Shown: in pieces, positions 1 to 54,950 of the stretch | Layout of the letters: every line of letters starts with the position of its first letter | How positions within the stretch are numbered: the first letter of the stretch is position 1 | Source: Verrucomicrobia bacterium Tous-C9LFEB | Lineage (GTDB): Bacteria; Acidobacteriota; Terriglobia; Terriglobales; Acidobacteriaceae | Length of the DNA stretch: 54,950 bases | Assembly (NCBI GenBank): GCA_903970445.1 | Contig: CAJCIP010000035.1 | Span: forward strand, 1 to 54,950 | Direction of reading: 5' to 3' | Position numbers and translations under genes: made by a program | Notes under the pieces: generated by a model | The model's input: the letters and a program-made list of their open reading frames with translations, nothing else | What the model was told of the DNA's origin: nothing | The model's database searches: none

Positions 1-63
1 CGTTCCCACATAGATTCCGCGTTTGCGGCCACGATCCGCCGACCCTCAAGCGCAAACTGTTGA
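1..63 (+). CDS. Possible C-terminal end of an upstream gene
   Basis: Frame 1 is open from the window edge to a TGA at 61-63 and would encode about 20 residues ending in RRPSSANC. No start is visible, so this would be the tail of a gene beginning left of the window. Its position before the tail genes would suit a head or tail structural protein, but 20 residues cannot identify a family. The other two forward frames also run for some distance, so this is only the most plausible reading. Confidence 0.25.
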   Translation, partial: RSHIDSAFAATIRRPSSANC

Positions 64-372
64 GACGCAGTGGTGTCTGGCTGTGTCTCCCTCAATCTCG
101 AAGCGGCGATAGAACCCCATCCCATAGCACTCTTCTACACAAAACAATCAGGCTATAGTGGGCTTAGGGCTTATTTTTGTTGCTCCGACTCGCTGATGAG
201 TGAAGTAAGTTATTACCGTTGAAGAGGCGCAGCCCGAACCTGAGTCGGAACCCGTCGAAGAAGTTGCTCAACTCGCGTAGACTTCTTGTGATGAGCCAAC
301 ATGTCTGTGGACGCAGGTGCAAGGTTATGATTCTGCGCTATGTCCGCAGGCGGATGGCTCCAAGGAGACCTG
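64..372 (+). other. Left-edge intergenic region with a broken small ORF
   Basis: No confident gene lies in this stretch of about 310 bases. A TATAGT hexamer at 154-159 could be a -10 box, but its -35 partner is weak. An ATG at 196 opens MSEVSYYR and stops at 222. The +1 frame immediately downstream continues as an acidic, Pro/Glu-rich tail (VEEAQPEPESEPVEEVAQLA) to a TAG at 278-280. Together they look like one short protein split by a one-base shift (frameshift or sequence error). Confidence 0.3.
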
Positions 373-1353
373 ATGTCGACGACCCCATTCTTGGACTTAG
401 GGCTACCTGCTGACCATTCGCAGGATTGGGGCATCCCGACTATCAACGGGAACTTTACCCTCATCGACACGTTCGCTGAGACCTGCATCATTGACGACCC
501 GACCGCAAGCCAGACGATAACGCAGCCAGCTTCGACCTACCTCAATATCAACTCCCTGCAAGCCTTTGGCGCGACGCCAGTCATCCGGTTTGGCGTGGCC
601 GTGAATGTGTGGGACTCGGCCATATCCCGCACGGCGGCTGGAGCATTTTCGTTCGATACGAACACGGTGGGCAACTCGGCGGCGTCGGCCAAGGCTTCGG
701 TATTCAACGCCACTGCTGGGTTCCAAGTCAACTCGGCCGCGCCATCGGGATTCATCCTCGTAGGCAACGGAACGAACTTCGTTGCGAGCAACACGCTACC
801 AGCCGGCCTCGGCTTCTACCAGACCATCCAGCAGGCTGGAACTCCGGTAACACAGCGCCGAATCACAAACTACTTGGCGCCTCTCACGGCAGTAGACGAC
901 GCAGGCAATGGATCGACGGATGTGGGTCTGGCGGCCAGCGGGGTGACAGCGGGATCGTACACGGCTCCGACGCTGACGATTGCCGCCAACGGTCTCATCA
1001 CGGCGGCCGTAAACAACGCCCTGACGTCGGTCACGAACTCGAATGGAACGTACATCGTATTCCCAGACGGAACCTACTTGATGTGGGGCTCGGTGACGCT
1101 GGGATCGACGGGAAATGCGCATTCCGTCATCTCAGCCACTTTCCCGCACGCTTTCGTCGGCACTCCAACGGTTCAAGTCACAATGGTTGGATATCCCGAC
1201 AACTCCAATACATCGGAACTGGGAATCGTAACTGCCGCTGCGGTGACCAGCACGGGCATGACGGTTAATGGAATGTGTCCGGCAGTTTCAGGTGGCGGTG
1301 GCGCGAACTTTAACAACTCAGTGGTTGTTAACTGGTTCGCGTCCGGGAAGTAG
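373..1353 (+). CDS. Putative tail fibre protein
   Basis: This 326-residue Gly/Ser/Thr/Asn-rich protein is likely part of the tail fibre or host-recognition apparatus. The C-terminal third has a FPDGTYLMWGS segment followed by FPHAFVGTPTVQVT, a pattern like the C-terminal domain of gp53-type tail fibres. The start at 373 is chosen because AAGGAG lies six bases upstream; an in-frame ATG at 340 has no such site. There is no signal peptide or membrane segment. The next gene follows after three bases. Fibre role is inferred from composition, C-terminal motif and neighbours. Confidence 0.6.
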   Translation: MSTTPFLDLGLPADHSQDWGIPTINGNFTLIDTFAETCIIDDPTASQTITQPASTYLNINSLQAFGATPVIRFGVAVNVWDSAISRTAAGAFSFDTNTVGNSAASAKASVFNATAGFQVNSAAPSGFILVGNGTNFVASNTLPAGLGFYQTIQQAGTPVTQRRITNYLAPLTAVDDAGNGSTDVGLAASGVTAGSYTAPTLTIAANGLITAAVNNALTSVTNSNGTYIVFPDGTYLMWGSVTLGSTGNAHSVISATFPHAFVGTPTVQVTMVGYPDNSNTSELGIVTAAAVTSTGMTVNGMCPAVSGGGGANFNNSVVVNWFASGK

Positions 1354-1356
1354 GCT

Positions 1357-2502
1357 ATGGCGATACCTGGCCAAGGATTTCGTTTCGCTGCCGACGTCCT
1401 CTGCGAGGTCAGCCTACACCTCATTGAACCGATCGTTTTTACGACTGCCTCAGCCTTTGCGGTGGGCGGCTACAACGACGGCCCGTACAACACCCTTGGT
1501 TATAACGACCCACGCGGATCATTGCTCTATGTAGCTTCGCAGAACGCGATGTATGTCGGCGCTCAGATCGTGGTTGGTTGGGGTTTGACGACGCAGGAAG
1601 TGGCTACCATCACGCAAATCAACGCAGACGGAACAGTTCTCACGACTACGCTGGTGAACAGTCACAACCCCGGAGAGACCATCCTGGCGCCGACGTTTCC
1701 TACCCAGCAGCCCGTAGATCCACACTGGCAGCAGTCCGAAATGCTGGGCTATCTGAGCCGTGCGCAAAACGAGTTTTTGACCGACTGCGGATGCTTCTAC
1801 CAGTTCGCTACGCAGAACATGGTCTACGGGCAACTGGTGCAGAACACGCCGGGAACCTGCATCGAGATCAACCGCATTGCCGCGAGCCAGATCAACACCC
1901 TAGTTACGTCGCTAACCCGCACGAACAACGAGGTGACATGCGTGACGGTGAATCCGCACGGGTTGGTAGCGGGCAGCACGTTCTTTATGCAGAATGCGGC
2001 GGCGGGGTTCGGTGGAGTTTTCGAGATCGACACCGTAGTCAGTCCGACATCCTTCACGTACACGCAGATTGCCGCGAACGGCAGCGCGACGGGCGGAGCG
2101 GTTCTCTACTTCACGCGCCTCTATGAAACAACGCAAGCCGAGCTTTCCATGTCCGATCGCACATGGAAGAACAATTACGTCGGCACCCCTAGCTTCTGGT
2201 ATCAGGATCGTCAGGGCGTCTACAAGTTCGGAGTCGGCGGAAAACCCGCCAGCAACTTTCCGCTTCAGCTTCTGATGTCCGTTCGCGACACGGACACGCT
2301 TGGGCTGCTTGATGGGTTCCTCGTTCCCGACGTTCTCGTGCCCATCATCAAGTGGAAAGTTCTTGCTTACGCTTTCTCAAAAAACGGCGTCCAGCAAGAC
2401 CCGCAGCGCGCGAAGTATTGCGAGGATCGCTATCGTAAAGGGGTAGCCGCGACGAACAGATTCCTGACCGGCATGAGTCTCGGGCTGAAAGGTGGTGCCT
2501 GA
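1357..2502 (+). CDS. Phage structural protein with a shared beta-domain
   Basis: The gene encodes 381 residues and overlaps the next gene (TGATGG at the junction), indicating translational coupling within the tail operon. I do not recognise the family. Residues about 180-250 form a module beginning SLTRTNNEVTCVT and ending SPTSFTYTQIAANGSATGG. A clearly related module occurs in the protein at 6099-7049, so it is probably a beta-sandwich building block of the virion. The remainder is rich in aromatic residues, Gln and Asn. A tail or adaptor role is inferred from context. Confidence 0.6.
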   Translation: MAIPGQGFRFAADVLCEVSLHLIEPIVFTTASAFAVGGYNDGPYNTLGYNDPRGSLLYVASQNAMYVGAQIVVGWGLTTQEVATITQINADGTVLTTTLVNSHNPGETILAPTFPTQQPVDPHWQQSEMLGYLSRAQNEFLTDCGCFYQFATQNMVYGQLVQNTPGTCIEINRIAASQINTLVTSLTRTNNEVTCVTVNPHGLVAGSTFFMQNAAAGFGGVFEIDTVVSPTSFTYTQIAANGSATGGAVLYFTRLYETTQAELSMSDRTWKNNYVGTPSFWYQDRQGVYKFGVGGKPASNFPLQLLMSVRDTDTLGLLDGFLVPDVLVPIIKWKVLAYAFSKNGVQQDPQRAKYCEDRYRKGVAATNRFLTGMSLGLKGGA

Positions 2503-5500
2503 TGGACTCTCAGTACAAGCCTCAAGAGTTTATTTTCGCCAGCAAGGGGCTGTCTGCTAGGCAGGCATCGGATCGTTTGCCGCAGGGGTTCTATATAAAT
2601 TTGCTGGGTTGCTACGAGAGAGAAGAATCCGCCATGAGCGCCCGGTATGGCAATCAAATTGTCAACCGCGACTCAAACGGCACCGGCTCCGGAGTCAACT
2701 ACTTCCTGCCCTCGCCAATCCAAACTCTATCGCGCCTGAAGTACAACGCGGCGACGTACCGCTATGCTGGTTCTGGCGACGCTCTCTATCGACGCGTAGG
2801 CGACACGCAAGGCCCATACACTTCGATCTTCACCGGCCTCTCGGGTTCACCGTTCGGCACGGCATCCACGAACACTTTTGCCAGTTCGCAACCCTACCTG
2901 TTCATCGCAGATGCGGACGTGATGATAAAGGATCAAGGGGTTGGCCTACCAACGCAGTGGGGCATAACGCCGCCAAACCAGCCCCTGAATGCGACGGAGT
3001 TTGCGCCGCACCTTCTACTGATTAACGGATTCACTGAACCCACGGGCGACTACACGCTATCGAACGTGACGGGATGGGGTTCGACATCCATCGGCGTGAC
3101 GACGGTGACTACGGACACGCCGGTCAACGACTTCTTTCAGTTTGGCGGGACGGTCACAGGATTTACGAACGCCTTCAATGGCGGGCTGGCGGCGACCGAT
3201 GCCGGGCCACAGGCCATCGTCTTCAACATCTACGGAAGCCCGAACCCAGAGCAATTCTCGGCCGCCGGCGTTTCAACAACGCTGCCGGGAACGGCGCGGA
3301 CGTTCACCTTCACCGGATACTCGGGAAGCATCGCGGCGAACACGACGGGTTCTATCGGCATCACTGTCGATTTGGACTTAAGCCAGAACAATCAGGTGAC
3401 GGACGACGACCTCATCTGCTTTGCGATGAACCTCTCTGACCCGGCAGGCATTCAGCAGATCAACCTGATGTTCGACGTGAACAACTCGGGCTACACGAGT
3501 TCGTACTACACGAAGTCCATCTCCCCGGCGCTGTACCAGTCGGGTATCAACAACTCGACTGACGCCTACACGACGACCTCGAACGAAATCCTGGCGCTTA
3601 CGCTGGGTGTGGTTACGGGCGACACGTCGACAGCCGTACAGTCCGATGCAAGTTCCATAGTCTCCCAGCTCCAATCCTCGCAGGCGAACAGTGGACAGAG
3701 CGCGTGGTCGACCATCTACTCGCGGCGCGGCGACTTCCTTGCCGTGGGCAACGCGGGAGAGAACGGCTTCGATTGGGCCTCGATCACCGGATGGCAGATT
3801 CAGGTGGTGACGACGACGAACTCGTCGGTGGAGATTGGGTGCAACGGTCTGTATCTCCAGTGGGGCTCGGGGCCATCCAGCTTCGGCGGCGTGGGCTACG
3901 ACTACCGGGCAATCTACTTCAATGCGAACACGCAGACCCCCTCAAACCCTTCGAGTGAGCAGTATTTCAGCCAGCAGTTCGGCTATCCAGCCTCGTATCT
4001 CGCGCCGATAGTCCTTCGGCAGGCTATCAACGTCACGGGAGTCTACTCTTCCGACCCGCAGGTGACGCACATCCGCCTCTATCGCCGCGGCGGGTTCGTG
4101 AACCAAAACTGGTTCTACCTCGACCAGATTCCAAACGTGACCGGCGGCGGCACCTTCAGCTACAAGGACATCATCCCGGATGCGTCTCTGTTGCAGTCGG
4201 ACATCCTGCAACTGGACAACGATGCTCCGATCACGAGTTCGCTGCAGAACCCCATCGTCACGACTTTGAATGCGGCAACCACGGGGCCGGGCGAGAGTCC
4301 GTACTCCCTCTTCACTCCGCAGACGGTGACGACGGCTCAGGCGGCTACCTTCCTACCCAACCAGCTTGTCGTGGTAGGCACTCCGCAGAATCTTGAGCAG
4401 GTCTCGGTCGTCACGGGTGGCGTGGGGACGTTCACGGCGGTCTTCCGGCTCACGCACGCGGCTGGAGAGCAGGTACAGGTGTTCTCCATACCCCAGCAGC
4501 CCTGCGACCTTGTTACGGTCGCCTACGGGCAGTTGTGGGTGGCCGGAGACCCGAACAATCCACACTTTCTCTACTACTCGAAGCCGGGATACCCGGAGAA
4601 CTTCTCGCCCCAGAACTACATCCCGGTGGGTTCGCCGAGTTCGCCCATCATGGCGGTCATCAACTACCGCGGGACTCTGGTGGTGGCTACGCTGACATCC
4701 TGGTACCAGATTTCACCCGGCAACCCACCATATGCCCAACCGACGGGATCGTCACACGGTCTTTTGTCGAAGACGGGCTGGGTACTGGCGGAAGGTGCTA
4801 TATGGTATCGGAGCATTGACGGTATACGCCGCTTCACCGGAGCTGACGGCGCCTATATGTCGCTTCCGATCGAGTGGATTTTCACGAATACGCCACAGAC
4901 CCCCGTTCCGCTTGCGGACAACACGGCTATCGGTTCGACGACGATGGGATTCCGGAACAACGTCGTCTACTCGGCCTATCAGGACATCGAAGGCAACTTC
5001 GTACGTCTTGAATACTCGACCGATTATCTGCGCTGGCGCAACGACGACGTGCCGGCCATCGCGCAATATCTCGAAGAGGACACGAACACACTCCTGATAG
5101 CCAAGTTCATGACGGCGGGAAGTCAGAGCGGCTACGCTATTCTTCAGGACGCGATTGGAGATTACGACGATGGCGGATGGGTCAACGGGCAACTGACCAA
5201 AACCCCGATCAACATGGATTTGCAGATGCCGTACGAAGACCTCGGCGCGCCGCACTTCCCGAAGAACTGGAACACGGTAGAGATTGACGCGAACACCAAC
5301 GGGCAGAATATGGACGTCATCCTCAACTTCGATGACGGCATTGCGCCGCTGAATCTCGGAACCATCAACACGACGATTCGCCAGAAGATCCAACTGGCAG
5401 TGAACGACGGCGACGGGCAGGAGTCGTACAAGTGCAGTCCAGAGATCACGGCGGCCGTCATCAAGGCTCCTATCCTGTACCAGATGAACGTGTATGCGGC

Positions 5501-5849
5501 GGTGCTGGCGGCGGATCGCACGACGCTGGACACGTACTGGCTGAAGTTCGGCGTGGGAGATCAGTCGAAGTTCGTGAAGCAGTGCTATCTGGACTACACC
5601 TCAACCGAGCCGGTGGTGATTTCAATATTCGCGGACGGCAGTCTGACGCCGTACTACACCTTCACGCTGCCAGCGGAGCCGAACAGGGCCGTGATTCGTG
5701 TGCGGTTCCCGGCGCTGAAGTTGAGGACGTTCCGCATGATCGTGACGAGTGATGCGCCGATGCAGACGTGGAGTGCGCCGCGGCTGGAATGGAAGCCGAT
5801 ACTAGGGCAGGGAGCAAATGGGTATGCCAGTTACGAGGTGACGACATGA
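2502..5849 (+). CDS. Large beta-rich tail protein (nozzle/hub candidate)
   Basis: This 1115-residue protein lacks a signal peptide or membrane segment and is rich in Thr, Ser, Asn, Tyr and Gly. The middle and C-terminal parts contain repeated strands with YGQLWVAGDP, FLYYSKPGYPENF and IWYRSIDGIRRF, the kind of repeats seen in beta-propeller tail proteins such as P22 gp10 or T7 gp12. Its size and position between smaller tail genes also fit a tail nozzle or hub. The family assignment is an inference; I see no diagnostic motif. It is coupled to the preceding gene by overlap and followed after 17 bases by a small Cys-rich gene. Confidence 0.55.
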   Translation: MDSQYKPQEFIFASKGLSARQASDRLPQGFYINLLGCYEREESAMSARYGNQIVNRDSNGTGSGVNYFLPSPIQTLSRLKYNAATYRYAGSGDALYRRVGDTQGPYTSIFTGLSGSPFGTASTNTFASSQPYLFIADADVMIKDQGVGLPTQWGITPPNQPLNATEFAPHLLLINGFTEPTGDYTLSNVTGWGSTSIGVTTVTTDTPVNDFFQFGGTVTGFTNAFNGGLAATDAGPQAIVFNIYGSPNPEQFSAAGVSTTLPGTARTFTFTGYSGSIAANTTGSIGITVDLDLSQNNQVTDDDLICFAMNLSDPAGIQQINLMFDVNNSGYTSSYYTKSISPALYQSGINNSTDAYTTTSNEILALTLGVVTGDTSTAVQSDASSIVSQLQSSQANSGQSAWSTIYSRRGDFLAVGNAGENGFDWASITGWQIQVVTTTNSSVEIGCNGLYLQWGSGPSSFGGVGYDYRAIYFNANTQTPSNPSSEQYFSQQFGYPASYLAPIVLRQAINVTGVYSSDPQVTHIRLYRRGGFVNQNWFYLDQIPNVTGGGTFSYKDIIPDASLLQSDILQLDNDAPITSSLQNPIVTTLNAATTGPGESPYSLFTPQTVTTAQAATFLPNQLVVVGTPQNLEQVSVVTGGVGTFTAVFRLTHAAGEQVQVFSIPQQPCDLVTVAYGQLWVAGDPNNPHFLYYSKPGYPENFSPQNYIPVGSPSSPIMAVINYRGTLVVATLTSWYQISPGNPPYAQPTGSSHGLLSKTGWVLAEGAIWYRSIDGIRRFTGADGAYMSLPIEWIFTNTPQTPVPLADNTAIGSTTMGFRNNVVYSAYQDIEGNFVRLEYSTDYLRWRNDDVPAIAQYLEEDTNTLLIAKFMTAGSQSGYAILQDAIGDYDDGGWVNGQLTKTPINMDLQMPYEDLGAPHFPKNWNTVEIDANTNGQNMDVILNFDDGIAPLNLGTINTTIRQKIQLAVNDGDGQESYKCSPEITAAVIKAPILYQMNVYAAVLAADRTTLDTYWLKFGVGDQSKFVKQCYLDYTSTEPVVISIFADGSLTPYYTFTLPAEPNRAVIRVRFPALKLRTFRMIVTSDAPMQTWSAPRLEWKPILGQGANGYASYEVTT

Positions 5850-5866
5850 AGTGGAGGAGGGCCTAA

Positions 5867-6148
5867 ATGACGAGTAAGGAGTGCTGCACGTTCCGATGCA
5901 GTCAGCCTGCAATGCGAGGAAAACAGAAGGTAGTATGGATGATTGACGGAAAGCCGTACTGCAATACGTGTTTCCTCGAATTCTTTGAGCGTAATGAAGT
6001 GGGGCGGCAGCGGATTGTTCGGCTGTACAACGACGAGAGTCTCTACGAGGATCGTCGGCCAAAGAAGAGAGCCAAACGCACGAAGACTGGAGTAAACGAT
6101 GGGCACCGCCTCAACACCTCTGCAACTCACGCAGTTCTCGCTCAGTGA
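5867..6148 (+). CDS. Small Cys-containing protein, unknown function
   Basis: This 93-residue protein has N-terminal cysteines (C6, C7, C11) and a CNTC pair near residue 32, which could bind zinc, followed by a Lys/Arg-rich segment (RRPKKRAKRTK). The last 50 bases overlap the next gene, so the final 15-16 residues are encoded over its start. GGAGGG precedes the start. I do not recognise the family; nucleic-acid binding would suit the basic stretch but is not shown. Confidence 0.5.
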   Translation: MTSKECCTFRCSQPAMRGKQKVVWMIDGKPYCNTCFLEFFERNEVGRQRIVRLYNDESLYEDRRPKKRAKRTKTGVNDGHRLNTSATHAVLAQ

Positions 6149-7049
6149 CTTCCAGTCGGAAGAGGGCGTAAACCGGATCAACCAATACATCACGAACATC
6201 GGGCGGACGCTGAACGCATATATAGGCACGGGCGGCCCGGTTGCACAGCCTTCTGGAATTGACCTGCAGGGGTCAACGATCCAGAACGTGAATGGGGTTG
6301 GGCCCGAGCACGAAGTCGTGAGCAAGTCCTTCGCGGAAGCGAATTACTCGGCATCGGCCATCAAGCCCAAACTTGAAGGTGGTGGGAGCCATGCCTTGCA
6401 AACGGTGCGGCGCATCGGCGACAGCACGCAGCGGGAACCGGCATCTTCATGGCTGAATGGGCTGATGAGCACAAGTCCAACGGCGAATACCTCGACCATC
6501 TCAGCATCAGGGTTTACGGTAACGGTGAGCAGTGGATTCCATCGGTACTTGGACGGAAGCGTGACGTCATACGCCTCTCGCAGCGACACCTTGACGGGAT
6601 CGTCGCCGGTGACGATTATTTCGCTCACTCGCGCCAGTGGAGTCGTAACAGCAGTCACGTCAACTCCCAGCGGCGTGACTCCCGGAGACTCATTTACGGT
6701 GGCTGGAGCGGGAGATAGTTCGTTCAACGGAACGTTCATAGTGTCCACGGTGATAAGCACTACATCGTTCACGTATCTTCAGGCCGGGGCGAACGCAACG
6801 ACGACGGGCGGAACAATCGGGACATCCCGTATTTTTTATTACAGTCTGTTGAAAACTCAAAAGACTTTAAGCCTATCGCCCCCATTTGACACCGATACGC
6901 AAACGAACCGAGTGACGGCCAATCTTGACGGAAGCATCCTGATCGCCGTCGTCGCCGTCAACGGTTCCGGCATCGACCTCGCGAATAGCATGTCAGGCGC
7001 AACCCCGCCAGCGGCCACCGGAAACGCCCGCATCATCAACCGCCTGTAG
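6099..7049 (+). CDS. Putative tail fibre/appendage protein
   Basis: This 316-residue protein starts at ATG 6099 with GGAG six bases upstream, inside the end of the preceding gene. Residues about 170-245 (ISLTRASGVVTAVT to STTSFTYLQAGANATTTGG) repeat the module found in the 1357-2502 protein. The N-terminal part (INQYITNIGRTLNAYIG, GIDLQGSTIQNVNGVG) resembles stalk regions of phage fibres, and the C-terminus ends in a Gly/Ala/Asn-rich stretch. It is probably a virion surface protein. Confidence 0.55.
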   Translation: MGTASTPLQLTQFSLSDFQSEEGVNRINQYITNIGRTLNAYIGTGGPVAQPSGIDLQGSTIQNVNGVGPEHEVVSKSFAEANYSASAIKPKLEGGGSHALQTVRRIGDSTQREPASSWLNGLMSTSPTANTSTISASGFTVTVSSGFHRYLDGSVTSYASRSDTLTGSSPVTIISLTRASGVVTAVTSTPSGVTPGDSFTVAGAGDSSFNGTFIVSTVISTTSFTYLQAGANATTTGGTIGTSRIFYYSLLKTQKTLSLSPPFDTDTQTNRVTANLDGSILIAVVAVNGSGIDLANSMSGATPPAATGNARIINRL

Positions 7050-7083
7050 ATTCCTCTTGCCTGCAAAGCCTCGTTCGGCTACC

Positions 7084-7419
7084 ATGCTTGCAGTCATGTT
7101 GCGAATCGACAAAACAAGCACCGACGCTTTCACCGGCCACATCAGCGTGGACGCACAGGTGCATGAAGTCGAGGGCAATTCGACGACTTTGGGTGCTCTG
7201 GAGACCCACGGAATCGCCGCGCACGAACTCCAGACAAGATTCGGCGGCGACGTGAAGGCGTGGCTGAAAAACGTCCATGCAGGAATGCTGCAACGGCATG
7301 AGGCGAGAAAGATCGCGGCGCAAGCTGCGCAAGCCCTACGGGGCGTAACGATGTTCAACGAGAAAGACGAGGATACCACCAGTGGAAATCACCCTGCACC
7401 TGCCGGAGATAAAGTTTAA
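7084..7419 (+). CDS. Hypothetical phage protein
   Basis: About 111 residues, unrecognised, with an amphipathic Ala/Arg-rich C-terminal half (MLQRHEARKIAAQAAQAL). The start is uncertain: ATG 7084 and ATG 7096 are both possible and neither has a good Shine-Dalgarno; a TTG at 7057 is also in frame. A GCAAGCAT-type box (on the minus strand) overlaps ATG 7084. The 3' end overlaps the next gene by 38 bases. Confidence 0.45.
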   Translation: MLAVMLRIDKTSTDAFTGHISVDAQVHEVEGNSTTLGALETHGIAAHELQTRFGGDVKAWLKNVHAGMLQRHEARKIAAQAAQALRGVTMFNEKDEDTTSGNHPAPAGDKV

Positions 7420-7648
7420 CGACCGGCCCACGAAGAGCCAAGCCAGCAACATGCTGAACGACATCATCCTGTTTCAGACGAAGGTTCTGGGCAGCCTGCT
7501 GGCTACCGGAGACTACACCATCACCGACCAATGGATCGCTCAGGCTTTCAACGCTGTCGTGCAACTCAAGGCCGCGAAGGACATGCTCGACGGCGTAAGC
7601 ACGGCAGGCGCGGCACGTCCGCAACCTGGCCCTCAGCCGGTACGGTAG
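7382..7648 (+). CDS. Hypothetical small phage protein
   Basis: This 88-residue protein starts with GTG at 7382, within the end of the preceding gene. It is mostly helical in appearance (ASNMLNDIILFQTKVLGSLL) and ends in a Pro/Gln-rich tail. There is no signal peptide or recognisable motif. It lies in the short-gene run between tail genes and a membrane protein, so it may be an assembly or accessory factor, but this is not shown by sequence. Confidence 0.5.
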   Translation: MEITLHLPEIKFNDRPTKSQASNMLNDIILFQTKVLGSLLATGDYTITDQWIAQAFNAVVQLKAAKDMLDGVSTAGAARPQPGPQPVR

Positions 7649-7657
7649 GAGACGGGC

Positions 7658-8083
7658 ATGGAATGGAGTCTCGTCGCAATTCCGGCTCTCATGTGGAGCC
7701 TATACCGGGTCATTCTTCCGAACCAAAAGTGGGAGTTCGACTTCGACCAGACCAACGCAACCTTCACGCTCATCCTGAACTATCTGGTGCGGTTGGCCTG
7801 CGGGCTGATCGTGATGGACGTCGTGCTGGGAGTAGTCGGGCGGCTGCATCAGGTTCCGAAGGGCGCGGTAGGGCTGTGCGTGGCCGGAGCGGTGTACGGG
7901 ATTCTGTTCCTTGTCCACACACTCGTTGCGTATGAGAGGTATCTTCACGCCAGATACCCGCGCAACGGCATGATGGGCATATCGCCCTATACGACGGCCA
8001 GTTATGCGATGACGCGGACGCTCGGATACTCGACGGTGGCGTTCTCGGTCGGCGGACTTGTTTTGACGGTATTGGCGCTGTAA
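7658..8083 (+). CDS. Multi-pass membrane protein
   Basis: This 141-residue protein has about four hydrophobic segments: the N-terminus, a segment around YLVRLACGLIVMDVVLGVV, one around VGLCVAGAVYGILFLV, and the C-terminal end (VAFSVGGLVLTVLAL). It should sit in the host inner membrane. Function is unknown; there is no enzyme motif. It is separated by a few bases from both neighbours, so it is probably cotranscribed with the tail operon. A holin-like or superinfection-exclusion role would be speculative. Confidence 0.55.
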   Translation: MEWSLVAIPALMWSLYRVILPNQKWEFDFDQTNATFTLILNYLVRLACGLIVMDVVLGVVGRLHQVPKGAVGLCVAGAVYGILFLVHTLVAYERYLHARYPRNGMMGISPYTTASYAMTRTLGYSTVAFSVGGLVLTVLAL

Positions 8084-8097
8084 AGGAGAGGTGCGAC

Positions 8098-8442
8098 ATG
8101 GGCCGCAAGAAAGTAATCAACAGAGAGTACCTTCTCCACGAAAAGGAGATAGGCGTCATCGCACTTCGCTACTGGAGTGGAAAAATCTCCAAAGAGGAGA
8201 TGGTCGACGCGATGACTGAGGCATACAGTAAGGGCGCAAAATTTTACAGTGATGCCCGTCACGAGATGGTTGGTTTCGCGCAGCACGTCATCGTCCACGA
8301 GGAGGAGGCTTCTGAAGCAAGGGCCGGCAATCCACGTTCGTACTGGTGGCCTGAACGCGGCGGATGCGAGTGTCACAATGAGGACGGAACCTTCAAGCAG
8401 GGTTTTCTTGAAGAGGAAGAAGCGCGAGAGATACCTGCATGA
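8098..8442 (+). CDS. Hypothetical phage protein
   Basis: This 114-residue soluble protein starts at ATG 8098 with GGAGAGG upstream. It is rich in charged residues and ends in a Glu-rich stretch; a CEC pair near residue 90 and several His residues could bind metal, but I do not recognise the family. Its end overlaps the DUF1643 gene by four bases (ATGA), so the two are translationally coupled. Confidence 0.5.
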   Translation: MGRKKVINREYLLHEKEIGVIALRYWSGKISKEEMVDAMTEAYSKGAKFYSDARHEMVGFAQHVIVHEEEASEARAGNPRSYWWPERGGCECHNEDGTFKQGFLEEEEAREIPA

Positions 8443-8921
8443 TATCGACCGCGTTTCTCAGCGAAGATAGGAGATTCCGATACTGGCTGTTGCGCGTCTG
8501 GGACGAAACGCTACCCTGCTTGTGCGTGATCGGCTTAAATCCGTCTACCGCAGACGAAACGGTGGATGACCCGACAATTCGCCGCGAGATCGCGTTCTCC
8601 AAACGCGACGGCTTCGGAAGTCTTCTGAAACTGAACCTGTATGCCTATCGCGCGACAAAACCGTCCGATATGTGGAAGGCGCAGAAGGCGGGGACGGACA
8701 TTATCGGTGGTGCTCGCAACTGGTGCGACGCGATGAAAGAGAATGCCGGACGCCTCGGATGTACGACAGTGATCGCGGCATGGGGCCTTCACGGAAAGAA
8801 GCGAGGGCCGGATATAGCCGCTCGTTGGCCGGGCTTGAAGTGCTTCGGCAAGAACGACGACGGAACACCCAAGCACCCTTTGTACCTCAAGGGCGATACT
8901 GAGATTGTGGAGTACGCATGA
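8439..8921 (+). CDS. DUF1643 family protein
   Basis: This 160-residue protein matches the DUF1643 pattern common in phages and mobile elements: an N-terminal FRYWLLRVW strand, then the signature CVIGLNPSTADETVDDPTIR (residues about 29-48), and a later AWGLHGK segment. The biochemical function of DUF1643 is not established. It is coupled to the preceding gene and overlaps the PP-loop protein downstream by four bases, a pairing that suggests a shared metabolic or modification role. Confidence 0.8.
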   Translation: MISTAFLSEDRRFRYWLLRVWDETLPCLCVIGLNPSTADETVDDPTIRREIAFSKRDGFGSLLKLNLYAYRATKPSDMWKAQKAGTDIIGGARNWCDAMKENAGRLGCTTVIAAWGLHGKKRGPDIAARWPGLKCFGKNDDGTPKHPLYLKGDTEIVEYA

Positions 8922-9715
8922 AGCATGTCGTTTGTTTTAGCGGAGGCAAGGACTCAACCGCTTTGATACTGTGGGCGAAGGAGAACTTGTCTGAGTTCAC
9001 GGCGGTCTTTTGCGATACAGGGTGGGAACATCCATTGACGCTGGCCTACATAGCCAAGATCAACGCCGATCTGCTAGATGGCAAACTCATCACGCTTACC
9101 AGTTCCAAGTACCCAAAGGGGATGCGGGAGCTTGTCGCAATCAAGAAGCGCATTCCGTCCGCTAAGGCTAGATTCTGCACATCCGAACTGAAAGTCCTGC
9201 CGATGATCGAATGGCTGAAGACGCAGGACGACGAATGCACGATCTACCAGGGCATCCGAGCCGACGAATCCGCCAACCGGGCGCTTATGCCTGAGCGCGA
9301 ATGGAGCGACGACTACGATTCGCTTGTGGTGCGCCCTCTAATCGCATGGAAGGCCGAACAGTGCTTTGCACTGATGGCGGAGAAGGGTGTGAAGCCCAAC
9401 CCTCTCTACCTGATGGGCGCAGGGCGCGTAGGATGCTTCCCTTGCATAATGGTCAACCAGCGCGAACTGAAGGCGCTTATGAAAACGATGCCTGATATCA
9501 AAACAGCGATAGCGGAACTCGAAGCGATAGCGGAGAGGTCATTCTTCCCGCCGAACTATATCCCCGCACGGTTTCACACTGGCTGGGACCCGAAGAGCGG
9601 CATGAGCTTCCCCAAGTGCAAGGACGTGTTCCGGTACATCGAAAAGACAGACGAGGATCAGCTACCTCTCTTCGCCCCAACATCCTGCATGAGCGTCTAC
9701 AACCTGTGCGAGTAA
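8918..9715 (+). CDS. PAPS reductase-like PP-loop protein
   Basis: This 265-residue protein has the adenylating PP-loop SGGKDST at residues 8-14, followed by an FCDTGWEHP strand as in PAPS reductase / DndC-type enzymes of the adenine-nucleotide alpha hydrolase superfamily. Cysteines in FCTSELK and in VGCFPCIM may bind metal or an Fe-S cluster. Phage members are often of unknown substrate: sulphate assimilation, phosphorothioation-like or nucleobase thiolation are the options. I see no dnd partner genes, so DNA phosphorothioation is not supported. It overlaps the DUF1643 gene upstream. Confidence 0.8.
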   Translation: MKHVVCFSGGKDSTALILWAKENLSEFTAVFCDTGWEHPLTLAYIAKINADLLDGKLITLTSSKYPKGMRELVAIKKRIPSAKARFCTSELKVLPMIEWLKTQDDECTIYQGIRADESANRALMPEREWSDDYDSLVVRPLIAWKAEQCFALMAEKGVKPNPLYLMGAGRVGCFPCIMVNQRELKALMKTMPDIKTAIAELEAIAERSFFPPNYIPARFHTGWDPKSGMSFPKCKDVFRYIEKTDEDQLPLFAPTSCMSVYNLCE

Positions 9716-9719
9716 CCCT

Positions 9720-10355
9720 ATGAGTCTCATTGAAGCTTTCAAACAAGACCACTACCGCTACGGAAACCTCCAGTCGATCCCATACGACAAGAACCGCACG
9801 GACGTGTTTCCCGAAGGGTTCCTGGGGCGGCTCTATTTTTCCCTGAAAGGGTCGCGCTTCCATAAGACCCGAGACGGCGACCAGCTTTTAGCTATGCTGT
9901 TCTGCGGAATGGTGGATCTCAGTTTCGACAAGATCGTCTCCTACATGGCCTCCATCCCCCTCTGCATTATGGGCATCTGGCAGTCCGACGGAACCTTCAG
10001 GCCCGCTGGCATCCACTTCATTCCCACAAAGACCGGCGTCGGCGCGGAGTCGATGGCCTTCGGCGGCTACGGCTTCCTGAAGGAGTATTGGGGGACTGAG
10101 GAGCAGGAGAGCCTCACCGTGCTCGGCATCGCGCAAATCTTCGGCGAACTCAACATCAAGCAGTTGCACGGGATGCGCTACAGCACGAACGCCTTCACGG
10201 CGCGGTACATGGAGCGTTTCGGGTTCCGAGACCTCTGCACGATTCCAAACTACATGATGCGCGGGAATAAGATGGTGGACGGGGTTCTTTCTACGCTGGC
10301 GAGAAGCGATTTTGAGTTGAACTTAACCCACAGGCTGCTGGCGGCTGCCAAATAA
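9720..10355 (+). CDS. GNAT acetyltransferase-like protein
   Basis: This 211-residue protein resembles phage acetyltransferase-fold proteins such as those in the T7 internal-virion region: an N-terminal IEAFKQDHYRYGN helix, a central strand pair (IPLCIMGIWQSDG, AGIHFIPTKT) and a C-terminal RYMERFGFRDL segment typical of GNAT helix 4/strand 5. The acetyl-CoA P-loop is not obvious, so catalysis is uncertain. It begins four bases after the PP-loop gene and precedes the ejection-protein cluster, which supports either a modification or an internal-virion role. Confidence 0.5.
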   Translation: MSLIEAFKQDHYRYGNLQSIPYDKNRTDVFPEGFLGRLYFSLKGSRFHKTRDGDQLLAMLFCGMVDLSFDKIVSYMASIPLCIMGIWQSDGTFRPAGIHFIPTKTGVGAESMAFGGYGFLKEYWGTEEQESLTVLGIAQIFGELNIKQLHGMRYSTNAFTARYMERFGFRDLCTIPNYMMRGNKMVDGVLSTLARSDFELNLTHRLLAAAK

Positions 10356-10422
10356 TTCTGCCCTAAGAATCCAATCGAATCCCCTGAAATGTTACCGTGG
10401 CGGGTAGGTAGGCTACGTGCAA

Positions 10423-11223
10423 ATGGGTGTCATCTACAAAATCACGAACACGGTGAACGGCAAGTGCTATGTCGGTAAGACGATGTGCGGCGAGGTGAAG
10501 CGCTTCCGCGAGCATAAGTGGAACTGCAATAACGGCACCAAGTCCTACCTGTACAACTCCATGCGTAAGTACGGCATCGCGAACTTCAGCATGGAAGTGA
10601 TCGACCACGCGCAGACCGAGGCGGAACTAGACGCTAAGGAAATTGAATGGATAGCCAAGCTGCAGGCCGCCGACCCAAGATTTGGATATAACTGCACTCC
10701 CGGCGGGGAAGGGGCTTTGCATGGCCCATCGTCCCGTGCCCGGCTGAAGGGCGTAATTAAGCGTAGTCCAGAGGTTATCGCGGCGCTCAAAGCGCGCATC
10801 ATCTCCGACGAGACAAGAGCGCTTCAGTCGAAGGTAGCCAGAGAGAGAGAGGCCCGGTTCACCCCCGAGCAGCGTAGCGCTAAGGCGCGACACGCCGCCT
10901 CAGTATCTGCTGAGAAATTAAGGGGAGTTCCTCGCACACTGGAAGTGCGAATGAAGATCAGTGTCGCGCATAAGGGCAAGAAAATTCCTCTTGATCGCAT
11001 CCTCAAGCAAGCGGCTAGCTTGAGAGGGCGGAAGCAACCTGCCGACGAGATAGCGCGTCGAGTGGCGACAAGCAAGAAGATTTGGGCAGACCCCGAGAAG
11101 CGTAAGGCGCATGGCGATTCGATTCGTGGTCGCAAGCATTCTCCTGAGACGATTGAGCGAATGAAGATTGCAGCAGCGGCACGGCTGGCTAAATATGGGC
11201 CGTCCAGAAAGGCTAAGGCATAG
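10423..11223 (+). CDS. GIY-YIG homing endonuclease with NUMOD3 repeats
   Basis: This protein of about 266 residues begins with GVIYKITNTVNGKCYVG, the GIY and YIG strands of the GIY-YIG nuclease fold, followed by a catalytic-type Arg (FREHKWN) and Glu region. The C-terminal half holds NUMOD3-type DNA-binding repeats, seen as GKKIPLDRILKQAASLRGRK and a second SIRGRKHSPETIERMKIA. Such free-standing enzymes cut target DNA to spread themselves and are not needed for phage growth. ATG 10423 is preferred over GTG 10417. It sits between virion genes, a usual place for homing endonuclease insertion. Confidence 0.88.
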   Translation: MGVIYKITNTVNGKCYVGKTMCGEVKRFREHKWNCNNGTKSYLYNSMRKYGIANFSMEVIDHAQTEAELDAKEIEWIAKLQAADPRFGYNCTPGGEGALHGPSSRARLKGVIKRSPEVIAALKARIISDETRALQSKVAREREARFTPEQRSAKARHAASVSAEKLRGVPRTLEVRMKISVAHKGKKIPLDRILKQAASLRGRKQPADEIARRVATSKKIWADPEKRKAHGDSIRGRKHSPETIERMKIAAAARLAKYGPSRKAKA

Positions 11224-11224
11224 C

Positions 11225-11945
11225 ATGGGAAAAGGAGGAGTGGACGCTGCAAATTCTCAGCAACAGACCGACCAGAATGCCTTAACCCAAATTGCGATGG
11301 GTCAGGCGAACAATGCGAATACGCTATTCAACGCCTCCCTGCCTGGATTTCAGACTGCAGAAAACCACTATTCTGCTCTTGCTTCGGGAGACCCGTACGC
11401 AATTGCATCGGCCATTGCGCCACAGGCGCAACAGGCAGACCAGCAAGCGGCCAGCGCGAAGCAAAACATCCTTCAAAATGGTCCAGCGGGCGGAGAAAAG
11501 AACCTCGCGCTCGAGCAGGTGGACGTGAACCGTGGCGCGACCGTGGGCAATGCAGCCTCAAGCGGATATTCTGGGTCGTTCAACGCGCTTGCGCAGCTTG
11601 CGGGGCAAGGGGTAGGAGAGTCGCAGAGCGCAAGCGGCCAAGCACTTTCGGGCTACGGAACCGCAGGCGGCATGGCATTGCAGGAGCAGAACCTCCAAGT
11701 CCAACAGAAAGGGAATACTCTAGGTGCCCTGAGCTCACTAGGTGGTGATGCAGCCACCTTGTTTGCAGGGAAACTTTGACGGGTCTAGCGGCGGTTCCCC
11801 TAACATTGATGGCGGCGCGGGCGCAGACCCGCTTGGCCTCAATGCGGCATCGGGTAATCCGTACGGCTTATCGAACTGGGGCGCGCCTTCGAGTTTTGCT
11901 CCGATCTCGAGTCCGCAAAATCCAAATGCCCTGTTTAGTTCTTAG
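11225..11945 (+). CDS. Virion-associated protein made by +1 frameshift
   Basis: The zero frame (ATG 11225, AAGGAGG nearby) encodes 184 Ala/Gln/Gly/Asn-rich residues ending ATLFAGKL at a TGA (11777-11779). At this stop lies a +1 frameshift site of prfB type. The +1 frame then runs 55 more codons (DGSSGGSPNIDGG to NPNALFSS) to a TAG at 11943-11945. The composition of the extension matches that of the zero-frame protein. The expected products are a 184-residue protein and a 239-residue extended form. The gene precedes the two large putative ejection proteins and may be a small internal virion protein. A separate ORF starting at 11742-11748 is the alternative explanation for the extension. Confidence 0.7.
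11767..11780 (+). promoter_or_regulatory. prfB-like programmed +1 frameshift site
   Basis: In frame the sequence reads GCA GGG AAA CTT TGA C. CTT TGA C is the slippery stop site of the bacterial RF2 gene, and AGGG lies exactly three bases before CTT, as the internal Shine-Dalgarno does in prfB. On the established prfB model, CUU-decoding tRNA slips onto UUU when UGA termination is slow, so the ribosome continues at GAC. If used, frameshifting would be sensitive to RF2 level. Confidence 0.7.
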
Positions 11946-11964
11946 CCTGTAATATGAGGGAACA

Positions 11965-14127
11965 ATGGCCGCTGGATATAACCCGCTCAACCCGCAACCC
12001 TACACTCCGCCCGAGTTGCCACAGCAGACGCAGCCTGGCACCGAGCCCATGCCCGCAAAGCCTTCACCGTTTGGTGGGCAGCCGGGGTATCAGTTTACGC
12101 AGGGCCCCATCTCACATGGCGGGGCTATTGCCGGTATTGCGGACAACGTTCTTCGTGGGATTGTGAACGGCCACGCGCAGGGTGAGCAGTACAAGGCGCT
12201 GAAGTTGAAGAAGCAGTCCGACGATTTGAATGCGTCGTATCAGGCGGACGCGCAGCGGCTTTGGCAGGTGGCTCAAAACCAGTATCAAGCGACGGGCAAG
12301 GTTGACCCAAACTCCGATGAGTACAAGCAGGCAAAATCGGCCGTAGATGGGTCGTGGGGTTCACTGCAGCAGTTTCGCGGAACGCTGATAGACCAGCAGG
12401 GCGGCGGTAAGAAAAAGGGCGGCAAGAAGCAGCAGGACGAAAAGCCGCCGCAAGCCGTGTTGACCGACCCGAGCTCGACGCCTGAAGAGAAGATGAAGGC
12501 GATCTACGCTATCTCCGGGAAGTTGGGAGCTCCGGTATATGGGCAGGTGGCCCAGTTCAACACGCCACGCGCACAGCAGGCATGGCACGCGCAACAACAG
12601 GGCGCGGACACGGACGCGGCGAAGGCTGAGACCGAAGCGACAATGGCGAAGATGCAGAACCGCATCGCTGTGTTGAGCGCGAAGGACAACCTGACGCCGC
12701 AGGAGATTACAGAACTCGGGGATGAGGAGGAACGGTACAAAAAGCTCCGCGACCTCAACACTCCCTCGAAGGAATCGGCGACGACGCGCGAGTACGTTTC
12801 GCCCGACGGCAAGCAGACATCATGGTATGTCCCTGGTCACGAGCCGGAAGGGTGGAACGCGTACAACAAGCCAGCGGCATCAAGCGCTCCGAAACTCGGA
12901 ACGCTTGGCGGGTCAATGGCGCAGTACGCCAAAGAGAACGGCATGGACCCCAACAATATGCCGCTCGCCGCACAGAATTATGTCCGCGCCTTGGCTCACT
13001 GGTACGGGGTCGGCGATACGTCGTCTACCACGAACACGCTAAAGGTGGACATGAACAACCAGTGGGTTCCCATCACGGAAACCAACTCGCGTAGTCGTGG
13101 CCCCATGCCGCAGCCTCCTCCGGGGATGAAGGTTCCGAGCTTCGTGTCACCTGATTCGGCGACTCCACCTGCACCGGCGACCGTCACGCAGTCATTCAAG
13201 GGAAAGAGTGTTCCGGGCATGGTGGCTCCCGGAAACGTGGATATTGCGAACCGCCCGAACATAGACAACGGTGATGGCACGCACAGCAGCGTGTTTTCGA
13301 TGAGTTTCGGCACGGATAAGGGCGAGGTTCTTGTCCCCGGGGTTGGCGACGGTAAGACATACCCGGCGCGCAAGTTGACAGAGCAGGAGGCGTGGGATCA
13401 GTACAAGAAGACCGGTCAGAATCTTGGCACCTTCAAGACCCCCAAGGATGCCGATGCCTACGCGCAGACGCTTCACGAAGATCAGCAAAAGTACGGCAAT
13501 GCTCCAGCCGCAACCCGACGCGAGAAGCCGCAACGTACAGCGCCAAACTCCCCTCTTTCGACTTCCGCATCGCCGCGATCTAACGTAAGGGTCGGAACTC
13601 CGCTGATGGGAGCGATGGACCCCGTGCTCAAAGGAATGGATCAAGAAACGCATGATGCCATCATCGCCTACAACACGGCAAAGCGGGCGATTGAACACCC
13701 AAACGCGCCCAATACAAATGAGATGGTGCTGGCTTTTGCACGCGAGATTTCAGGGCAAAAGAGTATTCGCAGTATGCCCCAGCTTGAACTTGAGTTCAAG
13801 GCCGGAACATTGGATCAGAGGCTGAACAGCATTTATCAGCGTTGGAAGAATGGAACCCTTGATCCCACTGTTATGAGCCAAATGGCAGAGGAGATGAGGG
13901 CGAACGCCAAGTTCAAGCGCGATGCAGCCGTGGCCGAGCGGACACGTCGAGGTCAAGGGACGGTACAGGGCAACGGTTCTCCGGCGGCTCCGGCGGCAAC
14001 CCCGCCCCCAACTCAGTCCAAGGGCATCGTGAGCGTCGACCAGGCGATGACCCTGCCAAAGTACAAGGGCAAGTCGCGGGATGAAGTGACCGCCGCTATC
14101 ACGGCACAGGGGTATACGCCTCAGTGA
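11965..14127 (+). CDS. Large internal virion protein candidate
   Basis: This 720-residue hydrophilic protein is rich in Gln, Lys and Pro at the N-terminus, and has a long helical central region. Residues about 420-515 contain NVDIANRPNIDNGDGTHSS, then EVLVPGVGDGKTYPARKLTE and DADAYAQTLHEDQQ, a conserved module I associate with phage internal or lysin-type virion proteins. A second low-complexity Pro/Ala linker precedes the C-terminus. GTG of the next gene overlaps its TGA. Ejection-protein role is inferred from size, position and module; no enzyme site is evident. Confidence 0.55.
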   Translation: MAAGYNPLNPQPYTPPELPQQTQPGTEPMPAKPSPFGGQPGYQFTQGPISHGGAIAGIADNVLRGIVNGHAQGEQYKALKLKKQSDDLNASYQADAQRLWQVAQNQYQATGKVDPNSDEYKQAKSAVDGSWGSLQQFRGTLIDQQGGGKKKGGKKQQDEKPPQAVLTDPSSTPEEKMKAIYAISGKLGAPVYGQVAQFNTPRAQQAWHAQQQGADTDAAKAETEATMAKMQNRIAVLSAKDNLTPQEITELGDEEERYKKLRDLNTPSKESATTREYVSPDGKQTSWYVPGHEPEGWNAYNKPAASSAPKLGTLGGSMAQYAKENGMDPNNMPLAAQNYVRALAHWYGVGDTSSTTNTLKVDMNNQWVPITETNSRSRGPMPQPPPGMKVPSFVSPDSATPPAPATVTQSFKGKSVPGMVAPGNVDIANRPNIDNGDGTHSSVFSMSFGTDKGEVLVPGVGDGKTYPARKLTEQEAWDQYKKTGQNLGTFKTPKDADAYAQTLHEDQQKYGNAPAATRREKPQRTAPNSPLSTSASPRSNVRVGTPLMGAMDPVLKGMDQETHDAIIAYNTAKRAIEHPNAPNTNEMVLAFAREISGQKSIRSMPQLELEFKAGTLDQRLNSIYQRWKNGTLDPTVMSQMAEEMRANAKFKRDAAVAERTRRGQGTVQGNGSPAAPAATPPPTQSKGIVSVDQAMTLPKYKGKSRDEVTAAITAQGYTPQ

Positions 14128-17100
14128 CCGAACAGACCCAACAGCCGGATGACTTTGCCGCCATCGCAAAGCCCATTGCTCCCGCCAAGGCTCCAAAGCC
14201 TGTAGCGGCTCCCATTGCCACGCCCGGCGACGACTTCGCGCATATTGCAAAGCCGCACGACGCTGGTCCCAAGGACGACCTCGCTCCCCCATCCATGCAC
14301 GACCTCGCCTCGTCGAACCCGAAAAACGAAGGCTTGTACCACATGAAGGATGCGGACGGCCATTCATACGCTATCCCGTATTCCAACGTGGAGGCCGTTC
14401 CGGACTTCCGCAGCAACTTCGCGACCGAGAAAGAAGCTCAGAGGTACGAGCAGGATCGGCACCATGAGAATTCGATATTGAGTCCAGTGAAGGACTTTGC
14501 CGGAAGGGTTCGCGGGAAAATAAACGACCTCACGGAGCCGACGTACGACTATGAGAACTCCACGGCGGCGGGTGTAGGCGAAGGGGATCTTGGAACTTCG
14601 GAAATGCTGATGAACATCGTGAAGCGCGGCGTTCGCGGAACTGTTGGATTGGTCGATTTGCCGCCGACGATATTCAAGGCGTTCAAGGATCTCGCTTCTC
14701 GTGACGAGAAGGTGGCAGATGCGGGCGAGGAGCAGTTGTGGCACCTTTTGCCGCACGAAATGGCGATTCAAGCCATCAAGGGATACAACGAAGACCGCAA
14801 GAAAGACCCCCAGAAGGCCATCGAAAACATCACAGGTGACGTGTTGGCAGCATATGCCACCGGGAAGCTAGTAGAGGGTTCTGGTGGCGCTCTGAAAGCC
14901 GCCAAGGAGACGGTAGGCAAGGCTCCCGAAGCGGTCAAGACTGCGGTAGCGAGAAAACTTGCCGGTACAGGTGAGGGGTTCACGAAGCGGGAGGTAGCAG
15001 AGCAGGCAACAGCCAACAAGGAAACAGCCCGCAAGGCGAGAGAAGAGTACGACCCTGAGTATAAGCAGAGGGTAACTGACACCGAAGAGGCCAATACCAA
15101 GGCACAGCAAGATTTCGAGAAGGCAAAGCAGAAACGGCAAAACCGCGTGACCGAGAAGTTGAAGCGCAGCGAGACTTTGCAGAAGGCGAAGACGCGCGTA
15201 TTTCAGCACATTAACGACGTGCATGACGCCGCCGTCAACTACTTCAATGAGCAGTACGACAACCTTGCCAAGCAGACCAGTGGTGCTCGCGTAGAACTGT
15301 CTCCCTTGACGGAAGCGGTCGAGACGGCAAAACTTAGGGACTTGGCTGACCCCATTACTAAAGTCCCAGTATTTGAGGACATACTCAAGAAGTCCAAGGG
15401 CGAGGCTGGTGAGGGTGTCGACGCCCGTCCGCCCGCAAACTGGGACGAGATGAGCCTGGATGAACGTAACGCTTGGCGCGACGAGCAACTGACTGCAAGC
15501 GGAGCGACGTATCGTTACTTGCTCGGAAAGTATCGTCAAATCGGAAAGTTGATGAAGAGCCCAAGTCTGCCCGAAGGTGTGCGGACTGGTTTGGCAAACG
15601 TGCGCAACGTCATTGAGACGATGCAGACGCAGGCGGCGAAGCTGGCAGACGAGCAAGCCCCTGAGCGCTACGAAGAGGCTTTGGCTGAATGGGAAAAGGA
15701 TGTTGAGGAGCGTGGCGCGGACAAGGCTGGAAAGAAGCCGGAGATGCCAAAGCGGAAGGCTTCGCGCATCAACTACTCCATCGGCGCGGCGTATCGAAAC
15801 TTCGCAGAATCCTACCGAGATCCCAACGCAATTGGAACGAAGATTGTCAACGCCCCGACGGCTGAAAGAGGCACAGCGCTACTACTGAAAGACCTCCCAG
15901 ATGAAGACCTCAGCGATGCGAAGCGGACGCTGATCGGAAAAGAGGGAGCAGGGGGCAAAGAAACCCATGCGACGCAGTGGGCTGGTCGCAACGCGGCTGA
16001 AGACTCCACGGGTAATCGCCGTCTCAACACATCGCAAAAGCGCCGGCAGACATCGCGCCTCATCGACAACCTCCGGAAAGCGCAAGCGGATTTCGATGCG
16101 GTGCCTGACCCCGGATCAGCCCCTAAATTGAAACTGGCGGAGCCGCCCGATTACGAACCTCCACAAGAGGAAGGGTATAGCGAAGAGAAACTGAAGAACC
16201 GCAGGGAAGAGCAAATCAATCGGCGTGTGGCCTTCTATTCAAGCCCCGGATTCCGTATAGGAGCGAGAGGCCTGACAGCGTTTGGAATCGCGGATATTGT
16301 CGCTAAGGTGCTCGGGTTTCACGAAGGGGTAGCATTGACCGCTGGCGGAGTTTCCGCCCTGTCGTACCTTGTACCGGCTCAGATCGTAAAACTTCTGACT
16401 GACCCGGCGATACAGGAACGGATGCTGAGCATCACGGCGAAGGATCGAGAGGTGCTGGCGAAGCTCCCAGCTAACCAGCGTGCTGTTGTAGAGCAGAACA
16501 TTATCAACATGGAGAGGGTTGGAAAACAGAAAGGACTCATTCCTAAGGATTCCCCCGTTCCCCTCGCCAATTTCGCGAAGCAGGACATCGTGAAGGCAAA
16601 GGCGGAGGCGGCCAAGCCCAAGCCCGAACCTCCACCAGAGGAGCCACCACCAGCCACAGCACCCAAGCCGAGCGGTCCGAACAGCCCGGCACTCCCCGGC
16701 ATGGAGGGAGCAGTTGCCGAGCAGGAAGCGGCCGCTCACAAGACCGAGACGCAGCGGCAAGAGGCCGAAGCATCCCTCGCCACCCCGAAGGATGACATAA
16801 GCCGCGCTACGGGCGAAATGGAGCGCAACAGCCCCTTGTTCCGTGACAGCGAAGCCAGCGGGCAAGGTGGACTGTTCAACCAGCCAGAGGCGGAGCCGCG
16901 CAACAATGTTCAGCCCTCCCGTCGCCTCGAAGACCTCAAGGTCGATCCGAAGCGTTTCCAGTACAAGTTGGGCGGGAACAAGGCTGGGGTTACGGACGCG
17001 CTCTCGGACGCGAAGTGGAATCAGCAACCCGCAAGCCCGATTCACATTTGGGAAGATCCCGAAGATGGAAACGAGTACGTTGTCAACGGCCATCACCGCT

Positions 17101-17927
17101 ACGACCTCGCGCAGAAGGGCGGAGCCGAGCGCATCAACGTGGAGAAGTGGGACAACAAAAAAATCAAGACGGCGGCAGAGGCTCGGCATCTGGCGGCGCT
17201 GATAAATATCGGTGAAGGCAACGGGACATCCATTGATGCCGCGAAGTTCTTCCGCGATAGTGACTTCACCTACGACGACCTCAAAAAAGAAGGAATCAGC
17301 CTCAAGAAATCAGTTGCCAACGAAGGTCTATCGTTGACCAAACTGAACAATGACCTCTTCGATCAAGTAGTAGATGGGCGCATCGACCCATCGTTAGGCG
17401 CCGCCATCGGGGACGCAACGGAATCCCCGGCAGAACAAGAGGCCATTCTGAAGGACGTGCGACGCCGCGAGAAGCAAGGCCATTCGGTGAGTGCGGCTCA
17501 AATCAAGGAATCGGCACGGCTCATCAAGCAATCCCCGACCTTTACCGAGACCACGCAAGACTTGTTCGGCAACCACGAAGAGGAGCGCAACCTGTTCCTT
17601 GAGATGGGTGAGGTCTCAGAGTACATCCAGAAGGAACTGGCGGATGAGAAGCGCATCTTCAAGCGCGTGGCGACGAAGGGTGCAAGCGAGCAGTTAGCCA
17701 AGGGCAAGAACGTCATCAACCCGGAAGAGAACGCCAAGATTGCGCAACGTGCCGCTCAACTGCGAGAGTTGTACATGAAGCGCAGCGCACAAACCGGGCC
17801 GATCCACGCAGCGCTACAGGAAGCCGCCGAACGGCTGGCAGAGGGAGGGAAACCCAATGAGATTAAGCAGGACGCGCTCGACGAAATCCGCGAACACCTC
17901 GAAGACGAACTCGGAACCCCTGAATGA
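14124..17927 (+). CDS. Giant virion protein with ParB-like domain
   Basis: This 1267-residue protein starts with GTG overlapping the previous stop. It has Ala/Pro-rich N-terminus, a long charged coiled-coil region (about 290-360), a hydrophobic pair of helices near 705-755 (LTAFGIADIVAKVLGF, ALSYLVPAQIVKLL) and a Pro/Glu linker. A ParB/Srx-type fold near residues 935-1050 carries NGHHRYDLAQKGG, the ParB-like nucleotide-binding signature, with VDPKRFQYK upstream. Such mosaics are typical of polyvalent proteins injected with phage DNA. The membrane-like helices would fit a channel-forming ejection protein. ParB assignment is strong, ejection role is inferred. Confidence 0.7.
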   Translation: MTEQTQQPDDFAAIAKPIAPAKAPKPVAAPIATPGDDFAHIAKPHDAGPKDDLAPPSMHDLASSNPKNEGLYHMKDADGHSYAIPYSNVEAVPDFRSNFATEKEAQRYEQDRHHENSILSPVKDFAGRVRGKINDLTEPTYDYENSTAAGVGEGDLGTSEMLMNIVKRGVRGTVGLVDLPPTIFKAFKDLASRDEKVADAGEEQLWHLLPHEMAIQAIKGYNEDRKKDPQKAIENITGDVLAAYATGKLVEGSGGALKAAKETVGKAPEAVKTAVARKLAGTGEGFTKREVAEQATANKETARKAREEYDPEYKQRVTDTEEANTKAQQDFEKAKQKRQNRVTEKLKRSETLQKAKTRVFQHINDVHDAAVNYFNEQYDNLAKQTSGARVELSPLTEAVETAKLRDLADPITKVPVFEDILKKSKGEAGEGVDARPPANWDEMSLDERNAWRDEQLTASGATYRYLLGKYRQIGKLMKSPSLPEGVRTGLANVRNVIETMQTQAAKLADEQAPERYEEALAEWEKDVEERGADKAGKKPEMPKRKASRINYSIGAAYRNFAESYRDPNAIGTKIVNAPTAERGTALLLKDLPDEDLSDAKRTLIGKEGAGGKETHATQWAGRNAAEDSTGNRRLNTSQKRRQTSRLIDNLRKAQADFDAVPDPGSAPKLKLAEPPDYEPPQEEGYSEEKLKNRREEQINRRVAFYSSPGFRIGARGLTAFGIADIVAKVLGFHEGVALTAGGVSALSYLVPAQIVKLLTDPAIQERMLSITAKDREVLAKLPANQRAVVEQNIINMERVGKQKGLIPKDSPVPLANFAKQDIVKAKAEAAKPKPEPPPEEPPPATAPKPSGPNSPALPGMEGAVAEQEAAAHKTETQRQEAEASLATPKDDISRATGEMERNSPLFRDSEASGQGGLFNQPEAEPRNNVQPSRRLEDLKVDPKRFQYKLGGNKAGVTDALSDAKWNQQPASPIHIWEDPEDGNEYVVNGHHRYDLAQKGGAERINVEKWDNKKIKTAAEARHLAALINIGEGNGTSIDAAKFFRDSDFTYDDLKKEGISLKKSVANEGLSLTKLNNDLFDQVVDGRIDPSLGAAIGDATESPAEQEAILKDVRRREKQGHSVSAAQIKESARLIKQSPTFTETTQDLFGNHEEERNLFLEMGEVSEYIQKELADEKRIFKRVATKGASEQLAKGKNVINPEENAKIAQRAAQLRELYMKRSAQTGPIHAALQEAAERLAEGGKPNEIKQDALDEIREHLEDELGTPE

Positions 17928-18120
17928 CGAGCAGAAGACGAGGTTGCTACGCTACTACAAAACAATCCTGCATCGCGACGAGGTGCGGGCATCCCAGATA
18001 GCCCGACACGACTACACCCACACGGCAACCCACAAGGAAAGCGGCCACCGCATCGGCAGTCACAATGGAGTCCACTGGTTTGACGTGGAATCCGGAGAGC
18101 CCTTCCATGCCGCAGAGTAG
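17857..18120 (+). CDS. Small protein, unknown function
   Basis: This 87-residue protein starts at ATG 17857, eight bases after GGAGGG, and overlaps the preceding gene by 71 bases. The C-terminal half (RHDYTHTATHKESGHRIG) is His-rich and may bind metal. Although the overlap is long, the frame is intact past the upstream stop and the Shine-Dalgarno is good. Family unknown. Confidence 0.45.
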   Translation: MRLSRTRSTKSANTSKTNSEPLNDEQKTRLLRYYKTILHRDEVRASQIARHDYTHTATHKESGHRIGSHNGVHWFDVESGEPFHAAE

Positions 18121-18868
18121 CGAACCGAAGCCGCCTGCTGGCTACACACTCGCGCCGCTATCGGACATCCCCGCGTTCATTCGCGAGAACGTAGACCCAT
18201 CCAAGGTTCAGCAGGTGGTGATGCCGCCGCGCACGGACGACGTAAAGGGTACAGAGACCATCTCCCAAGCGTTCCCCGGACGCATTGAGGTATACCACCC
18301 CGAAAAGTACACGAAGGGCACCCAGACCCACGAGATGACGCACGAAGATCAGGACGCACGATCTGAAGGGACGATCAAGCTTCCGCGCGGATACGAGCTT
18401 GCGCCGTTCGGCCGTCACTCGTCCCAAGCCCCTGAAAAATACCAGACCGGCACGGAGAAGAACTACGACTACGGCGGCGAGCAGGGGTTGCTGGATGCCC
18501 AGAAGCAGCATAAGGGCATAGGCGAATTCAACAAAGAGCAGCAGGCCGATATGGTGGAGGACTACCAGAAGAAGTACAACGACTACATGGCGAAGGCCAA
18601 GGCTGGAACCATCACGCAGATGGACAAGCGCGATATGTACCAGACCTACAAGGCGTACCATCCGTACATCCAGCAGATGGCGAACGTGCCAAAGACGTTC
18701 AAGGATACCCTGCCCAGCATCTCGGCCATGTTCGGAGCCAAGACGCCTCTAGCGCCGGCGCCGGCAGCGCCAGGATTGCCGGACTACAGCGTAGCGGGGA
18801 TGGGCGTGATTCCTGCCGACTCATTAATGGGCGGAAAATCCGTCCCAATACCCACGCCGAAGAGGTAG
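18107..18868 (+). CDS. HExxH metallopeptidase-like virion protein
   Basis: About 253 residues; ATG 18107 is preferred since GGAGAG lies six bases upstream, inside the previous gene's end. Residues 75-79 are HEMTH, a gluzincin-type zinc motif, and EQQADMVEDY follows near 144-153 where a third-ligand Glu would lie; the YDYGGEQGLL segment between them resembles the same family of bacterial and phage zinc peptidase-like proteins. It may process host cell wall or membrane protein at entry, or mature the virion. Pro/Ala-rich C-terminus. It closes the ejection-protein cluster. Activity is an inference from the motif. Confidence 0.6.
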   Translation: MPQSSEPKPPAGYTLAPLSDIPAFIRENVDPSKVQQVVMPPRTDDVKGTETISQAFPGRIEVYHPEKYTKGTQTHEMTHEDQDARSEGTIKLPRGYELAPFGRHSSQAPEKYQTGTEKNYDYGGEQGLLDAQKQHKGIGEFNKEQQADMVEDYQKKYNDYMAKAKAGTITQMDKRDMYQTYKAYHPYIQQMANVPKTFKDTLPSISAMFGAKTPLAPAPAAPGLPDYSVAGMGVIPADSLMGGKSVPIPTPKR

Positions 18869-18880
18869 GATGATTGCAGA

Positions 18881-20002
18881 ATGATACGCACTTACACAAT
18901 GCGACTCAAGCCGACCAAGCGGCAACAAGTGAAACTGAACGATCTGCTTGAGCATTTGTGCGTGCTGTACAACTCCGCTCTTGAGCATAGAAAGAGGTCA
19001 TGGGAGCAACTTGGAAAGCCAGTAATGTACTACGACCAACAAAGAGCGTTAACGGATTTCCGAGGGAAATCGCTTGAGGTATTTAGCTTTCCTTTGACTA
19101 TTCAGCGCGATCCCCTTCGGCGCATAGATAGAGCATTTAAGGCATTTTTTAGGAGGGTAAAAGCGGGCGAAAAGCCTGGATACCCACGATTCAAAACAAA
19201 AACATCGTACAACTCTTTCAATGTAGCGGAAAGATTTAGCGTTAACGGGAGTTGTCTAAAGATAGCAAGACTTGGGAATTTTAGATTTAAAACTAAGTGC
19301 AAAGTAAAGGGCTCATTCAAAACAATAAACATCGCACGTCGAGGCAATCGTTGGATTGCAAACCTAGTTTGTGACATTGGCGAGGCACCAGCGAAACGCC
19401 CCGTGTCAAATGCTGTTGGTATTGATCTCGGAGTGACTACGCTGGCGACCTTGAGTGATGGAACAGAGATTGCGAATCCACGCTGGATCAAGCGCGAGGA
19501 AGGGCGGCTGGCAGAAGCGCAAAGAGTGTTGGCGCGCAAGACCAAGGGTAGCAAGAATCAGGCAAAGGCAAAAGAACGAGTACGTAGGGTCTATCAGCGA
19601 ATTGTTGGTTCGCGCAACGCCTACACTACGACAGTTGCGAAGAAGCTGATCGGGCAATATGATCTGATCGCGCACGAAAAGTTAAACATCAAGGCGATGG
19701 CGCAGTACGGCTATCTCGGAAAATCCATCATGGATGCGGCGTGGGGTAAATTGATCTGGCGTCTCAATTGCGAAGCTGAAAAGGCTGGCAAGTGGGTCAT
19801 CCCGGTCAACCCGCGCAATACCACGAAGGCTTGCAGTGGTTGCGGTGAACTCGTACCAAAGACCCTTTCGCAACGGACGCATTGTTGTCCAAGTTGCGGG
19901 TTGGTGCTCGGGCGGGATCACAACGCAGCCGTGAATATACTTAGGCTCGGTGAGAGCCTTGTCGAAAGGCAGAAAATTTGTTTGGAGGGTATAGCAAATT
20001 GA
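18881..20002 (+). CDS. tnpB: TnpB RNA-guided nuclease (IS200/IS605-type)
   Basis: This 373-residue protein is full length for TnpB. The RuvC-like triad is intact: D182 in GIDLGV, E266 in AHEKLNI and D346 in DHNAAVN. The zinc ribbon C318/C321 and C336/C339 sits between the last two. N-terminal helices (MIRTYTMRLKPTKRQQ) are typical. TnpB cuts DNA guided by an omega-RNA from its own 3' end. There is no TnpA nearby, only 12 bases separate it from the upstream gene, and its TGA overlaps the TTG start of the next, so no room remains for normal IS ends outside the coding region. The AT-richer codon use suggests recent acquisition. Confidence 0.95.
   Translation: MIRTYTMRLKPTKRQQVKLNDLLEHLCVLYNSALEHRKRSWEQLGKPVMYYDQQRALTDFRGKSLEVFSFPLTIQRDPLRRIDRAFKAFFRRVKAGEKPGYPRFKTKTSYNSFNVAERFSVNGSCLKIARLGNFRFKTKCKVKGSFKTINIARRGNRWIANLVCDIGEAPAKRPVSNAVGIDLGVTTLATLSDGTEIANPRWIKREEGRLAEAQRVLARKTKGSKNQAKAKERVRRVYQRIVGSRNAYTTTVAKKLIGQYDLIAHEKLNIKAMAQYGYLGKSIMDAAWGKLIWRLNCEAEKAGKWVIPVNPRNTTKACSGCGELVPKTLSQRTHCCPSCGLVLGRDHNAAVNILRLGESLVERQKICLEGIAN
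19943..19970 (+). ncRNA. Candidate omega-RNA hairpins at the tnpB 3' end
   Basis: Two small hairpins share bases: GGCTC (19944-19948) with GAGCC (19954-19958), and GCCTT (19956-19960) with AAGGC (19966-19970). They lie about 30 bases before the tnpB stop, where TnpB omega-RNAs carry structured scaffold. If functional, the guide segment would fall in the 5' end of the next gene. Evidence is structural only. Confidence 0.35.
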
Positions 20003-20199
20003 CACAGTTCATCCAATTCGGCGAAGACTTGTTCATCATGCCCGGCCACGTGGCTGCGGTGAAACGCTCATCCCTGCAAGAGGAGCACTGCACGATCATC
20101 ATGAAGGGCATGTCGGCGCAGGACGGCTTCGTGGTGGAAGGTAAGGCAGAGGATATTGTTGAGGAAATTGAAACGGCTTTAGACGAGGAGCAAGGGTGA
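19999..20199 (+). CDS. Small hypothetical protein downstream of tnpB
   Basis: This 66-residue protein begins at TTG 19999, whose last two bases form the tnpB TGA; GGAGGG lies nine bases upstream, inside tnpB. It has alternating strand-like segments (FIQFGEDLFIMPGHVAAV, HCTIIMKG) and an acidic C-terminal helix (EDIVEEIETALDEEQ). The fold resembles many small phage beta-beta-alpha proteins of unknown role. Translation depends on a ribosome site within tnpB, so the arrangement is either ancestral or a fortunate insertion. It overlaps the SprT-like gene by four bases. Confidence 0.6.
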   Translation: MTQFIQFGEDLFIMPGHVAAVKRSSLQEEHCTIIMKGMSAQDGFVVEGKAEDIVEEIETALDEEQG

Positions 20200-20636
20200 A
20201 GCCAAACGCCGGGTATTCCCGCCATATCAAGAAAATGCGTATGACTGTTGCGGAGCGAGATTTGATTTACATCCGCAGGTGCTACGAATGTATCAGGAAG
20301 AAGTTTTTCAAAAGAAGTGCATTGCCGCCCGTGGAAGCGGTGCTGATTCTCTACTCTTCCCGGAAGAGAATGAATGATCTTCACAGGAGTTGGGGATGCT
20401 ACGACGAAAGCTATATGGACTGCTTAGGTTTCTATGGAGAGATGTACGCTCCACACTACGGTCTAATCGTTATTGATGATGGATTGGACGAGGTGACAAC
20501 CATCGGGACGCTAATTCACGAAATGGCGCACATGGCTGTAGAGATAAAGCACAAGCGCAACATGGGGCACGGCAAAGTGTGGCAGGCGGAGATGCTTCGC
20601 CTTGCTAGAGCCGGAGCTTTCAAAACCATTTGGTAA
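20196..20636 (+). CDS. SprT-like zinc metalloprotease-fold protein
   Basis: This 146-residue protein carries HEMAH at residues 108-112 and a downstream MGHGKVW at about 123-129, the zinc-binding pattern of the SprT-like domain (H108, E109, H112, H125). SprT-like proteins include Spartan-type DNA-protein crosslink proteases; phage members are common and mostly uncharacterised. There is no membrane segment. It starts with GTG overlapping the previous stop. A DNA-associated proteolytic function is an inference from family. Confidence 0.8.
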   Translation: MKPNAGYSRHIKKMRMTVAERDLIYIRRCYECIRKKFFKRSALPPVEAVLILYSSRKRMNDLHRSWGCYDESYMDCLGFYGEMYAPHYGLIVIDDGLDEVTTIGTLIHEMAHMAVEIKHKRNMGHGKVWQAEMLRLARAGAFKTIW

Positions 20637-20651
20637 GCGAGGAGTAGGCGG

Positions 20652-20825
20652 ATGCCCCTGCAAAAAAGTGGAAGCAAGCGCGCACTGAAGAGAAACTTTC
20701 GAGAACTTGGTCGCGGGAAAACGTATGCGCGAACCAAACGCAAAAGCGGAACAAAGGCCGCCAACCGGCAGCGGGTAGCAATCGCGCTCTCTAATCAGCG
20801 CAAGTACAAGCGAGGTGGGCGGTGA
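20652..20825 (+). CDS. Small basic phage protein
   Basis: A 57-residue, highly basic protein (MPLQKSGSKRALKRNFRELG, then a Lys/Arg-rich tail). Short MPL(I/Q)KSGS-starting proteins are frequent in phage virion and DNA-packaging regions; their role is unknown, though charge suggests nucleic-acid binding. GGAG lies upstream. TGA overlaps the ATG of the following gene (TGATG), so they are coupled. It was found by reading the gap between two larger genes. Confidence 0.65.
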   Translation: MPLQKSGSKRALKRNFRELGRGKTYARTKRKSGTKAANRQRVAIALSNQRKYKRGGR

Positions 20826-21577
20826 TGGACAAGCACATCAAGTGGGGAATCTTGTCGGTTTGCGCGTGCCTATGCGTATTTCTTGTCGCTGGTACTGTGC
20901 TTGTCCTGCAAGGCCGCGAAGCCCTGGCATCCGGTGAGCGCAGCGAAGACCTCCAGATCCTTCATGACATCTTGGTGCAAATCCACAAGCCATGCCAAGG
21001 CAGCGGCAAGGACAAAGCCGACAACTGTGGGACAATTTCTCTCGCAAATCAAGTTCTCGTGAAGTCGGGCGATGCCATTGTCGCGACGCAGGTGCAGGAG
21101 CAGGGCCTCATCGCGCAAGCGAAACCCATTCTGACGGCAGTCGCGGCGATACCTGTTCACGCCAACGCGACGTTTGATGGCCTGGCTGCTACTTCTAAAG
21201 CCCTCACCGGCACCGCGAATGCGGCGACGAGCACTCTCAACGCCTCGACCTCAACGATCAAGGCCGCACAGCCTCTTCTGGATAGCGCCAGCCTCTTCAT
21301 GGGCGACCTCAATGCCGAGACCAAGCCAGTCATCAATCAGGCAAATCTGTTCCTTGCGAACGCTAACACGCTGGCGACGAATCCCGATGTACCCGGCATC
21401 CTGCACGGGTTCAACGTAGGGCTGGCGACCGGAGACCACATGCTGGACACGGCAGATAAAGTCGAGGCGAAGATCACAAAATGCACACTGTACCCAGACT
21501 TCAAGTGCATCGCGAGTGGGTTGATTGTCCCGAGCGTGCAGATCGGCGGAGCGGCGGCAGCAGCTTTCCGAAAATAG
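20825..21577 (+). CDS. Membrane-anchored periplasmic helical protein
   Basis: This 250-residue protein has an N-terminal hydrophobic anchor (GILSVCACLCVFLVAGTVLV) followed by a long Ala/Thr/Asn/Leu-rich helical region with heptad-like spacing, then two cysteines in KCTLYPDFKC. It should sit in the inner membrane with its bulk in the periplasm. This resembles spanin-like or Tol/YtxH-like helical proteins, but no family motif is seen. The ATG at 20825 overlaps the previous TGA; a GTG at 20822 is also possible. Confidence 0.6.
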   Translation: MDKHIKWGILSVCACLCVFLVAGTVLVLQGREALASGERSEDLQILHDILVQIHKPCQGSGKDKADNCGTISLANQVLVKSGDAIVATQVQEQGLIAQAKPILTAVAAIPVHANATFDGLAATSKALTGTANAATSTLNASTSTIKAAQPLLDSASLFMGDLNAETKPVINQANLFLANANTLATNPDVPGILHGFNVGLATGDHMLDTADKVEAKITKCTLYPDFKCIASGLIVPSVQIGGAAAAAFRK

Positions 21578-21580
21578 TTC

Positions 21581-21610
21581 TTGCAAGCATCATGCAAGCA
21601 TGAGTATAGT
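21581..21610 (+). promoter_or_regulatory. Promoter with tandem GCAAGCAT boxes
   Basis: TTGCAA (21581-21586) and TATAGT (21605-21610) form a good sigma70-like promoter with an 18-base spacer. GCAAGCAT occurs at 21583-21590 and again at 21594-21601, eleven bases apart, i.e. on one face of the helix and covering the spacer. The same box lies in the spacers of other promoters in the window, so it may bind a shared regulator. It should drive the small ORF and tRNA-like gene downstream. Confidence 0.6.
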
Positions 21611-21624
21611 GTCTTCAGGGCTGG

Positions 21625-21804
21625 ATGACTTTATTGTTCCGGTTCAAGACGGCCCCTAAATGTCTACGAACTGGACAGGTTGCGGAGACTCCTAAGTCTG
21701 CCCCGCGAGTGCAATACGGTGCGAGATACGTTATGAACAGCAGCGGCTTGGCGTTCCAAGACCTGACCAGAAAGCCCGGCAACAAGGGTGAGTACACGCG
21801 ATAG
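21625..21804 (+). CDS. Possible 59-residue protein next to the tRNA-like gene
   Basis: An ORF of 60 codons opens at ATG 21625, about eight bases after the predicted transcription start, and ends at TAG 21802-21804. The product is basic (MTLLFRFKTAPKCLRTG at the N-terminus, TRKPGNKGEYTR at the C-terminus) and unrecognised. An AGGG lies four bases before the ATG; translation would be almost leaderless. It could instead be part of a structured noncoding transcript. Confidence 0.4.
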   Translation: MTLLFRFKTAPKCLRTGQVAETPKSAPRVQYGARYVMNSSGLAFQDLTRKPGNKGEYTR

Positions 21805-21806
21805 GG

Positions 21807-21849
21807 GTCTCGTGCGGAGTAAACGAGACGTTCCGGTAAACAGACCGGA
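21807..21849 (+). other. Tandem hairpins upstream of the tRNA-like gene
   Basis: GTCTCG (21807-21812) pairs with CGAGAC (21824-21829), and TCCGGT (21832-21837) pairs with ACCGGA (21844-21849). Both are perfect six-base stems separated by two bases. No T-tract follows, so they are not a classical terminator; they may be processing or regulatory structures between the small ORF and the tRNA-like gene. Confidence 0.5.
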
Positions 21850-21864
21850 CTGCTGTAAGTTTTG

Positions 21865-21939
21865 GCTGGGATAGCTCAGACGGTAGAGCAGCGATCGTAA
21901 GGTCGTTGGTCGGGGGTTCGACTCCCCCTCCCTGCCCCA
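21865..21939 (+). tRNA. tRNA-like gene without a normal anticodon loop
   Basis: The acceptor arm GCTGGGA (21865-21871) pairs with TCCCTGC (21929-21935) apart from a U-U at 3-70. The D-arm GCTC/GAGC encloses AGACGGTA, the T-arm GGGGG/CCCCC encloses TTCGACT, and CCA is encoded (21937-21939). The region that should form the anticodon arm (21890-21907) cannot make a five-pair stem with a seven-base loop. It folds best as a seven-pair stem closed by a GTAA tetraloop, or as a five-pair stem with an eight-base loop. No isotype can be assigned. It may be a non-decoding tRNA mimic, a frameshift-type tRNA or a degenerate gene. Confidence 0.65.
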
Positions 21940-22022
21940 AATTTGCAGCGGTACACGGCGAGTACCAACACACCGGTTAGCGAGAAAACCACTCCGCTGC
22001 AATTCAACTTCAAGGAGTCCGC

Positions 22023-22295
22023 ATGGCATACGAGATAACCAACATCGGCGGCAACTGCCCCGTACAGGCCGAAGGGATCATCGACGGGATGCCGTTCTAC
22101 TTTCGTGCGCGGGGTGAGCATTGGAGCTTTAGTGTGGCCGCGACTCCTTACGAGGATCCGGTTCACGCAAGAGGGTTTTACTATCAGGAGCCCTACGCCG
22201 AAGGGAAGCAATACGCTGCTGGATGGATGGAAGAGTCGGAAGCGCTGGCCTTCATCGCAAAGGCTGCGAAGTTGTACGAGGAGCGCAACGTATGA
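22023..22295 (+). CDS. Hypothetical protein
   Basis: This 90-residue soluble protein has a predicted beta-rich body (MPFYFRARGEHWSFSVAA) and ends in a helix (ALAFIAKAAKLYEE). AAGGAG precedes ATG 22023. It is the first gene after the tRNA-like locus and overlaps the next by four bases (ATGA). Family not recognised. Confidence 0.55.
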   Translation: MAYEITNIGGNCPVQAEGIIDGMPFYFRARGEHWSFSVAATPYEDPVHARGFYYQEPYAEGKQYAAGWMEESEALAFIAKAAKLYEERNV

Positions 22296-22549
22296 GCAGT
22301 TTGGTACATTGGGAACCGCTTGTGACGGAAACCAGCGATGAAGCGTGGGGTGTGCCACTAAAGACTCTACTTCAGAATCGCTTCTCCTATGGCTCGCCCA
22401 TTCGAGGTGCAACGATGAGGCTGGAGAGTGACGGAGAGTGGCTTCAAGGCTTGATCGACGGTGGTTCGGAGCAGTTGCGAAAGCAAGCCCAAGAGTTGAT
22501 GGTCATTCTCGTTAAACATCAAGCCATCGTTCTGGATGAGGTCAACTGA
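22292..22549 (+). CDS. Hypothetical protein
   Basis: This 85-residue protein starts at ATG 22292, overlapping the preceding TGA. It is acidic and appears largely helical at the C-terminus (EQLRKQAQELMVILVKHQ). No motif recognised. The stop overlaps the next ATG, so three genes here form one translational unit. Confidence 0.5.
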   Translation: MSSLVHWEPLVTETSDEAWGVPLKTLLQNRFSYGSPIRGATMRLESDGEWLQGLIDGGSEQLRKQAQELMVILVKHQAIVLDEVN

Positions 22550-22869
22550 TGGCTAACGAGCACTTCTTTCAAGTCCAAGCAAAAGACCCCGCGATGCAAG
22601 CGGTTCTCCAAAAGATCGTCGACCAAGTTTCGGACTCGGACGAGTTTCGGGACATGGCCAGAATCCCACGCAAGGGCCGCGAACCAGATTATCTCTATGG
22701 CCGTTGGTGTATAAGATGCCACAACTCATTGCCGGACGACTGGGGCATCAAGCCGTGTGATGTATGCGGAGCGGATACGGGTTCAAGGACGTTCCGATGC
22801 GGAAGCGGTGAGATGGGGACTCTGTACTGGTCGAATCCGCCGGGAGACCCAGAGAAGTTTCCAGAGTAA
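22549..22869 (+). CDS. Zinc-ribbon protein
   Basis: This 106-residue protein has a C-terminal zinc-ribbon-like set of cysteines: CIRC (about 54-57), CDVC (about 72-75) and a later C in FRCGSG. The N-terminal part is helical and charged. Zinc ribbons in small phage proteins usually mediate nucleic-acid or protein contacts. It is the last gene of this unit; a terminator follows at once. Confidence 0.6.
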   Translation: MANEHFFQVQAKDPAMQAVLQKIVDQVSDSDEFRDMARIPRKGREPDYLYGRWCIRCHNSLPDDWGIKPCDVCGADTGSRTFRCGSGEMGTLYWSNPPGDPEKFPE

Positions 22870-22896
22870 GCCGTCCTCCGGGGCGGCTTTTCCTTT
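22870..22896 (+). terminator. Rho-independent terminator
   Basis: GCCGTCC (22870-22876) pairs with GGGCGGC (22881-22887) around a TCCG loop, followed by TTTTCCTTT. It directly follows the stop of the zinc-ribbon gene and ends the unit begun at about 21.6 kb. Confidence 0.85.
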
Positions 22897-22928
22897 GCTG
22901 CGGGCATCTCATAACCGAGGTATCCCCC

Positions 22929-23144
22929 ATGCCAAGTATAGCGGCGCTCGTCGGTCTACTCATATCCCTCATATTTTTGGGCTTAATCCTCTGGTTGTGC
23001 TGGTGGTTTATCACTCAGATCCCTGCCCCGGCGCCCATCAACGTCATCATCCGGGTCGTCTTTGCCCTCATCTGCCTGGTCGCTGTTCTGAGCCTTCTGT
23101 TCGGAGGCTGGTCGTTCCCGTTTGCGGGGCACAGGCTGGTCTAG
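22929..23144 (+). CDS. Two-helix membrane protein
   Basis: This 71-residue protein has two hydrophobic helices: residues about 3-28 (ALVGLLISLIFLGLILWLCW) and about 36-60 (INVIIRVVFALICLVAVLSL), with a short polar end. Probably an inner-membrane protein; the size and topology would fit a class II holin-like protein, but the lysozyme is 18 kb away, so this is only one option. Confidence 0.55.
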   Translation: MPSIAALVGLLISLIFLGLILWLCWWFITQIPAPAPINVIIRVVFALICLVAVLSLLFGGWSFPFAGHRLV

Positions 23145-23200
23145 CCGCAACTCCGCAGATTCGTGTTGACTTTGCAGCAAGCATCGGCGAACATCCTCGT

Positions 23201-23386
23201 ATGGCTAGGAAACGCGCAAGGTGGGCATCCCAGAGGGACGGCAAGCGCAGCGGATCATTGAACCGCTCCGTAGGCGTACCTGCTGGGCGTCCGGTGCCGA
23301 AGCGTTTGATGAAACGGGCGGCTGCCGGTGGGTATGGACGTGCTACGCAGCGTCGAGCTAAGGCAGCACGCGGAGGCGGTCGTTGA
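23201..23386 (+). CDS. Small Arg/Lys-rich protein
   Basis: This 61-residue protein is very basic (MARKRARWASQRDGKRSG; C-terminus RRAKAARGGGR). It resembles short basic phage proteins of unknown function that bind nucleic acid or pack with DNA. The upstream Shine-Dalgarno is weak. TGA overlaps the TTG start of the next gene, so the two appear coupled. The frame is open far upstream, hence the start is a judgement based on ATG and composition. Confidence 0.5.
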   Translation: MARKRARWASQRDGKRSGSLNRSVGVPAGRPVPKRLMKRAAAGGYGRATQRRAKAARGGGR

Positions 23387-23751
23387 TTCCAGAAAAGAGA
23401 CTTCCAGAGTTCACTCGCTTGCTGGTCGATGCGAGTTCGTGTTCAGAACTAGTCGATAAGTTCGACCTGCGCGATGACGCAGTTTCGAAAGCATCATTTG
23501 AGAGACTCCAGAGGGAGCAAACCGCAGCATTTTCCAAACTGGTAACCCTATGCGGCGAACTGTCGGCTCCGCATTGGAAGCTGGGCGTTCCGCCAACTGT
23601 GGGGTGGTACTGGTTGACAGAATCAGGAAAGCCCGAAGTTGAAGTGGGATACTGGAATCCGAGCATTGGAAAGTTTGTGCGCGGCAACGGCGACCAGATA
23701 GAATGGCCGAAGTTTGGAATGCACGCGGGCCCCGTGGTTACGCCAAGGTAA
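23383..23751 (+). CDS. Hypothetical protein
   Basis: This 122-residue protein starts with TTG 23383, overlapping the preceding TGA. The first half is helical and charged; the second contains a strand-rich segment (VGWYWLTESGKPEVEVGYW). No family recognised. It ends this rightward block; the following hairpin faces a leftward gene. Confidence 0.5.
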   Translation: MIPEKRLPEFTRLLVDASSCSELVDKFDLRDDAVSKASFERLQREQTAAFSKLVTLCGELSAPHWKLGVPPTVGWYWLTESGKPEVEVGYWNPSIGKFVRGNGDQIEWPKFGMHAGPVVTPR

Positions 23752-23790
23752 GGCAGCACGCGCGCAACTAACGTGAACGTTGCAAAGCAA

Positions 23791-23818
23791 AAGGCCAGCC
23801 CCGAAAGAGGCTGGCCTT
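23791..23818 (-). terminator. Bidirectional terminator between converging genes
   Basis: AAGGCCAGCC (23791-23800) pairs perfectly with GGCTGGCCTT (23809-23818). Read leftward the stem is followed by TTTTGCTTT, so it mainly ends the minus-strand gene at 23836-24321, while also lying 39 bases past the rightward gene. Confidence 0.8.
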
Positions 23819-23835
23819 GCTGTTGGTGCCCGCAC

Positions 23836-24321
23836 TCAAGCCGTTTGGGTAAACGCGATCGAGGTCGGGGTGGGCGTCGCCACAACCGGCGTCCCGATCG
23901 TCAGCACGATGGTTCCCGAGATGCTGGTGGGCGAGTCTGCGGGGGACGGAGTGATGCCGGAGGCCGTGTAGGTAACGGTCAGCGTCTCACCAACGGTCAC
24001 AGTGGCCGGCAGGGGGATGGTGACGATGAGGCCGGTCGGATCGACGGTCGGGGTGACCGTGGGGTCGCTGGAGGTGACGGCGAAGGTGGTGCCAGAGGGG
24101 AAGGCGGAACCGGCTGGGGTGAGGGTGCCGGTGAAGACGAGGGTTGAACCTGGATCGGGCTGCAGCATGGTGATCTCCTTGAAGGTGATGTGGGTTGGGG
24201 TGTGTGGATGGGCGAGCTCGTCGAGACGCTCAAGGATGAGTTCTTCTACCCGGAGAGCGTCTTCGAGGAGGCGGTCTTCTGGAGAAGGTTGGTGCGTGGG
24301 GTGATGGCGTTTGCGGGGCAT
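23836..24321 (-). CDS. Ig-like domain protein, possible dual start
   Basis: The full frame encodes 161 residues: a charged helical N-terminus (MPRKRHHPTHQPSPEDRLLE) and, from about residue 52, an all-beta Thr/Pro/Ser-rich domain (STLVFTGTLTPAGSAFP, VTVGETLTVTYTASG) of the bacterial Ig-like type found as decorations on virion proteins. An internal ATG at 24168 has AAGGAG five bases upstream, a much better site than that of 24321, so the Ig domain may be made alone. Isolated minus-strand position suggests independent expression. Confidence 0.6.
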   Translation of the reverse strand: MPRKRHHPTHQPSPEDRLLEDALRVEELILERLDELAHPHTPTHITFKEITMLQPDPGSTLVFTGTLTPAGSAFPSGTTFAVTSSDPTVTPTVDPTGLIVTIPLPATVTVGETLTVTYTASGITPSPADSPTSISGTIVLTIGTPVVATPTPTSIAFTQTA

Positions 24322-24338
24322 TGACGGCCTCTCTCTGA

Positions 24339-25010
24339 TTATGATGGCAAATCGGGGTCGGACGGAAGAACAACTTCGACAATCTTTTCGACGCGGGTCA
24401 TGGCTCGCATGTCGAAGGTCGGGAGGCCCTTTGCTGCCGCGATGGAACCTGCGACCTTCTGGGCGTCGTTGTACTGATCCAGCAACCGAAGAGCCTGTTC
24501 GGTTCGGTGCGGCTCGTCAAGCTGGGCGATGCGCTGGATCTCGCGGTCGAGGCGTTTGGAGAAAGGGGGCGGTTCGACCTCTTTGGTGGCACCAGAGGCC
24601 CGCAGAAGAGCAGCGAGCAGAGCCTGGCGGTCGAAGCGCGAGGGTTCCCGGTGGTAGTGGAGTGCGGCGTGGAGCCTACGGAAGGCCGCAATTGTGAAGA
24701 GTTCGCCAAAGCAATTGTCGAAGTGGATGGGTACGTCGTAGCCAAGCGCCAAGCGGCGTACCTCGTTGATCGGTAGACCCTCCATCGAAGCAACATCATC
24801 AAGCGAGAGGAAAGGCCGCATGAGGAGAGGTTCATACATTCCACGAAGCCACCTAACTGCATCGGGCGGCGGTTCGTACACGGTGGGCGGGTCGGCGCAC
24901 ACGATTTTTATGTAACCAACCTTTATCGCAGGCAGGAGCCTACTTGGCTCTACCCCGAGTCTTTCCGCCAGCTCCTGTAGAGGAATCGCTCGCGGTTTCT
25001 CCTGATGCAG
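24339..25010 (-). CDS. Putative DNA-binding protein with two HTH-like segments
   Basis: About 224 residues; the start is unclear. The frame is open to 25229, but the region above 24940 overlaps a convincing gene in another frame. No ATG/GTG with a good site lies close to 25010, so a later GTG at 24902 is an alternative. IPLQELAERLGVEPSRLLPA looks like one helix-turn-helix and FLSLDDVASMEGLPINEVRR like a second, excisionase/MerR-style. The C-terminal part is helical with acidic patches. A regulator or replication accessory is likely; the leftward orientation next to an operator-rich promoter region supports regulation. Confidence 0.5.
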   Translation of the reverse strand: MHQEKPRAIPLQELAERLGVEPSRLLPAIKVGYIKIVCADPPTVYEPPPDAVRWLRGMYEPLLMRPFLSLDDVASMEGLPINEVRRLALGYDVPIHFDNCFGELFTIAAFRRLHAALHYHREPSRFDRQALLAALLRASGATKEVEPPPFSKRLDREIQRIAQLDEPHRTEQALRLLDQYNDAQKVAGSIAAAKGLPTFDMRAMTRVEKIVEVVLPSDPDLPS

Positions 25011-25197
25011 TGCTTCTGGAATCGGTAGATTGGTGGCGAATGCGCGCGATATCCGAGAAGTAGCTCTTCGATTGGTTTTTGACCGTCCGCTTTCCGCCCT
25101 TGCGTCCGATCCAAGGGTAGTATTTGGGATCGGATTTGTCATATTTCCCGGAGGGGAGTTTTTTGGGTTCATTGGGGTCTTTGCGCTTTGTCGCCAT
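24940..25197 (-). CDS. Small basic protein
   Basis: This 85-residue protein (MATKRKDPNEPKKLPSGKYD onward, with YYPWIGRKGGKRTV) is strongly basic, with a Ser/Gly/Thr-rich tail. Family not recognised, though the composition suits nucleic-acid binding. ATG 25197 is chosen; ATG 25206 is in frame. The start abuts the GCAAGCAT box and promoter region shared with the divergent recombination operon. Confidence 0.5.
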   Translation of the reverse strand: MATKRKDPNEPKKLPSGKYDKSDPKYYPWIGRKGGKRTVKNQSKSYFSDIARIRHQSTDSRSTASGETASDSSTGAGGKTRGRAK

Positions 25198-25198
25198 A

Positions 25199-25287
25199 GC
25201 AAGCATCTTACGACTTTCGTACCGTGCAAGCAAGCGAGATTTCTCTTGCGATGCTTGCATGGTTTTGATACAGTTCTCCAAGCATCA
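25199..25287 (+). promoter_or_regulatory. Operator-rich promoter of the recombination operon
   Basis: TTGCGA (25246-25251) and TACAGT (25269-25274) are spaced 17 bases. CTTTCGTACCG lies at 25214-25224. GCAAGCATC or its inverse/variant occurs at 25199-25207, 25226 (GCAAGCAAG), 25250-25258 (inverted, in the spacer) and 25279-25287 (CCAAGCATC). The density of boxes suggests tight control of recT expression and possibly of the divergent leftward gene. Confidence 0.6.
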
Positions 25288-25319
25288 CAACCCGCAAGGA
25301 AAGACAGAGGAACCCGTCA

Positions 25320-26339
25320 ATGTCAAACACCGAACTTCAAACCACAGGTACGTCGCGCATGGAGCGCGGTGACACCTTCGCGCCTCGCAGTTTGGCTGAG
25401 GCTTTCCAATTCGCCGACATGGTACTTGTGTCCGGCATGGCACCCAAGAGCTATCTCGACATCTACTCGAAGGCTATTGAGGGCGGCGCAACAAAGGAAG
25501 ATGCTGGCATCAAGGCGCGATCGGCTATCGTCGTCGCCTTGCAACTAGGTCTTGAGGTCGGGTTCCAGCCCATGCAGGCTTTGCAGAACATCGCAAGCAT
25601 CAACGGAACTCCAAGTGTCTGGGGGGATGGAGCCTTAGCTTTGGTGCGCTCTTCTGGATTGCTGGAGTACATCAAAGAAGACAACTTTGACACGATCAAG
25701 GCAAATCAGGCGGCGACTTGCGTTGTGAAGCGCAAGGGCGATCCCGAAGAAAAGACGATCACGTTCACTTATGACGACGCCAAGAAGGCGGGCATATTTG
25801 ACCGTGGGGTCTGGAAAAATTATCCCTACCGCATGTGCATGTTCCGCGCGCGAGGTTTCGCTCTTCGTGACAAGTTTGCGGATATCCTGAAGGGCTTGAA
25901 GATTGCGGAAGAGGTCATGGACTACACGGAGATCGACCTCCAACCTGCCGCAGAGAAGCCATCCATTCAGCCGACCATCGTCGTCCCCACGGCGCAGCCC
26001 GCAATCGAAGCCAGCAAGCCTGCGGAGACGGCGCATCCGGTACAGGCGACGGAGCCTCAGTCCGAAGCGCAACCCGAGTCTATCTCCATCGACCAGGCGA
26101 AGCAGTTTTACCGTGCCTATTCAGCATCTGGATACCTGCCCGAAGAGTCGAAGGCGTTCTTGAAGCTGAAGTTCGGCATCACGGACTCGAGACTCATCAA
26201 GCCCGAAGATTTTGTGACGGCGATGTCGTGGGCCAAGATGCCGAAGCCGAAGGACGAGCCGGTTGCGGAGCAGCCGAAACAAGAGTGGACGGGCAACCTG
26301 CCGGACGTTGACCCGGACGACGACTACCCTCGCGAGTAG
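25320..26339 (+). CDS. RecT-like single-strand annealing protein
   Basis: This 339-residue protein resembles RecT-family annealases: FADMVLVSGMAPKSY at the N-terminus, a central IVVALQLGLEVGFQPMQALQ followed by NIASINGTPSVWGDGALALV, and a WKNYPYRMCMFRARGFALRD segment, all characteristic of RecT-like proteins in phages. After about residue 215 a Pro/Glu/Ala-rich linker leads to a C-terminal extension. RecT binds ssDNA and anneals homologous strands, usually with a 5'-3' exonuclease. A RecB-like nuclease is encoded just downstream. AGAGGA precedes the start; control is by the promoter at 25.25 kb. Confidence 0.85.
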   Translation: MSNTELQTTGTSRMERGDTFAPRSLAEAFQFADMVLVSGMAPKSYLDIYSKAIEGGATKEDAGIKARSAIVVALQLGLEVGFQPMQALQNIASINGTPSVWGDGALALVRSSGLLEYIKEDNFDTIKANQAATCVVKRKGDPEEKTITFTYDDAKKAGIFDRGVWKNYPYRMCMFRARGFALRDKFADILKGLKIAEEVMDYTEIDLQPAAEKPSIQPTIVVPTAQPAIEASKPAETAHPVQATEPQSEAQPESISIDQAKQFYRAYSASGYLPEESKAFLKLKFGITDSRLIKPEDFVTAMSWAKMPKPKDEPVAEQPKQEWTGNLPDVDPDDDYPRE

Positions 26340-26393
26340 TTCGCCCAATAAGTAGAAACCCAACCCTGCAACCAGAAAGACGAGGACGCACCA

Positions 26394-26630
26394 ATGGAAG
26401 CAACCGAAACAACGAAGCCCCACACTCCAGCCGCGCAGAAGCCTACGGCATCCACTCCAACCCCAGCCGTTGCAAAGGAAGACGAGAAGCGCAGCATCAC
26501 ACTTACCTTCACCGGCGCAGACCTTGCCTTGTACGAGAGCATCGTCAAGGACGCCGACGAAGACGGGCGGACCCCGAGCGGCCTGTTGCTGCGCTACATC
26601 CGCCAGAACTACGGCAAGTCAAAGGCATAA
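26394..26630 (+). CDS. Small protein with ribbon-helix-helix-like C-terminus
   Basis: This 78-residue protein has a Thr/Pro/Ala-rich leader and a C-terminal half with a strand (SITLTFTGADLALYESIV) followed by helices (GRTPSGLLLRYIRQNYG). The pattern is reminiscent of ribbon-helix-helix DNA-binding proteins, though the family match is not certain. It sits between the annealase and nuclease genes, so a regulatory or DNA-binding role in recombination is plausible. Confidence 0.5.
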   Translation: MEATETTKPHTPAAQKPTASTPTPAVAKEDEKRSITLTFTGADLALYESIVKDADEDGRTPSGLLLRYIRQNYGKSKA

Positions 26631-26906
26631 GTTTCCGGTGTTTCTCTGACGGGTTCCACCGGAGAGGCGGTCAGTCGCGAGAAGGCTGGCCGCCACAAAA
26701 AGTACGTTTGACTGCTTTGCGGGTAAGTGAGACATGCCACACCAATACGGCTCCCTCACCCCACGCGAAAGCTAGCAGCAAGGGACGGATACGCACTCCT
26801 CTACTGGCCGGGGTCAACGTTGCAAATCCGGATCGCTTACGCAGGAAGTGGCCACATGCGGAAAGCGTACTGCAAGGCGGTCAAATGCACTTTGAAAGGA
26901 TAGACC
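26631..26906 (+). other. Structured intergenic region
   Basis: Two perfect or near-perfect hairpins stand in tandem: TCCGGTG (26634-26640) with CACCGGA (26657-26663), and GGCGGTCAG (26666-26674) with CTGGCCGCC (26686-26694, one G-U). They follow the stop of the small RHH-like gene and are not followed by T-tracts. A weak 68-codon ORF (26708-26914, TTG start) and a 15-codon ORF (26857-26904, ending AAA GGA TAG just before the nuclease start) fill the rest; neither is convincing as a protein. Confidence 0.5.
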
Positions 26907-27557
26907 GTGGATGATTTGGTTTCAATTCCGCGTGGGTTCTACAGCGGTAGCGCCCACGCGTACTACGATGAGAATGGAAAATGGGTCCCTTCGGCAACAC
27001 AGGTGCTGAACCTAGTCGGCCTCTCGGACTACAGCCGGGTGAAGCCTGAAGTTCTTGAAGCGAAGCGAGCCATAGGACATGAGGCTCACGCTCTCTGTGC
27101 AGAATTCGATATCAACGACTTTGTAGATCCATCGTGGGCTTCGGACGCGGCTGCACCGTACTTGAAGGCGTATCTCAAGTTCAGGGAAGAGCGCCGGTTC
27201 GTGCCTGACAAGACGAAGGTGGAGAAGCCGATGATTGCGGTGATCCACGGGATGCCAGTCGGGGTTACACCAGACGCACCTGGCACGTTGGATGGGTACG
27301 CGGCGATCCTCGAACGGAAGTGCGTGGAGGCTTCGCAGAGTTCATGGGCGGTTCAGACGGCCCTTCAGGAAATGGCTATTTATGGGACGAATTTCTGTGG
27401 CCGGGCTCAGCGGTTCGCCCTGCAACTGAAGAAGAACGGCACGTACAAGATTGACCCGCACCACGACCACAAGCGGGACGCGAGCCGGGCGATTGCTTGT
27501 TTGACGACGGTGTACATGAGACTGGACGAAGGTCAACGTTTGTGGGAGATGGTTTAG
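26907..27557 (+). CDS. PD-(D/E)XK (RecB-like) exonuclease
   Basis: This 216-residue protein fits the RecB/Cas4-like phage nuclease pattern. It has an N-terminal PSATQVLNLVGLSDYSRV, a GHEAHALC helix, then the catalytic D129 in GTLDG and E136-x-K138 in LERKCVE. A Q motif follows in WAVQTALQEMAIYG. These enzymes resect dsDNA ends to give substrate for RecT, which is encoded upstream. GTG 26907 follows the AAAGGATAGACC ribosome site. The catalytic set appears complete. Confidence 0.8.
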   Translation: MDDLVSIPRGFYSGSAHAYYDENGKWVPSATQVLNLVGLSDYSRVKPEVLEAKRAIGHEAHALCAEFDINDFVDPSWASDAAAPYLKAYLKFREERRFVPDKTKVEKPMIAVIHGMPVGVTPDAPGTLDGYAAILERKCVEASQSSWAVQTALQEMAIYGTNFCGRAQRFALQLKKNGTYKIDPHHDHKRDASRAIACLTTVYMRLDEGQRLWEMV

Positions 27558-27569
27558 CTGGAGAGGTGC

Positions 27570-28010
27570 ATGGCTTACGCGAGTGCAAAAGAGCAGATAA
27601 AAAGCGGGGTAGTTATCAACCCTGATACGGAATGCTGGGAGTGGCAAAGGTTTGTTGACCGCTACGGCTATGGCATGGTGGGTCGTTCCAATAAAACACA
27701 CCGCGCTCATCGAGTTTCTTACGAAGCATTTAGGGGAGTGATCCCCGAAGGTCTAACAGTGGATCACCTCTGCATGAATCGTAGATGTGTGAACCCTGAC
27801 CACCTTGAGTGCGTTACGCATGTAGACAACACAAAACGTGCTGCCGCCGCAAGACGCAAGGAGGAATGCAGTCATGGCCACCCGCTTTCGGGAGACAACT
27901 TGTACGTGTACAAGAATCGGAGGTTCTGTAGAACTTGCAATCGCATTTACATGAAAAAGTCCTTAAATAAGAGGGCTTTAAAAGTCAGTGAGGTGCTCAA
28001 TGAAGGCTGA
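27570..28010 (+). CDS. HNH homing-type endonuclease
   Basis: This 146-residue protein is an HNH_3-type endonuclease. It has a beta-rich DNA-contact segment (RYGYGMVGRSNKTHRAHRVS), the HNH core LTVDHLCMNRRCVNPDHL with zinc-type cysteines, then a zinc-ribbon-like pair CSHGHPLSG and CRTC. It is inserted between the nuclease and small genes of the recombination operon, as a free-standing homing endonuclease would be. Its AT-richer 3' end supports transfer. Confidence 0.88.
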   Translation: MAYASAKEQIKSGVVINPDTECWEWQRFVDRYGYGMVGRSNKTHRAHRVSYEAFRGVIPEGLTVDHLCMNRRCVNPDHLECVTHVDNTKRAAAARRKEECSHGHPLSGDNLYVYKNRRFCRTCNRIYMKKSLNKRALKVSEVLNEG

Positions 28011-28128
28011 CGGTCTCTGCGCTCTCCTGCGGCATCAATGGGAACCCCATCCTGACAAAGAAGGTTTTGAGTGGTGCAGGTATTGCCTGCGAGAGAGGAA
28101 GGTTGGAGATGAGCGAGTTGACGGATGA
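28000..28128 (+). CDS. Small zinc-finger-like protein
   Basis: A 42-residue protein with a compact H/C pattern, HQWEPHPDKEGFEWCRYCLR, as in many tiny phage zinc-finger proteins. ATG 28000 overlaps the end of the HNH gene, and the TGA overlaps the ATG of the next gene. It may bind one zinc ion; the role is unknown. Confidence 0.5.
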   Translation: MKADGLCALLRHQWEPHPDKEGFEWCRYCLRERKVGDERVDG

Positions 28129-28483
28129 GCAGTTGCGGGTAGCTGACAGCTTTTTGCGGCAGAACGGATACGCCATCACGCCGGGTTTGATTGGTAAACT
28201 CGCGCTCTTGTTGCAAATGCCGTGGGATGAACCTACGCAAGAAGAGGTAGGGGATCTTCGAAACGAGTATGTGTGTGGCGTGAAGGGTCGGTCTGGATCG
28301 TTTGAAGTTGGGCTGAAGAACTTTGTCGCCAACCGCAACGCCGCGCTCTTCCCGAAGCCACCAGACCCACGCCTCAATGCAGTGATCTGTGCGCTTCAGG
28401 GCACCAACGCTGTGCCTTTGGGGCACGATATCACGCCGCTGGCTACGAAGATACTGGCCGCATTGGACGAGGTGAAGTCATGA
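28109..28483 (+). CDS. Hypothetical protein
   Basis: About 124 residues from ATG 28109, which has GGTTGGAG upstream and is preferred to an in-frame GTG at 28067. The protein starts with an acidic helix (MSELTDEQLRVADSFLRQNG) and ends in another helix (ATKILAALDEVKS). No family recognised. It overlaps both neighbours by a few bases, suggesting coupled translation. Confidence 0.5.
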   Translation: MSELTDEQLRVADSFLRQNGYAITPGLIGKLALLLQMPWDEPTQEEVGDLRNEYVCGVKGRSGSFEVGLKNFVANRNAALFPKPPDPRLNAVICALQGTNAVPLGHDITPLATKILAALDEVKS

Positions 28484-28686
28484 CGACTCTGATGTTTCTG
28501 CTACTCGCTCAATTCCGATTCCCGCGCTACCACGAGACCTACGTCCGTGATTGTCGCGGCCACTTCATCGCCATCTATGCCGACAAGCAGATGACGCAGC
28601 AGTTGGCGAATCCCCTCTATACGCCAGAGGGTTCGAGGTACATTTTCTACACGGGATCGCCGTGCATTCAGGTGGAGGTGAAGTGA
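28480..28686 (+). CDS. Small hypothetical protein
   Basis: A 68-residue protein; its first 12 residues (MTTLMFLLLAQF) are hydrophobic but too short for a clear signal peptide, followed by a strand-rich body ending in CIQVEVK. It overlaps the previous gene by four bases and touches the next (TGATGG). Function unknown. Confidence 0.5.
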   Translation: MTTLMFLLLAQFRFPRYHETYVRDCRGHFIAIYADKQMTQQLANPLYTPEGSRYIFYTGSPCIQVEVK

Positions 28687-28874
28687 TGGGATTTTTCGAC
28701 AGACCGGATGTAGATCGCCGCGAAGAAGAGATCAATCGGCTTCGCGGTGAACTCGACCAACGCAACAAGATGTCTCCATTTGAGCGGGTTCACCACGAGA
28801 TCATTGGACGCAGCTTTACCGTAGAGCAAGCTCGTCGGCTGAAAGACCTGCTTGACATCGCAACGCACCCATAG
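28686..28874 (+). CDS. Small hypothetical protein
   Basis: A 62-residue, charged, mostly helical protein (RREEEINRLRGELDQRN). ATG 28686 overlaps the previous TGA. The helix pattern could be a short coiled coil. It is the last gene before the next promoter. Confidence 0.5.
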   Translation: MGFFDRPDVDRREEEINRLRGELDQRNKMSPFERVHHEIIGRSFTVEQARRLKDLLDIATHP

Positions 28875-28875
28875 C

Positions 28876-28917
28876 GACTTCCGTACCGTTGCGCTCCTGC
28901 AAGCATCTTGATACAGT
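28876..28917 (+). promoter_or_regulatory. Promoter with CGTACCG and GCAAGCAT boxes
   Basis: The upstream element GACTTCCGTACCG (28876-28888) is followed by TTGCGC (28889-28894), a 17-base spacer and TACAGT (28912-28917). The spacer contains GCAAGCATC at 28899-28907. The layout is nearly identical to the minus-strand promoter at 51757-51796 and shares its -10 with the one at 25269. The ~90 bases between it and the next gene hold a GGTTCGG-type low-complexity stretch and no gene. Confidence 0.7.
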
Positions 28918-29010
28918 TCAGGAATCAGGCGTGACTTGGTTCGGTTCGGCTAGGCTCGGTTAGCTGAGGTTTGGTAGGGTATGGGCAACTTAAATTGAAA
29001 GGAAAGACCA

Positions 29011-30249
29011 ATGATTAAGTCGGATAGCAGTTTGTTTAGCGCATACGAGTGGGACGAGAGTTGGACACTAACAGTAGTTTTTCGCAGCAATGGCAGCGTT
29101 CGCGCATACGGCGATGTCCCGCCGGAGATTTACCAGGAGTTTCACAACTCCGAGTCCAAGGGCAAGTATTACAACAGTTTCATTAAGTCGAAGTTCGAGT
29201 CGGTCGAAGCTGGCAAGGTGACGGACGAGGAGATCGCTGAAGCCGTAGCAGAGACGGCGGCGTTCGTCTACGTGGACGAGCAGAAGGCGCTTGGCAACAC
29301 GATAGAGGTGACGGCGACTCTTCCTCCACTTGAGGTTCCAAACCCGCGTTCGCAAATGATGGTTGAGGGTTTGGGCATCACTGACGACGACATCCGCGCC
29401 GTAGACCCTTCATGGAAGGGCGATGCCAAGCCCAGCGACGAGTCCATTGGCGAAATCCTCTCGAAGACGGAGAATGTAGGCATGTCCGTCCCCAAAGCCA
29501 ACCGCACCGAGCTCCAGACCCTCATGGAGGAGTCTACGGGACTCGCCAGCGTACAGCCGGTCATCCGGTCGGCTGCCGAGTACACTGAGGTCTCGGAGCG
29601 CCTCAAGCGCAAGGTGAGCGTTCGCGATCGTCTCTTTGGCATCCTCGACCCCGTTCGCAAGGCGCTGTGGGACGCTCTGCAGGTCACGCGGACGCAGCAT
29701 GGCTTGATCCTCGATCCAATCGACACCAGCATCGCCAACGACAAGAAGGCGTTGAACGCATGGAACGCCGAGCAGCAGCGCATCGCGGCGGAGAAGCAGC
29801 GTGCAGACCAACTTGAGGCAGAGAGGGCAGCAGCAGCCGATCAGCAGCGTCGCACGGAGGAGTTGAGGCTGGAGATGGCCTCGCAGCACGCGGAGGCCGG
29901 TGATTCCGAGATGGCCGAGGCATCACTGTTTGACGAGACCATCGTAGCGGCTCCAGTGCCGGTCTACGCCCCTCGCGTGGTGGTAGACACCCCGAAGATA
30001 GAAGGGCAGTCCTTCCGCAAGAACTGGGGCGCCCGGGTCGACAGCTTGGAGGAACTGGTTCTGGACGTAGCCAAGGGAATTGAGAGCATCCGCGCGACGG
30101 GCAGCCTTGCCGGTCACGCGCCAATCACAATGCTCGACCCAAACATGCCGGCGCTCAACAAGCGAGCGAAGGCGGACGAGCGGACGAACCTGTTCCCTGG
30201 AGTTGTGGCGTTCAACGAGCCGGTCTTGGCTCAAAGAAAGGCGAAATAG
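29011..30249 (+). CDS. KTSC-domain protein with coiled coil
   Basis: This 412-residue protein begins with a KTSC-like domain (YEWDESWTLTVVFRSNGSVR, later SKGKYYNSFIKSKF), a small domain frequent in phages whose role may be RNA binding. The middle has a long coiled coil (about 255-300, AWNAEQQRIAAEKQRADQLE). The C-terminal part, with VVVDTPKIEGQSFRKNW and MLDPNMPALNKRAK, is a module often found in phage recombination/replication regions. It is the first gene after the 28.9-kb promoter. GAAAGGAAAG lies upstream. A DNA-metabolism accessory role is inferred. Confidence 0.6.
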   Translation: MIKSDSSLFSAYEWDESWTLTVVFRSNGSVRAYGDVPPEIYQEFHNSESKGKYYNSFIKSKFESVEAGKVTDEEIAEAVAETAAFVYVDEQKALGNTIEVTATLPPLEVPNPRSQMMVEGLGITDDDIRAVDPSWKGDAKPSDESIGEILSKTENVGMSVPKANRTELQTLMEESTGLASVQPVIRSAAEYTEVSERLKRKVSVRDRLFGILDPVRKALWDALQVTRTQHGLILDPIDTSIANDKKALNAWNAEQQRIAAEKQRADQLEAERAAAADQQRRTEELRLEMASQHAEAGDSEMAEASLFDETIVAAPVPVYAPRVVVDTPKIEGQSFRKNWGARVDSLEELVLDVAKGIESIRATGSLAGHAPITMLDPNMPALNKRAKADERTNLFPGVVAFNEPVLAQRKAK

Positions 30250-30381
30250 ATGACAACCAAAGAGCGTATCGTCGTCCGTGTCCTGTTGCTGGTAGCAGTT
30301 CTGCTGGCACCGGGTGAGTGGTCGAAGGAGATTCAGAACCTCGCCAACCACATCAACCAAGAGAGATTTGAGGTGAAGTAA
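30250..30381 (+). CDS. Small membrane peptide
   Basis: A 43-residue peptide with one hydrophobic segment (IVVRVLLLVAVLLAPG) and a charged C-terminal helix. It lies exactly between the KTSC gene and the cold-shock gene with no spare bases on its 3' side. Probably a single-pass membrane peptide; function unknown. Confidence 0.5.
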   Translation: MTTKERIVVRVLLLVAVLLAPGEWSKEIQNLANHINQERFEVK

Positions 30382-30639
30382 ATGCGCGGTATTGTTGCAT
30401 GGTTTCAAAACGGACGCGGCTTTGGCTTCGTAACCCCAAATGGTGGCGGTAAGGACCTGTTTGTACACTTCTCCGAGATCCGCGTCAACGGCTTCAAGAC
30501 CCTCACCCAAGGTCAACGGGTCGAGTTCGACATCGGCACCCGCGAGTCCGACGGCAAGGAAATGGCAATCAACGTGTTCCCGCTGGACAACCCGGCAGAA
30601 GGAGAAAATCATGGCAGCAGAACCACTACAAATCGCTGA
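30382..30639 (+). CDS. Cold-shock domain protein
   Basis: This 85-residue protein has the cold-shock fold with RNP1-like GRGFGFVTPNGGGKDLFVHF and RNP2-like strand, starting RGIVAWFQNG. It binds single-stranded nucleic acid and probably acts as an RNA or ssDNA chaperone in phage replication. Slightly longer than bacterial CspA (about 70) owing to a C-terminal tail. The end overlaps the next gene by 29 bases. Confidence 0.9.
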   Translation: MRGIVAWFQNGRGFGFVTPNGGGKDLFVHFSEIRVNGFKTLTQGQRVEFDIGTRESDGKEMAINVFPLDNPAEGENHGSRTTTNR

Positions 30640-30835
30640 CAGCACACACCTGAAGGGCGCGAGCTATGACGAGGACGCGCAGGAGTTGGCGATTGACTTC
30701 GGCAAGGCCACGTACATCTACTCAAACGTGACGAAGGACGTCGCCGACGAGCTGGCAGCCGCACCGTCGGCGGGTACTTTTCTGCATAACGTCATTAAAG
30801 CGAATCCATCGCTGTACCCGTACCGCAAAGCGTAG
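30611..30835 (+). CDS. KTSC domain protein
   Basis: This 74-residue protein is essentially a single KTSC domain: STHLKGASYDEDAQELAIDF, then a YIYSNVTKDVADEL strand-helix and a SAGTFLHNVIK end, matching the family in which Lys/Thr/Ser/Cys-type residues are conserved. Function in phages is unknown. It starts inside the cold-shock gene and precedes dnaB. The window thus has two KTSC proteins. Confidence 0.8.
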   Translation: MAAEPLQIADSTHLKGASYDEDAQELAIDFGKATYIYSNVTKDVADELAAAPSAGTFLHNVIKANPSLYPYRKA

Positions 30836-30847
30836 AGGAGTCTGCAA

Positions 30848-32212
30848 GTGGAAGAGAGTCTGCCGGCAAGTGTGCAAACAGAGATCACCGTTCTTGGAGC
30901 CTGCCTCCTGGATGCGAACGCGATCAACGACGCACTGGAGTTCTTGACGGCAGACGACTTCCTGCTCGATTCGCATAGGCGCATCTACACGTCCATATGC
31001 GAACTCGCAGAGACGGGTAACGCGGTAGACACCATCACGGTGATGGAGGATCTGACTCGCCGCAAGTGGCTTGATTCTATCGGCGGCGTGGCGTACTTGG
31101 CGTCCTTGACTGAGGGGGTTCCGCGCAACCCCAGTGTGGCCGATTACGTCCGCATCGTGAAGGACAAGTCGGCTCTGAGGCAGTTACTCAGCATCTGCAA
31201 CGATGGGGCGGTAAGAGCCTCAGACCAATCGGAAAACTCTACAGAAGTTATCGCCGAATTGGAAGAAAAGATACTCGAACTGTCCCAGCGGCAAACCACT
31301 CAGGTATTCACCACCATCCTTGATGCAGTGCAAGAGCAGGGAGGTTTTGACGAATACATGCAGCACATGTGCGACCCGGCGCAGTTGACGGGGTTGCCGA
31401 CAGGATTCAAGGACGTAGATGAGGTTTTAGGGGGGTTCCAGCCGGGCGAGTTGACGTTGATAGCCGCGAGACCCGCCCAAGGGAAGACGGCCATGCTGTT
31501 GAATATGGCCACGAACATTGTAGATGCTGATAGGGAAGCTGTTGTCGCGTTGTTCTCTCTGGAGATGTCGAAGATGTCTCTGCACAAGCGCATGATCGCA
31601 TCTATAGCAGGAGTGAGTAGCAGGCGGGCTCAGATGGGATTCCTGAGCGCCGAAGAGAAGCGCCGCATGACGTCGGCATTGCTTAGAATTGCGGATCGCA
31701 ACCTGATGATTGACGATACGCCGAGCATCACGATTGCGCAGATGCGTGCGCGGTGCCGAAGGCTAAAACAAAAGCAGGGAAGGCTTGATCTTGTTGGAGT
31801 AGATTACCTGCAACTCATGAAATCTACTGGCAAGCACGGAAACAGGCAGGAAGAGGTCGCAGCAGTTTCTAGGGGTCTAAAGGCATTGTCTAGGGAACTG
31901 GAGGTTCCGGTTGCGGCACTTTCGCAGGTGGGGCGAAGCAGTGAAGGGCGAGCAGACAAGAGGCCCATGTTGAGTGATTTGAGAGAGTCTGGATCGCAGG
32001 AAGCGGACGCGGACGTGGTGGCGTTTATCCACCGCGAGGAATACTATGCGGCAGAAGACGATCCGAACGTTGAACGCGGAACCGCTGAGTACATCATTGC
32101 CAAGAACAGACACGGAGCGACAGGTACACGCAAGCTGGCTTACCAGGCAGACGTGACGCGGTTTTCCAACCTAGAAATCTATCGGGGCGACCCGAGAGAC
32201 GTAGCATACTGA
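30848..32212 (+). CDS. dnaB: Replicative DNA helicase DnaB
   Basis: This 454-residue protein matches hexameric DnaB helicase in length and architecture: an N-terminal domain (about 1-150, with LGACLLDANAINDALEFL), then a RecA-like core with Walker A ARPAQGKTA (about 207-215), Walker B near LDLVGVDYLQL, and the arginine-finger region near the end. It unwinds the phage template 5'-3'. It starts with GTG. Loader-like genes follow at 33.8-35.0 kb, so this is the phage replication module. Confidence 0.97.
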   Translation: MEESLPASVQTEITVLGACLLDANAINDALEFLTADDFLLDSHRRIYTSICELAETGNAVDTITVMEDLTRRKWLDSIGGVAYLASLTEGVPRNPSVADYVRIVKDKSALRQLLSICNDGAVRASDQSENSTEVIAELEEKILELSQRQTTQVFTTILDAVQEQGGFDEYMQHMCDPAQLTGLPTGFKDVDEVLGGFQPGELTLIAARPAQGKTAMLLNMATNIVDADREAVVALFSLEMSKMSLHKRMIASIAGVSSRRAQMGFLSAEEKRRMTSALLRIADRNLMIDDTPSITIAQMRARCRRLKQKQGRLDLVGVDYLQLMKSTGKHGNRQEEVAAVSRGLKALSRELEVPVAALSQVGRSSEGRADKRPMLSDLRESGSQEADADVVAFIHREEYYAAEDDPNVERGTAEYIIAKNRHGATGTRKLAYQADVTRFSNLEIYRGDPRDVAY

Positions 32213-32246
32213 TTCACAAATCTGAGACGAGGAAAGCAGGTAAGAG

Positions 32247-32690
32247 ATGGTTGAGCATGTGATTATCGGTATTTTGATCGTACTGTGTGCGGTGCTGGCT
32301 GGCACGGCGCTGAAGAACTCAAACTACGCGGACGAGTGGAAGGCTCATCATGAGATCGCTCAACTGGCGTATACCGCCACCAAGAATGACTTGGCGGATG
32401 AGCGAGAGCAGCGTCAGGCCGCTGAGGTGAAGCTGGAGCAGGGGTGCCTTGACTTGGCGGAGTTGCGTAATGAACTGAGCGATCTGACGAAGGACTATGG
32501 CGTTCTGGCGGAGGAGAACAGTCGTCTATACGGAGAAAATGTTCAGTTGAGCACCCTCTTAGAGAAGCAGGCAAAGCGGCTGGAGAAGTACGAGCCGAAG
32601 AAGGTCGTGGCGGTCGCCAAGAAGGCAGTCAAGGCGCCGGCGAAGGCCGTGGCAAAGAAGAAGACACACGGCCAGCACGAACTGGCGTAG
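32247..32690 (+). CDS. Membrane-anchored coiled-coil protein
   Basis: A 147-residue protein with an N-terminal transmembrane segment (HVIIGILIVLCAVLAGTAL) followed by a long coiled coil (ELRNELSDLTKDYGVLAEEN) and a Lys/Ala-rich tail (KAVKAPAKAVAKKK). The topology suits a membrane-tethered scaffold or a DNA-membrane linker. Function unknown. Confidence 0.6.
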   Translation: MVEHVIIGILIVLCAVLAGTALKNSNYADEWKAHHEIAQLAYTATKNDLADEREQRQAAEVKLEQGCLDLAELRNELSDLTKDYGVLAEENSRLYGENVQLSTLLEKQAKRLEKYEPKKVVAVAKKAVKAPAKAVAKKKTHGQHELA

Positions 32691-32701
32691 AGGATAGATC
32701 A

Positions 32702-32998
32702 ATGCAGGGATTTCAGCCAACACGCTTTGAGTGGACAGCAAGCGTTGAAGAGTACAACCCGCACATGACCATCACGATTGAATCCCGCGATGGCTACGAA
32801 GGCCGGAAGTGGTGCATCAAGCAGGGCAGCAACTGTCTCGGCAAAGACGGGCATTGGGAGTACGAAGCGCAACCATCAAGCCGGACAGATGAGTTCAAAG
32901 AACGATGCCGATGGGATACGCCGGAGCAGGCCGCTGACTTCCTGCTGCACGGAACTTACCACCCCGGATACACTTCGCTGCACCCCAAGAAAGGTTGA
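32702..32998 (+). CDS. Hypothetical protein
   Basis: This 98-residue soluble protein, rich in Trp, Tyr, Glu and Gly, starts at ATG 32702 and ends just before the structured region. The pattern (WTASVEEYNPHMTITIESRD) suggests a beta-rich fold. No family recognised. Confidence 0.5.
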   Translation: MQGFQPTRFEWTASVEEYNPHMTITIESRDGYEGRKWCIKQGSNCLGKDGHWEYEAQPSSRTDEFKERCRWDTPEQAADFLLHGTYHPGYTSLHPKKG

Positions 32999-33033
32999 TT
33001 TTGAGATGGGTTTGCGCTACGCTACCCAAACAC

Positions 33034-33089
33034 GCGCTGGACTAATTACCCAGCGAAGGCGGTGCGGGAACCTTGAACCCCGCGCCGCC
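33034..33089 (+). other. Hairpin pair upstream of an HNH gene
   Basis: CGCTGG/CCAGCG-type pairing around 33034-33055 is followed by an 11-pair stem, GGCGGTGCGGG (33058-33068) with CCCGCGCCGCC (33079-33089). A short CCCTTTC follows, so the second hairpin could act as a weak terminator or protect the mRNA 5' end of the HNH gene that starts at 33111. Confidence 0.5.
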
Positions 33090-33110
33090 GCCCTTTCAAG
33101 GAGGATGACG

Positions 33111-33788
33111 ATGAAATTGTGCGATTACTGCGACGACCCCGACTGCAAAATACCCTACGGCACATGTCACTGTACGTGCGGGGGAGAAACGAAAATCGCT
33201 CCCCGAACCGCGCGTCGCGATAAACGCGTCCGTGGTAGACCAGTACTGTTTATTAACGGCCATGTGACGGTCAAGCCTAGACCCAAGTCCCTACTCGTAG
33301 ACGACGCGGCTATCGTACTGATCCCGTTGACGCAAGGACAAGTCGCAACAATTGACGCAAGCAAATTGATCCAGTGCCCGTATCGTTATTTTGCATTGGC
33401 GACGAAGCAGGGAGGGTTCAAGGCGTGCCGATGGTCCCGTGTCGACGGGAAAAATATGTTGATTCAAATGTCGCACGATATCGTTGGGCGGCCTCCAAAA
33501 GGAAAAGTCGTGGATCACATTGATGGCGACGGTCTGAACAACCGTGAAGCTAATTTGCGGACGATAGGTTTCTTTGGAAATAACCAAAATCGAAACACCG
33601 ACGGACTGAATAAGTACGGGTACACCGGCATCTGGTTCTCTAAGAGTCGCAACAAGTACTGCGCTTCGATAACGGCAAATGGGAAGCGCCACATACTGGG
33701 CAGGTTCGATACGGCAGAAAAATCTGGTCAAGCCTACGAAGAGGCATCTGAAAGACTTTTTGGCGAGTACAAGCGGAGGAAGAAATGA
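33111..33788 (+). CDS. HNH/AP2-type homing endonuclease
   Basis: About 225 residues. ATG 33111 is six bases after AAGGAGG; the frame is open further upstream. An N-terminal cysteine cluster (CDYCDDPDCKIPYG, CHCTC) may bind zinc. Residues around 130-165 hold the HNH core VVDHIDGDGLNNREANLR and NNQNR. The C-terminus has an AP2-like DNA-binding fold (GYTGIWFSKSRNKYCASI, GRFDTAEKSGQAYEEAS). Such proteins are free-standing homing endonucleases. It is separated from dnaB neighbours by structured DNA. Confidence 0.88.
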   Translation: MKLCDYCDDPDCKIPYGTCHCTCGGETKIAPRTARRDKRVRGRPVLFINGHVTVKPRPKSLLVDDAAIVLIPLTQGQVATIDASKLIQCPYRYFALATKQGGFKACRWSRVDGKNMLIQMSHDIVGRPPKGKVVDHIDGDGLNNREANLRTIGFFGNNQNRNTDGLNKYGYTGIWFSKSRNKYCASITANGKRHILGRFDTAEKSGQAYEEASERLFGEYKRRKK

Positions 33789-34408
33789 TTTATGAATGGC
33801 CGATCGTAGCTTTGGAAGCTATACGCAAGTTGTATCCTCGAAAGGTGAGCAAGAAAGCGGAGATGATCGCACTCGCAAAAGCGCTGCAACGCATCTCGGA
33901 TGGAGAGGTTGACGGATCACACAGAACCATTGAAGAATCCATATCTTACATGCGTGAGCGTATCGCTGAGGCCGCTGACATCTTATCTCCGCGCGAAGAG
34001 AAGTATATTCCCCACCTGGCCACGTACCTGAACCAGCGCCGCTACCTCACGCCCACCTTGCCGCCGCCGGCGAACCTAGAGGACGCCATCAGCATCCTGG
34101 CGTGCTACCCGACGGTGACCGAAGTAGACATCAAGGCGCACATGCCAGTGCTGCGGGTGCTGGACGAGCACTGCCGGTATTTGCAAGCGACCCACGGCGG
34201 CAATGCGGCCGCAAGCTACATCCGGACGCGGACGATTCGGTATGCGGAGTGCGTGCGCCGCTGGCCGGAGTCCGAAATGCAGTTTGTTCCATCCCCGCTG
34301 AAATGGTTTACGGAGAGACGCTATGAACAGGACGAAAAATGGTGGGTTCGAACTACAGCCAACGGATTCCAAGGCGAGCGAGACCAAATCAGCCGACTCC
34401 TCCAGTAG
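33785..34408 (+). CDS. Helicase-loader-like replication protein
   Basis: This 207-residue protein shows features of phage replisome/helicase-loader proteins: ALEAIRKLYPRKVSKKAEMI near the N-terminus and EEKYIPHLATYLNQRRYL in the middle, followed by a helical C-terminal half. It lies downstream of dnaB and before a second replication-like gene, with overlapping starts. I infer it helps load DnaB onto the origin; no ATPase motif is seen. Confidence 0.6.
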   Translation: MIYEWPIVALEAIRKLYPRKVSKKAEMIALAKALQRISDGEVDGSHRTIEESISYMRERIAEAADILSPREEKYIPHLATYLNQRRYLTPTLPPPANLEDAISILACYPTVTEVDIKAHMPVLRVLDEHCRYLQATHGGNAAASYIRTRTIRYAECVRRWPESEMQFVPSPLKWFTERRYEQDEKWWVRTTANGFQGERDQISRLLQ

Positions 34409-34964
34409 GATGAAGATGTGGGTGGCGGCTGAGTATCAAGTTCTGCGCGAATGCGTGCCGGGGCCGGTGATGTCGGACGCGGCCACAAAGATCATGCTGA
34501 ACGGGCTTGAGCAGATATCGCTGCAGGTGGGAGAGTCCAAGTTTCACGAGGTAATTTTGAAGGCGATAGAGACATGCGAACGGCGTCCGACACTGGCGAC
34601 GCTGAGGAAGTTGGCGGGCCTAAATGCCCGATTGAGTCCGCAAGATGAAGCACTGGCTAGGGCGTGGGAGACGGTCACGGTATGCGTGACCAGATTCCTT
34701 CAGTACGACGGCGAGGGCAATGTCAGCCTCAAGTCGCGTGTAGCGCAGCGTGACGGGCACTATTTCGAAGAGGAACCCCCGCTCGTCCCAGATGGTGTCC
34801 TGCGCGCCGTGCGGTCTATGGGTGGGTGGAAGGCTCTGGTGGAGTCCTATCCGACCTTCTGGTCGCATAAGTTCACCGGCTTCAAAGAGGTCTACGTGCC
34901 GAGCGAGGGTGAGCAGGCAATGTTGCTGGAATCGGGTTCGCGGGAACTGGCGGTAGGGAGGTGA
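34323..34964 (+). CDS. Replication-associated protein, loader-like
   Basis: This 213-residue protein overlaps the preceding gene by 86 bases and starts at ATG 34323 with GGAGAG upstream. It is helical (AAEYQVLRECVPGPVMSDAA) and ends with GGWKALVESYPTFWSHKFTG, a tail typical of phage proteins encoded beside the DnaB loader. Exact function unknown; a role in replication initiation follows from context. Confidence 0.5.
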   Translation: MNRTKNGGFELQPTDSKASETKSADSSSRMKMWVAAEYQVLRECVPGPVMSDAATKIMLNGLEQISLQVGESKFHEVILKAIETCERRPTLATLRKLAGLNARLSPQDEALARAWETVTVCVTRFLQYDGEGNVSLKSRVAQRDGHYFEEEPPLVPDGVLRAVRSMGGWKALVESYPTFWSHKFTGFKEVYVPSEGEQAMLLESGSRELAVGR

Positions 34965-35437
34965 GCGACCTGACGATTGTGCCGATGGATTTCGCAGAGG
35001 CAAATGCTTTTGTCGCAAAGCATCATCGCCATCACAAGCCCATGCCAGGCTGCAAGTTTTCCATCGGAGTAGCGAAAGGCGGCGAGGTGGTCGGTGTAGC
35101 GATGGTGGGTCGCCCGGTCGCCCGGATGCTGGATGACGGGTGGACACTCGAAGTAAACCGCGTCGCTACAGATGGGAGCCGGAACGCTTGCTCTATGCTG
35201 TACGGGGCCGCGTGGCGAACCGCGAAAGCGATGGGCTACAGAAAACTCGTAACCTACATTCTCGACACGGAGCCCGGCACATCTCTTACTGCGGCGGGAT
35301 GGAAGTGCATCGGCCAAGCTGGCGGTGGTTCGTGGGGACGTGCAGATAGGCCGAGAGTTGACAAGCATCCAACGCAGGGCAAGATTCGATGGGAAGCCCC
35401 GCCCCCTGAAATAGACGACCTAAGCCTCCAAAAGTAA
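34961..35437 (+). CDS. XF1762-like acetyltransferase-fold protein
   Basis: This 158-residue protein has the N-terminal signature FVAKHHRHHKPMPGCKFSIG, then VGVAMVGRPVARMLDDG, LEVNRVATDG and SMLYGAAWRTAKAMGYRKLV, matching the phage XF1762-type family with a GNAT-like fold. It starts with GTG overlapping the previous stop. Substrate unknown; it may modify a host or phage protein. It is common in phage replication and recombination clusters. Confidence 0.75.
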   Translation: MSDLTIVPMDFAEANAFVAKHHRHHKPMPGCKFSIGVAKGGEVVGVAMVGRPVARMLDDGWTLEVNRVATDGSRNACSMLYGAAWRTAKAMGYRKLVTYILDTEPGTSLTAAGWKCIGQAGGGSWGRADRPRVDKHPTQGKIRWEAPPPEIDDLSLQK

Positions 35438-35464
35438 AGCCCGGTGCGTTACCATCGGGGCGAT

Positions 35465-36505
35465 ATGGCTACCTTTGCCCCTGCAATCGCCCCAGTAGTT
35501 CTGCCTCCTCAAGGGAGCGCGGAACTACGTTTGTTTGATCGGGAAGTCCGTCAGACCGCCAAAGTCCTGAAATCAGCCACGATGCGCCTTGCGTACTTCT
35601 CGTCCAGGCTGCGCGCTGCCATGGCGGAATCCGGCGGTGACTGGTCAGTTCTCGGGGTTCAAATCGTAGTTGAGGACGCCAGCGGAAACTTTGTGCCGCG
35701 GCTGGCGGTGACGGAGGACGAGTACCGGCGCGGCCTCGACATCCCGCGGTCGACGTACTTTAAGGCGGCGGGAATCGGCGAGGCCCTGAGCCAGATCTCC
35801 CTTGAGGACATGGAGCAAATTCCCGTCGGTTGTGCAATGCTGCTTCTGCAGGTAGACCCCTCCATCATCTCGGCTTATCCGTGGGTACGAGAGGCGAAGT
35901 TTCTATCGGAAGAGGAGTTTGCCCGGAAGATCGCCCAGCGGAACCGGCAGCATGGCATCGAACGCGAGCCGACGGCCAATTTCTCCATCAAAGTTCCCGT
36001 CACGACCAAGAAGTTCCTCGAAGAGACGGTAGAGCGGTTTAGGGTTGAGCACGAGCTCGGAACCACAGCGGAAGCCCTTGAACTGCTAATTGCGGACATC
36101 CACGACCGTCCAAACGCGATGGCAACGATGAAAGCCGCCAAGACGCTGATTGAGTGGTCGATGAACCGACTAAGGAAGCGCAAGGGTGGAGAAGATCGCC
36201 GCGAGTTTCAGTGGCTCAACCGCGCCTTTACGATGCTGACAAAAACCTATCAGGCGGTGAGATTGGAAGGTTCCGATGAGGAAAACCAAGAAAAGGTTCA
36301 CTACGAGTCGCTCATTTACGGCCGTCCGCAAAGACCCAAGTGGGACGGAGCGATGTCTACCGAGCCCGTCCGGTCGCTCCGAACGGCGGGTGAGGTTGGG
36401 ACGGATTTGGCAGATCCAACAGGGTCTCTGTATGTCATGTCAGACGGAACTGTCCTTGATGGAAGCGAAGATGATCTCGAAGGTGACGGGGGTGCAGAAG
36501 GATGA
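35465..36505 (+). CDS. Hypothetical protein
   Basis: About 346 residues from ATG 35465. Mostly helical and charged, with a long basic stretch (EWSMNRLRKRKGGEDRRE) and an acidic C-terminal tail. The segment NFSIKVPVTTKKFLEETVER might be a short strand-helix module resembling ribbon-helix-helix, but I cannot assign a family. It ends the early rightward operon and its TGA overlaps the ATG of the large fibre-like gene. Confidence 0.5.
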   Translation: MATFAPAIAPVVLPPQGSAELRLFDREVRQTAKVLKSATMRLAYFSSRLRAAMAESGGDWSVLGVQIVVEDASGNFVPRLAVTEDEYRRGLDIPRSTYFKAAGIGEALSQISLEDMEQIPVGCAMLLLQVDPSIISAYPWVREAKFLSEEEFARKIAQRNRQHGIEREPTANFSIKVPVTTKKFLEETVERFRVEHELGTTAEALELLIADIHDRPNAMATMKAAKTLIEWSMNRLRKRKGGEDRREFQWLNRAFTMLTKTYQAVRLEGSDEENQEKVHYESLIYGRPQRPKWDGAMSTEPVRSLRTAGEVGTDLADPTGSLYVMSDGTVLDGSEDDLEGDGGAEG

Positions 36506-36641
36506 TCGGATTGAAAACAATGTCGTCGTTCACGCGAAATGTGTTGCTGACTATCGCCGCGATCATCCTTGTTCTGTGCCCGATGAAGACGAAGGCGCAG
36601 GGCGGATCAATTTACGGGCAGGCGATCAGCAGTACGGGTAA
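36432..36641 (+). CDS. Overlapping Cys/His ORF (doubtful)
   Basis: A 69-codon ORF in a third frame spans the end of the 35465 gene and the first 140 bases of the fibre-like gene. Its product (MSCQTELSLMEAKMISKVTG, then VVHAKCVADYRRDHP) has a C-x-C, H-x-x-C arrangement like a small zinc finger and normal composition. No good ribosome site is visible. It could be real, or a chance frame; the signal peptide of the fibre gene in another frame argues against it. Confidence 0.3.
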   Translation: MSCQTELSLMEAKMISKVTGVQKDDRIENNVVVHAKCVADYRRDHPCSVPDEDEGAGRINLRAGDQQYG

Positions 36642-39600
36642 GCCCATTCCCTTCGCGACGGTGAGGGTGTGCGCCTATGCCGGCGGCGGGGGGATACCCT
36701 GCACTCCGCTTTCTTCGGTATTCAGCGACCTCGCCTTGACGCAGCCGGTGTCGAATCCCTACACAAGCGACCAGGCGGGCAATTTCAGCGTCTTCGTGGC
36801 TTCTGGAAACGCCTATATCGTGCAGATATCCGGAACCGGGGACAACTTCTCTTACCTCGTTACGGTCGGAGGGATCGGCGGAGGCACAGTCTCCAGCGTA
36901 GGGCTCACGGCACCGAGCAGCATCCTAAACGTGGCCGGAAGTCCCATCACGGGAGCGGGGACGTTTGCGCTCACCCTCGCCAACCAGACAGCGAACACGG
37001 CATTCCTCGGCCCTGCAACCGGCAGTGCGGCCGCGCCGACCTTCCGCAGCCTCGTGCCGGCCGACATCACCCCAGCAGGAACCCTAACCAACAATACGAC
37101 GGGTAACGCGGCGACGGCGACGGCATTACAGGCTACGACACAGTGCGCGACAGGGCAGGCGCCGACCGGAATCGCGGCAAACGGAACGGTTGAGAATTGC
37201 ACGGCCTATGCGCTATCAGGAAGTTCGGTGCAACAGTTGCTGGCGGGATCGGGAATCGGCTTGTCCCCGAGCGGCGGCACGGGCGTGGTAACGGTCACGA
37301 ATACGGGGTTGACGGGGTTGACGACGACAGGGGCTAATGGGCCGTCAACAGTGAGCGCGGGAGTTCTAAACGTGCCGACATACTGCGGTACGGGATCGGC
37401 AGCTTGTTTCCTGCTAGGCGGATCTAACCAGACCGTAACCCAATCCCCCACCTTCGGAAACGTGACGCCGTTTACGCTTTGCCCGACGAGTAGTTCGGCA
37501 AATTGCACATTGAATGTAAATACACCCGGTGGTTCAAGTGTTCCATTCGTAACTTTTTTCAATGGCGGTGGCGTAGACTTCTTTTCTCTTACCGGGGGGT
37601 TTAGTTTCCTTTCCGCTTCGGGGTTTGAGTTCAATGTGGGATCGTCCCTTATTCTATCATCCGATGCTTTCGGCACTGTATCCGCGCAGTCGGCCAGCAA
37701 CAACTTTCCCTCATTCATTGTCAATCCAGGGATACCAGATGCTGGCGTTGCTGGCTTCTACTTTGCTGCTTGCCAGCACACGTTGTGCGCAATAGGCATG
37801 ACACCCGAAGTTGCCGATCTGCAGGTAACTCTGGAGGGAGTAACTGAGGTAAAGGACGCAGAGGGAAATGCGGCAGTAGTTTGCAATAATGTGGACGGGT
37901 GCCCAGTTTCTCTGGCTACGACAAACCAGTTTAATCTCTGCCAAGCTCCTTTTTACGCATCGTGTACTAGCGCATCCTTTGGTCAGAAAGGATTCCAGAC
38001 GACAACGAGCGGTACGACAGCGGCGGGAACTACGGTTGTGGTCGCAAGCGCTGGTGATTGGGTAGCATCGAGTGCTGGATTTTCTTATGGGCACGAAGGA
38101 ATCTACATTCCCGGTGCTGGAGTTTCAGGCGCTGGATACATAGGAACCGTCACTTCTGTCAGCGGAACCACGCTGACGGTTACGCCTGCGACTTCCACCA
38201 GCGTGGCAAGCGGTACTGCAGTTTTGCATGATGAGACGGCGGCAATTCAGGCGGCTGTTGCGGTGACTAATTACACAACGCCCACACAGGTAAACTGCCC
38301 TGCTGGCGTGTACAACATCAACGGGCCTTTTCGCGATACAGGCACGTTCGACTCGATCATCGAGATGCCTACGTTCAGCTACAACGACTCGCTGAATGTT
38401 AACGCACCAGCTCAGTTCATCCTAAACGGAACGACAACTCTAGCCAACTTTGGTGGTGGAGTTCAGGGGTGCACTCTGCGTACTGATGCAGTGGATACGG
38501 TCAATGGTGGGGCTGGAGCGGTGTTTGCGGCAAACGGTGGATCGAATGGCGTAGCGCCAATTCCGATTTCCAATATCTCCGTTACGTTCAGCAACGTTCA
38601 TCTGGAGACGAATCAGAACCCACAGGTATCGTTTATCAATGGCACGAACTTCGCTGCCATGCTGACGGACAACGTATCACTCGATACGGGTGTACCTACG
38701 AACTGCTTTTACTTTGAAGGCGATGGGTGCACTACGGCATTTGTCACTCCGACGCACACGGCGCAAGTTGGTATAGCCACCCCCGGAGTTTCCAACATTG
38801 GGCTATCCATTGAGCGGAACACCAGCGTAACCGGCCAGTATACGAACATGATATGCAAGGAGCATTGCTATCTTGATAAGGTCTGGCTGAATTGGTCGGT
38901 GAACTGTTTGCAGGTCAACACGACAAACTATTATGGACACGGCACCCTGGTTAATGCAGAACATTGCACAAACATACTCGTTCCTCCTGCCTCTGGTTTC
39001 GGGGGTATAACCATAGACCATCTGGCGGTGGAAACTTCCGTTCCTACTTCAAGCGTACTAGCTAATGACCCCGGAAGCGCCTTGTTTGGCTGGGTAAATG
39101 TGCAAGCATCGGGGCCGTACACGATAAATGGGGCTGGGAATTTTGATGTTTACGACTTGCCAACTCGGACACACATTGCTGTGAACCACTGCGATATTAA
39201 TCAGGACACGTCCACTGGCGATCAGGTGTACTCAGGACAATTTGCAGGCACGCTCCAGATTGGAATCAACCGCAACCCATGCACTGGAAACTTCCAGAAT
39301 CTTAGCAAGACTACATCTAACTATCTTCAGCAGGTTGGAACGTCGGGTAGTTCAAGTCATGCTTGGGCCACCACTTCCACAGTGGGAGTAGCCCCAACTG
39401 TAGAGATGGAGTTACATGCAGGGTTGTCCTTGGGTGCAGCGTATGCTGGTATAGACCCTGGCGACGGCAACATGTTGGCCAACCAGATTGAGGTAAATAA
39501 TTCTAGCAATGGCGGCGAACAGAGCTACTTCGGCACTTTTCCTGGGTTAGTCAACTTCTCCTACAATCGAATACCTTCTACAGGAGTCATCCCGAATACT

Positions 39601-40098
39601 GCCGAGAGTGCGGCGTACGTAAATATATCTGGAACTTCAAGTGCTTCGTCTGTGAGCATTAACGTATCACCTACCGCTAATACGCAGCCAGTAGTAGAGG
39701 CATTGTTCACCCCCACTGGAGACACGTTCTCTCATACTATTGCGGCACCGCAGTTAGTGGGCTCTGGAACCGCGCCCACATGCACACTCGGCGCGGCATC
39801 TGGATCAAACTCTGGCAGTGCATGCGCGTCGATCACCGGTAAGAACCTAGCGGGGCGCATCACGATCACCACAGGCACCGCGACAACCGCCAGCGCTACG
39901 TTGGCTACTATCACCTTTGGCGGGACGGTCACGACAGCCCCACAGGGGTGCAGCCTTCAGCCTACCAATGCAAACGCAGTCGGGCAGAATCTGATGGTTT
40001 TCTCTAACTACCCAACCACTACAGGTTGGACAATCGGAGTTGGCGGCACGGCTGTACCCGCTTCGACAACTTTCACGTACTCATATTCTTGCTTCTAA
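36502..40098 (+). CDS. Large secreted fibre/spike-like protein
   Basis: This 1198-residue protein opens with a signal-peptide-like segment (RNVLLTIAAIILVLCPM then AQG) before a beta-domain with GKPIPFATVRVCAYAG, resembling carboxypeptidase-regulatory folds. The body is Gly/Ser/Thr/Asn-rich with repeated strands (GYIGTVTSVSGTTLTVTP, ETAAIQAAVAVTNYTTPT) and a region like the right-handed beta-helix of tail spikes. Many cysteines are unusual for a cytoplasmic virion protein but suit an exported one. It could be a tail spike or a surface-displayed adhesin made during infection. Confidence 0.6.
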   Translation: MIGLKTMSSFTRNVLLTIAAIILVLCPMKTKAQGGSIYGQAISSTGKPIPFATVRVCAYAGGGGIPCTPLSSVFSDLALTQPVSNPYTSDQAGNFSVFVASGNAYIVQISGTGDNFSYLVTVGGIGGGTVSSVGLTAPSSILNVAGSPITGAGTFALTLANQTANTAFLGPATGSAAAPTFRSLVPADITPAGTLTNNTTGNAATATALQATTQCATGQAPTGIAANGTVENCTAYALSGSSVQQLLAGSGIGLSPSGGTGVVTVTNTGLTGLTTTGANGPSTVSAGVLNVPTYCGTGSAACFLLGGSNQTVTQSPTFGNVTPFTLCPTSSSANCTLNVNTPGGSSVPFVTFFNGGGVDFFSLTGGFSFLSASGFEFNVGSSLILSSDAFGTVSAQSASNNFPSFIVNPGIPDAGVAGFYFAACQHTLCAIGMTPEVADLQVTLEGVTEVKDAEGNAAVVCNNVDGCPVSLATTNQFNLCQAPFYASCTSASFGQKGFQTTTSGTTAAGTTVVVASAGDWVASSAGFSYGHEGIYIPGAGVSGAGYIGTVTSVSGTTLTVTPATSTSVASGTAVLHDETAAIQAAVAVTNYTTPTQVNCPAGVYNINGPFRDTGTFDSIIEMPTFSYNDSLNVNAPAQFILNGTTTLANFGGGVQGCTLRTDAVDTVNGGAGAVFAANGGSNGVAPIPISNISVTFSNVHLETNQNPQVSFINGTNFAAMLTDNVSLDTGVPTNCFYFEGDGCTTAFVTPTHTAQVGIATPGVSNIGLSIERNTSVTGQYTNMICKEHCYLDKVWLNWSVNCLQVNTTNYYGHGTLVNAEHCTNILVPPASGFGGITIDHLAVETSVPTSSVLANDPGSALFGWVNVQASGPYTINGAGNFDVYDLPTRTHIAVNHCDINQDTSTGDQVYSGQFAGTLQIGINRNPCTGNFQNLSKTTSNYLQQVGTSGSSSHAWATTSTVGVAPTVEMELHAGLSLGAAYAGIDPGDGNMLANQIEVNNSSNGGEQSYFGTFPGLVNFSYNRIPSTGVIPNTAESAAYVNISGTSSASSVSINVSPTANTQPVVEALFTPTGDTFSHTIAAPQLVGSGTAPTCTLGAASGSNSGSACASITGKNLAGRITITTGTATTASATLATITFGGTVTTAPQGCSLQPTNANAVGQNLMVFSNYPTTTGWTIGVGGTAVPASTTFTYSYSCF

Positions 40099-40110
40099 CG
40101 GGCCTTGACG

Positions 40111-40698
40111 ATGAAAAACATATGGTTTCCCTTGGCAGTGATTGTGACGGTGGTAATTGCCGTATCCATACGTAACCACAAGGAAGCACGAGCGGCGGGT
40201 CAATACTCGTACTCGTGCCCCGCTGGGCAGTTTATGAACGGCACGCAGGCTAATGTTGGGCTGGCTTGCGCGGCTGTACCCGCAGGAGCTACGGGGCCAA
40301 CCGGAGCTACGGGTAACACAGGTTCTACTGGAACAACCGGAAGTACAGGAGCGACAGGGGCAACGGGCGCGACAGGAGTGCTGAACGTCAACAGCAGCGG
40401 CACAACCCTCACCGAAAAGTGCGTGGACATGCCCGTCACGTCAACGACCAGCGGCACATGGAGCGCCACATACTCCTCTATCGGGTCAACCGTGGTATCA
40501 GCCAACGTCCAAGCCATATCGCCATCTACGGGGCTTGCCGGCGCGCAGAACCCCACGTTGACCAGCGTTGCGACCACCGCGGCCTCCGGGTCAGTGCTGG
40601 CGAACGGCACCATTACAGTCGCGACGATCAGCATCACGATTCCGATCTTGAGTTCGACCGCTACATCACTTTTGTTGCACGTATGCGCCACACCTTGA
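40111..40698 (+). CDS. Collagen-like secreted protein
   Basis: About 195 residues from ATG 40111. An N-terminal hydrophobic segment (WFPLAVIVTVVIAVSI) looks like a signal anchor. A collagen-like Gly-x-x tract lies at about residues 61-89 (GATGPTGATGNTGSTGTTGS onwards). The C-terminal domain is Ser/Thr/Ala-rich and beta. Collagen-like tracts form trimeric stalks in phage fibres. The signal-like N-terminus, as in the large protein upstream, is atypical for virion components and suggests export. Confidence 0.65.
   Translation: MKNIWFPLAVIVTVVIAVSIRNHKEARAAGQYSYSCPAGQFMNGTQANVGLACAAVPAGATGPTGATGNTGSTGTTGSTGATGATGATGVLNVNSSGTTLTEKCVDMPVTSTTSGTWSATYSSIGSTVVSANVQAISPSTGLAGAQNPTLTSVATTAASGSVLANGTITVATISITIPILSSTATSLLLHVCATP
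40291..40378 (+). repeat. Collagen-like Gly-Xaa-Xaa coding repeat
   Basis: Nine-base degenerate units (GGA/GGN ACN or GCN ...) encode about 29 residues of Gly-x-x, mostly GAT, GST and GTT triplets. Such tracts vary in copy number between relatives. Confidence 0.75.
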
Positions 40699-40707
40699 GG
40701 AGCCACA

Positions 40708-40929
40708 ATGCGGCCACTAAATCTCGAACAGGAAATGCAGATGGCACGAGCGCAGGGAGCGGCGAAGATCCTGCGCGACAACCTGACCACTCTGGAGAAC
40801 ATCGCGCATAACGGTTTCTGCGGTACGCCTGAGGCTTTCGAGCGGTATATGCGGGAACTGGGCTGCGATAGAAAGCCTACAGCAGAGCAGATACGCAAAG
40901 GGCAGGCATCTGTTACATCGCTACATTGA
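40708..40929 (+). CDS. Small hypothetical protein
   Basis: A 73-residue helical protein (LNLEQEMQMARAQGAAKILR) with a later GCDRKPTAEQIRKGQ segment. It lies between the fibre genes and the lysis cassette. GAGG is present upstream. Family unknown. Confidence 0.5.
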   Translation: MRPLNLEQEMQMARAQGAAKILRDNLTTLENIAHNGFCGTPEAFERYMRELGCDRKPTAEQIRKGQASVTSLH

Positions 40930-40933
40930 TGAT

Positions 40934-41056
40934 ATGTGGAAGAAGAGACTGTGGCTCTCGATTCTCTTTGTTGTTTTGCTGTTTACGGTTTATGTTGTAG
41001 CGATGAAGCAGTTTAGGGTCGGCGCAGTACCTTGGACGTGCGTTGATAGTAGGTAG
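40934..41056 (+). CDS. Small membrane peptide (lysis region)
   Basis: A 40-residue peptide with one transmembrane helix (LWLSILFVVLLFTVYVVAM) after a KKR start. It is the first of several tiny membrane proteins before the lysozyme, so a holin, antiholin or spanin part is likely, but which one is not clear. Confidence 0.55.
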   Translation: MWKKRLWLSILFVVLLFTVYVVAMKQFRVGAVPWTCVDSR

Positions 41057-41084
41057 GCAATTACACAGCAAAAGGGGAGCATCT

Positions 41085-41408
41085 GTGAGCATTTCTGAGT
41101 CGTCGATTCATGGGCTGGTAGAGCGTCACGATAAAGATCTTTACCGAGGCAACGGGAAACCAGGGTTAACCACTCGAATGCAGCAGGCAGAGGATCGAAT
41201 GGACTCCCACGAGGATTGTATGGACACATTTGACGAGAGAATCACAGGTATAGACAAAAAGTTCTGGGCGATCATACTTTTATTGCTCACGCTGCTCGGC
41301 GGCGTCCTGACCGATGTAATAATGAAGGCATCAGGCATACGTGGGGCGGGATTGGTTCAGTCTTCTCCTACCACCACAGCCAGCTACAGCACCTCAGATT
41401 CACGTTGA
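41085..41408 (+). CDS. XhlA-like holin-associated membrane protein
   Basis: About 107 residues from GTG 41085 (AGGGGAG upstream). A charged helical N-terminal part with MQQAEDRMDSHEDCMDTFDE precedes a C-terminal transmembrane helix (FWAIILLLLTLLGGVLTDVI). This is the topology of XhlA/hemolysin-type proteins that work with holins and endolysin. It lies 300 bases before the lysozyme, supporting lysis function. Confidence 0.65.
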   Translation: MSISESSIHGLVERHDKDLYRGNGKPGLTTRMQQAEDRMDSHEDCMDTFDERITGIDKKFWAIILLLLTLLGGVLTDVIMKASGIRGAGLVQSSPTTTASYSTSDSR

Positions 41409-41420
41409 ATGGAGACTATT

Positions 41421-41537
41421 ATGTGCAGTGAAACCCAGCCCATCGAACCTATCGAAGACAAGCCCCAGCCCGACGACCACGCGCCGCCCATCGGTAAAGG
41501 AACGCCCACTGGCCCCGCTCAGCCGGTAAACGGGTAG
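41421..41537 (+). CDS. Small Pro-rich protein
   Basis: A 38-residue acidic, Pro-rich peptide (MCSETQPIEPIEDKPQPDDH). A Cys follows the initiator directly, but there is no hydrophobic leader, so it is not a normal lipoprotein precursor. Coupled position in the lysis cassette is the only hint of function. Confidence 0.4.
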   Translation: MCSETQPIEPIEDKPQPDDHAPPIGKGTPTGPAQPVNG

Positions 41538-41546
41538 AATGTCCGT

Positions 41547-41651
41547 ATGGACATCTTCATCCGCGTATTCGTGCTCATCGGATCTGCGTTGATCGCAGTT
41601 AGCAATATTGAATTCACCGTACCGCCCGCAGAAGCAAGCGGGATGGACTAA
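41547..41651 (+). CDS. Small membrane peptide
   Basis: A 34-residue peptide with a hydrophobic helix (IFIRVFVLIGSALIAV) and a short tail. ATG 41547 is used; ATG 41539 is in another frame. It ends just before a terminator and the lysozyme gene. Confidence 0.4.
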   Translation: MDIFIRVFVLIGSALIAVSNIEFTVPPAEASGMD

Positions 41652-41660
41652 GTTTTCTCT

Positions 41661-41694
41661 GGGGCGTCTCGTGCATGGGGGCGCCCCACTTTTT
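41661..41694 (+). terminator. Rho-independent terminator before lysozyme
   Basis: GGGGCG (41661-41666) pairs with CGCCCC (41682-41687), followed by ACTTTTTAC. It separates the small membrane genes from the lysozyme gene, possibly lowering endolysin level relative to them. Confidence 0.7.
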
Positions 41695-41709
41695 ACTTGA
41701 GGCTTAAAT

Positions 41710-42270
41710 ATGCTTGATACCCCTATGTCCGCATCTGATGCTCTCGGCCGGTTCTTGCTTCAGGCGGACATGGAGAATGATCTCCTAACCGCGTATCAGG
41801 ATGGCGTCGGCGTATGGACTATTGGCGCAGGCGCGACACGCATTCCTGACGGCAACGGAGGCACGCGCCCGGTAGTTGAGGGAGATACCTGCACCTACGC
41901 CGAGTCGCTGGCATGGGAAGAATCGAACTTGGCTACGGCGGCGGCGGCGGTAAACAAAGTCCTGACCGGCACCCCAAAGCAGTGGGAGTTCGACGCATTT
42001 ACCTCGCTGACCTTCAATATCGGTGTGGGCAACCTGCAGCACGTGTCTGCGGTCGGACTGTATAACGCAGGGGATATACCTGCTGCCGCACAGCACTTCC
42101 TGCTCTGGGATAAGTCCGGAGGAGTGGTGGAGATGGGACTCAGCAAGCGCCGGCGCTGCGAGGCTATTATGTTGCTGGGCGAGCCTTGGAAGATTGCTTC
42201 GTTCGCGGATGAGTCCAACGCAAACACAAACGCTGCCACGCTGGCACGCTGCATGAGCAACTACCTCTGA
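41710..42270 (+). CDS. Phage lysozyme (T4-type, glycoside hydrolase 24)
   Basis: This 186-residue protein has the T4-lysozyme catalytic triad with the exact spacing: E22, D31 and T37, in DMENDLLTAYQDGVGVWTIG. A later EFDAFTSLTFNIGVGNL matches the conserved helix. No signal peptide is seen, so release would need a holin. It hydrolyses the peptidoglycan glycan at the end of infection. It stands after the XhlA-like gene and terminator and is the last gene of the rightward region. Confidence 0.93.
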   Translation: MLDTPMSASDALGRFLLQADMENDLLTAYQDGVGVWTIGAGATRIPDGNGGTRPVVEGDTCTYAESLAWEESNLATAAAAVNKVLTGTPKQWEFDAFTSLTFNIGVGNLQHVSAVGLYNAGDIPAAAQHFLLWDKSGGVVEMGLSKRRRCEAIMLLGEPWKIASFADESNANTNAATLARCMSNYL

Positions 42271-42295
42271 CTTGGAGGCATTCACGAACAAAAAT

Positions 42296-42322
42296 AAGGG
42301 CTACCCCATTGAGGTAGCCCTT
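42296..42322 (-). terminator. Bidirectional terminator between converging regions
   Basis: AAGGGCTACC (42296-42305) pairs perfectly with GGTAGCCCTT (42313-42322). Read leftward the stem is followed by ATTTTTGT, so it ends the minus-strand operon; it also follows the lysozyme stop by 25 bases. Confidence 0.85.
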
Positions 42323-42338
42323 GGCGTTACAGAAGCAC

Positions 42339-42977
42339 TCAGGCGGTGGGAGCCGCTGGAGCAGAGGTAAGCGCAGGTGAAGCAGCCGGGAACGCCGCCA
42401 GCAGGGCAGCCAGCTCGCCCAACACCTTGTTGACGAGTGCAACGCTCACTGGGTTCGTGATGTGCTCGGCCGTCAGCAGCGATTGCAGGTTCGCCTGGAT
42501 TGAAGTCAGCAGCGACTTGGTGGTGAGGGTTGGGCCGGCATCCTCAAGTACGCCGCGGAGCACGGTGATGTCCGCGAGCGATTGATTGAGGACGACCTGG
42601 GCTTCTGCGCCAGCAGCAGCCGTGGCCGGTATATCATCAAGCACCGTCACGATGATCGGACCCGAGTAGGCCAGAACGTTGTCGGCGATCGTGAAGAAGG
42701 TGGGTGCTACCTTGACGAGCTTGGACATTTCGCCCTCAAACCAAGCGGCGAACGTGTGCTCTGCGCCTTCAATCTTGCTGAAAATGCTCATGGGTACTGT
42801 CTCCTTGGGTTTAGATTGCGGTGGGGGTATCTGCGGAAGTTGCATGGGAAGCATGGAGTAAGGTGCAGGTGGCCTGACGGGAATTTGAAGGCGAAGAGAT
42901 TCTACCGTGGATTCCATTGCAGGCAGAGTACCCGTAGACGCAGGCTTACTTTTCCAGAAGAACAGGTTCATCGACAT
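42339..42977 (-). CDS. Ala-rich helical protein, alternative starts
   Basis: The frame encodes up to 212 residues. From ATG 42791, which has AAGGAG upstream, it yields 150 residues: FSKIEGAEHTFAAWFEGEMS, then a helical body with VVLNQSLADITVLRGVLEDA. The 62-residue upstream part (42792-42977) is Pro-rich (PPAPYSMLPMQLPQIPPPQ) and overlaps the previous stop, so it may be a true extension. Function unknown; helical phage proteins of this kind often bind membranes or the cell wall. It is the last gene of the leftward operon, with a terminator after it. Confidence 0.5.
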   Translation of the reverse strand: MSMNLFFWKSKPASTGTLPAMESTVESLRLQIPVRPPAPYSMLPMQLPQIPPPQSKPKETVPMSIFSKIEGAEHTFAAWFEGEMSKLVKVAPTFFTIADNVLAYSGPIIVTVLDDIPATAAAGAEAQVVLNQSLADITVLRGVLEDAGPTLTTKSLLTSIQANLQSLLTAEHITNPVSVALVNKVLGELAALLAAFPAASPALTSAPAAPTA

Positions 42978-43455
42978 CCGCCTTTGTGCTCGATTCTATT
43001 CTTGCCCCATCCGACTTGCAAGCATCATTTGCGGGCGTGTGCTTTTTGTTGATGACGGCTTGGCATAGCCGAATGACCCGGCAGGTATCCGTCTCGTCCA
43101 TGTAGCCGATGTGACACTTCTTGACTTGGATCTCAAGTTCGGTTGCCAGCCAGCGGTAGGCCAGCATGCGGGCTCGACTTTTACTCCATCCCCGATGGTG
43201 CATCGCAGCCCTCCAGAGAGAGTCGAACAGGGCATGAGCTTTGATCTTTAGCCTGCGAAGGTCGGCGTTGGCTAAGCGGCCGAGAGGAACGTGGCTGGAA
43301 GAGTTGCGGTGGACGCCAACCCAAGCCTGGCACGGCTTGCAGAGCCATACGTAGCTGCCGTAGGAGCGGGCGTAAACCGTGCCATCGTCAACGAGGACTG
43401 CCTTACGGTCACAGTAGGGACAGACGGGTGGCGGGTGGGTCTTATTCTTGGACAC
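42946..43455 (-). CDS. DUF3268 zinc-finger-containing protein
   Basis: About 169 residues from GTG 43455. It has the DUF3268 pattern: CPYCDRKAVLVDDG, then WLCKPCQAWVGVHRNSSSHV, and a helical part (ADLRRLKIKAHALFDSLWR) with GWSKSRARMLAYRWLATEL. The two CxxC pairs bind zinc. These proteins occur in phages and prophages; the role may be DNA binding. The frame is open upstream to 43650, which is why longer versions are possible. Confidence 0.75.
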   Translation of the reverse strand: MSKNKTHPPPVCPYCDRKAVLVDDGTVYARSYGSYVWLCKPCQAWVGVHRNSSSHVPLGRLANADLRRLKIKAHALFDSLWRAAMHHRGWSKSRARMLAYRWLATELEIQVKKCHIGYMDETDTCRVIRLCQAVINKKHTPANDACKSDGARIESSTKADVDEPVLLEK

Positions 43456-43508
43456 GGGCGATTCTCGCAATAGTAACTGACCGGGTAACGCGCCGGTCTC
43501 GCGGTTGC

Positions 43509-43655
43509 TTACGCACCAGACTGCGGCGGCACTTGGCAGTGGTTGCTGTAGTAGATGTTGGACGGGCTGCAAGTATCGTGCCGGCAGTGGTGGTCGCAGC
43601 AACGCGAGGTAAAGCAGTTTGTGAGGCAGCGGAATAGATCGAAGCAGCATAACAT
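43509..43655 (-). CDS. Cys-rich peptide (candidate)
   Basis: ATG 43655 lies six bases after AAAGGAGT. The 48-residue product has nine cysteines (positions 3, 4, 10, 14, 19, 20, 24, 29, 40) and a DHHCRH stretch. A different frame, open into DUF3268, uses ATG 43650 only five bases away. The strong ribosome site favours 43655, but frequent TGC codons could arise by chance in another coding frame. Confidence 0.35.
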   Translation of the reverse strand: MLCCFDLFRCLTNCFTSRCCDHHCRHDTCSPSNIYYSNHCQVPPQSGA

Positions 43656-43687
43656 GGTTGGACTCCTTTAGTTAGTGGTGCGTGTAA

Positions 43688-44215
43688 CTACTTGATTAGG
43701 GCGCAAACATCGTCCCACGTGTTGAATCCGAAGAAAGCGAGGAAGTAGGGTTGGCGACCGTCCTTCTCCAACTGGAAGATGCCTTGGATTTCGCTAGACG
43801 CCCCCGCAGCAGCCCACGCAGCAGCCCACGCAGCATCCCACGCAGCAGCCCCCGCAGCATCCCACGCAACAGCCGAAAGCCCGTCGAGGTGCAGCCAAAA
43901 GGCGAGCAAGAGTGGCGCTTGGTCGCCAATGATTTGGGCAGGTTCAGACAGCACCAGTTGTGGAGCCCCGCCAATCTTATCGTTCACGTTTCTAAGCAAT
44001 ACGGCGTGAGTACGGCTGATGCCGAGGATTTGGGCTACCTCCTTGTCGGCGTTGAACTGCGTCATCTCGCGCAATTGTTCATCGGTAAATCCGGCGCACG
44101 ACAGGACATCACCCTGAGCGCACTTGCAGCCATCAGTGTCGATCAATTTTCCTTTGAAGAGTGGCCGATCCATCCCACTCCAGCGTTCAATCATCGCTTC
44201 AATCGTGACACTCAT
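43688..44215 (-). CDS. Protein with Ala-Trp/Asp repeat
   Basis: This 175-residue protein starts at ATG 44215 (GAAAGGA five bases upstream). A central helical region is followed by a low-complexity segment of AWDAA/AWAAA repeats (SAVAWDAAGAAAWDAAWAAA), common in phage-encoded proteins. The N-terminal half has CKCAQGDVLSCAGF, with three cysteines. The C-terminal part ends in FNTWDDVCALIK. Function unknown. Confidence 0.6.
   Translation of the reverse strand: MSVTIEAMIERWSGMDRPLFKGKLIDTDGCKCAQGDVLSCAGFTDEQLREMTQFNADKEVAQILGISRTHAVLLRNVNDKIGGAPQLVLSEPAQIIGDQAPLLLAFWLHLDGLSAVAWDAAGAAAWDAAWAAAWAAAGASSEIQGIFQLEKDGRQPYFLAFFGFNTWDDVCALIK
43805..43872 (-). repeat. Short tandem Ala/Trp coding repeat
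   Basis: Twelve- to fifteen-base units (GCAGCCCACGCA, GCATCCCACGCA and variants) repeat about five times, coding AWDAA/AWAAA. Units differ slightly, which suggests slippage history rather than a regulatory array. Confidence 0.75.
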
Positions 44216-44231
44216 AAAGTTCCTTTCTGGT

Positions 44232-44630
44232 TTAGCGTGCAAAAGCGGCGAAGATAATGCCTATTGCCTCATCAAGTGTATGGCCGTGCATGATGTGACA
44301 GCGGTAGGGCCGCCCCTTCTTTGCACGGCATCGCACAACTGTATTGGAATTATTGTCAACAATCATGAAGTGGTTGATAGGAGAAAATGAGACCGCACTT
44401 CCTTGGTAGGCTCTTACAAGCGAAAAAGTATCTACAGTGTCAGTGTAGGGCGAAAACAATGCCTCAGGAACTGTTGGGGCATATCTTGCTAGCCACGGAG
44501 GAAGATCACAAGTCGGAGGCACAAGAATGCCGGTAATTGCATTGGGATGTCCTCCATGACATGCAGGTTGTTGAGCATGAGCTTGCACAAAGCCTAGTAT
44601 CATCAATGGAATCAAAAGAAACTTTTGCAT
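44232..44630 (-). CDS. Secreted protein with signal peptide
   Basis: This 132-residue protein begins with MQKFLLIPLMILGFVQAHAQ, a typical cleavable signal peptide. The mature part has four cysteines (CHGGH, TCDLPP, RCRAKKG, RCHIMHGH) that could form disulphides. Export to the periplasm is likely. It is in a leftward operon of tiny genes. A role in superinfection immunity or host-envelope modification is possible but unproven. Confidence 0.6.
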   Translation of the reverse strand: MQKFLLIPLMILGFVQAHAQQPACHGGHPNAITGILVPPTCDLPPWLARYAPTVPEALFSPYTDTVDTFSLVRAYQGSAVSFSPINHFMIVDNNSNTVVRCRAKKGRPYRCHIMHGHTLDEAIGIIFAAFAR

Positions 44631-44638
44631 ACTGCTCC

Positions 44639-44839
44639 TTATGGTTTTCTGAAGTATTTGTCAAAACACGGCTTTACGTAACCAGTTCGTTCGGTGCAAG
44701 CTGCCGCTCCTACGCCATCGCTGAATCCTATACGATAAGACGATTCGTCTATGTATGTTTTGTCTATAGACTTACATATTCCAAAGCCAATAAGCATAAA
44801 AGCCATCCCTGCTACGATCCCTAGAATAAAGTCTCTCAT
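44639..44839 (-). CDS. Membrane-anchored small protein
   Basis: From ATG 44839 (AAGGAG upstream), 66 residues: an N-terminal transmembrane helix (FILGIVAGMAFMLIGFGI) followed by a polar tail with cysteines (AAACTERTGYVKPCFDKYF). Probably an inner-membrane protein with a short periplasmic domain. It overlaps no neighbour. Confidence 0.5.
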   Translation of the reverse strand: MRDFILGIVAGMAFMLIGFGICKSIDKTYIDESSYRIGFSDGVGAAACTERTGYVKPCFDKYFRKP

Positions 44840-44890
44840 CCTATTTCTCCTTCCCATCTGCCATCTCATTCCTCCTCTATTGCGGTGCGG

Positions 44891-44977
44891 TTAGTTCCGT
44901 TCTTGCATCCAAATTAGGAACGCCACGAAGGCCAGAAATTCTAAAGTAATAAGCACTAATGTAGTGTTATAGCTCAT
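44891..44977 (-). CDS. Tiny membrane peptide
   Basis: A 28-residue peptide consisting almost wholly of one membrane helix (TLVLITLEFLAFVAFLIW). ATG 44977 overlaps the TGA of the upstream gene, and GGAGG lies five bases before it, so it is coupled and probably translated. Confidence 0.5.
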   Translation of the reverse strand: MSYNTTLVLITLEFLAFVAFLIWMQERN

Positions 44978-45195
44978 CAATCCTCCTCTCCGTCTGCTAC
45001 TGCTTTAGCTGTGCAGCGCATCTTGCCCAGCACAGCGTTAGTCAACGTGCATCCGCAGTGCTCACATGCGCCCAAGTGGAAGTTTCCGTGACCGTAGATG
45101 AGAGTTGGAGAGCGGTACATGGGTTCCGGAGCGCAGTAAGAGCGTGGCTGATCCCAAGGCGGGTTGAATCGCGTCTCGCGGTCGAAGTTGCTCAT
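44977..45195 (-). CDS. Small zinc-finger-like protein
   Basis: A 72-residue protein with a C-terminal CEHCGCTLTNAVLGKMRC arrangement, likely binding zinc, after a Pro/Arg-rich N-terminus. It overlaps its neighbours by four or fewer bases on both sides. Function unknown. Confidence 0.5.
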   Translation of the reverse strand: MSNFDRETRFNPPWDQPRSYCAPEPMYRSPTLIYGHGNFHLGACEHCGCTLTNAVLGKMRCTAKAVADGEED

Positions 45196-45413
45196 TTGTC
45201 CACGACCGGTATTTGCTGGCTAAGCCACTCGCTCAGCGCTTTGGTGATCTCGGACTCCGAGCAGGCGTATTTCACGTCTTCACCCTTCACATCCGTGCGG
45301 CTATACGGGTACACGCTGAAGCCTCTGTCGCTGATGATTAGACGACTCCAGTGGTTGGTCTCCGTCTTCTCTCGGCCGCAAAAGTCGCATTCGATGATGG
45401 TTCTAACTGCCAT
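45192..45413 (-). CDS. Small zinc-finger-like protein
   Basis: A 73-residue protein with CDFCGREKTE at the N-terminus and a second Cys in YACSESE, possibly a zinc site. It is the first gene after the promoter at 45451-45490, with GAAAGGATAGAC upstream of ATG. Confidence 0.55.
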   Translation of the reverse strand: MAVRTIIECDFCGREKTETNHWSRLIISDRGFSVYPYSRTDVKGEDVKYACSESEITKALSEWLSQQIPVVDK

Positions 45414-45450
45414 GTCTATCCTTTCGGTCTTCCGTCTCTATTCTGAGGGA

Positions 45451-45490
45451 ATCATAGAGTTAGGCGGGCGAGGTGTAAACGGTACGAAAG
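45451..45490 (-). promoter_or_regulatory. Leftward promoter with CGTACCG element
   Basis: On the minus strand, CTTTCGTACCG (45490-45480) is followed by TTTACA (45479-45474), a 17-base spacer and TATGAT (45456-45451). The CGTACCG-to-(-10) distance is 22 bases, the same as in the promoters at 28.9 kb and 51.8 kb. The GCAAGCAT box is absent here. Confidence 0.7.
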
Positions 45491-45493
45491 GCG

Positions 45494-45799
45494 CTAGGTC
45501 TCGCGAATCACTTTGCCATAACGATGGCGAATGATCTTGCGCTTCAAAATGTACAACGCCGTTCGTGCGCCCTTACAGTCTTCCCATATTTCCTCGCCGG
45601 TTGCGGTCTCTACGTAAACGAAATCTGCGATCCAAAACGCTGCTCGCTCTTTGCCATTCTTCGGGACGAGTTCGATGCTGACTTGTTCGCGCAGGTCTGA
45701 TATCTCCCCGCACTTCAACAGTAAAACCAAATCTTGGGCTCGTCGCGCCTCACGCTTGGAGTGATAGCCGCGCTCTTTGATGTTGCCGTACTTCGACAT
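45494..45799 (-). CDS. DUF1064 protein (resolvase/nuclease-like)
   Basis: This 101-residue protein fits the DUF1064 family: KYGNIKERGYHSKREARRAQ, EISDLREQVSIELVPKNG, then IADFVYVETATG and DCKGARTALY. Family members occur next to phage recombination genes and have a restriction-endonuclease-like fold; the D and K residues of ADF...EDCKG could be catalytic. It may process Holliday junctions or cut DNA with RecT and the RecB-like enzyme. Confidence 0.8.
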   Translation of the reverse strand: MSKYGNIKERGYHSKREARRAQDLVLLLKCGEISDLREQVSIELVPKNGKERAAFWIADFVYVETATGEEIWEDCKGARTALYILKRKIIRHRYGKVIRET

Positions 45800-45805
45800 A
45801 AGTGG

Positions 45806-46231
45806 CTACCCGAGAAGCCGCGCGGGATTGAGTTGAATGTTCTTTTCCAGTTGGGGAACGATGCACTCGGCCACCGTCAAGCCGGACTTCGTTACGATGT
45901 ACGGCAGCATTAACTCCCGGAACTCCATGACGCCAGAATCCGCCGCCTCGAACACGCTCTTTAGGTGGTAGAACAGCACCCGCCAGATGCGTCGATGCTC
46001 CTGCTCTAGCCGGGATTCGCGCTGCTTTTGCGTTCGCGAACTGCCATCCACCTCAACCGTTCCGAAGATGCGGATGGCGTAGGGAAGAGCGTCGATCATG
46101 ACTTCCGCCTGAAAGCCTTCCTTGGGCGGGTCGGAAATGAAAGCAATCTTTGACCCTTTCCGAGCCATGATGAGTTTACGGATACCTTCCTGAGACTTCG
46201 ATACCGCGACTGAGGTGTTGTCGTATGCCAT
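45806..46231 (-). CDS. Hypothetical protein
   Basis: From ATG 46231, 141 residues, helical and charged (RTQKQRESRLEQEHRRIWRV) with a basic N-terminal half. The upstream extension to 46294 is unlikely to be coding. A GCAAGCAT box lies over the ATG. Family unknown. Confidence 0.5.
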   Translation of the reverse strand: MAYDNTSVAVSKSQEGIRKLIMARKGSKIAFISDPPKEGFQAEVMIDALPYAIRIFGTVEVDGSSRTQKQRESRLEQEHRRIWRVLFYHLKSVFEAADSGVMEFRELMLPYIVTKSGLTVAECIVPQLEKNIQLNPARLLG

Positions 46232-46333
46232 GCAAGCATGGTACGTCTGCAAGCACGGAACCGCAACAAAAATCCACCATAAGCCCCCAAACAAGAAACC
46301 ACTTTGTCTATCCTGTGGGTTGGAGGGTTAAAC
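46232..46333. promoter_or_regulatory. Divergent intergenic region with GCAAGCA boxes
   Basis: This 102-base gap separates a leftward and a rightward gene. It has GCAAGCA at about 46231 and again at 46250, with GGTACG between them (CGTACC on the minus strand), so it carries both shared sequence elements. No textbook -35/-10 pair is clear in either direction. Confidence 0.4.
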
Positions 46334-46657
46334 ATGCCGTTACTGTCGACAAACACTCGCATCTGGCTACACGGGCTTATCGCGGCGGCAATCTCTGCCT
46401 TCTCGACGGCGGCCTCTGGCGCGATCGCTTTACCTACAGTTTTCAGCTTCGACAAAAATGGCCTCATCAACATGGCCAAGCTGTCGGCGGTGCCCGCTGC
46501 GCTGGCCGTCTTTGGATATCTTAAGGCTTCGCCCCTCCCTGCCCTGATCGGGCCTGGCGACACTGCAACAGTCAAGAATCCCGTCATCTCGCCGGACGGC
46601 AACATCACCGGCACGAGCGCCACCCTGACCAAAGCTCCCGAAACGCCCAAAGCCTAG
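46334..46657 (+). CDS. Putative two-helix membrane protein (holin-like)
   Basis: About 107 residues from ATG 46334 (GGAGGG seven bases upstream). Hydrophobic helices lie at LHGLIAAAISAFSTAASGAI and AKLSAVPAALAVFGYLKASP, with a polar Thr/Pro-rich C-terminus. It stands in a short rightward island. The topology fits a holin or other membrane protein. Confidence 0.55.
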   Translation: MPLLSTNTRIWLHGLIAAAISAFSTAASGAIALPTVFSFDKNGLINMAKLSAVPAALAVFGYLKASPLPALIGPGDTATVKNPVISPDGNITGTSATLTKAPETPKA

Positions 46658-46704
46658 CGTATGATTGCCTCGTAGCCAATCTCTGACCTGCAATGGAGAA
46701 CCCC

Positions 46705-47268
46705 ATGAACCGTTCCGCACGCCGCGCCGCATCCTTCGCCCCTGATACCGAAACCACGCCAGAATCGCCCGTAGGCGTGCTGGATGAGCCCGAGACGGTA
46801 GAAAGCCCCGTCGAAGCCCTTGCGGACGCGCTTGAGCCGGGTTCTGAGGCGAAGCAGGTGACCATGGCAGAACTACAGGAAGCCTGGGCAGCGGTAAAGG
46901 ATCACCAGCCCGACCAAGCGCCCGTCCCTTACATGCCCATCCCGGCGTCCCAACTCCCGCAGGTGGCCGCACCCGACATCGCAGCCATGGTGCAGAAAAT
47001 GATGGATGAGGACGAGCCGGAGACCGCAAACGCGGACGAAGTGGCGGCCAAGATCAGTCTTGAGTCGCAGATCCGCGCGGCAATGGGTTCAAGCCACGTC
47101 GAGATGCCCGACGGTGGTCTTCGCGTTTCCGTCGTCATCCCGCCCGACATGCGCATGGTAGTCGAAAGTTGGGCTGAAGGTGCCGGCGAACCTTTCGATT
47201 CCTATTTGCAGACGCTTTTGGACATGGCGCTGAACGCCGTAGTGAACGGGCAGGCTGTAGCGGGGTGA
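46705..47268 (+). CDS. Hypothetical acidic protein with RHH-like end
   Basis: About 187 residues from ATG 46705 (GGAG upstream). The first two thirds are acidic and Pro/Ala-rich. The end (RVSVVIPPDMRMVVESWAEG) is a strand-helix module like a ribbon-helix-helix. A DNA-binding or partition-related role is possible but uncertain. A TATGAT (46660 region) may be its promoter's -10. Confidence 0.5.
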   Translation: MNRSARRAASFAPDTETTPESPVGVLDEPETVESPVEALADALEPGSEAKQVTMAELQEAWAAVKDHQPDQAPVPYMPIPASQLPQVAAPDIAAMVQKMMDEDEPETANADEVAAKISLESQIRAAMGSSHVEMPDGGLRVSVVIPPDMRMVVESWAEGAGEPFDSYLQTLLDMALNAVVNGQAVAG

Positions 47269-47276
47269 GGTGAGGG

Positions 47277-47663
47277 ATGGCAGCGCAAAATGACTGGTCG
47301 CTTTATAATCTCTACCCGCCAAACGGCGGAATCGGCGGCTTCTGGAAGCAGCCGGTGCCGGGCGGCCTCGTGTACCCACAGCAGATTACCGGCAACAGTT
47401 CGATCTTGACGACAGAGCCCTTCAACGAAAAAACGGGGACGTTTATAGGATCGTGCGGGCATTCTTTTGACCAAGTTTACGTGGTCCGAGAATATGATGC
47501 CATCTGCAATGTCAGCGTGGCTCTCATCTGTTGCAATCTTTGTGGTTGCGTGCAGTCTGCTGTGTCGCCTTTCGAGGACGCGCTGATGGGAAATACGGGT
47601 GCGTTGATCTTCGCAACTCTGTATCCTGGCGCTGGTGGATACGTGCCGGGCAGTTGCTCATAA
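47277..47663 (+). CDS. Cys/His-containing hypothetical protein
   Basis: This 128-residue protein has an aromatic/Gly-rich N-terminus and a cluster with SCGHSFDQVYVVREYD and ICCNLCGCVQSA, likely a metal site, then a Gly-rich C-terminus. ATG 47277 lies eight bases after the previous stop and follows GAGGTGAGGG. The stop is six bases inside a leftward HNH gene's end. Confidence 0.55.
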   Translation: MAAQNDWSLYNLYPPNGGIGGFWKQPVPGGLVYPQQITGNSSILTTEPFNEKTGTFIGSCGHSFDQVYVVREYDAICNVSVALICCNLCGCVQSAVSPFEDALMGNTGALIFATLYPGAGGYVPGSCS

Positions 47664-48032
47664 CCCTTTCTTCTTGACCGGCTTCTCCATGCTCGGCCCG
47701 TACTTGTGTGAGATGTCGTGACATCCAAAATGCGCTGGCATCACGTTGTCCAGTCCGTCCTTGTGCCGCCGCTTCGCCCTCTTGTGGGCAAGTTGCCAGT
47801 TATCCGGGTCGCAGGGCTTGTGGCAGAACCCGCAGAGACCATCGTCTCGCTTCCATGCGGCCGCGCGGAGTGCGTCCATTTCCTTCCCCTCAACGCGCCC
47901 TGGACGGGGCTTGCCCAACCTCTTCTTGCGCGGGGGCTTGCCCTTGGCGATAGGCTTCGTAGAACGCTTCAGTGGCGAGCGCTTGATGGGCTTCGTGGAG
48001 CGTGGCAGGGGCTTTCTTGGTTTCACCGGCAT
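47658..48032 (-). CDS. HNH endonuclease (NinG/HNH-like)
   Basis: This 124-residue protein has a very basic N-terminal tail (KPIKRSPLKRSTKPIAKGKP) and a C-terminal HNH core, CGFCHKPCDPDNWQLAHKRA and VMPAHFGCHDISHKYG. Such proteins are NinG-like or free HNH nucleases that nick DNA in recombination or packaging. It is short and complete. It heads a leftward group that includes small Cys-rich genes. Confidence 0.85.
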   Translation of the reverse strand: MPVKPRKPLPRSTKPIKRSPLKRSTKPIAKGKPPRKKRLGKPRPGRVEGKEMDALRAAAWKRDDGLCGFCHKPCDPDNWQLAHKRAKRRHKDGLDNVMPAHFGCHDISHKYGPSMEKPVKKKGL

Positions 48033-48232
48033 CTCCGCTTGAGCGCAGAGACCATAAACTCGGCATATCCTTTAGCGATGCGATGGGCGTTGCGCCAGAA
48101 TCGGATCGTGTCCGTATCCCGTTCCTGTTCGTTTGCGTAGCGGAAAACCCATGCGTAGGTATTCCAGTATTCCAGCCAGTAGAGGCGGTTGCGCTCGCGA
48201 GCGTTGAAGCGGTACTTGTTGCGGGTCTTCAT
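48023..48232 (-). CDS. Small basic protein
   Basis: From ATG 48232 (AAGGGA upstream), 69 residues, highly basic and aromatic (YRFNARERNRLYWLEYWNTY). The helical composition suggests nucleic-acid binding. It overlaps the HNH gene by ten bases. Confidence 0.5.
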   Translation of the reverse strand: MKTRNKYRFNARERNRLYWLEYWNTYAWVFRYANEQERDTDTIRFWRNAHRIAKGYAEFMVSALKRRCR

Positions 48233-48648
48233 AGTGCCGTCCCTTCTGCTGCACATCCCAGCCGGTCCTTCGCCTGGCGCTTCGTGACGGCGGGGTCTTT
48301 CTTGCCGCGTGGCCATATTCTTCCGACTCCGCTGCACATGCCACAGATAATTGCGTCAGGCTTTGGCAATTCGCATGTACCCGCCCTTCCAGCCTCAAGA
48401 AAGAAACTTGTTCCGCAGACTGTCCGCGCGATCATCGAAGGGTGCTTGAGGCGGATGAACTCGTGGAACCCGTAATCGTACCAGCGCAACTCTACGCGAT
48501 CGATCTTGTGCAAGAGCATGGCGGAGCCAATCTTGCCGTGGACCCACTTCGGATGCCTCTTTGCGATCTGGGGCGGAGGTGGGGAGTCCCACGGGCCGAC
48601 TCTCGGAATGTTTGCGCCTTCGTAGGCGGCGACTTCACGACGTGGCAT
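48229..48648 (-). CDS. Hypothetical protein with Cys pair
   Basis: From ATG 48648, 139 residues, with a Pro-rich N-terminal segment, a helical middle (FIRLKHPSMIARTVCGTSFF) and a C-terminal CGMCSGVGRI motif that may bind metal. It overlaps the next gene. Family unknown. Confidence 0.5.
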   Translation of the reverse strand: MPRREVAAYEGANIPRVGPWDSPPPPQIAKRHPKWVHGKIGSAMLLHKIDRVELRWYDYGFHEFIRLKHPSMIARTVCGTSFFLEAGRAGTCELPKPDAIICGMCSGVGRIWPRGKKDPAVTKRQAKDRLGCAAEGTAL

Positions 48649-48832
48649 TTCGTTCGCTCTCCATCTCAATCAGGATCGGCACAGCTACCGCCATGCCCTC
48701 TTCGCCGTTGGCCTCGCTTACAAAGGCCATGCAGGCTTTGCAGGTGCAGTCCAGTTGATGCCCTTCGAGGATGCCGGCGTATTTCTCGAAACAGGCTACC
48801 CATACAATCCGACGTGCGTTCGCAGTGGGCAC
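48635..48832 (-). CDS. Small protein with CxCxxC motif
   Basis: The 65-residue frame from a GTG at 48832 contains CTCKACMAF after a helical stretch (VACFEKYAGILEGHQLD), an acidic region, and ends near SERNATS. The start is poor. It overlaps, in another frame, an ORF from 48902. The two may be one gene split by a shift. Confidence 0.45.
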   Translation of the reverse strand: MPTANARRIVWVACFEKYAGILEGHQLDCTCKACMAFVSEANGEEGMAVAVPILIEMESERNATS

Positions 48833-48902
48833 ATGGGGCGTTTCCGAGAAAGCAAATGCAGGAGGTCTCTTCGGTCACACCAACCCCGCCTTCCGTCGAC
48901 AA
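48666..48902 (-). CDS. Overlapping ORF with CxCFLGNAPCxHC start
   Basis: This 78-residue frame begins MSTEGGVGVTEETSCICFLG and then APCAHC, a pattern seen at the N-terminus of small phage zinc proteins. After about residue 32 its composition becomes unlike a normal protein, while the overlapping 48832 frame improves. A one-base shift near 48800 would fuse the two good halves. Confidence 0.35.
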   Translation of the reverse strand: MSTEGGVGVTEETSCICFLGNAPCAHCERTSDCMGSLFREIRRHPRRASTGLHLQSLHGLCKRGQRRRGHGGSCADPD

Positions 48903-49051
48903 GCTGCGATAACCTCAGCATCCTGGTCGTCTCTTCCAGAATCCACATACTTCAGCATGGCCAGTAGCCGGGCTTCTGGATCGGAGATGTTGGGTGTGGA
49001 CTGGTACGCTCGCTCTGCAACTTCTTCAGCGGTAATGGGTGGTGGGATCAA
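48875..49051 (-). CDS. Small hypothetical protein
   Basis: A 58-residue protein from TTG 49051, overlapping the upstream TGA (TTGA). It is acidic and mostly helical (ITAEEVAERAYQSTPNISDP, then LLAMLKYVDSGRDDQDAEV). The coupled start and good composition suggest it is translated. Confidence 0.5.
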   Translation of the reverse strand: MIPPPITAEEVAERAYQSTPNISDPEARLLAMLKYVDSGRDDQDAEVIAACRRKAGLV

Positions 49052-49803
49052 GATGCCTCCTCGGGCAACAACAGGGTTTCGCCATCGGTAAGCGCTGGCG
49101 TTTTGTCTTTCGGTTCGGGCTTGCGGGTCACTTCAAAGCCATCCTCAAACCGGGCATAGAGCAGGTTGCCATCGTCATCGGTCTCGAACACGACGGGCGG
49201 CCGCGAGATCCACGCAACCCGCACGAACACGGCGAGACACAAGGTTTGACTCTGCAGGTCGTAATTGAATGGAGCCATGAGCGGGTACGTCGCCCAATCG
49301 TTCCATCCTGCTGGTAAGGGCTTGCCGTTGGGCATTGGGGTAAACCTGGAGCCAAGCAACCCGGCAAGTTGCGCGACGGAGCGGGGACAATTTGAATCCG
49401 CCTTGCCGCCGAAGAGTTGGCCGCGGAGGTTGGCGCCAAAAGTTACGCTGATGTCGCGATCCATAACCGCCTCAAGGAATGTACGTCGCGCTTCATCCTC
49501 AAGCGGTTGGCCGCTGGCTGGAACAATGGCCTTGATAGCCTCTTGGCGCTGCGCGGTCTGCATCTGGCGAAGGTAGGTCATCGCTCCAAACATAGAGTAG
49601 GGGCTGCGCGCCCAACAAAACTTTGGCGGGGCAAGGCCGATGCCGGCGTACATCTTGCGGAGAACGTCGTGAACCCTCTCGCGATCCTCGGATACGCCTT
49701 TCCATGGCAGCGTGTTGACTAGCATGAGGTCGTGGCGCTGGCGGTCTATGTCGTCCAGTAACCCGAAGAATGTGCGGTCGTCAATGTGCGGGTTTTCACT
49801 CAC
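49048..49803 (-). CDS. Hypothetical protein
   Basis: From GTG 49803 (GGAGG six bases upstream), 251 residues. Features are FFGLLDDIDRQRHDLMLVNT, then FCWARSPYSMFGAMTYLRQM and a Trp/Pro-rich domain (PLPAGWNDWATYPLMAPFNY). I do not recognise the family for certain, although similar proteins occur in phages and bacterial genomes as proteins of unknown function. It is the largest gene of this leftward group. Confidence 0.55.
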   Translation of the reverse strand: MSENPHIDDRTFFGLLDDIDRQRHDLMLVNTLPWKGVSEDRERVHDVLRKMYAGIGLAPPKFCWARSPYSMFGAMTYLRQMQTAQRQEAIKAIVPASGQPLEDEARRTFLEAVMDRDISVTFGANLRGQLFGGKADSNCPRSVAQLAGLLGSRFTPMPNGKPLPAGWNDWATYPLMAPFNYDLQSQTLCLAVFVRVAWISRPPVVFETDDDGNLLYARFEDGFEVTRKPEPKDKTPALTDGETLLLPEEAS

Positions 49804-49981
49804 TCGGCACCTCCACTTTCCCAATCAGTTCACCGTTGATGACTCCCCAGCGCCCCTTGCCTTTACCGCAACCGCACACTTGGCGATGCAGGTCGAGCTC
49901 GGGGTTGTAGACGCGGGTTCCGCAGTATTCGCACTTCCAATGCGGGGCTTGTACTTCGCGGTCGGGGTCAGTTTCCAGCAT
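49796..49981 (-). CDS. Zinc-ribbon protein
   Basis: A 61-residue protein with CEYCGTRVYN and CGCGKGKGRW, a probable zinc ribbon, followed by an acidic C-terminus. It overlaps both neighbours by eight or more bases. Confidence 0.6.
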   Translation of the reverse strand: MLETDPDREVQAPHWKCEYCGTRVYNPELDLHRQVCGCGKGKGRWGVINGELIGKVEVPSE

Positions 49982-50366
49982 CGTTCACCTCCGCCTTTCC
50001 AATGTTGGTCATGCGCCCAACCACCTTGCCGCCACTGACGTAGACAATCTGATCTGGCGGCATCCGGTCATTTACCTCTACCGCCATGCCCATAAACTCG
50101 TGATGGTTGTCCCGCATCTCCACAATCCTGTTCGGCGTGTACGTCACCGGCATGGCCGCGACCTTCTGCAAGTCGGCCTGTAGTTTGAGTGTCCGGTTCA
50201 TCATCTCTTCGACGTACCCGTTGAGATGAAACCCGAACTCATACAGCTTCGCCACAAACTCCGCCTGCGTCTTCGGTAGCGGCGTGTTCATGCCGTATGC
50301 CTGGGCGTATTGGCGGATGGGCTCGTGCTTGATCTGCGATTGAAAATCCAAAACCTTGTCACTCAT
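49968..50366 (-). CDS. Hypothetical protein
   Basis: From ATG 50366, 132 residues with a helical N-terminal half (FVAKLYEFGFHLNGYVEEMM) and a C-terminal strand-rich half (DQIVYVSGGKVVGRMTNIG). No motif recognised. Coupled to the zinc-ribbon gene by a 14-base overlap. Confidence 0.5.
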   Translation of the reverse strand: MSDKVLDFQSQIKHEPIRQYAQAYGMNTPLPKTQAEFVAKLYEFGFHLNGYVEEMMNRTLKLQADLQKVAAMPVTYTPNRIVEMRDNHHEFMGMAVEVNDRMPPDQIVYVSGGKVVGRMTNIGKAEVNDAGN

Positions 50367-50376
50367 AGCTTTCTTT

Positions 50377-50611
50377 CTACTTCGAGATATCAACCTTCGG
50401 CAATTCCAACGGCTTCGCGAACTCACGCGCCAGATGCTCTACGGTGCGTTGTGGTTGAGGGTAGAAGTCTGCGCGGGTCTCGAATGGGCGTCTCCGGCTG
50501 CATCCACCACGGTAAATCCTCCAGAAGCCCGTACAGCATCTTGATCCTGGCGACGCCGACGACGTACTGAGACCATCCACAGTTGCGCGGTTTGAATATG
50601 AGAGTCTTCAT
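50377..50611 (-). CDS. Small gene split by a reading-frame change
   Basis: Frame A from ATG 50611 reads MKTLIFKPRNCGWSQYVVGV and continues to PWWMQPETP, then becomes poor and stops at 50423. Frame B supplies FETRADFYPQPQRTVEHLAR and ends at 50377. Joined near 50480, around CCC ATT, they give one plausible protein of about 77 residues. The change could be a programmed shift, an inactivating mutation or a sequence error. Confidence 0.45.
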
Positions 50612-50613
50612 GG

Positions 50614-51150
50614 CTAGAAGGGAAGGGATTCCCATGACTCGAACAGATTGTTGAGTTTCTCAAAATTGCTTTGCAAAGATTCCGGCAAGTCCATCATTGC
50701 AAACTTCGTCAACGTGTCCCGCGCAACGTCAATGATCGCCATGGCATTGCCGTAGTCGGCCTCGGTCATGTAACGCCCGGCAGTGGGTGGCCTTGCAATA
50801 GGGTTCATCCAGTCTTCGTCGATGCCCAGCAAGACCCGCACCTCGTCGTGGTCAAGATTGGTTATCGTGATCGGCGTTGAGGCAGAGCGCAGGTAGACCA
50901 GAACGGTTGACGGGAACCCGCCGCCGATAATTTGACTCATCCCTAAACCCACCACTTGAGAGGCGTCAACGAGAAACGGCGTGTGCGTTCCGAGATTCAC
51001 CCATCGCGGCCGCCGTAGCGCGTTCGCCTCTGCGAGTTGCGCGGTCAGTTCTTGCAAGATGCCCGCGCACCCAATGGCTAGGGCTTGCGGATCGTCGAGT
51101 CCCGCACCGTGCGAGGTAATGGGTTGGTTCCTAATCTCGTCTGCTGTCAT
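50614..51150 (-). CDS. Hypothetical protein
   Basis: This 178-residue protein starts at ATG 51150, eight bases after GAGGAGAGG. Helical N-terminal part (ALAIGCAGILQELTAQLAEA), a beta-rich middle and an acidic helical C-terminus. A STPITITNLDHDEVRVLLGI segment suggests a mixed alpha/beta fold. Family unknown. It is divergent from the small rightward gene at 51168. Confidence 0.55.
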   Translation of the reverse strand: MTADEIRNQPITSHGAGLDDPQALAIGCAGILQELTAQLAEANALRRPRWVNLGTHTPFLVDASQVVGLGMSQIIGGGFPSTVLVYLRSASTPITITNLDHDEVRVLLGIDEDWMNPIARPPTAGRYMTEADYGNAMAIIDVARDTLTKFAMMDLPESLQSNFEKLNNLFESWESLPF

Positions 51151-51167
51151 GGTGGTATCCTCTCCTC

Positions 51168-51530
51168 GTGCTCAACCTGCAAGCGTATCGAATCCTCTCG
51201 GACGTCGATCGCGTAAAAAACAACTCGGTTCGCTTCTTGTTCTGGCTGATCTCTGCTTATGATCTTGTCTCGGGATTCAAAGCCCTTTCACTGCCCGCCA
51301 TCCTCGCCGAACGTCCAGACCTGCAAGCGTATCAAGTGAAGCACTACGTCGGGCATCTGGTCGCCTGCGGAATCCTTGAATCAGGCCCGCTCACCAAAAC
51401 CTGGTCGCTCAACACCTACCGCATAAACCCCGCCATGCTGATGTCTGCGGATGACATGCGGGAGTTCTTTCGGGAAACCAAAGAGAGAGCCGAACGGGAA
51501 AGTCTGTTGCCGAAGAAGACGGTGGCTTAA
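51168..51530 (+). CDS. Winged-helix-like DNA-binding protein
   Basis: A 120-residue protein from GTG 51168, the only rightward gene in this area. FLFWLISAYDLVSGFKALSL then AILAERPDLQAYQVKHYVGH and LVACGILESGPLTKTWSLNT show a winged-helix layout. It would bind DNA and could regulate the divergent operon. The Shine-Dalgarno is missing, so it might be leaderless with a promoter inside the 50614-51150 gene. Confidence 0.55.
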   Translation: MLNLQAYRILSDVDRVKNNSVRFLFWLISAYDLVSGFKALSLPAILAERPDLQAYQVKHYVGHLVACGILESGPLTKTWSLNTYRINPAMLMSADDMREFFRETKERAERESLLPKKTVA

Positions 51531-51733
51531 TCGTCTTCCTCGTCGAGGTCGACTTCCTCATCATCATCGTCATAGACGTCGAGATCGCATTCGCAATCCT
51601 CGAGGTCTTCGCCGCACTCGGAGCATATCCAGTCTTCATCGTCTTCAGTCAGCGCCATCATTGTCTCCTCGTAGTCAACCGGAGGACGTCCGAGAATCAT
51701 GGTTGCTTCGAGCTCATCTTCCCAGTAAGCCAT
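51527..51733 (-). CDS. Acidic zinc-ribbon protein
   Basis: From ATG 51733 (GAGGAGG eight bases upstream), 68 residues with CSECGEDLEDCECDLD and an almost entirely Asp/Glu C-terminus. Acidic small phage proteins often mimic DNA, e.g. to block host nucleases, but that is only a thought here. It is driven by the 51.8-kb promoter. Confidence 0.6.
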   Translation of the reverse strand: MAYWEDELEATMILGRPPVDYEETMMALTEDDEDWICSECGEDLEDCECDLDVYDDDDEEVDLDEEDD

Positions 51734-51756
51734 CGGTGAATCCTCCTCGTTTTCAA

Positions 51757-51796
51757 ATCCTAGTGGATGCTTGCTGGGTCGTCTACGGTACGAAAG
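51757..51796 (-). promoter_or_regulatory. Leftward promoter with CGTACCG and GCAAGCAT boxes
   Basis: On the minus strand, GACTTTCGTACCG is followed by TAGACG (51785-51780, weak -35), a 17-base spacer containing GCAAGCATC (51774-51766), and TAGGAT (51762-51757). The 22-base CGTACCG-to-(-10) distance matches the promoters at 28.9 and 45.5 kb. Confidence 0.65.
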
Positions 51797-52125
51797 TCGC
51801 CATCGCCGGTAACCAGTTGATGAAAAGGGTTTTCGCAAGGCATAAGCCCGTCGCCATGCCCCAGGCCGCGCCTAAGCCCACTGCAAAGTTCGGGATGTCC
51901 TTGACGACAATGCAGAGACCAGTACTTCGTCTTGCGCCGGTAGGCTGGCGACATGGCACCCTTGACGGGCAAGGCCATTGCGGGGCGCCCAAAAGCCGCT
52001 TCAGCAGCCCTTGTACGCTCGGCGTGAACCATACCAAAGGCTCCCGCCTCAAAGAAACACCGATTGCCCGCGGTAGCTCCGCAATTTGGACAATCAACCT
52101 TGCGCCAGTTCTCATGTTTTTTCAC
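51760..52125 (-). CDS. Zinc-ribbon protein, C-terminus doubtful
   Basis: From GTG 52125 (AAGGTG upstream; GTG 52134 also possible) about 121 residues. The start MKKHENWRKVDCPNCGATAG then RCFF and MVHAERTRAAEAA is typical of small phage zinc-ribbon proteins. After about residue 75 the composition becomes irregular and the frame runs through the 51.8-kb promoter elements, so the true protein may end earlier or have been disrupted. Confidence 0.5.
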   Translation of the reverse strand: MKKHENWRKVDCPNCGATAGNRCFFEAGAFGMVHAERTRAAEAAFGRPAMALPVKGAMSPAYRRKTKYWSLHCRQGHPELCSGLRRGLGHGDGLMPCENPFHQLVTGDGDFRTVDDPASIH

Positions 52126-52137
52126 TAACGTCACCTT

Positions 52138-52227
52138 TTATTGCGGGTTTGAGGCAAACTTGACTTGCCGCGCCGTATCCTCGTCCGACGCTGGCCGGGG
52201 TTTCCGGTTGCAGGCCGGGAACCCCAC
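52138..52227 (-). CDS. Tiny hypothetical protein
   Basis: A 29-residue peptide (MGFPACNRKPRPASDEDTAR and a short tail) from GTG 52227, overlapping the upstream TAG. Coupling and spacing suggest it is translated; function unknown. Confidence 0.35.
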   Translation of the reverse strand: MGFPACNRKPRPASDEDTARQVKFASNPQ

Positions 52228-52325
52228 TACCCAGAGACCACCATCCAGAGAAGCCATATTCCACCGGCAAGCATGGCGATCGATACCACGGAGAGATTGC
52301 GGATTGCTGCGTTATTGAGCCTCAT
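52227..52325 (-). CDS. Tiny membrane peptide
   Basis: A 32-residue peptide with one hydrophobic helix (LSVVSIAMLAGGIWLLWMVV). ATG 52325 lies inside the 3' end of the previous gene. A single-pass membrane peptide in a chain of coupled small genes. Confidence 0.45.
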   Translation of the reverse strand: MRLNNAAIRNLSVVSIAMLAGGIWLLWMVVSG

Positions 52326-52488
52326 GGGGATCTCCGGCGGCAAGGGATTTAGGGTCGCTTTCTACAGTACCGGTTCCAGCGCACAGAAGGCATATGCGCG
52401 CAAAGGTTGCGTATCCCACGCGGTACATGGCACAGGGCCGCGTAGATATTTGGAAACGAGTTCCAGAGCAGCGGGGGCAGACTCTCAT
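52312..52488 (-). CDS. Small double-CxxC zinc protein
   Basis: A 58-residue protein with CPRCSGTRFQ and CLLCAGTGTV, resembling one DnaJ-type zinc module. ATG 52488 overlaps the previous TGA (ATGA). Probably translated and zinc-binding; partner unknown. Confidence 0.55.
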   Translation of the reverse strand: MRVCPRCSGTRFQISTRPCAMYRVGYATFARICLLCAGTGTVESDPKSLAAGDPHEAQ

Positions 52489-52898
52489 AGCGTCACCGGA
52501 GTGCAGCTTGATCTATCTTGCCTAACCGGTATGTGCTGTCGATGAGGACAGGGGATAGAGCGGCGGTCTTCGAATGTCACCACAGTCAAAGCAACATCGT
52601 CGCTCGGTTGAACCCGTCGCCAGTCCTGTTGCGCCCGGATCGCGAACAGGTTGGCATCGCGCAGCAAGTCGCGGATGTCTTCCTCGGCGTACTCGGACGT
52701 TCGGCCAAGGACTGCACCTTCTGCGAGTAGGTAGTGAGCGCAAGCCGCATCGTAAAACCGTTTGGCCTGCTGGCGGAAGTAGGTTTGCTCGGGCAGGATC
52801 CGCGGAGAACCCTTGGGCCTGGGCTTCGACATCTCGGCCTTGACGGTGCGGACTTGGGCGCCAACCAAGCGGAAGGCCGGCATGAGTGACTTATCCAC
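52485..52898 (-). CDS. Hypothetical protein
   Basis: A 137-residue protein from GTG 52898 (ATG 52832 is an alternative) with a basic start and a helical body (YFRQQAKRFYDAACAHYLLA, EEDIRDLLRDANLFAIRAQQ). It overlaps the gene before it by eight bases. No family recognised. Confidence 0.5.
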   Translation of the reverse strand: MDKSLMPAFRLVGAQVRTVKAEMSKPRPKGSPRILPEQTYFRQQAKRFYDAACAHYLLAEGAVLGRTSEYAEEDIRDLLRDANLFAIRAQQDWRRVQPSDDVALTVVTFEDRRSIPCPHRQHIPVRQDRSSCTPVTL

Positions 52899-53214
52899 GG
52901 CTCACGCTCCCCAATTTCTCATGGCACGCGCAGGAACACTTGCGCGTCGTCTGGTCGCCGTCCGGCCAAATGGCGGGCTCGGAACCCTCGCAGGCCTCGT
53001 GATCGTTGTAGCGGCAATCTGTGCTGAGGGTAGGTCGGCGCTTGAGCTCGGCGTTAGCGTCGCCCAGGGCCTTCATGCAAACCCCAACATCGTGGCGGAA
53101 AGGGTCTCCACCAGTGCCGAGGCGTAGCGTGGCGGCGTTGCTGAGGCCGCAAGCAAAATCAAACAAGTTGTTGCCTTCGAAGATGCTTTCGGGTCGGGTC
53201 GGGTCAAATGGCAT
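52891..53214 (-). CDS. Hypothetical Cys/His protein
   Basis: A 107-residue protein whose C-terminal part has DCRYNDHEACEGSEP and KCSCACHEKL, a probable metal site. ATG 53214 is preceded by GAAAGGATAGACCA. Function unknown. Confidence 0.55.
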   Translation of the reverse strand: MPFDPTRPESIFEGNNLFDFACGLSNAATLRLGTGGDPFRHDVGVCMKALGDANAELKRRPTLSTDCRYNDHEACEGSEPAIWPDGDQTTRKCSCACHEKLGSVSRG

Positions 53215-53218
53215 TGGT

Positions 53219-53302
53219 CTATCCTTTCATTTTCGGGAACGTTTTTACATCAAGGCAAAAAGCGGCCGCGTGGGCGAATAGGTGAATCAGAACCCCAATC
53301 AT
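53219..53302 (-). CDS. Tiny peptide (candidate)
   Basis: A 27-residue ORF (MIGVLIHLFAHAAAFCLDVK and a short tail) whose final codons AAA GGA TAG form the ribosome site of the next gene. ATG 53302 overlaps the previous TGA. Translation is plausible by coupling, function unknown. Confidence 0.35.
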   Translation of the reverse strand: MIGVLIHLFAHAAAFCLDVKTFPKMKG

Positions 53303-53418
53303 CGCGGCCTCTTGACGGCGACGGCGATACAGGCGGCTCCCACCAAGAGAGACACGGCAACGATGGAGAAAAGGGCGACGGACGGGGGGGTGTGGAGTTT
53401 GCGGCGTAGCTTGTGCAT
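53299..53418 (-). CDS. Small membrane peptide
   Basis: A 39-residue peptide with a single transmembrane helix (VALFSIVAVSLLVGAACIAV) and a basic N-terminus. AAAGGATAG lies upstream of ATG 53418. Confidence 0.5.
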   Translation of the reverse strand: MHKLRRKLHTPPSVALFSIVAVSLLVGAACIAVAVKRPR

Positions 53419-53451
53419 CGGGTCTATCCTTTCGGTTGATGGTGCGCTGGA

Positions 53452-54114
53452 CTACTTGACGGGTTTTCCGTTGATGTCAACCTCAAAGCATCCCGGCGCT
53501 ACAACTTCGGGGGCTTTGATCTTTTGCGGGTACTGACCGCCTACGTGCATGGCGATGGACTCAACCTTTACGGGGCATCCAACGAATCGTTTGGCGTCGG
53601 GATAAAAACCGAGAGCATGGAAGGGGGTTCCGCAAAAGTGCAGGCCGCTACCACACTCTTCCCCTCCGTCGTCCCACTTATCGCTCTTTGGCGTTGAGCC
53701 TGGAGAGTAGTTACCCTTGCGGGGGCTCATAAAGTCGCTGTCCACCGCTTTGTAGAGAATCACTACGCCATCTTTGGGGACGACATTGTACTCATCAAAC
53801 CATTCTGACAACTCCTGCGGCGGGACGAAATCAATCTGCACCCCACCGACCGCCTTGACGGCGTTGCCCGTTTTGGTGACAGCAACGTACTTAGACGCCG
53901 TTACCTGCGATGAGCCGTACGCCCTGACCTGCGATGATTCGGACGCCGTGACCTGCGATGAGCCGTACGCCGTGACCTGCGATGAGCCGTACGCCGTGAC
54001 CTGCGATGAGCCGGAAATTTCAAATTCACCGTCGCCGATGAGGTTGGGGATGGTGTCGGGGAGTTTTAGGGCTGCGTCAAGCTCCGCTTGCGTTCTGCAA
54101 TCAACGTATTTCAT
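53452..54114 (-). CDS. DUF7666-like protein with octapeptide repeats
   Basis: From ATG 54114 (AAGGAGA upstream), 220 residues. Residues about 34-74 consist of eight-residue units GSSQVTAY/SSQVTASE, which would stack as a small beta-helix. The C-terminal half has DGVVILYKAVDSDFMSPRKG and GGEECGSGLHFCGTPFHALG, a pattern of the phage domain I tentatively call DUF7666. Function unknown; the repeat array probably expands and contracts. Confidence 0.65.
   Translation of the reverse strand: MKYVDCRTQAELDAALKLPDTIPNLIGDGEFEISGSSQVTAYGSSQVTAYGSSQVTASESSQVRAYGSSQVTASKYVAVTKTGNAVKAVGGVQIDFVPPQELSEWFDEYNVVPKDGVVILYKAVDSDFMSPRKGNYSPGSTPKSDKWDDGGEECGSGLHFCGTPFHALGFYPDAKRFVGCPVKVESIAMHVGGQYPQKIKAPEVVAPGCFEVDINGKPVK
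53893..54013 (-). repeat. 24-base tandem coding repeat
   Basis: About five copies of a 24-base unit (core GATGAGCCGTACGCCGTGAC) code for the SSQVTAYG octapeptides. Adjacent units are nearly identical, so recent duplication or slippage is likely. The antisense strand is also open across the array, which is a by-product. Confidence 0.85.
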
Positions 54115-54127
54115 TGGCGATGTCTCC

Positions 54128-54499
54128 TTAGATCGTGCCCCAAAAACTGGCGGTTGGAAGGTAGTTGAACCACTTCGAGTCGAAGAGGCAGTTAGCGGGC
54201 GCGCCAGCAAACATGGGAGCAATATCGGCGTCGTGCCAGCCCGCTATACCGCATCCGATGCGTGTTACTTGGAATTTTAGATTGGGGTTGACTGAAGCAA
54301 AAGCAATGAATCGGTAAACAGCTTCCTCAACATGCTCAATGTGGGTTGACTCGAAGTTGCTGCCGACGGTTGGGATCGCATAGGCGTTGCCGGTCAGACC
54401 TTCCGCTATGCCCATTTTTGCGCCGTAGTTGAGGTAAGCAAAGCGAGCTGCACCGCCTACGTGGTTGCCGTCCAAGTTGCTGCCGAAGACGAATATCAT
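54128..54499 (-). CDS. Macro-domain-like phage protein
   Basis: From ATG 54499 (AAGGAG upstream), 123 residues. MIFVFGSNLDGNHVGGAARF begins it, and ISO-type strands with AYAIPTVGSNF, FQVTRIGCGIAGWHDADIAP and MFAGAPANC follow. This is the pattern of a phage-encoded family (FGSN...GxH..GAA) with a macro-like fold; ADP-ribose or nucleotide binding is suggested by that fold, not shown. Confidence 0.65.
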   Translation of the reverse strand: MIFVFGSNLDGNHVGGAARFAYLNYGAKMGIAEGLTGNAYAIPTVGSNFESTHIEHVEEAVYRFIAFASVNPNLKFQVTRIGCGIAGWHDADIAPMFAGAPANCLFDSKWFNYLPTASFWGTI

Positions 54500-54515
54500 T
54501 GAGTACTCTCCTTGT

Positions 54516-54791
54516 CTATCCTTTCGGTGCTGCGTACTCCGGGAAAGCCGACTCAATAGCGCGTCGGGTTGCTGTTACCTTCTGCATCTGTTCGCGGCGA
54601 GCCGTCCATACTGCCGACTCATTGGCTTTCTGGCGGGCTTCCCGATTCGTGCATTCACCCGAAGACAACTCGCCATTGCGCGACACGACGGTGCGCCACC
54701 TATCCGACTGCGGTTCGTAGCGAAGGAAGTCAAACTCAGGGTGAGCGTTGACCAACTTCAAAAGCCCGTCAATTCCGACGAAGTACGTCAT
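54516..54791 (-). CDS. Hypothetical protein
   Basis: This 91-residue protein begins MTYFVGIDGLLKLVNAHPEF and has a charged helical C-terminal half (CTNREARQKANESAVWTARR). The last codons CCG AAA GGA TAG double as a ribosome-site-like element. Family unknown. Confidence 0.5.
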   Translation of the reverse strand: MTYFVGIDGLLKLVNAHPEFDFLRYEPQSDRWRTVVSRNGELSSGECTNREARQKANESAVWTARREQMQKVTATRRAIESAFPEYAAPKG

Positions 54792-54792
54792 A

Positions 54793-54930
54793 TTATTCCC
54801 TCATACCATCCGCGTCAATGGACGGCGCGTGAATATCTGTAGTCCACGGTGGACTGTCGGGCCGGTCGAGCCAATAGGAAACCCCAACCAGAAGGACGAT
54901 AGCGGCGAGTAGTGCAAGGTCGAAGTACAC
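54793..54930 (-). CDS. Small membrane peptide at the right edge
   Basis: A 45-residue peptide from GTG 54930 (AGGAG seven bases upstream) with one hydrophobic helix (FDLALLAAIVLLVGVSYWLD) and a Pro-rich tail. It precedes the 54516 gene by one base, so the two are coupled. Confidence 0.5.
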   Translation of the reverse strand: MYFDLALLAAIVLLVGVSYWLDRPDSPPWTTDIHAPSIDADGMRE

Positions 54931-54950
54931 GGCGGGCTCCTAGTTTCTGC

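What the first reader, a model, noticed from the sequence alone, without database searches (positions are those of the whole stretch)
11225..11945. prfB-type +1 frameshift signal in a phage virion gene
At the stop of a 184-codon Ala/Gln/Gly-rich ORF the in-frame sequence is GCA GGG AAA CTT TGA C. CTT TGA C is the slippery site of the RF2 gene, and AGGG sits three bases before CTT exactly as the internal Shine-Dalgarno does in prfB. The +1 frame continues for 55 codons of matching composition (Gly/Ser/Asn/Pro) to a TAG. A phage using the RF2 autoregulation signal to make two versions of a virion protein would couple virion composition to host termination-factor level. I know of no such use.
Basis: partly seen in the sequence, partly recalled or inferred. 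Interest (0 to 1): 0.85.

Follow-up and report, generated by a model that had tools for sequence, protein, structure and literature searches.

The report
Release-factor frameshift signal in phage gene
A soil-phage gene that probably makes a DNA-injection protein ends in the ribosome-slipping signal bacteria use to control release factor 2, and related phages suggest the phage uses it to make a second, longer form of the protein.

Summary
The 184-codon gene (11225-11779) ends GCA-GGG-AAA-CTT-TGA-C and a 55-codon +1 frame follows. The gene sits where the small ejection protein sits in a T7-like cassette. Homologues lie on 24 viral contigs. Three of these 24, plus the window, carry an extra reading frame exactly at this stop. 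One (L001, 59% identical protein) keeps AGGG-NNN-CTT-TGA-C although all three spacer bases differ. Another (L003) ends CCC-TAG-C, a known kind of +1 shift site, with no start codon in the extension frame near the junction. The third (L004) has a clearly homologous extension peptide, reached through an ATGA overlap. The other 21 contigs lack the extension and the signal; a few have longer tails in frame. Best reading: a +1 programmed frameshift makes a minor, C-terminally extended ejection protein. Virion proteins extended by a +1 shift are known (SPP1, PSA); I found no report of the RF2-type cassette outside prfB. Coupling to host RF2 level is unproven and weakened by the TAG and ATGA versions. 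The Shine-Dalgarno pairing is weaker than in the bin's own prfB. There is no protein or reporter evidence.

The parts
11225..11779 (+). Gene X, zero-frame product of 184 aa, Ala/Gln/Gly-rich and helical; in the position of the small ejection (gp14-like) protein
   Evidence: homologues on 24 viral contigs; synteny; model
11767..11770 (+). AGGG, Shine-Dalgarno-like element three bases before CTT
   Evidence: duplex AGGGA with the 16S tail -4.9 kcal/mol; AGGG kept in L001
11774..11780 (+). CTT TGA C: slippery leucine codon, stop codon and weak +4 base
   Evidence: identical in L001; the +4 base is C in 4 of 4 rows with the extension and 2 of 20 without
11778..11945 (+). Extension in the +1 frame, 55 codons plus TAG; polar, S/G/P/A/N-rich, mostly low-confidence and unstructured in the model
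9720..10355 (+). 211-aa gene upstream; called acetyltransferase-like only from its position (compare Tunturi_2 gp35), not compared with gp35 directly
   Evidence: tblastn hit upstream of X in 22 of 23 viral loci and in L028; no phrogs or Pfam hit
10417..11223 (+). GIY-YIG homing endonuclease between the 211-aa gene and X
   Evidence: phrog_314, E 3.4e-37
11965..14127 (+). 720-aa gene in the gp15 (tunnel) position
   Evidence: about residues 415-510 match proteins some of which are annotated IVP-C-like or DNA transfer protein
14124..17927 (+). 1267-aa gene in the gp16 position
   Evidence: by position; C-terminal match to a large protein in the cassette of autographivirus S31C1; its best phrogs label is portal protein, which does not fit and was not resolved

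Best explanation
Gene X encodes the small ejection (internal virion) protein of a podophage-type injection cassette. At its stop codon a prfB-type cassette makes a minority of ribosomes slip +1: the ribosome pauses at the poor stop TGA-C, the AGGG upstream pairs with the 16S tail, and the leucine tRNA on CTT re-pairs with TTT. Translation then continues for 55 codons and makes a 239-aa form in which the hydrophobic, small-residue C-terminus is followed by a polar, probably disordered tail. Shown: the sequence elements, their retention in a distant homologue, a coding-like extension frame, and homology of the extension peptide in another relative. Inferred: that X is a virion protein (synteny only), that the shift happens, its rate, that both forms enter the virion, and what the tail does.
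For: Signal exact. L001, at 59% protein identity, keeps GCAGGG-NNN-CTT-TGA-C while the spacer and nearby bases change. L003 ends CCC-TAG-C with a 53-codon +1 frame and no ATG/GTG/TTG in that frame between its upstream stop and the junction. The window and L004 extension peptides align with a score that 0 of 5000 shuffles reach. Over 20 codons of that block there are 6 synonymous and 5 non-synonymous codon changes, against 1 and 9 in each other frame (the block was picked because the peptides align, which favours this outcome). Codon usage favours the extension frame over both others in 4 of 4. The +4 base is C in 4 of 4 rows with the extension against 2 of 20 without, Fisher p 0.0014 (seen before it was tested). 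The prfB of the bin and its relatives carry a site of this type, 18 of 18. The zero-frame C-terminus is of the ordinary family type.
Against: Only two sequences, the window and L001, carry the full signal. The Shine-Dalgarno pairing is weaker than in prfB and ends nearer to CTT. The motif is not enriched in the genome bin. L001's sister L005 lacks the extension and the four carriers do not form a clade. The L001 and L003 extension peptides are not detectably similar to the window's or L004's. The codon-usage scores of the extensions (0.12 to 0.14) are lower than the mean of known genes (0.26), and stops weigh down some of the other frames. L004 reaches its extension through an ATGA overlap. 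Distant L029 and L018 have longer tails in frame. There is no protein or reporter evidence, and that X is a virion protein rests on synteny.
Confidence: 0.72

Rival explanations
1. The extension is a separate small gene, translated by internal initiation in the +1 frame (ATG 11748, GTG 11742 or 11745, TTG 11763) or by reinitiation after the stop, and no frameshift is needed.
For: An ATG lies ten codons before the junction in the extension frame in both the window and L001. In L004 the extension can start at an ATGA overlap.
Against: Shine-Dalgarno pairing before those window and L001 starts is weak, -1.1 to -2.0 kcal/mol (the three bases next to each start were left out). The ATG is a by-product of the GAT-GCA codons of the zero frame. 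L003 has no start codon in that frame before codon 22 of the extension (that GTG does have SD pairing of -6.6). It does not explain the prfB-like signal kept in L001.
Confidence: 0.13
2. The extension is an untranslated or decaying remnant, or the frame break is an assembly error, and the signal is chance.
For: RGG-N4-CTTTGAC is not enriched in the genome bin (16 against 19 for the reversed control). A 55-codon opening alone is weak evidence; several extension-less homologues also have chance open +1 frames running into the next gene.
Against: L001 shows the same arrangement on another contig. Protein-level similarity with L004, coding-like codon usage in 4 of 4, and a zero-frame end matching the rest of the family.
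Confidence: 0.1
3. The cassette is a true RF2 sensor: when RF2 is scarce or the host runs down, more extended ejection protein is made and virions change. (This adds a purpose to the best explanation and overlaps with it.)
For: The stop is TGA-C in two distant relatives, and the prfB of the bin and its relatives, 18 of 18, uses the same type of site.
Against: L003 uses TAG and L004 an overlap, so dependence on RF2 is not conserved. The pairing is weaker than in prfB.
Confidence: 0.12

Closest known systems
prfB (release factor 2) autoregulatory +1 frameshift
   Same: SD-like purines, CTT slippery codon, TGA stop and +4 C in the same order and letter spacing; present in prfB of the bin and relatives, 18 of 18
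   Different: Here it sits at the end of a phage gene, the zero-frame product is a full-length protein, the SD pairing is weaker, and the product is not a release factor
SPP1 gp17.1/gp17.1*; Listeria phage PSA capsid and PSA/A118/A500 tail +1 frameshifts
   Same: A +1 shift at or near the end of a virion gene gives a C-terminally extended form; L003's CCC-TAG resembles their CCC-UAA and CCC-UGA sites (passages of PMC6316719 and PMC5009743)
   Different: Proline CCC sites instead of CTT with an internal SD; tail or capsid proteins, not an ejection protein
T7 gene 13-14-15-16 ejection cassette
   Same: Gene order and lengths: 184, 720 and 1267 aa here; 196, 747 and 1318 aa in T7 (PMC8954989)
   Different: No sequence similarity to T7 gp14; the word frameshift does not occur in the review PMC8954989; a homing endonuclease gene is inserted here
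Tunturiibacter phage Tunturi_2 gp32-gp37
   Same: gp32 matches the window's 1115-aa protein over 26%; similar order; gp36 shares the SGDPxAxAxAxAP stretch with X (hhalign probability 63%)
   Different: gp36 is 166 aa and annotated only as hypothetical; gp37 was not among the hits of the window's 720-aa protein

Membership tests
prfB-type frameshift cassette | CTTT slippery sequence with a TGA stop followed by C | tested here: met
   CTT TGA C in the window and in L001
prfB-type frameshift cassette | SD-like sequence approaching AGGGGG three nucleotides before CTTT (PMC12421855) | tested here: inconclusive
   AGGG three letters before CTT in both; duplex -4.9 (window) against -6.9 (bin's prfB) kcal/mol, and the paired stretch ends 2 nt before CTT in the window
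prfB-type frameshift cassette | Located inside prfB and autoregulates RF2 | tested here: not met
   The gene lies in a phage cassette; the bin's prfB is on another contig
prfB-type frameshift cassette | Frameshifting occurs and responds to RF2 level | not testable with these tools
   needs a reporter
+1 frameshifted phage virion proteins (SPP1, PSA) | Coding-like extension frame directly after the stop of the gene | tested here: met
+1 frameshifted phage virion proteins (SPP1, PSA) | The gene encodes a virion protein and both forms are in the virion | not testable with these tools
   virion protein inferred from synteny only; needs mass spectrometry
T7 gp14 ejection protein | Place and size in the gp14-gp15-gp16 operon | tested here: met
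T7 gp14 ejection protein | Sequence or fold similarity to T7 gp14 or its counterparts | tested here: not met
   hhalign probability 0.2% with T7 gp14, 0.4% with an SPN1S internal virion protein, 0.05% with the S31C1 protein in this place; no PDB sequence hit; no PDB fold match below E 1. In BFVD 7 of the 50 listed weak matches are named internal virion protein, none with E under 0.02
[quoted passage not shown]
   Highest 19-residue hydropathy is 0.93 to 1.35 in 8 of 24 rows examined, at or next to the C-terminus; below the usual 1.6 (recalled). No transmembrane predictor was run

The most novel reading that the evidence does not exclude
The phage has captured the RF2 sensor as a gauge of host state: the fraction of extended ejection protein in new virions rises when release factor 2 runs short late in infection, so that virions made in a failing cell differ in their injection apparatus.
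Probability: 0.1. Interest if true: 0.85.

Novelty: new variant of a known kind. Interest (0 to 1): 0.6.

Why it matters
The RF2 cassette is the textbook autoregulatory frameshift. The PRFect paper states that all CUU-stop +1 entries in RECODE are prfB genes (passage of PMC10885494). A phage gene carrying it, kept between distant relatives and replaced in others by a CCC site or a start-stop overlap, gives a natural series for asking what is selected: the RF2 link or the two-form product. It would also add a probable ejection protein to the virion proteins made in two lengths.

Tried and rejected
Chance motif: the motif alone is not enriched in the genome bin; kept as a rival but judged unlikely on the comparative evidence.

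Internal start at ATG 11748: tested by SD pairing and by L003; judged less likely.

Finding the extension elsewhere, in frame or as a separate gene: scans with the window extension and with the window and L004 extensions aligned found nothing. The second scan's patterns fit L004, yet L004 was not returned, so these scans are not sensitive and the negative means little. A DNA pattern for the end of X returned only the L001 contig.

More relatives: scans 15 and 16 added no new contig. 0 in genome contigs. The genome search found 3 of 396 in the phylum including the window, 1 of 399 in the class and 1 of 397 in the order, the single one each time being the window. Of the two others, L028 was used for synteny only. 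L029 lies on the reverse strand; one search read it only forwards, and one search then showed an X-like protein with a longer polar tail in frame. No named phage record has X by tblastn.

A first impression that some relatives lack the prfB site was a strand error (only one strand was scanned); one search shows the site in 18 of 18 full-length prfB loci (L030-L047).

Structure: no PDB match of weight; the model is poor (mean pLDDT 63). Downstream RNA folding was computed for three sequences without a shuffle control, so nothing is claimed. No 16S was found in the bin; the tail was read in three relatives.

Rows dropped: L007 (same X as L006) was left out of A4, the tree and the synteny count. 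L021-L026, L061-L065, L067, L069 and L088 repeat contigs already held.

Literature: searches listed no report that I recognised of the RF2 cassette in a phage gene; one search returned no paper and mostly unrelated ones. Passages seen: PMC12421855, PMC6316719, PMC10885494, PMC5009743 (first 300,000 of 475,107 characters held; one search showed 12 of 19 places) and PMC8954989. Other papers were seen only in listings. The original SPP1 and PSA papers were not seen.

Full report
What is there. The window is contig C35 of a 3.68-Mb genome bin; by its gene content (for example RecT- and DnaB-like genes) it is a phage contig, and that the bin is its host is an assumption. Gene X runs from ATG 11225 to TGA 11777-11779, 184 codons. 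Its end reads GCA GGG AAA CTT TGA C. The +1 frame continues from GAC 11778 for 55 codons to TAG 11943-11945.

What gene it is. The 720-aa gene downstream shares about residues 415-510 with proteins in 19 phage records, some annotated IVP-C-like, DNA transfer or structural protein, and has a relative downstream of X in 16 of 23 viral loci. The 1267-aa gene matches, near its C-terminus, a large protein that follows tail tubular protein B in autographivirus S31C1. It also matches proteins labelled DNA methylase in Vibrio and Shewanella phages and phrog_21, labelled portal protein; these labels do not fit and were not resolved. Lengths 184, 720 and 1267 parallel T7 genes 14, 15 and 16 (196, 747 and 1318 aa, PMC8954989). 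In the acidobacterial phage Tunturi_2 a similar order occurs (gp35 acetyltransferase, gp36, gp37), and gp36 shows a weak profile match to X. X therefore sits where the small ejection protein sits. It is not recognisably related to T7 gp14 or to the counterparts in SPN1S and S31C1, and its hydropathy does not suggest several membrane helices. I describe the position and do not file it as gp14.

Relatives of X. Five protein scans gave homologues on 24 distinct viral contigs. Of these, L001, L003 and L004 have an extra open frame between the stop of X and the next gene. The other 21 do not: judged by eye from the printed ends, a likely next start lies within about 40 bases of the stop in 20, and in L016 somewhat further. 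In L001 the end is GGA GCA GGG TTT CTT TGA C followed by a 43-codon +1 frame. AGGG and CTTTGAC are kept while all three spacer bases differ, and the two proteins are 59% identical. In L003 the end is ATA CCC TAG C with a 53-codon +1 frame. In L004 it is TTT ATA TGA C with a 51-codon extension in the other frame, which can start at the ATG overlapping the stop (ATGA). An alignment of the four junctions suggests one extra base in L004 after the stop. Some extension-less homologues have longer tails in frame, such as L018 and the distant L029; these do not obviously align with the extension.

Is the extension coding? The window and L004 extensions share AGADPLGLN...GNP.GLS; the local score is reached by 0 of 5000 shuffles. 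Over 20 aligned codons of that block 9 are identical, 6 differ synonymously and 5 non-synonymously in the extension frame, against 1 synonymous and 9 non-synonymous changes in each other frame. The block was chosen because the peptides align, so this count leans that way. A codon-usage score trained on window genes favours the extension frame in the window, L001, L003 and L004 (+0.12 to +0.14, against -0.25 or less in the other frames, where stops are penalised; mean of known genes 0.26). The control put the true frame first in 136 of 137 chunks, but those chunks were part of the training set. The L001 and L003 extensions are not detectably similar to the others, so their kinship rests on position, composition and the aligned junction.

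How it would be reached. CTT TGA C with an upstream purine run is the RF2 mechanism (passages of PMC12421855 and PMC5009743). The bin's own prfB has CGGGAG TAT CTT TGA C (L040), and the site is present in 18 of 18 full-length prfB loci of the bin and its relatives. Three relatives of the same genus have the 16S tail CACCUCCUUUCU. The window signal is plausible but weaker, and its pairing ends two bases before CTT. L003's CCC-stop is of the type used by SPP1 and the Listeria phages, and the PRFect paper cites CCC and UUU as the next most slippery codons at this site (PMC10885494). L003 has no start codon in the extension frame between its last upstream stop and the junction, so only a shift would link that frame to X. 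In the window and L001 an internal ATG exists ten codons upstream, with weak SD pairing; this remains a rival.

Pattern across the family. The base after the stop is C in 4 of 4 carriers and 2 of 20 non-carriers (p 0.0014), and the stop is TGA in 3 of 4 against 1 of 20 (p 0.008; L007 left out as a copy of L006). These contrasts were seen before they were tested, and the rows are related. The carriers are not a clade: L001's supported sister L005 lacks the extension and ends CTT TAG G. Supported branches force at least two changes, though most of the tree is unresolved. The extension has thus been lost, gained or exchanged more than once, and where present it is kept outside the main frame in three different ways. 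That argues for selection on having two products, and against RF2 sensing as the common purpose.

What the longer form may do. The zero-frame C-terminus holds the most hydrophobic stretch of X in the 8 of 24 rows examined. The extension is polar and slightly acidic, and the fused model gives it low confidence and little structure (pLDDT 44-51 over residues 181-220, 61-64 over 221-239). I infer that a minority of subunits carry a covered C-terminus, perhaps to limit membrane or subunit contacts or to bind the 720-aa partner. This is inference only.

Verdict. A programmed +1 frameshift with an RF2-type cassette at the end of a probable ejection-protein gene is the best explanation (0.72). The kind, frameshift-extended virion proteins, is known; this signal in this place is a new variant. 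RF2-level control of virion make-up is possible but poorly supported.

Noticed in passing
window 21865-21939 (+): A tRNA gene with encoded CCA (Rfam tRNA 48.8 bits) whose anticodon arm is unusual: ARAGORN reads a four-base anticodon gtaa in an eight-base loop, while folding alone gives a four-base loop.
   Followed up: partly
window 10417-11223 (+): A GIY-YIG homing endonuclease gene lies directly before X.
   Followed up: no
window 18881-20002 (+): An IS605 OrfB/TnpB-like transposase gene inside the phage contig.
   Followed up: no
window 8918-9715 (+): A gene matching phage phosphoadenosine phosphosulfate reductase families (phrog_424) within the structural region.
   Followed up: no
L016:3571-3615: The X homologue ends in TGA followed in frame by a Gly-rich stretch (GGGGIFGGVGGR, read by eye) to the next TGA, which could be stop-codon readthrough.
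   Followed up: no
L001:3680-4051: An extra small reading frame lies between the extension and the 720-aa-type gene (read by eye).
   Followed up: no
   Followed up: no
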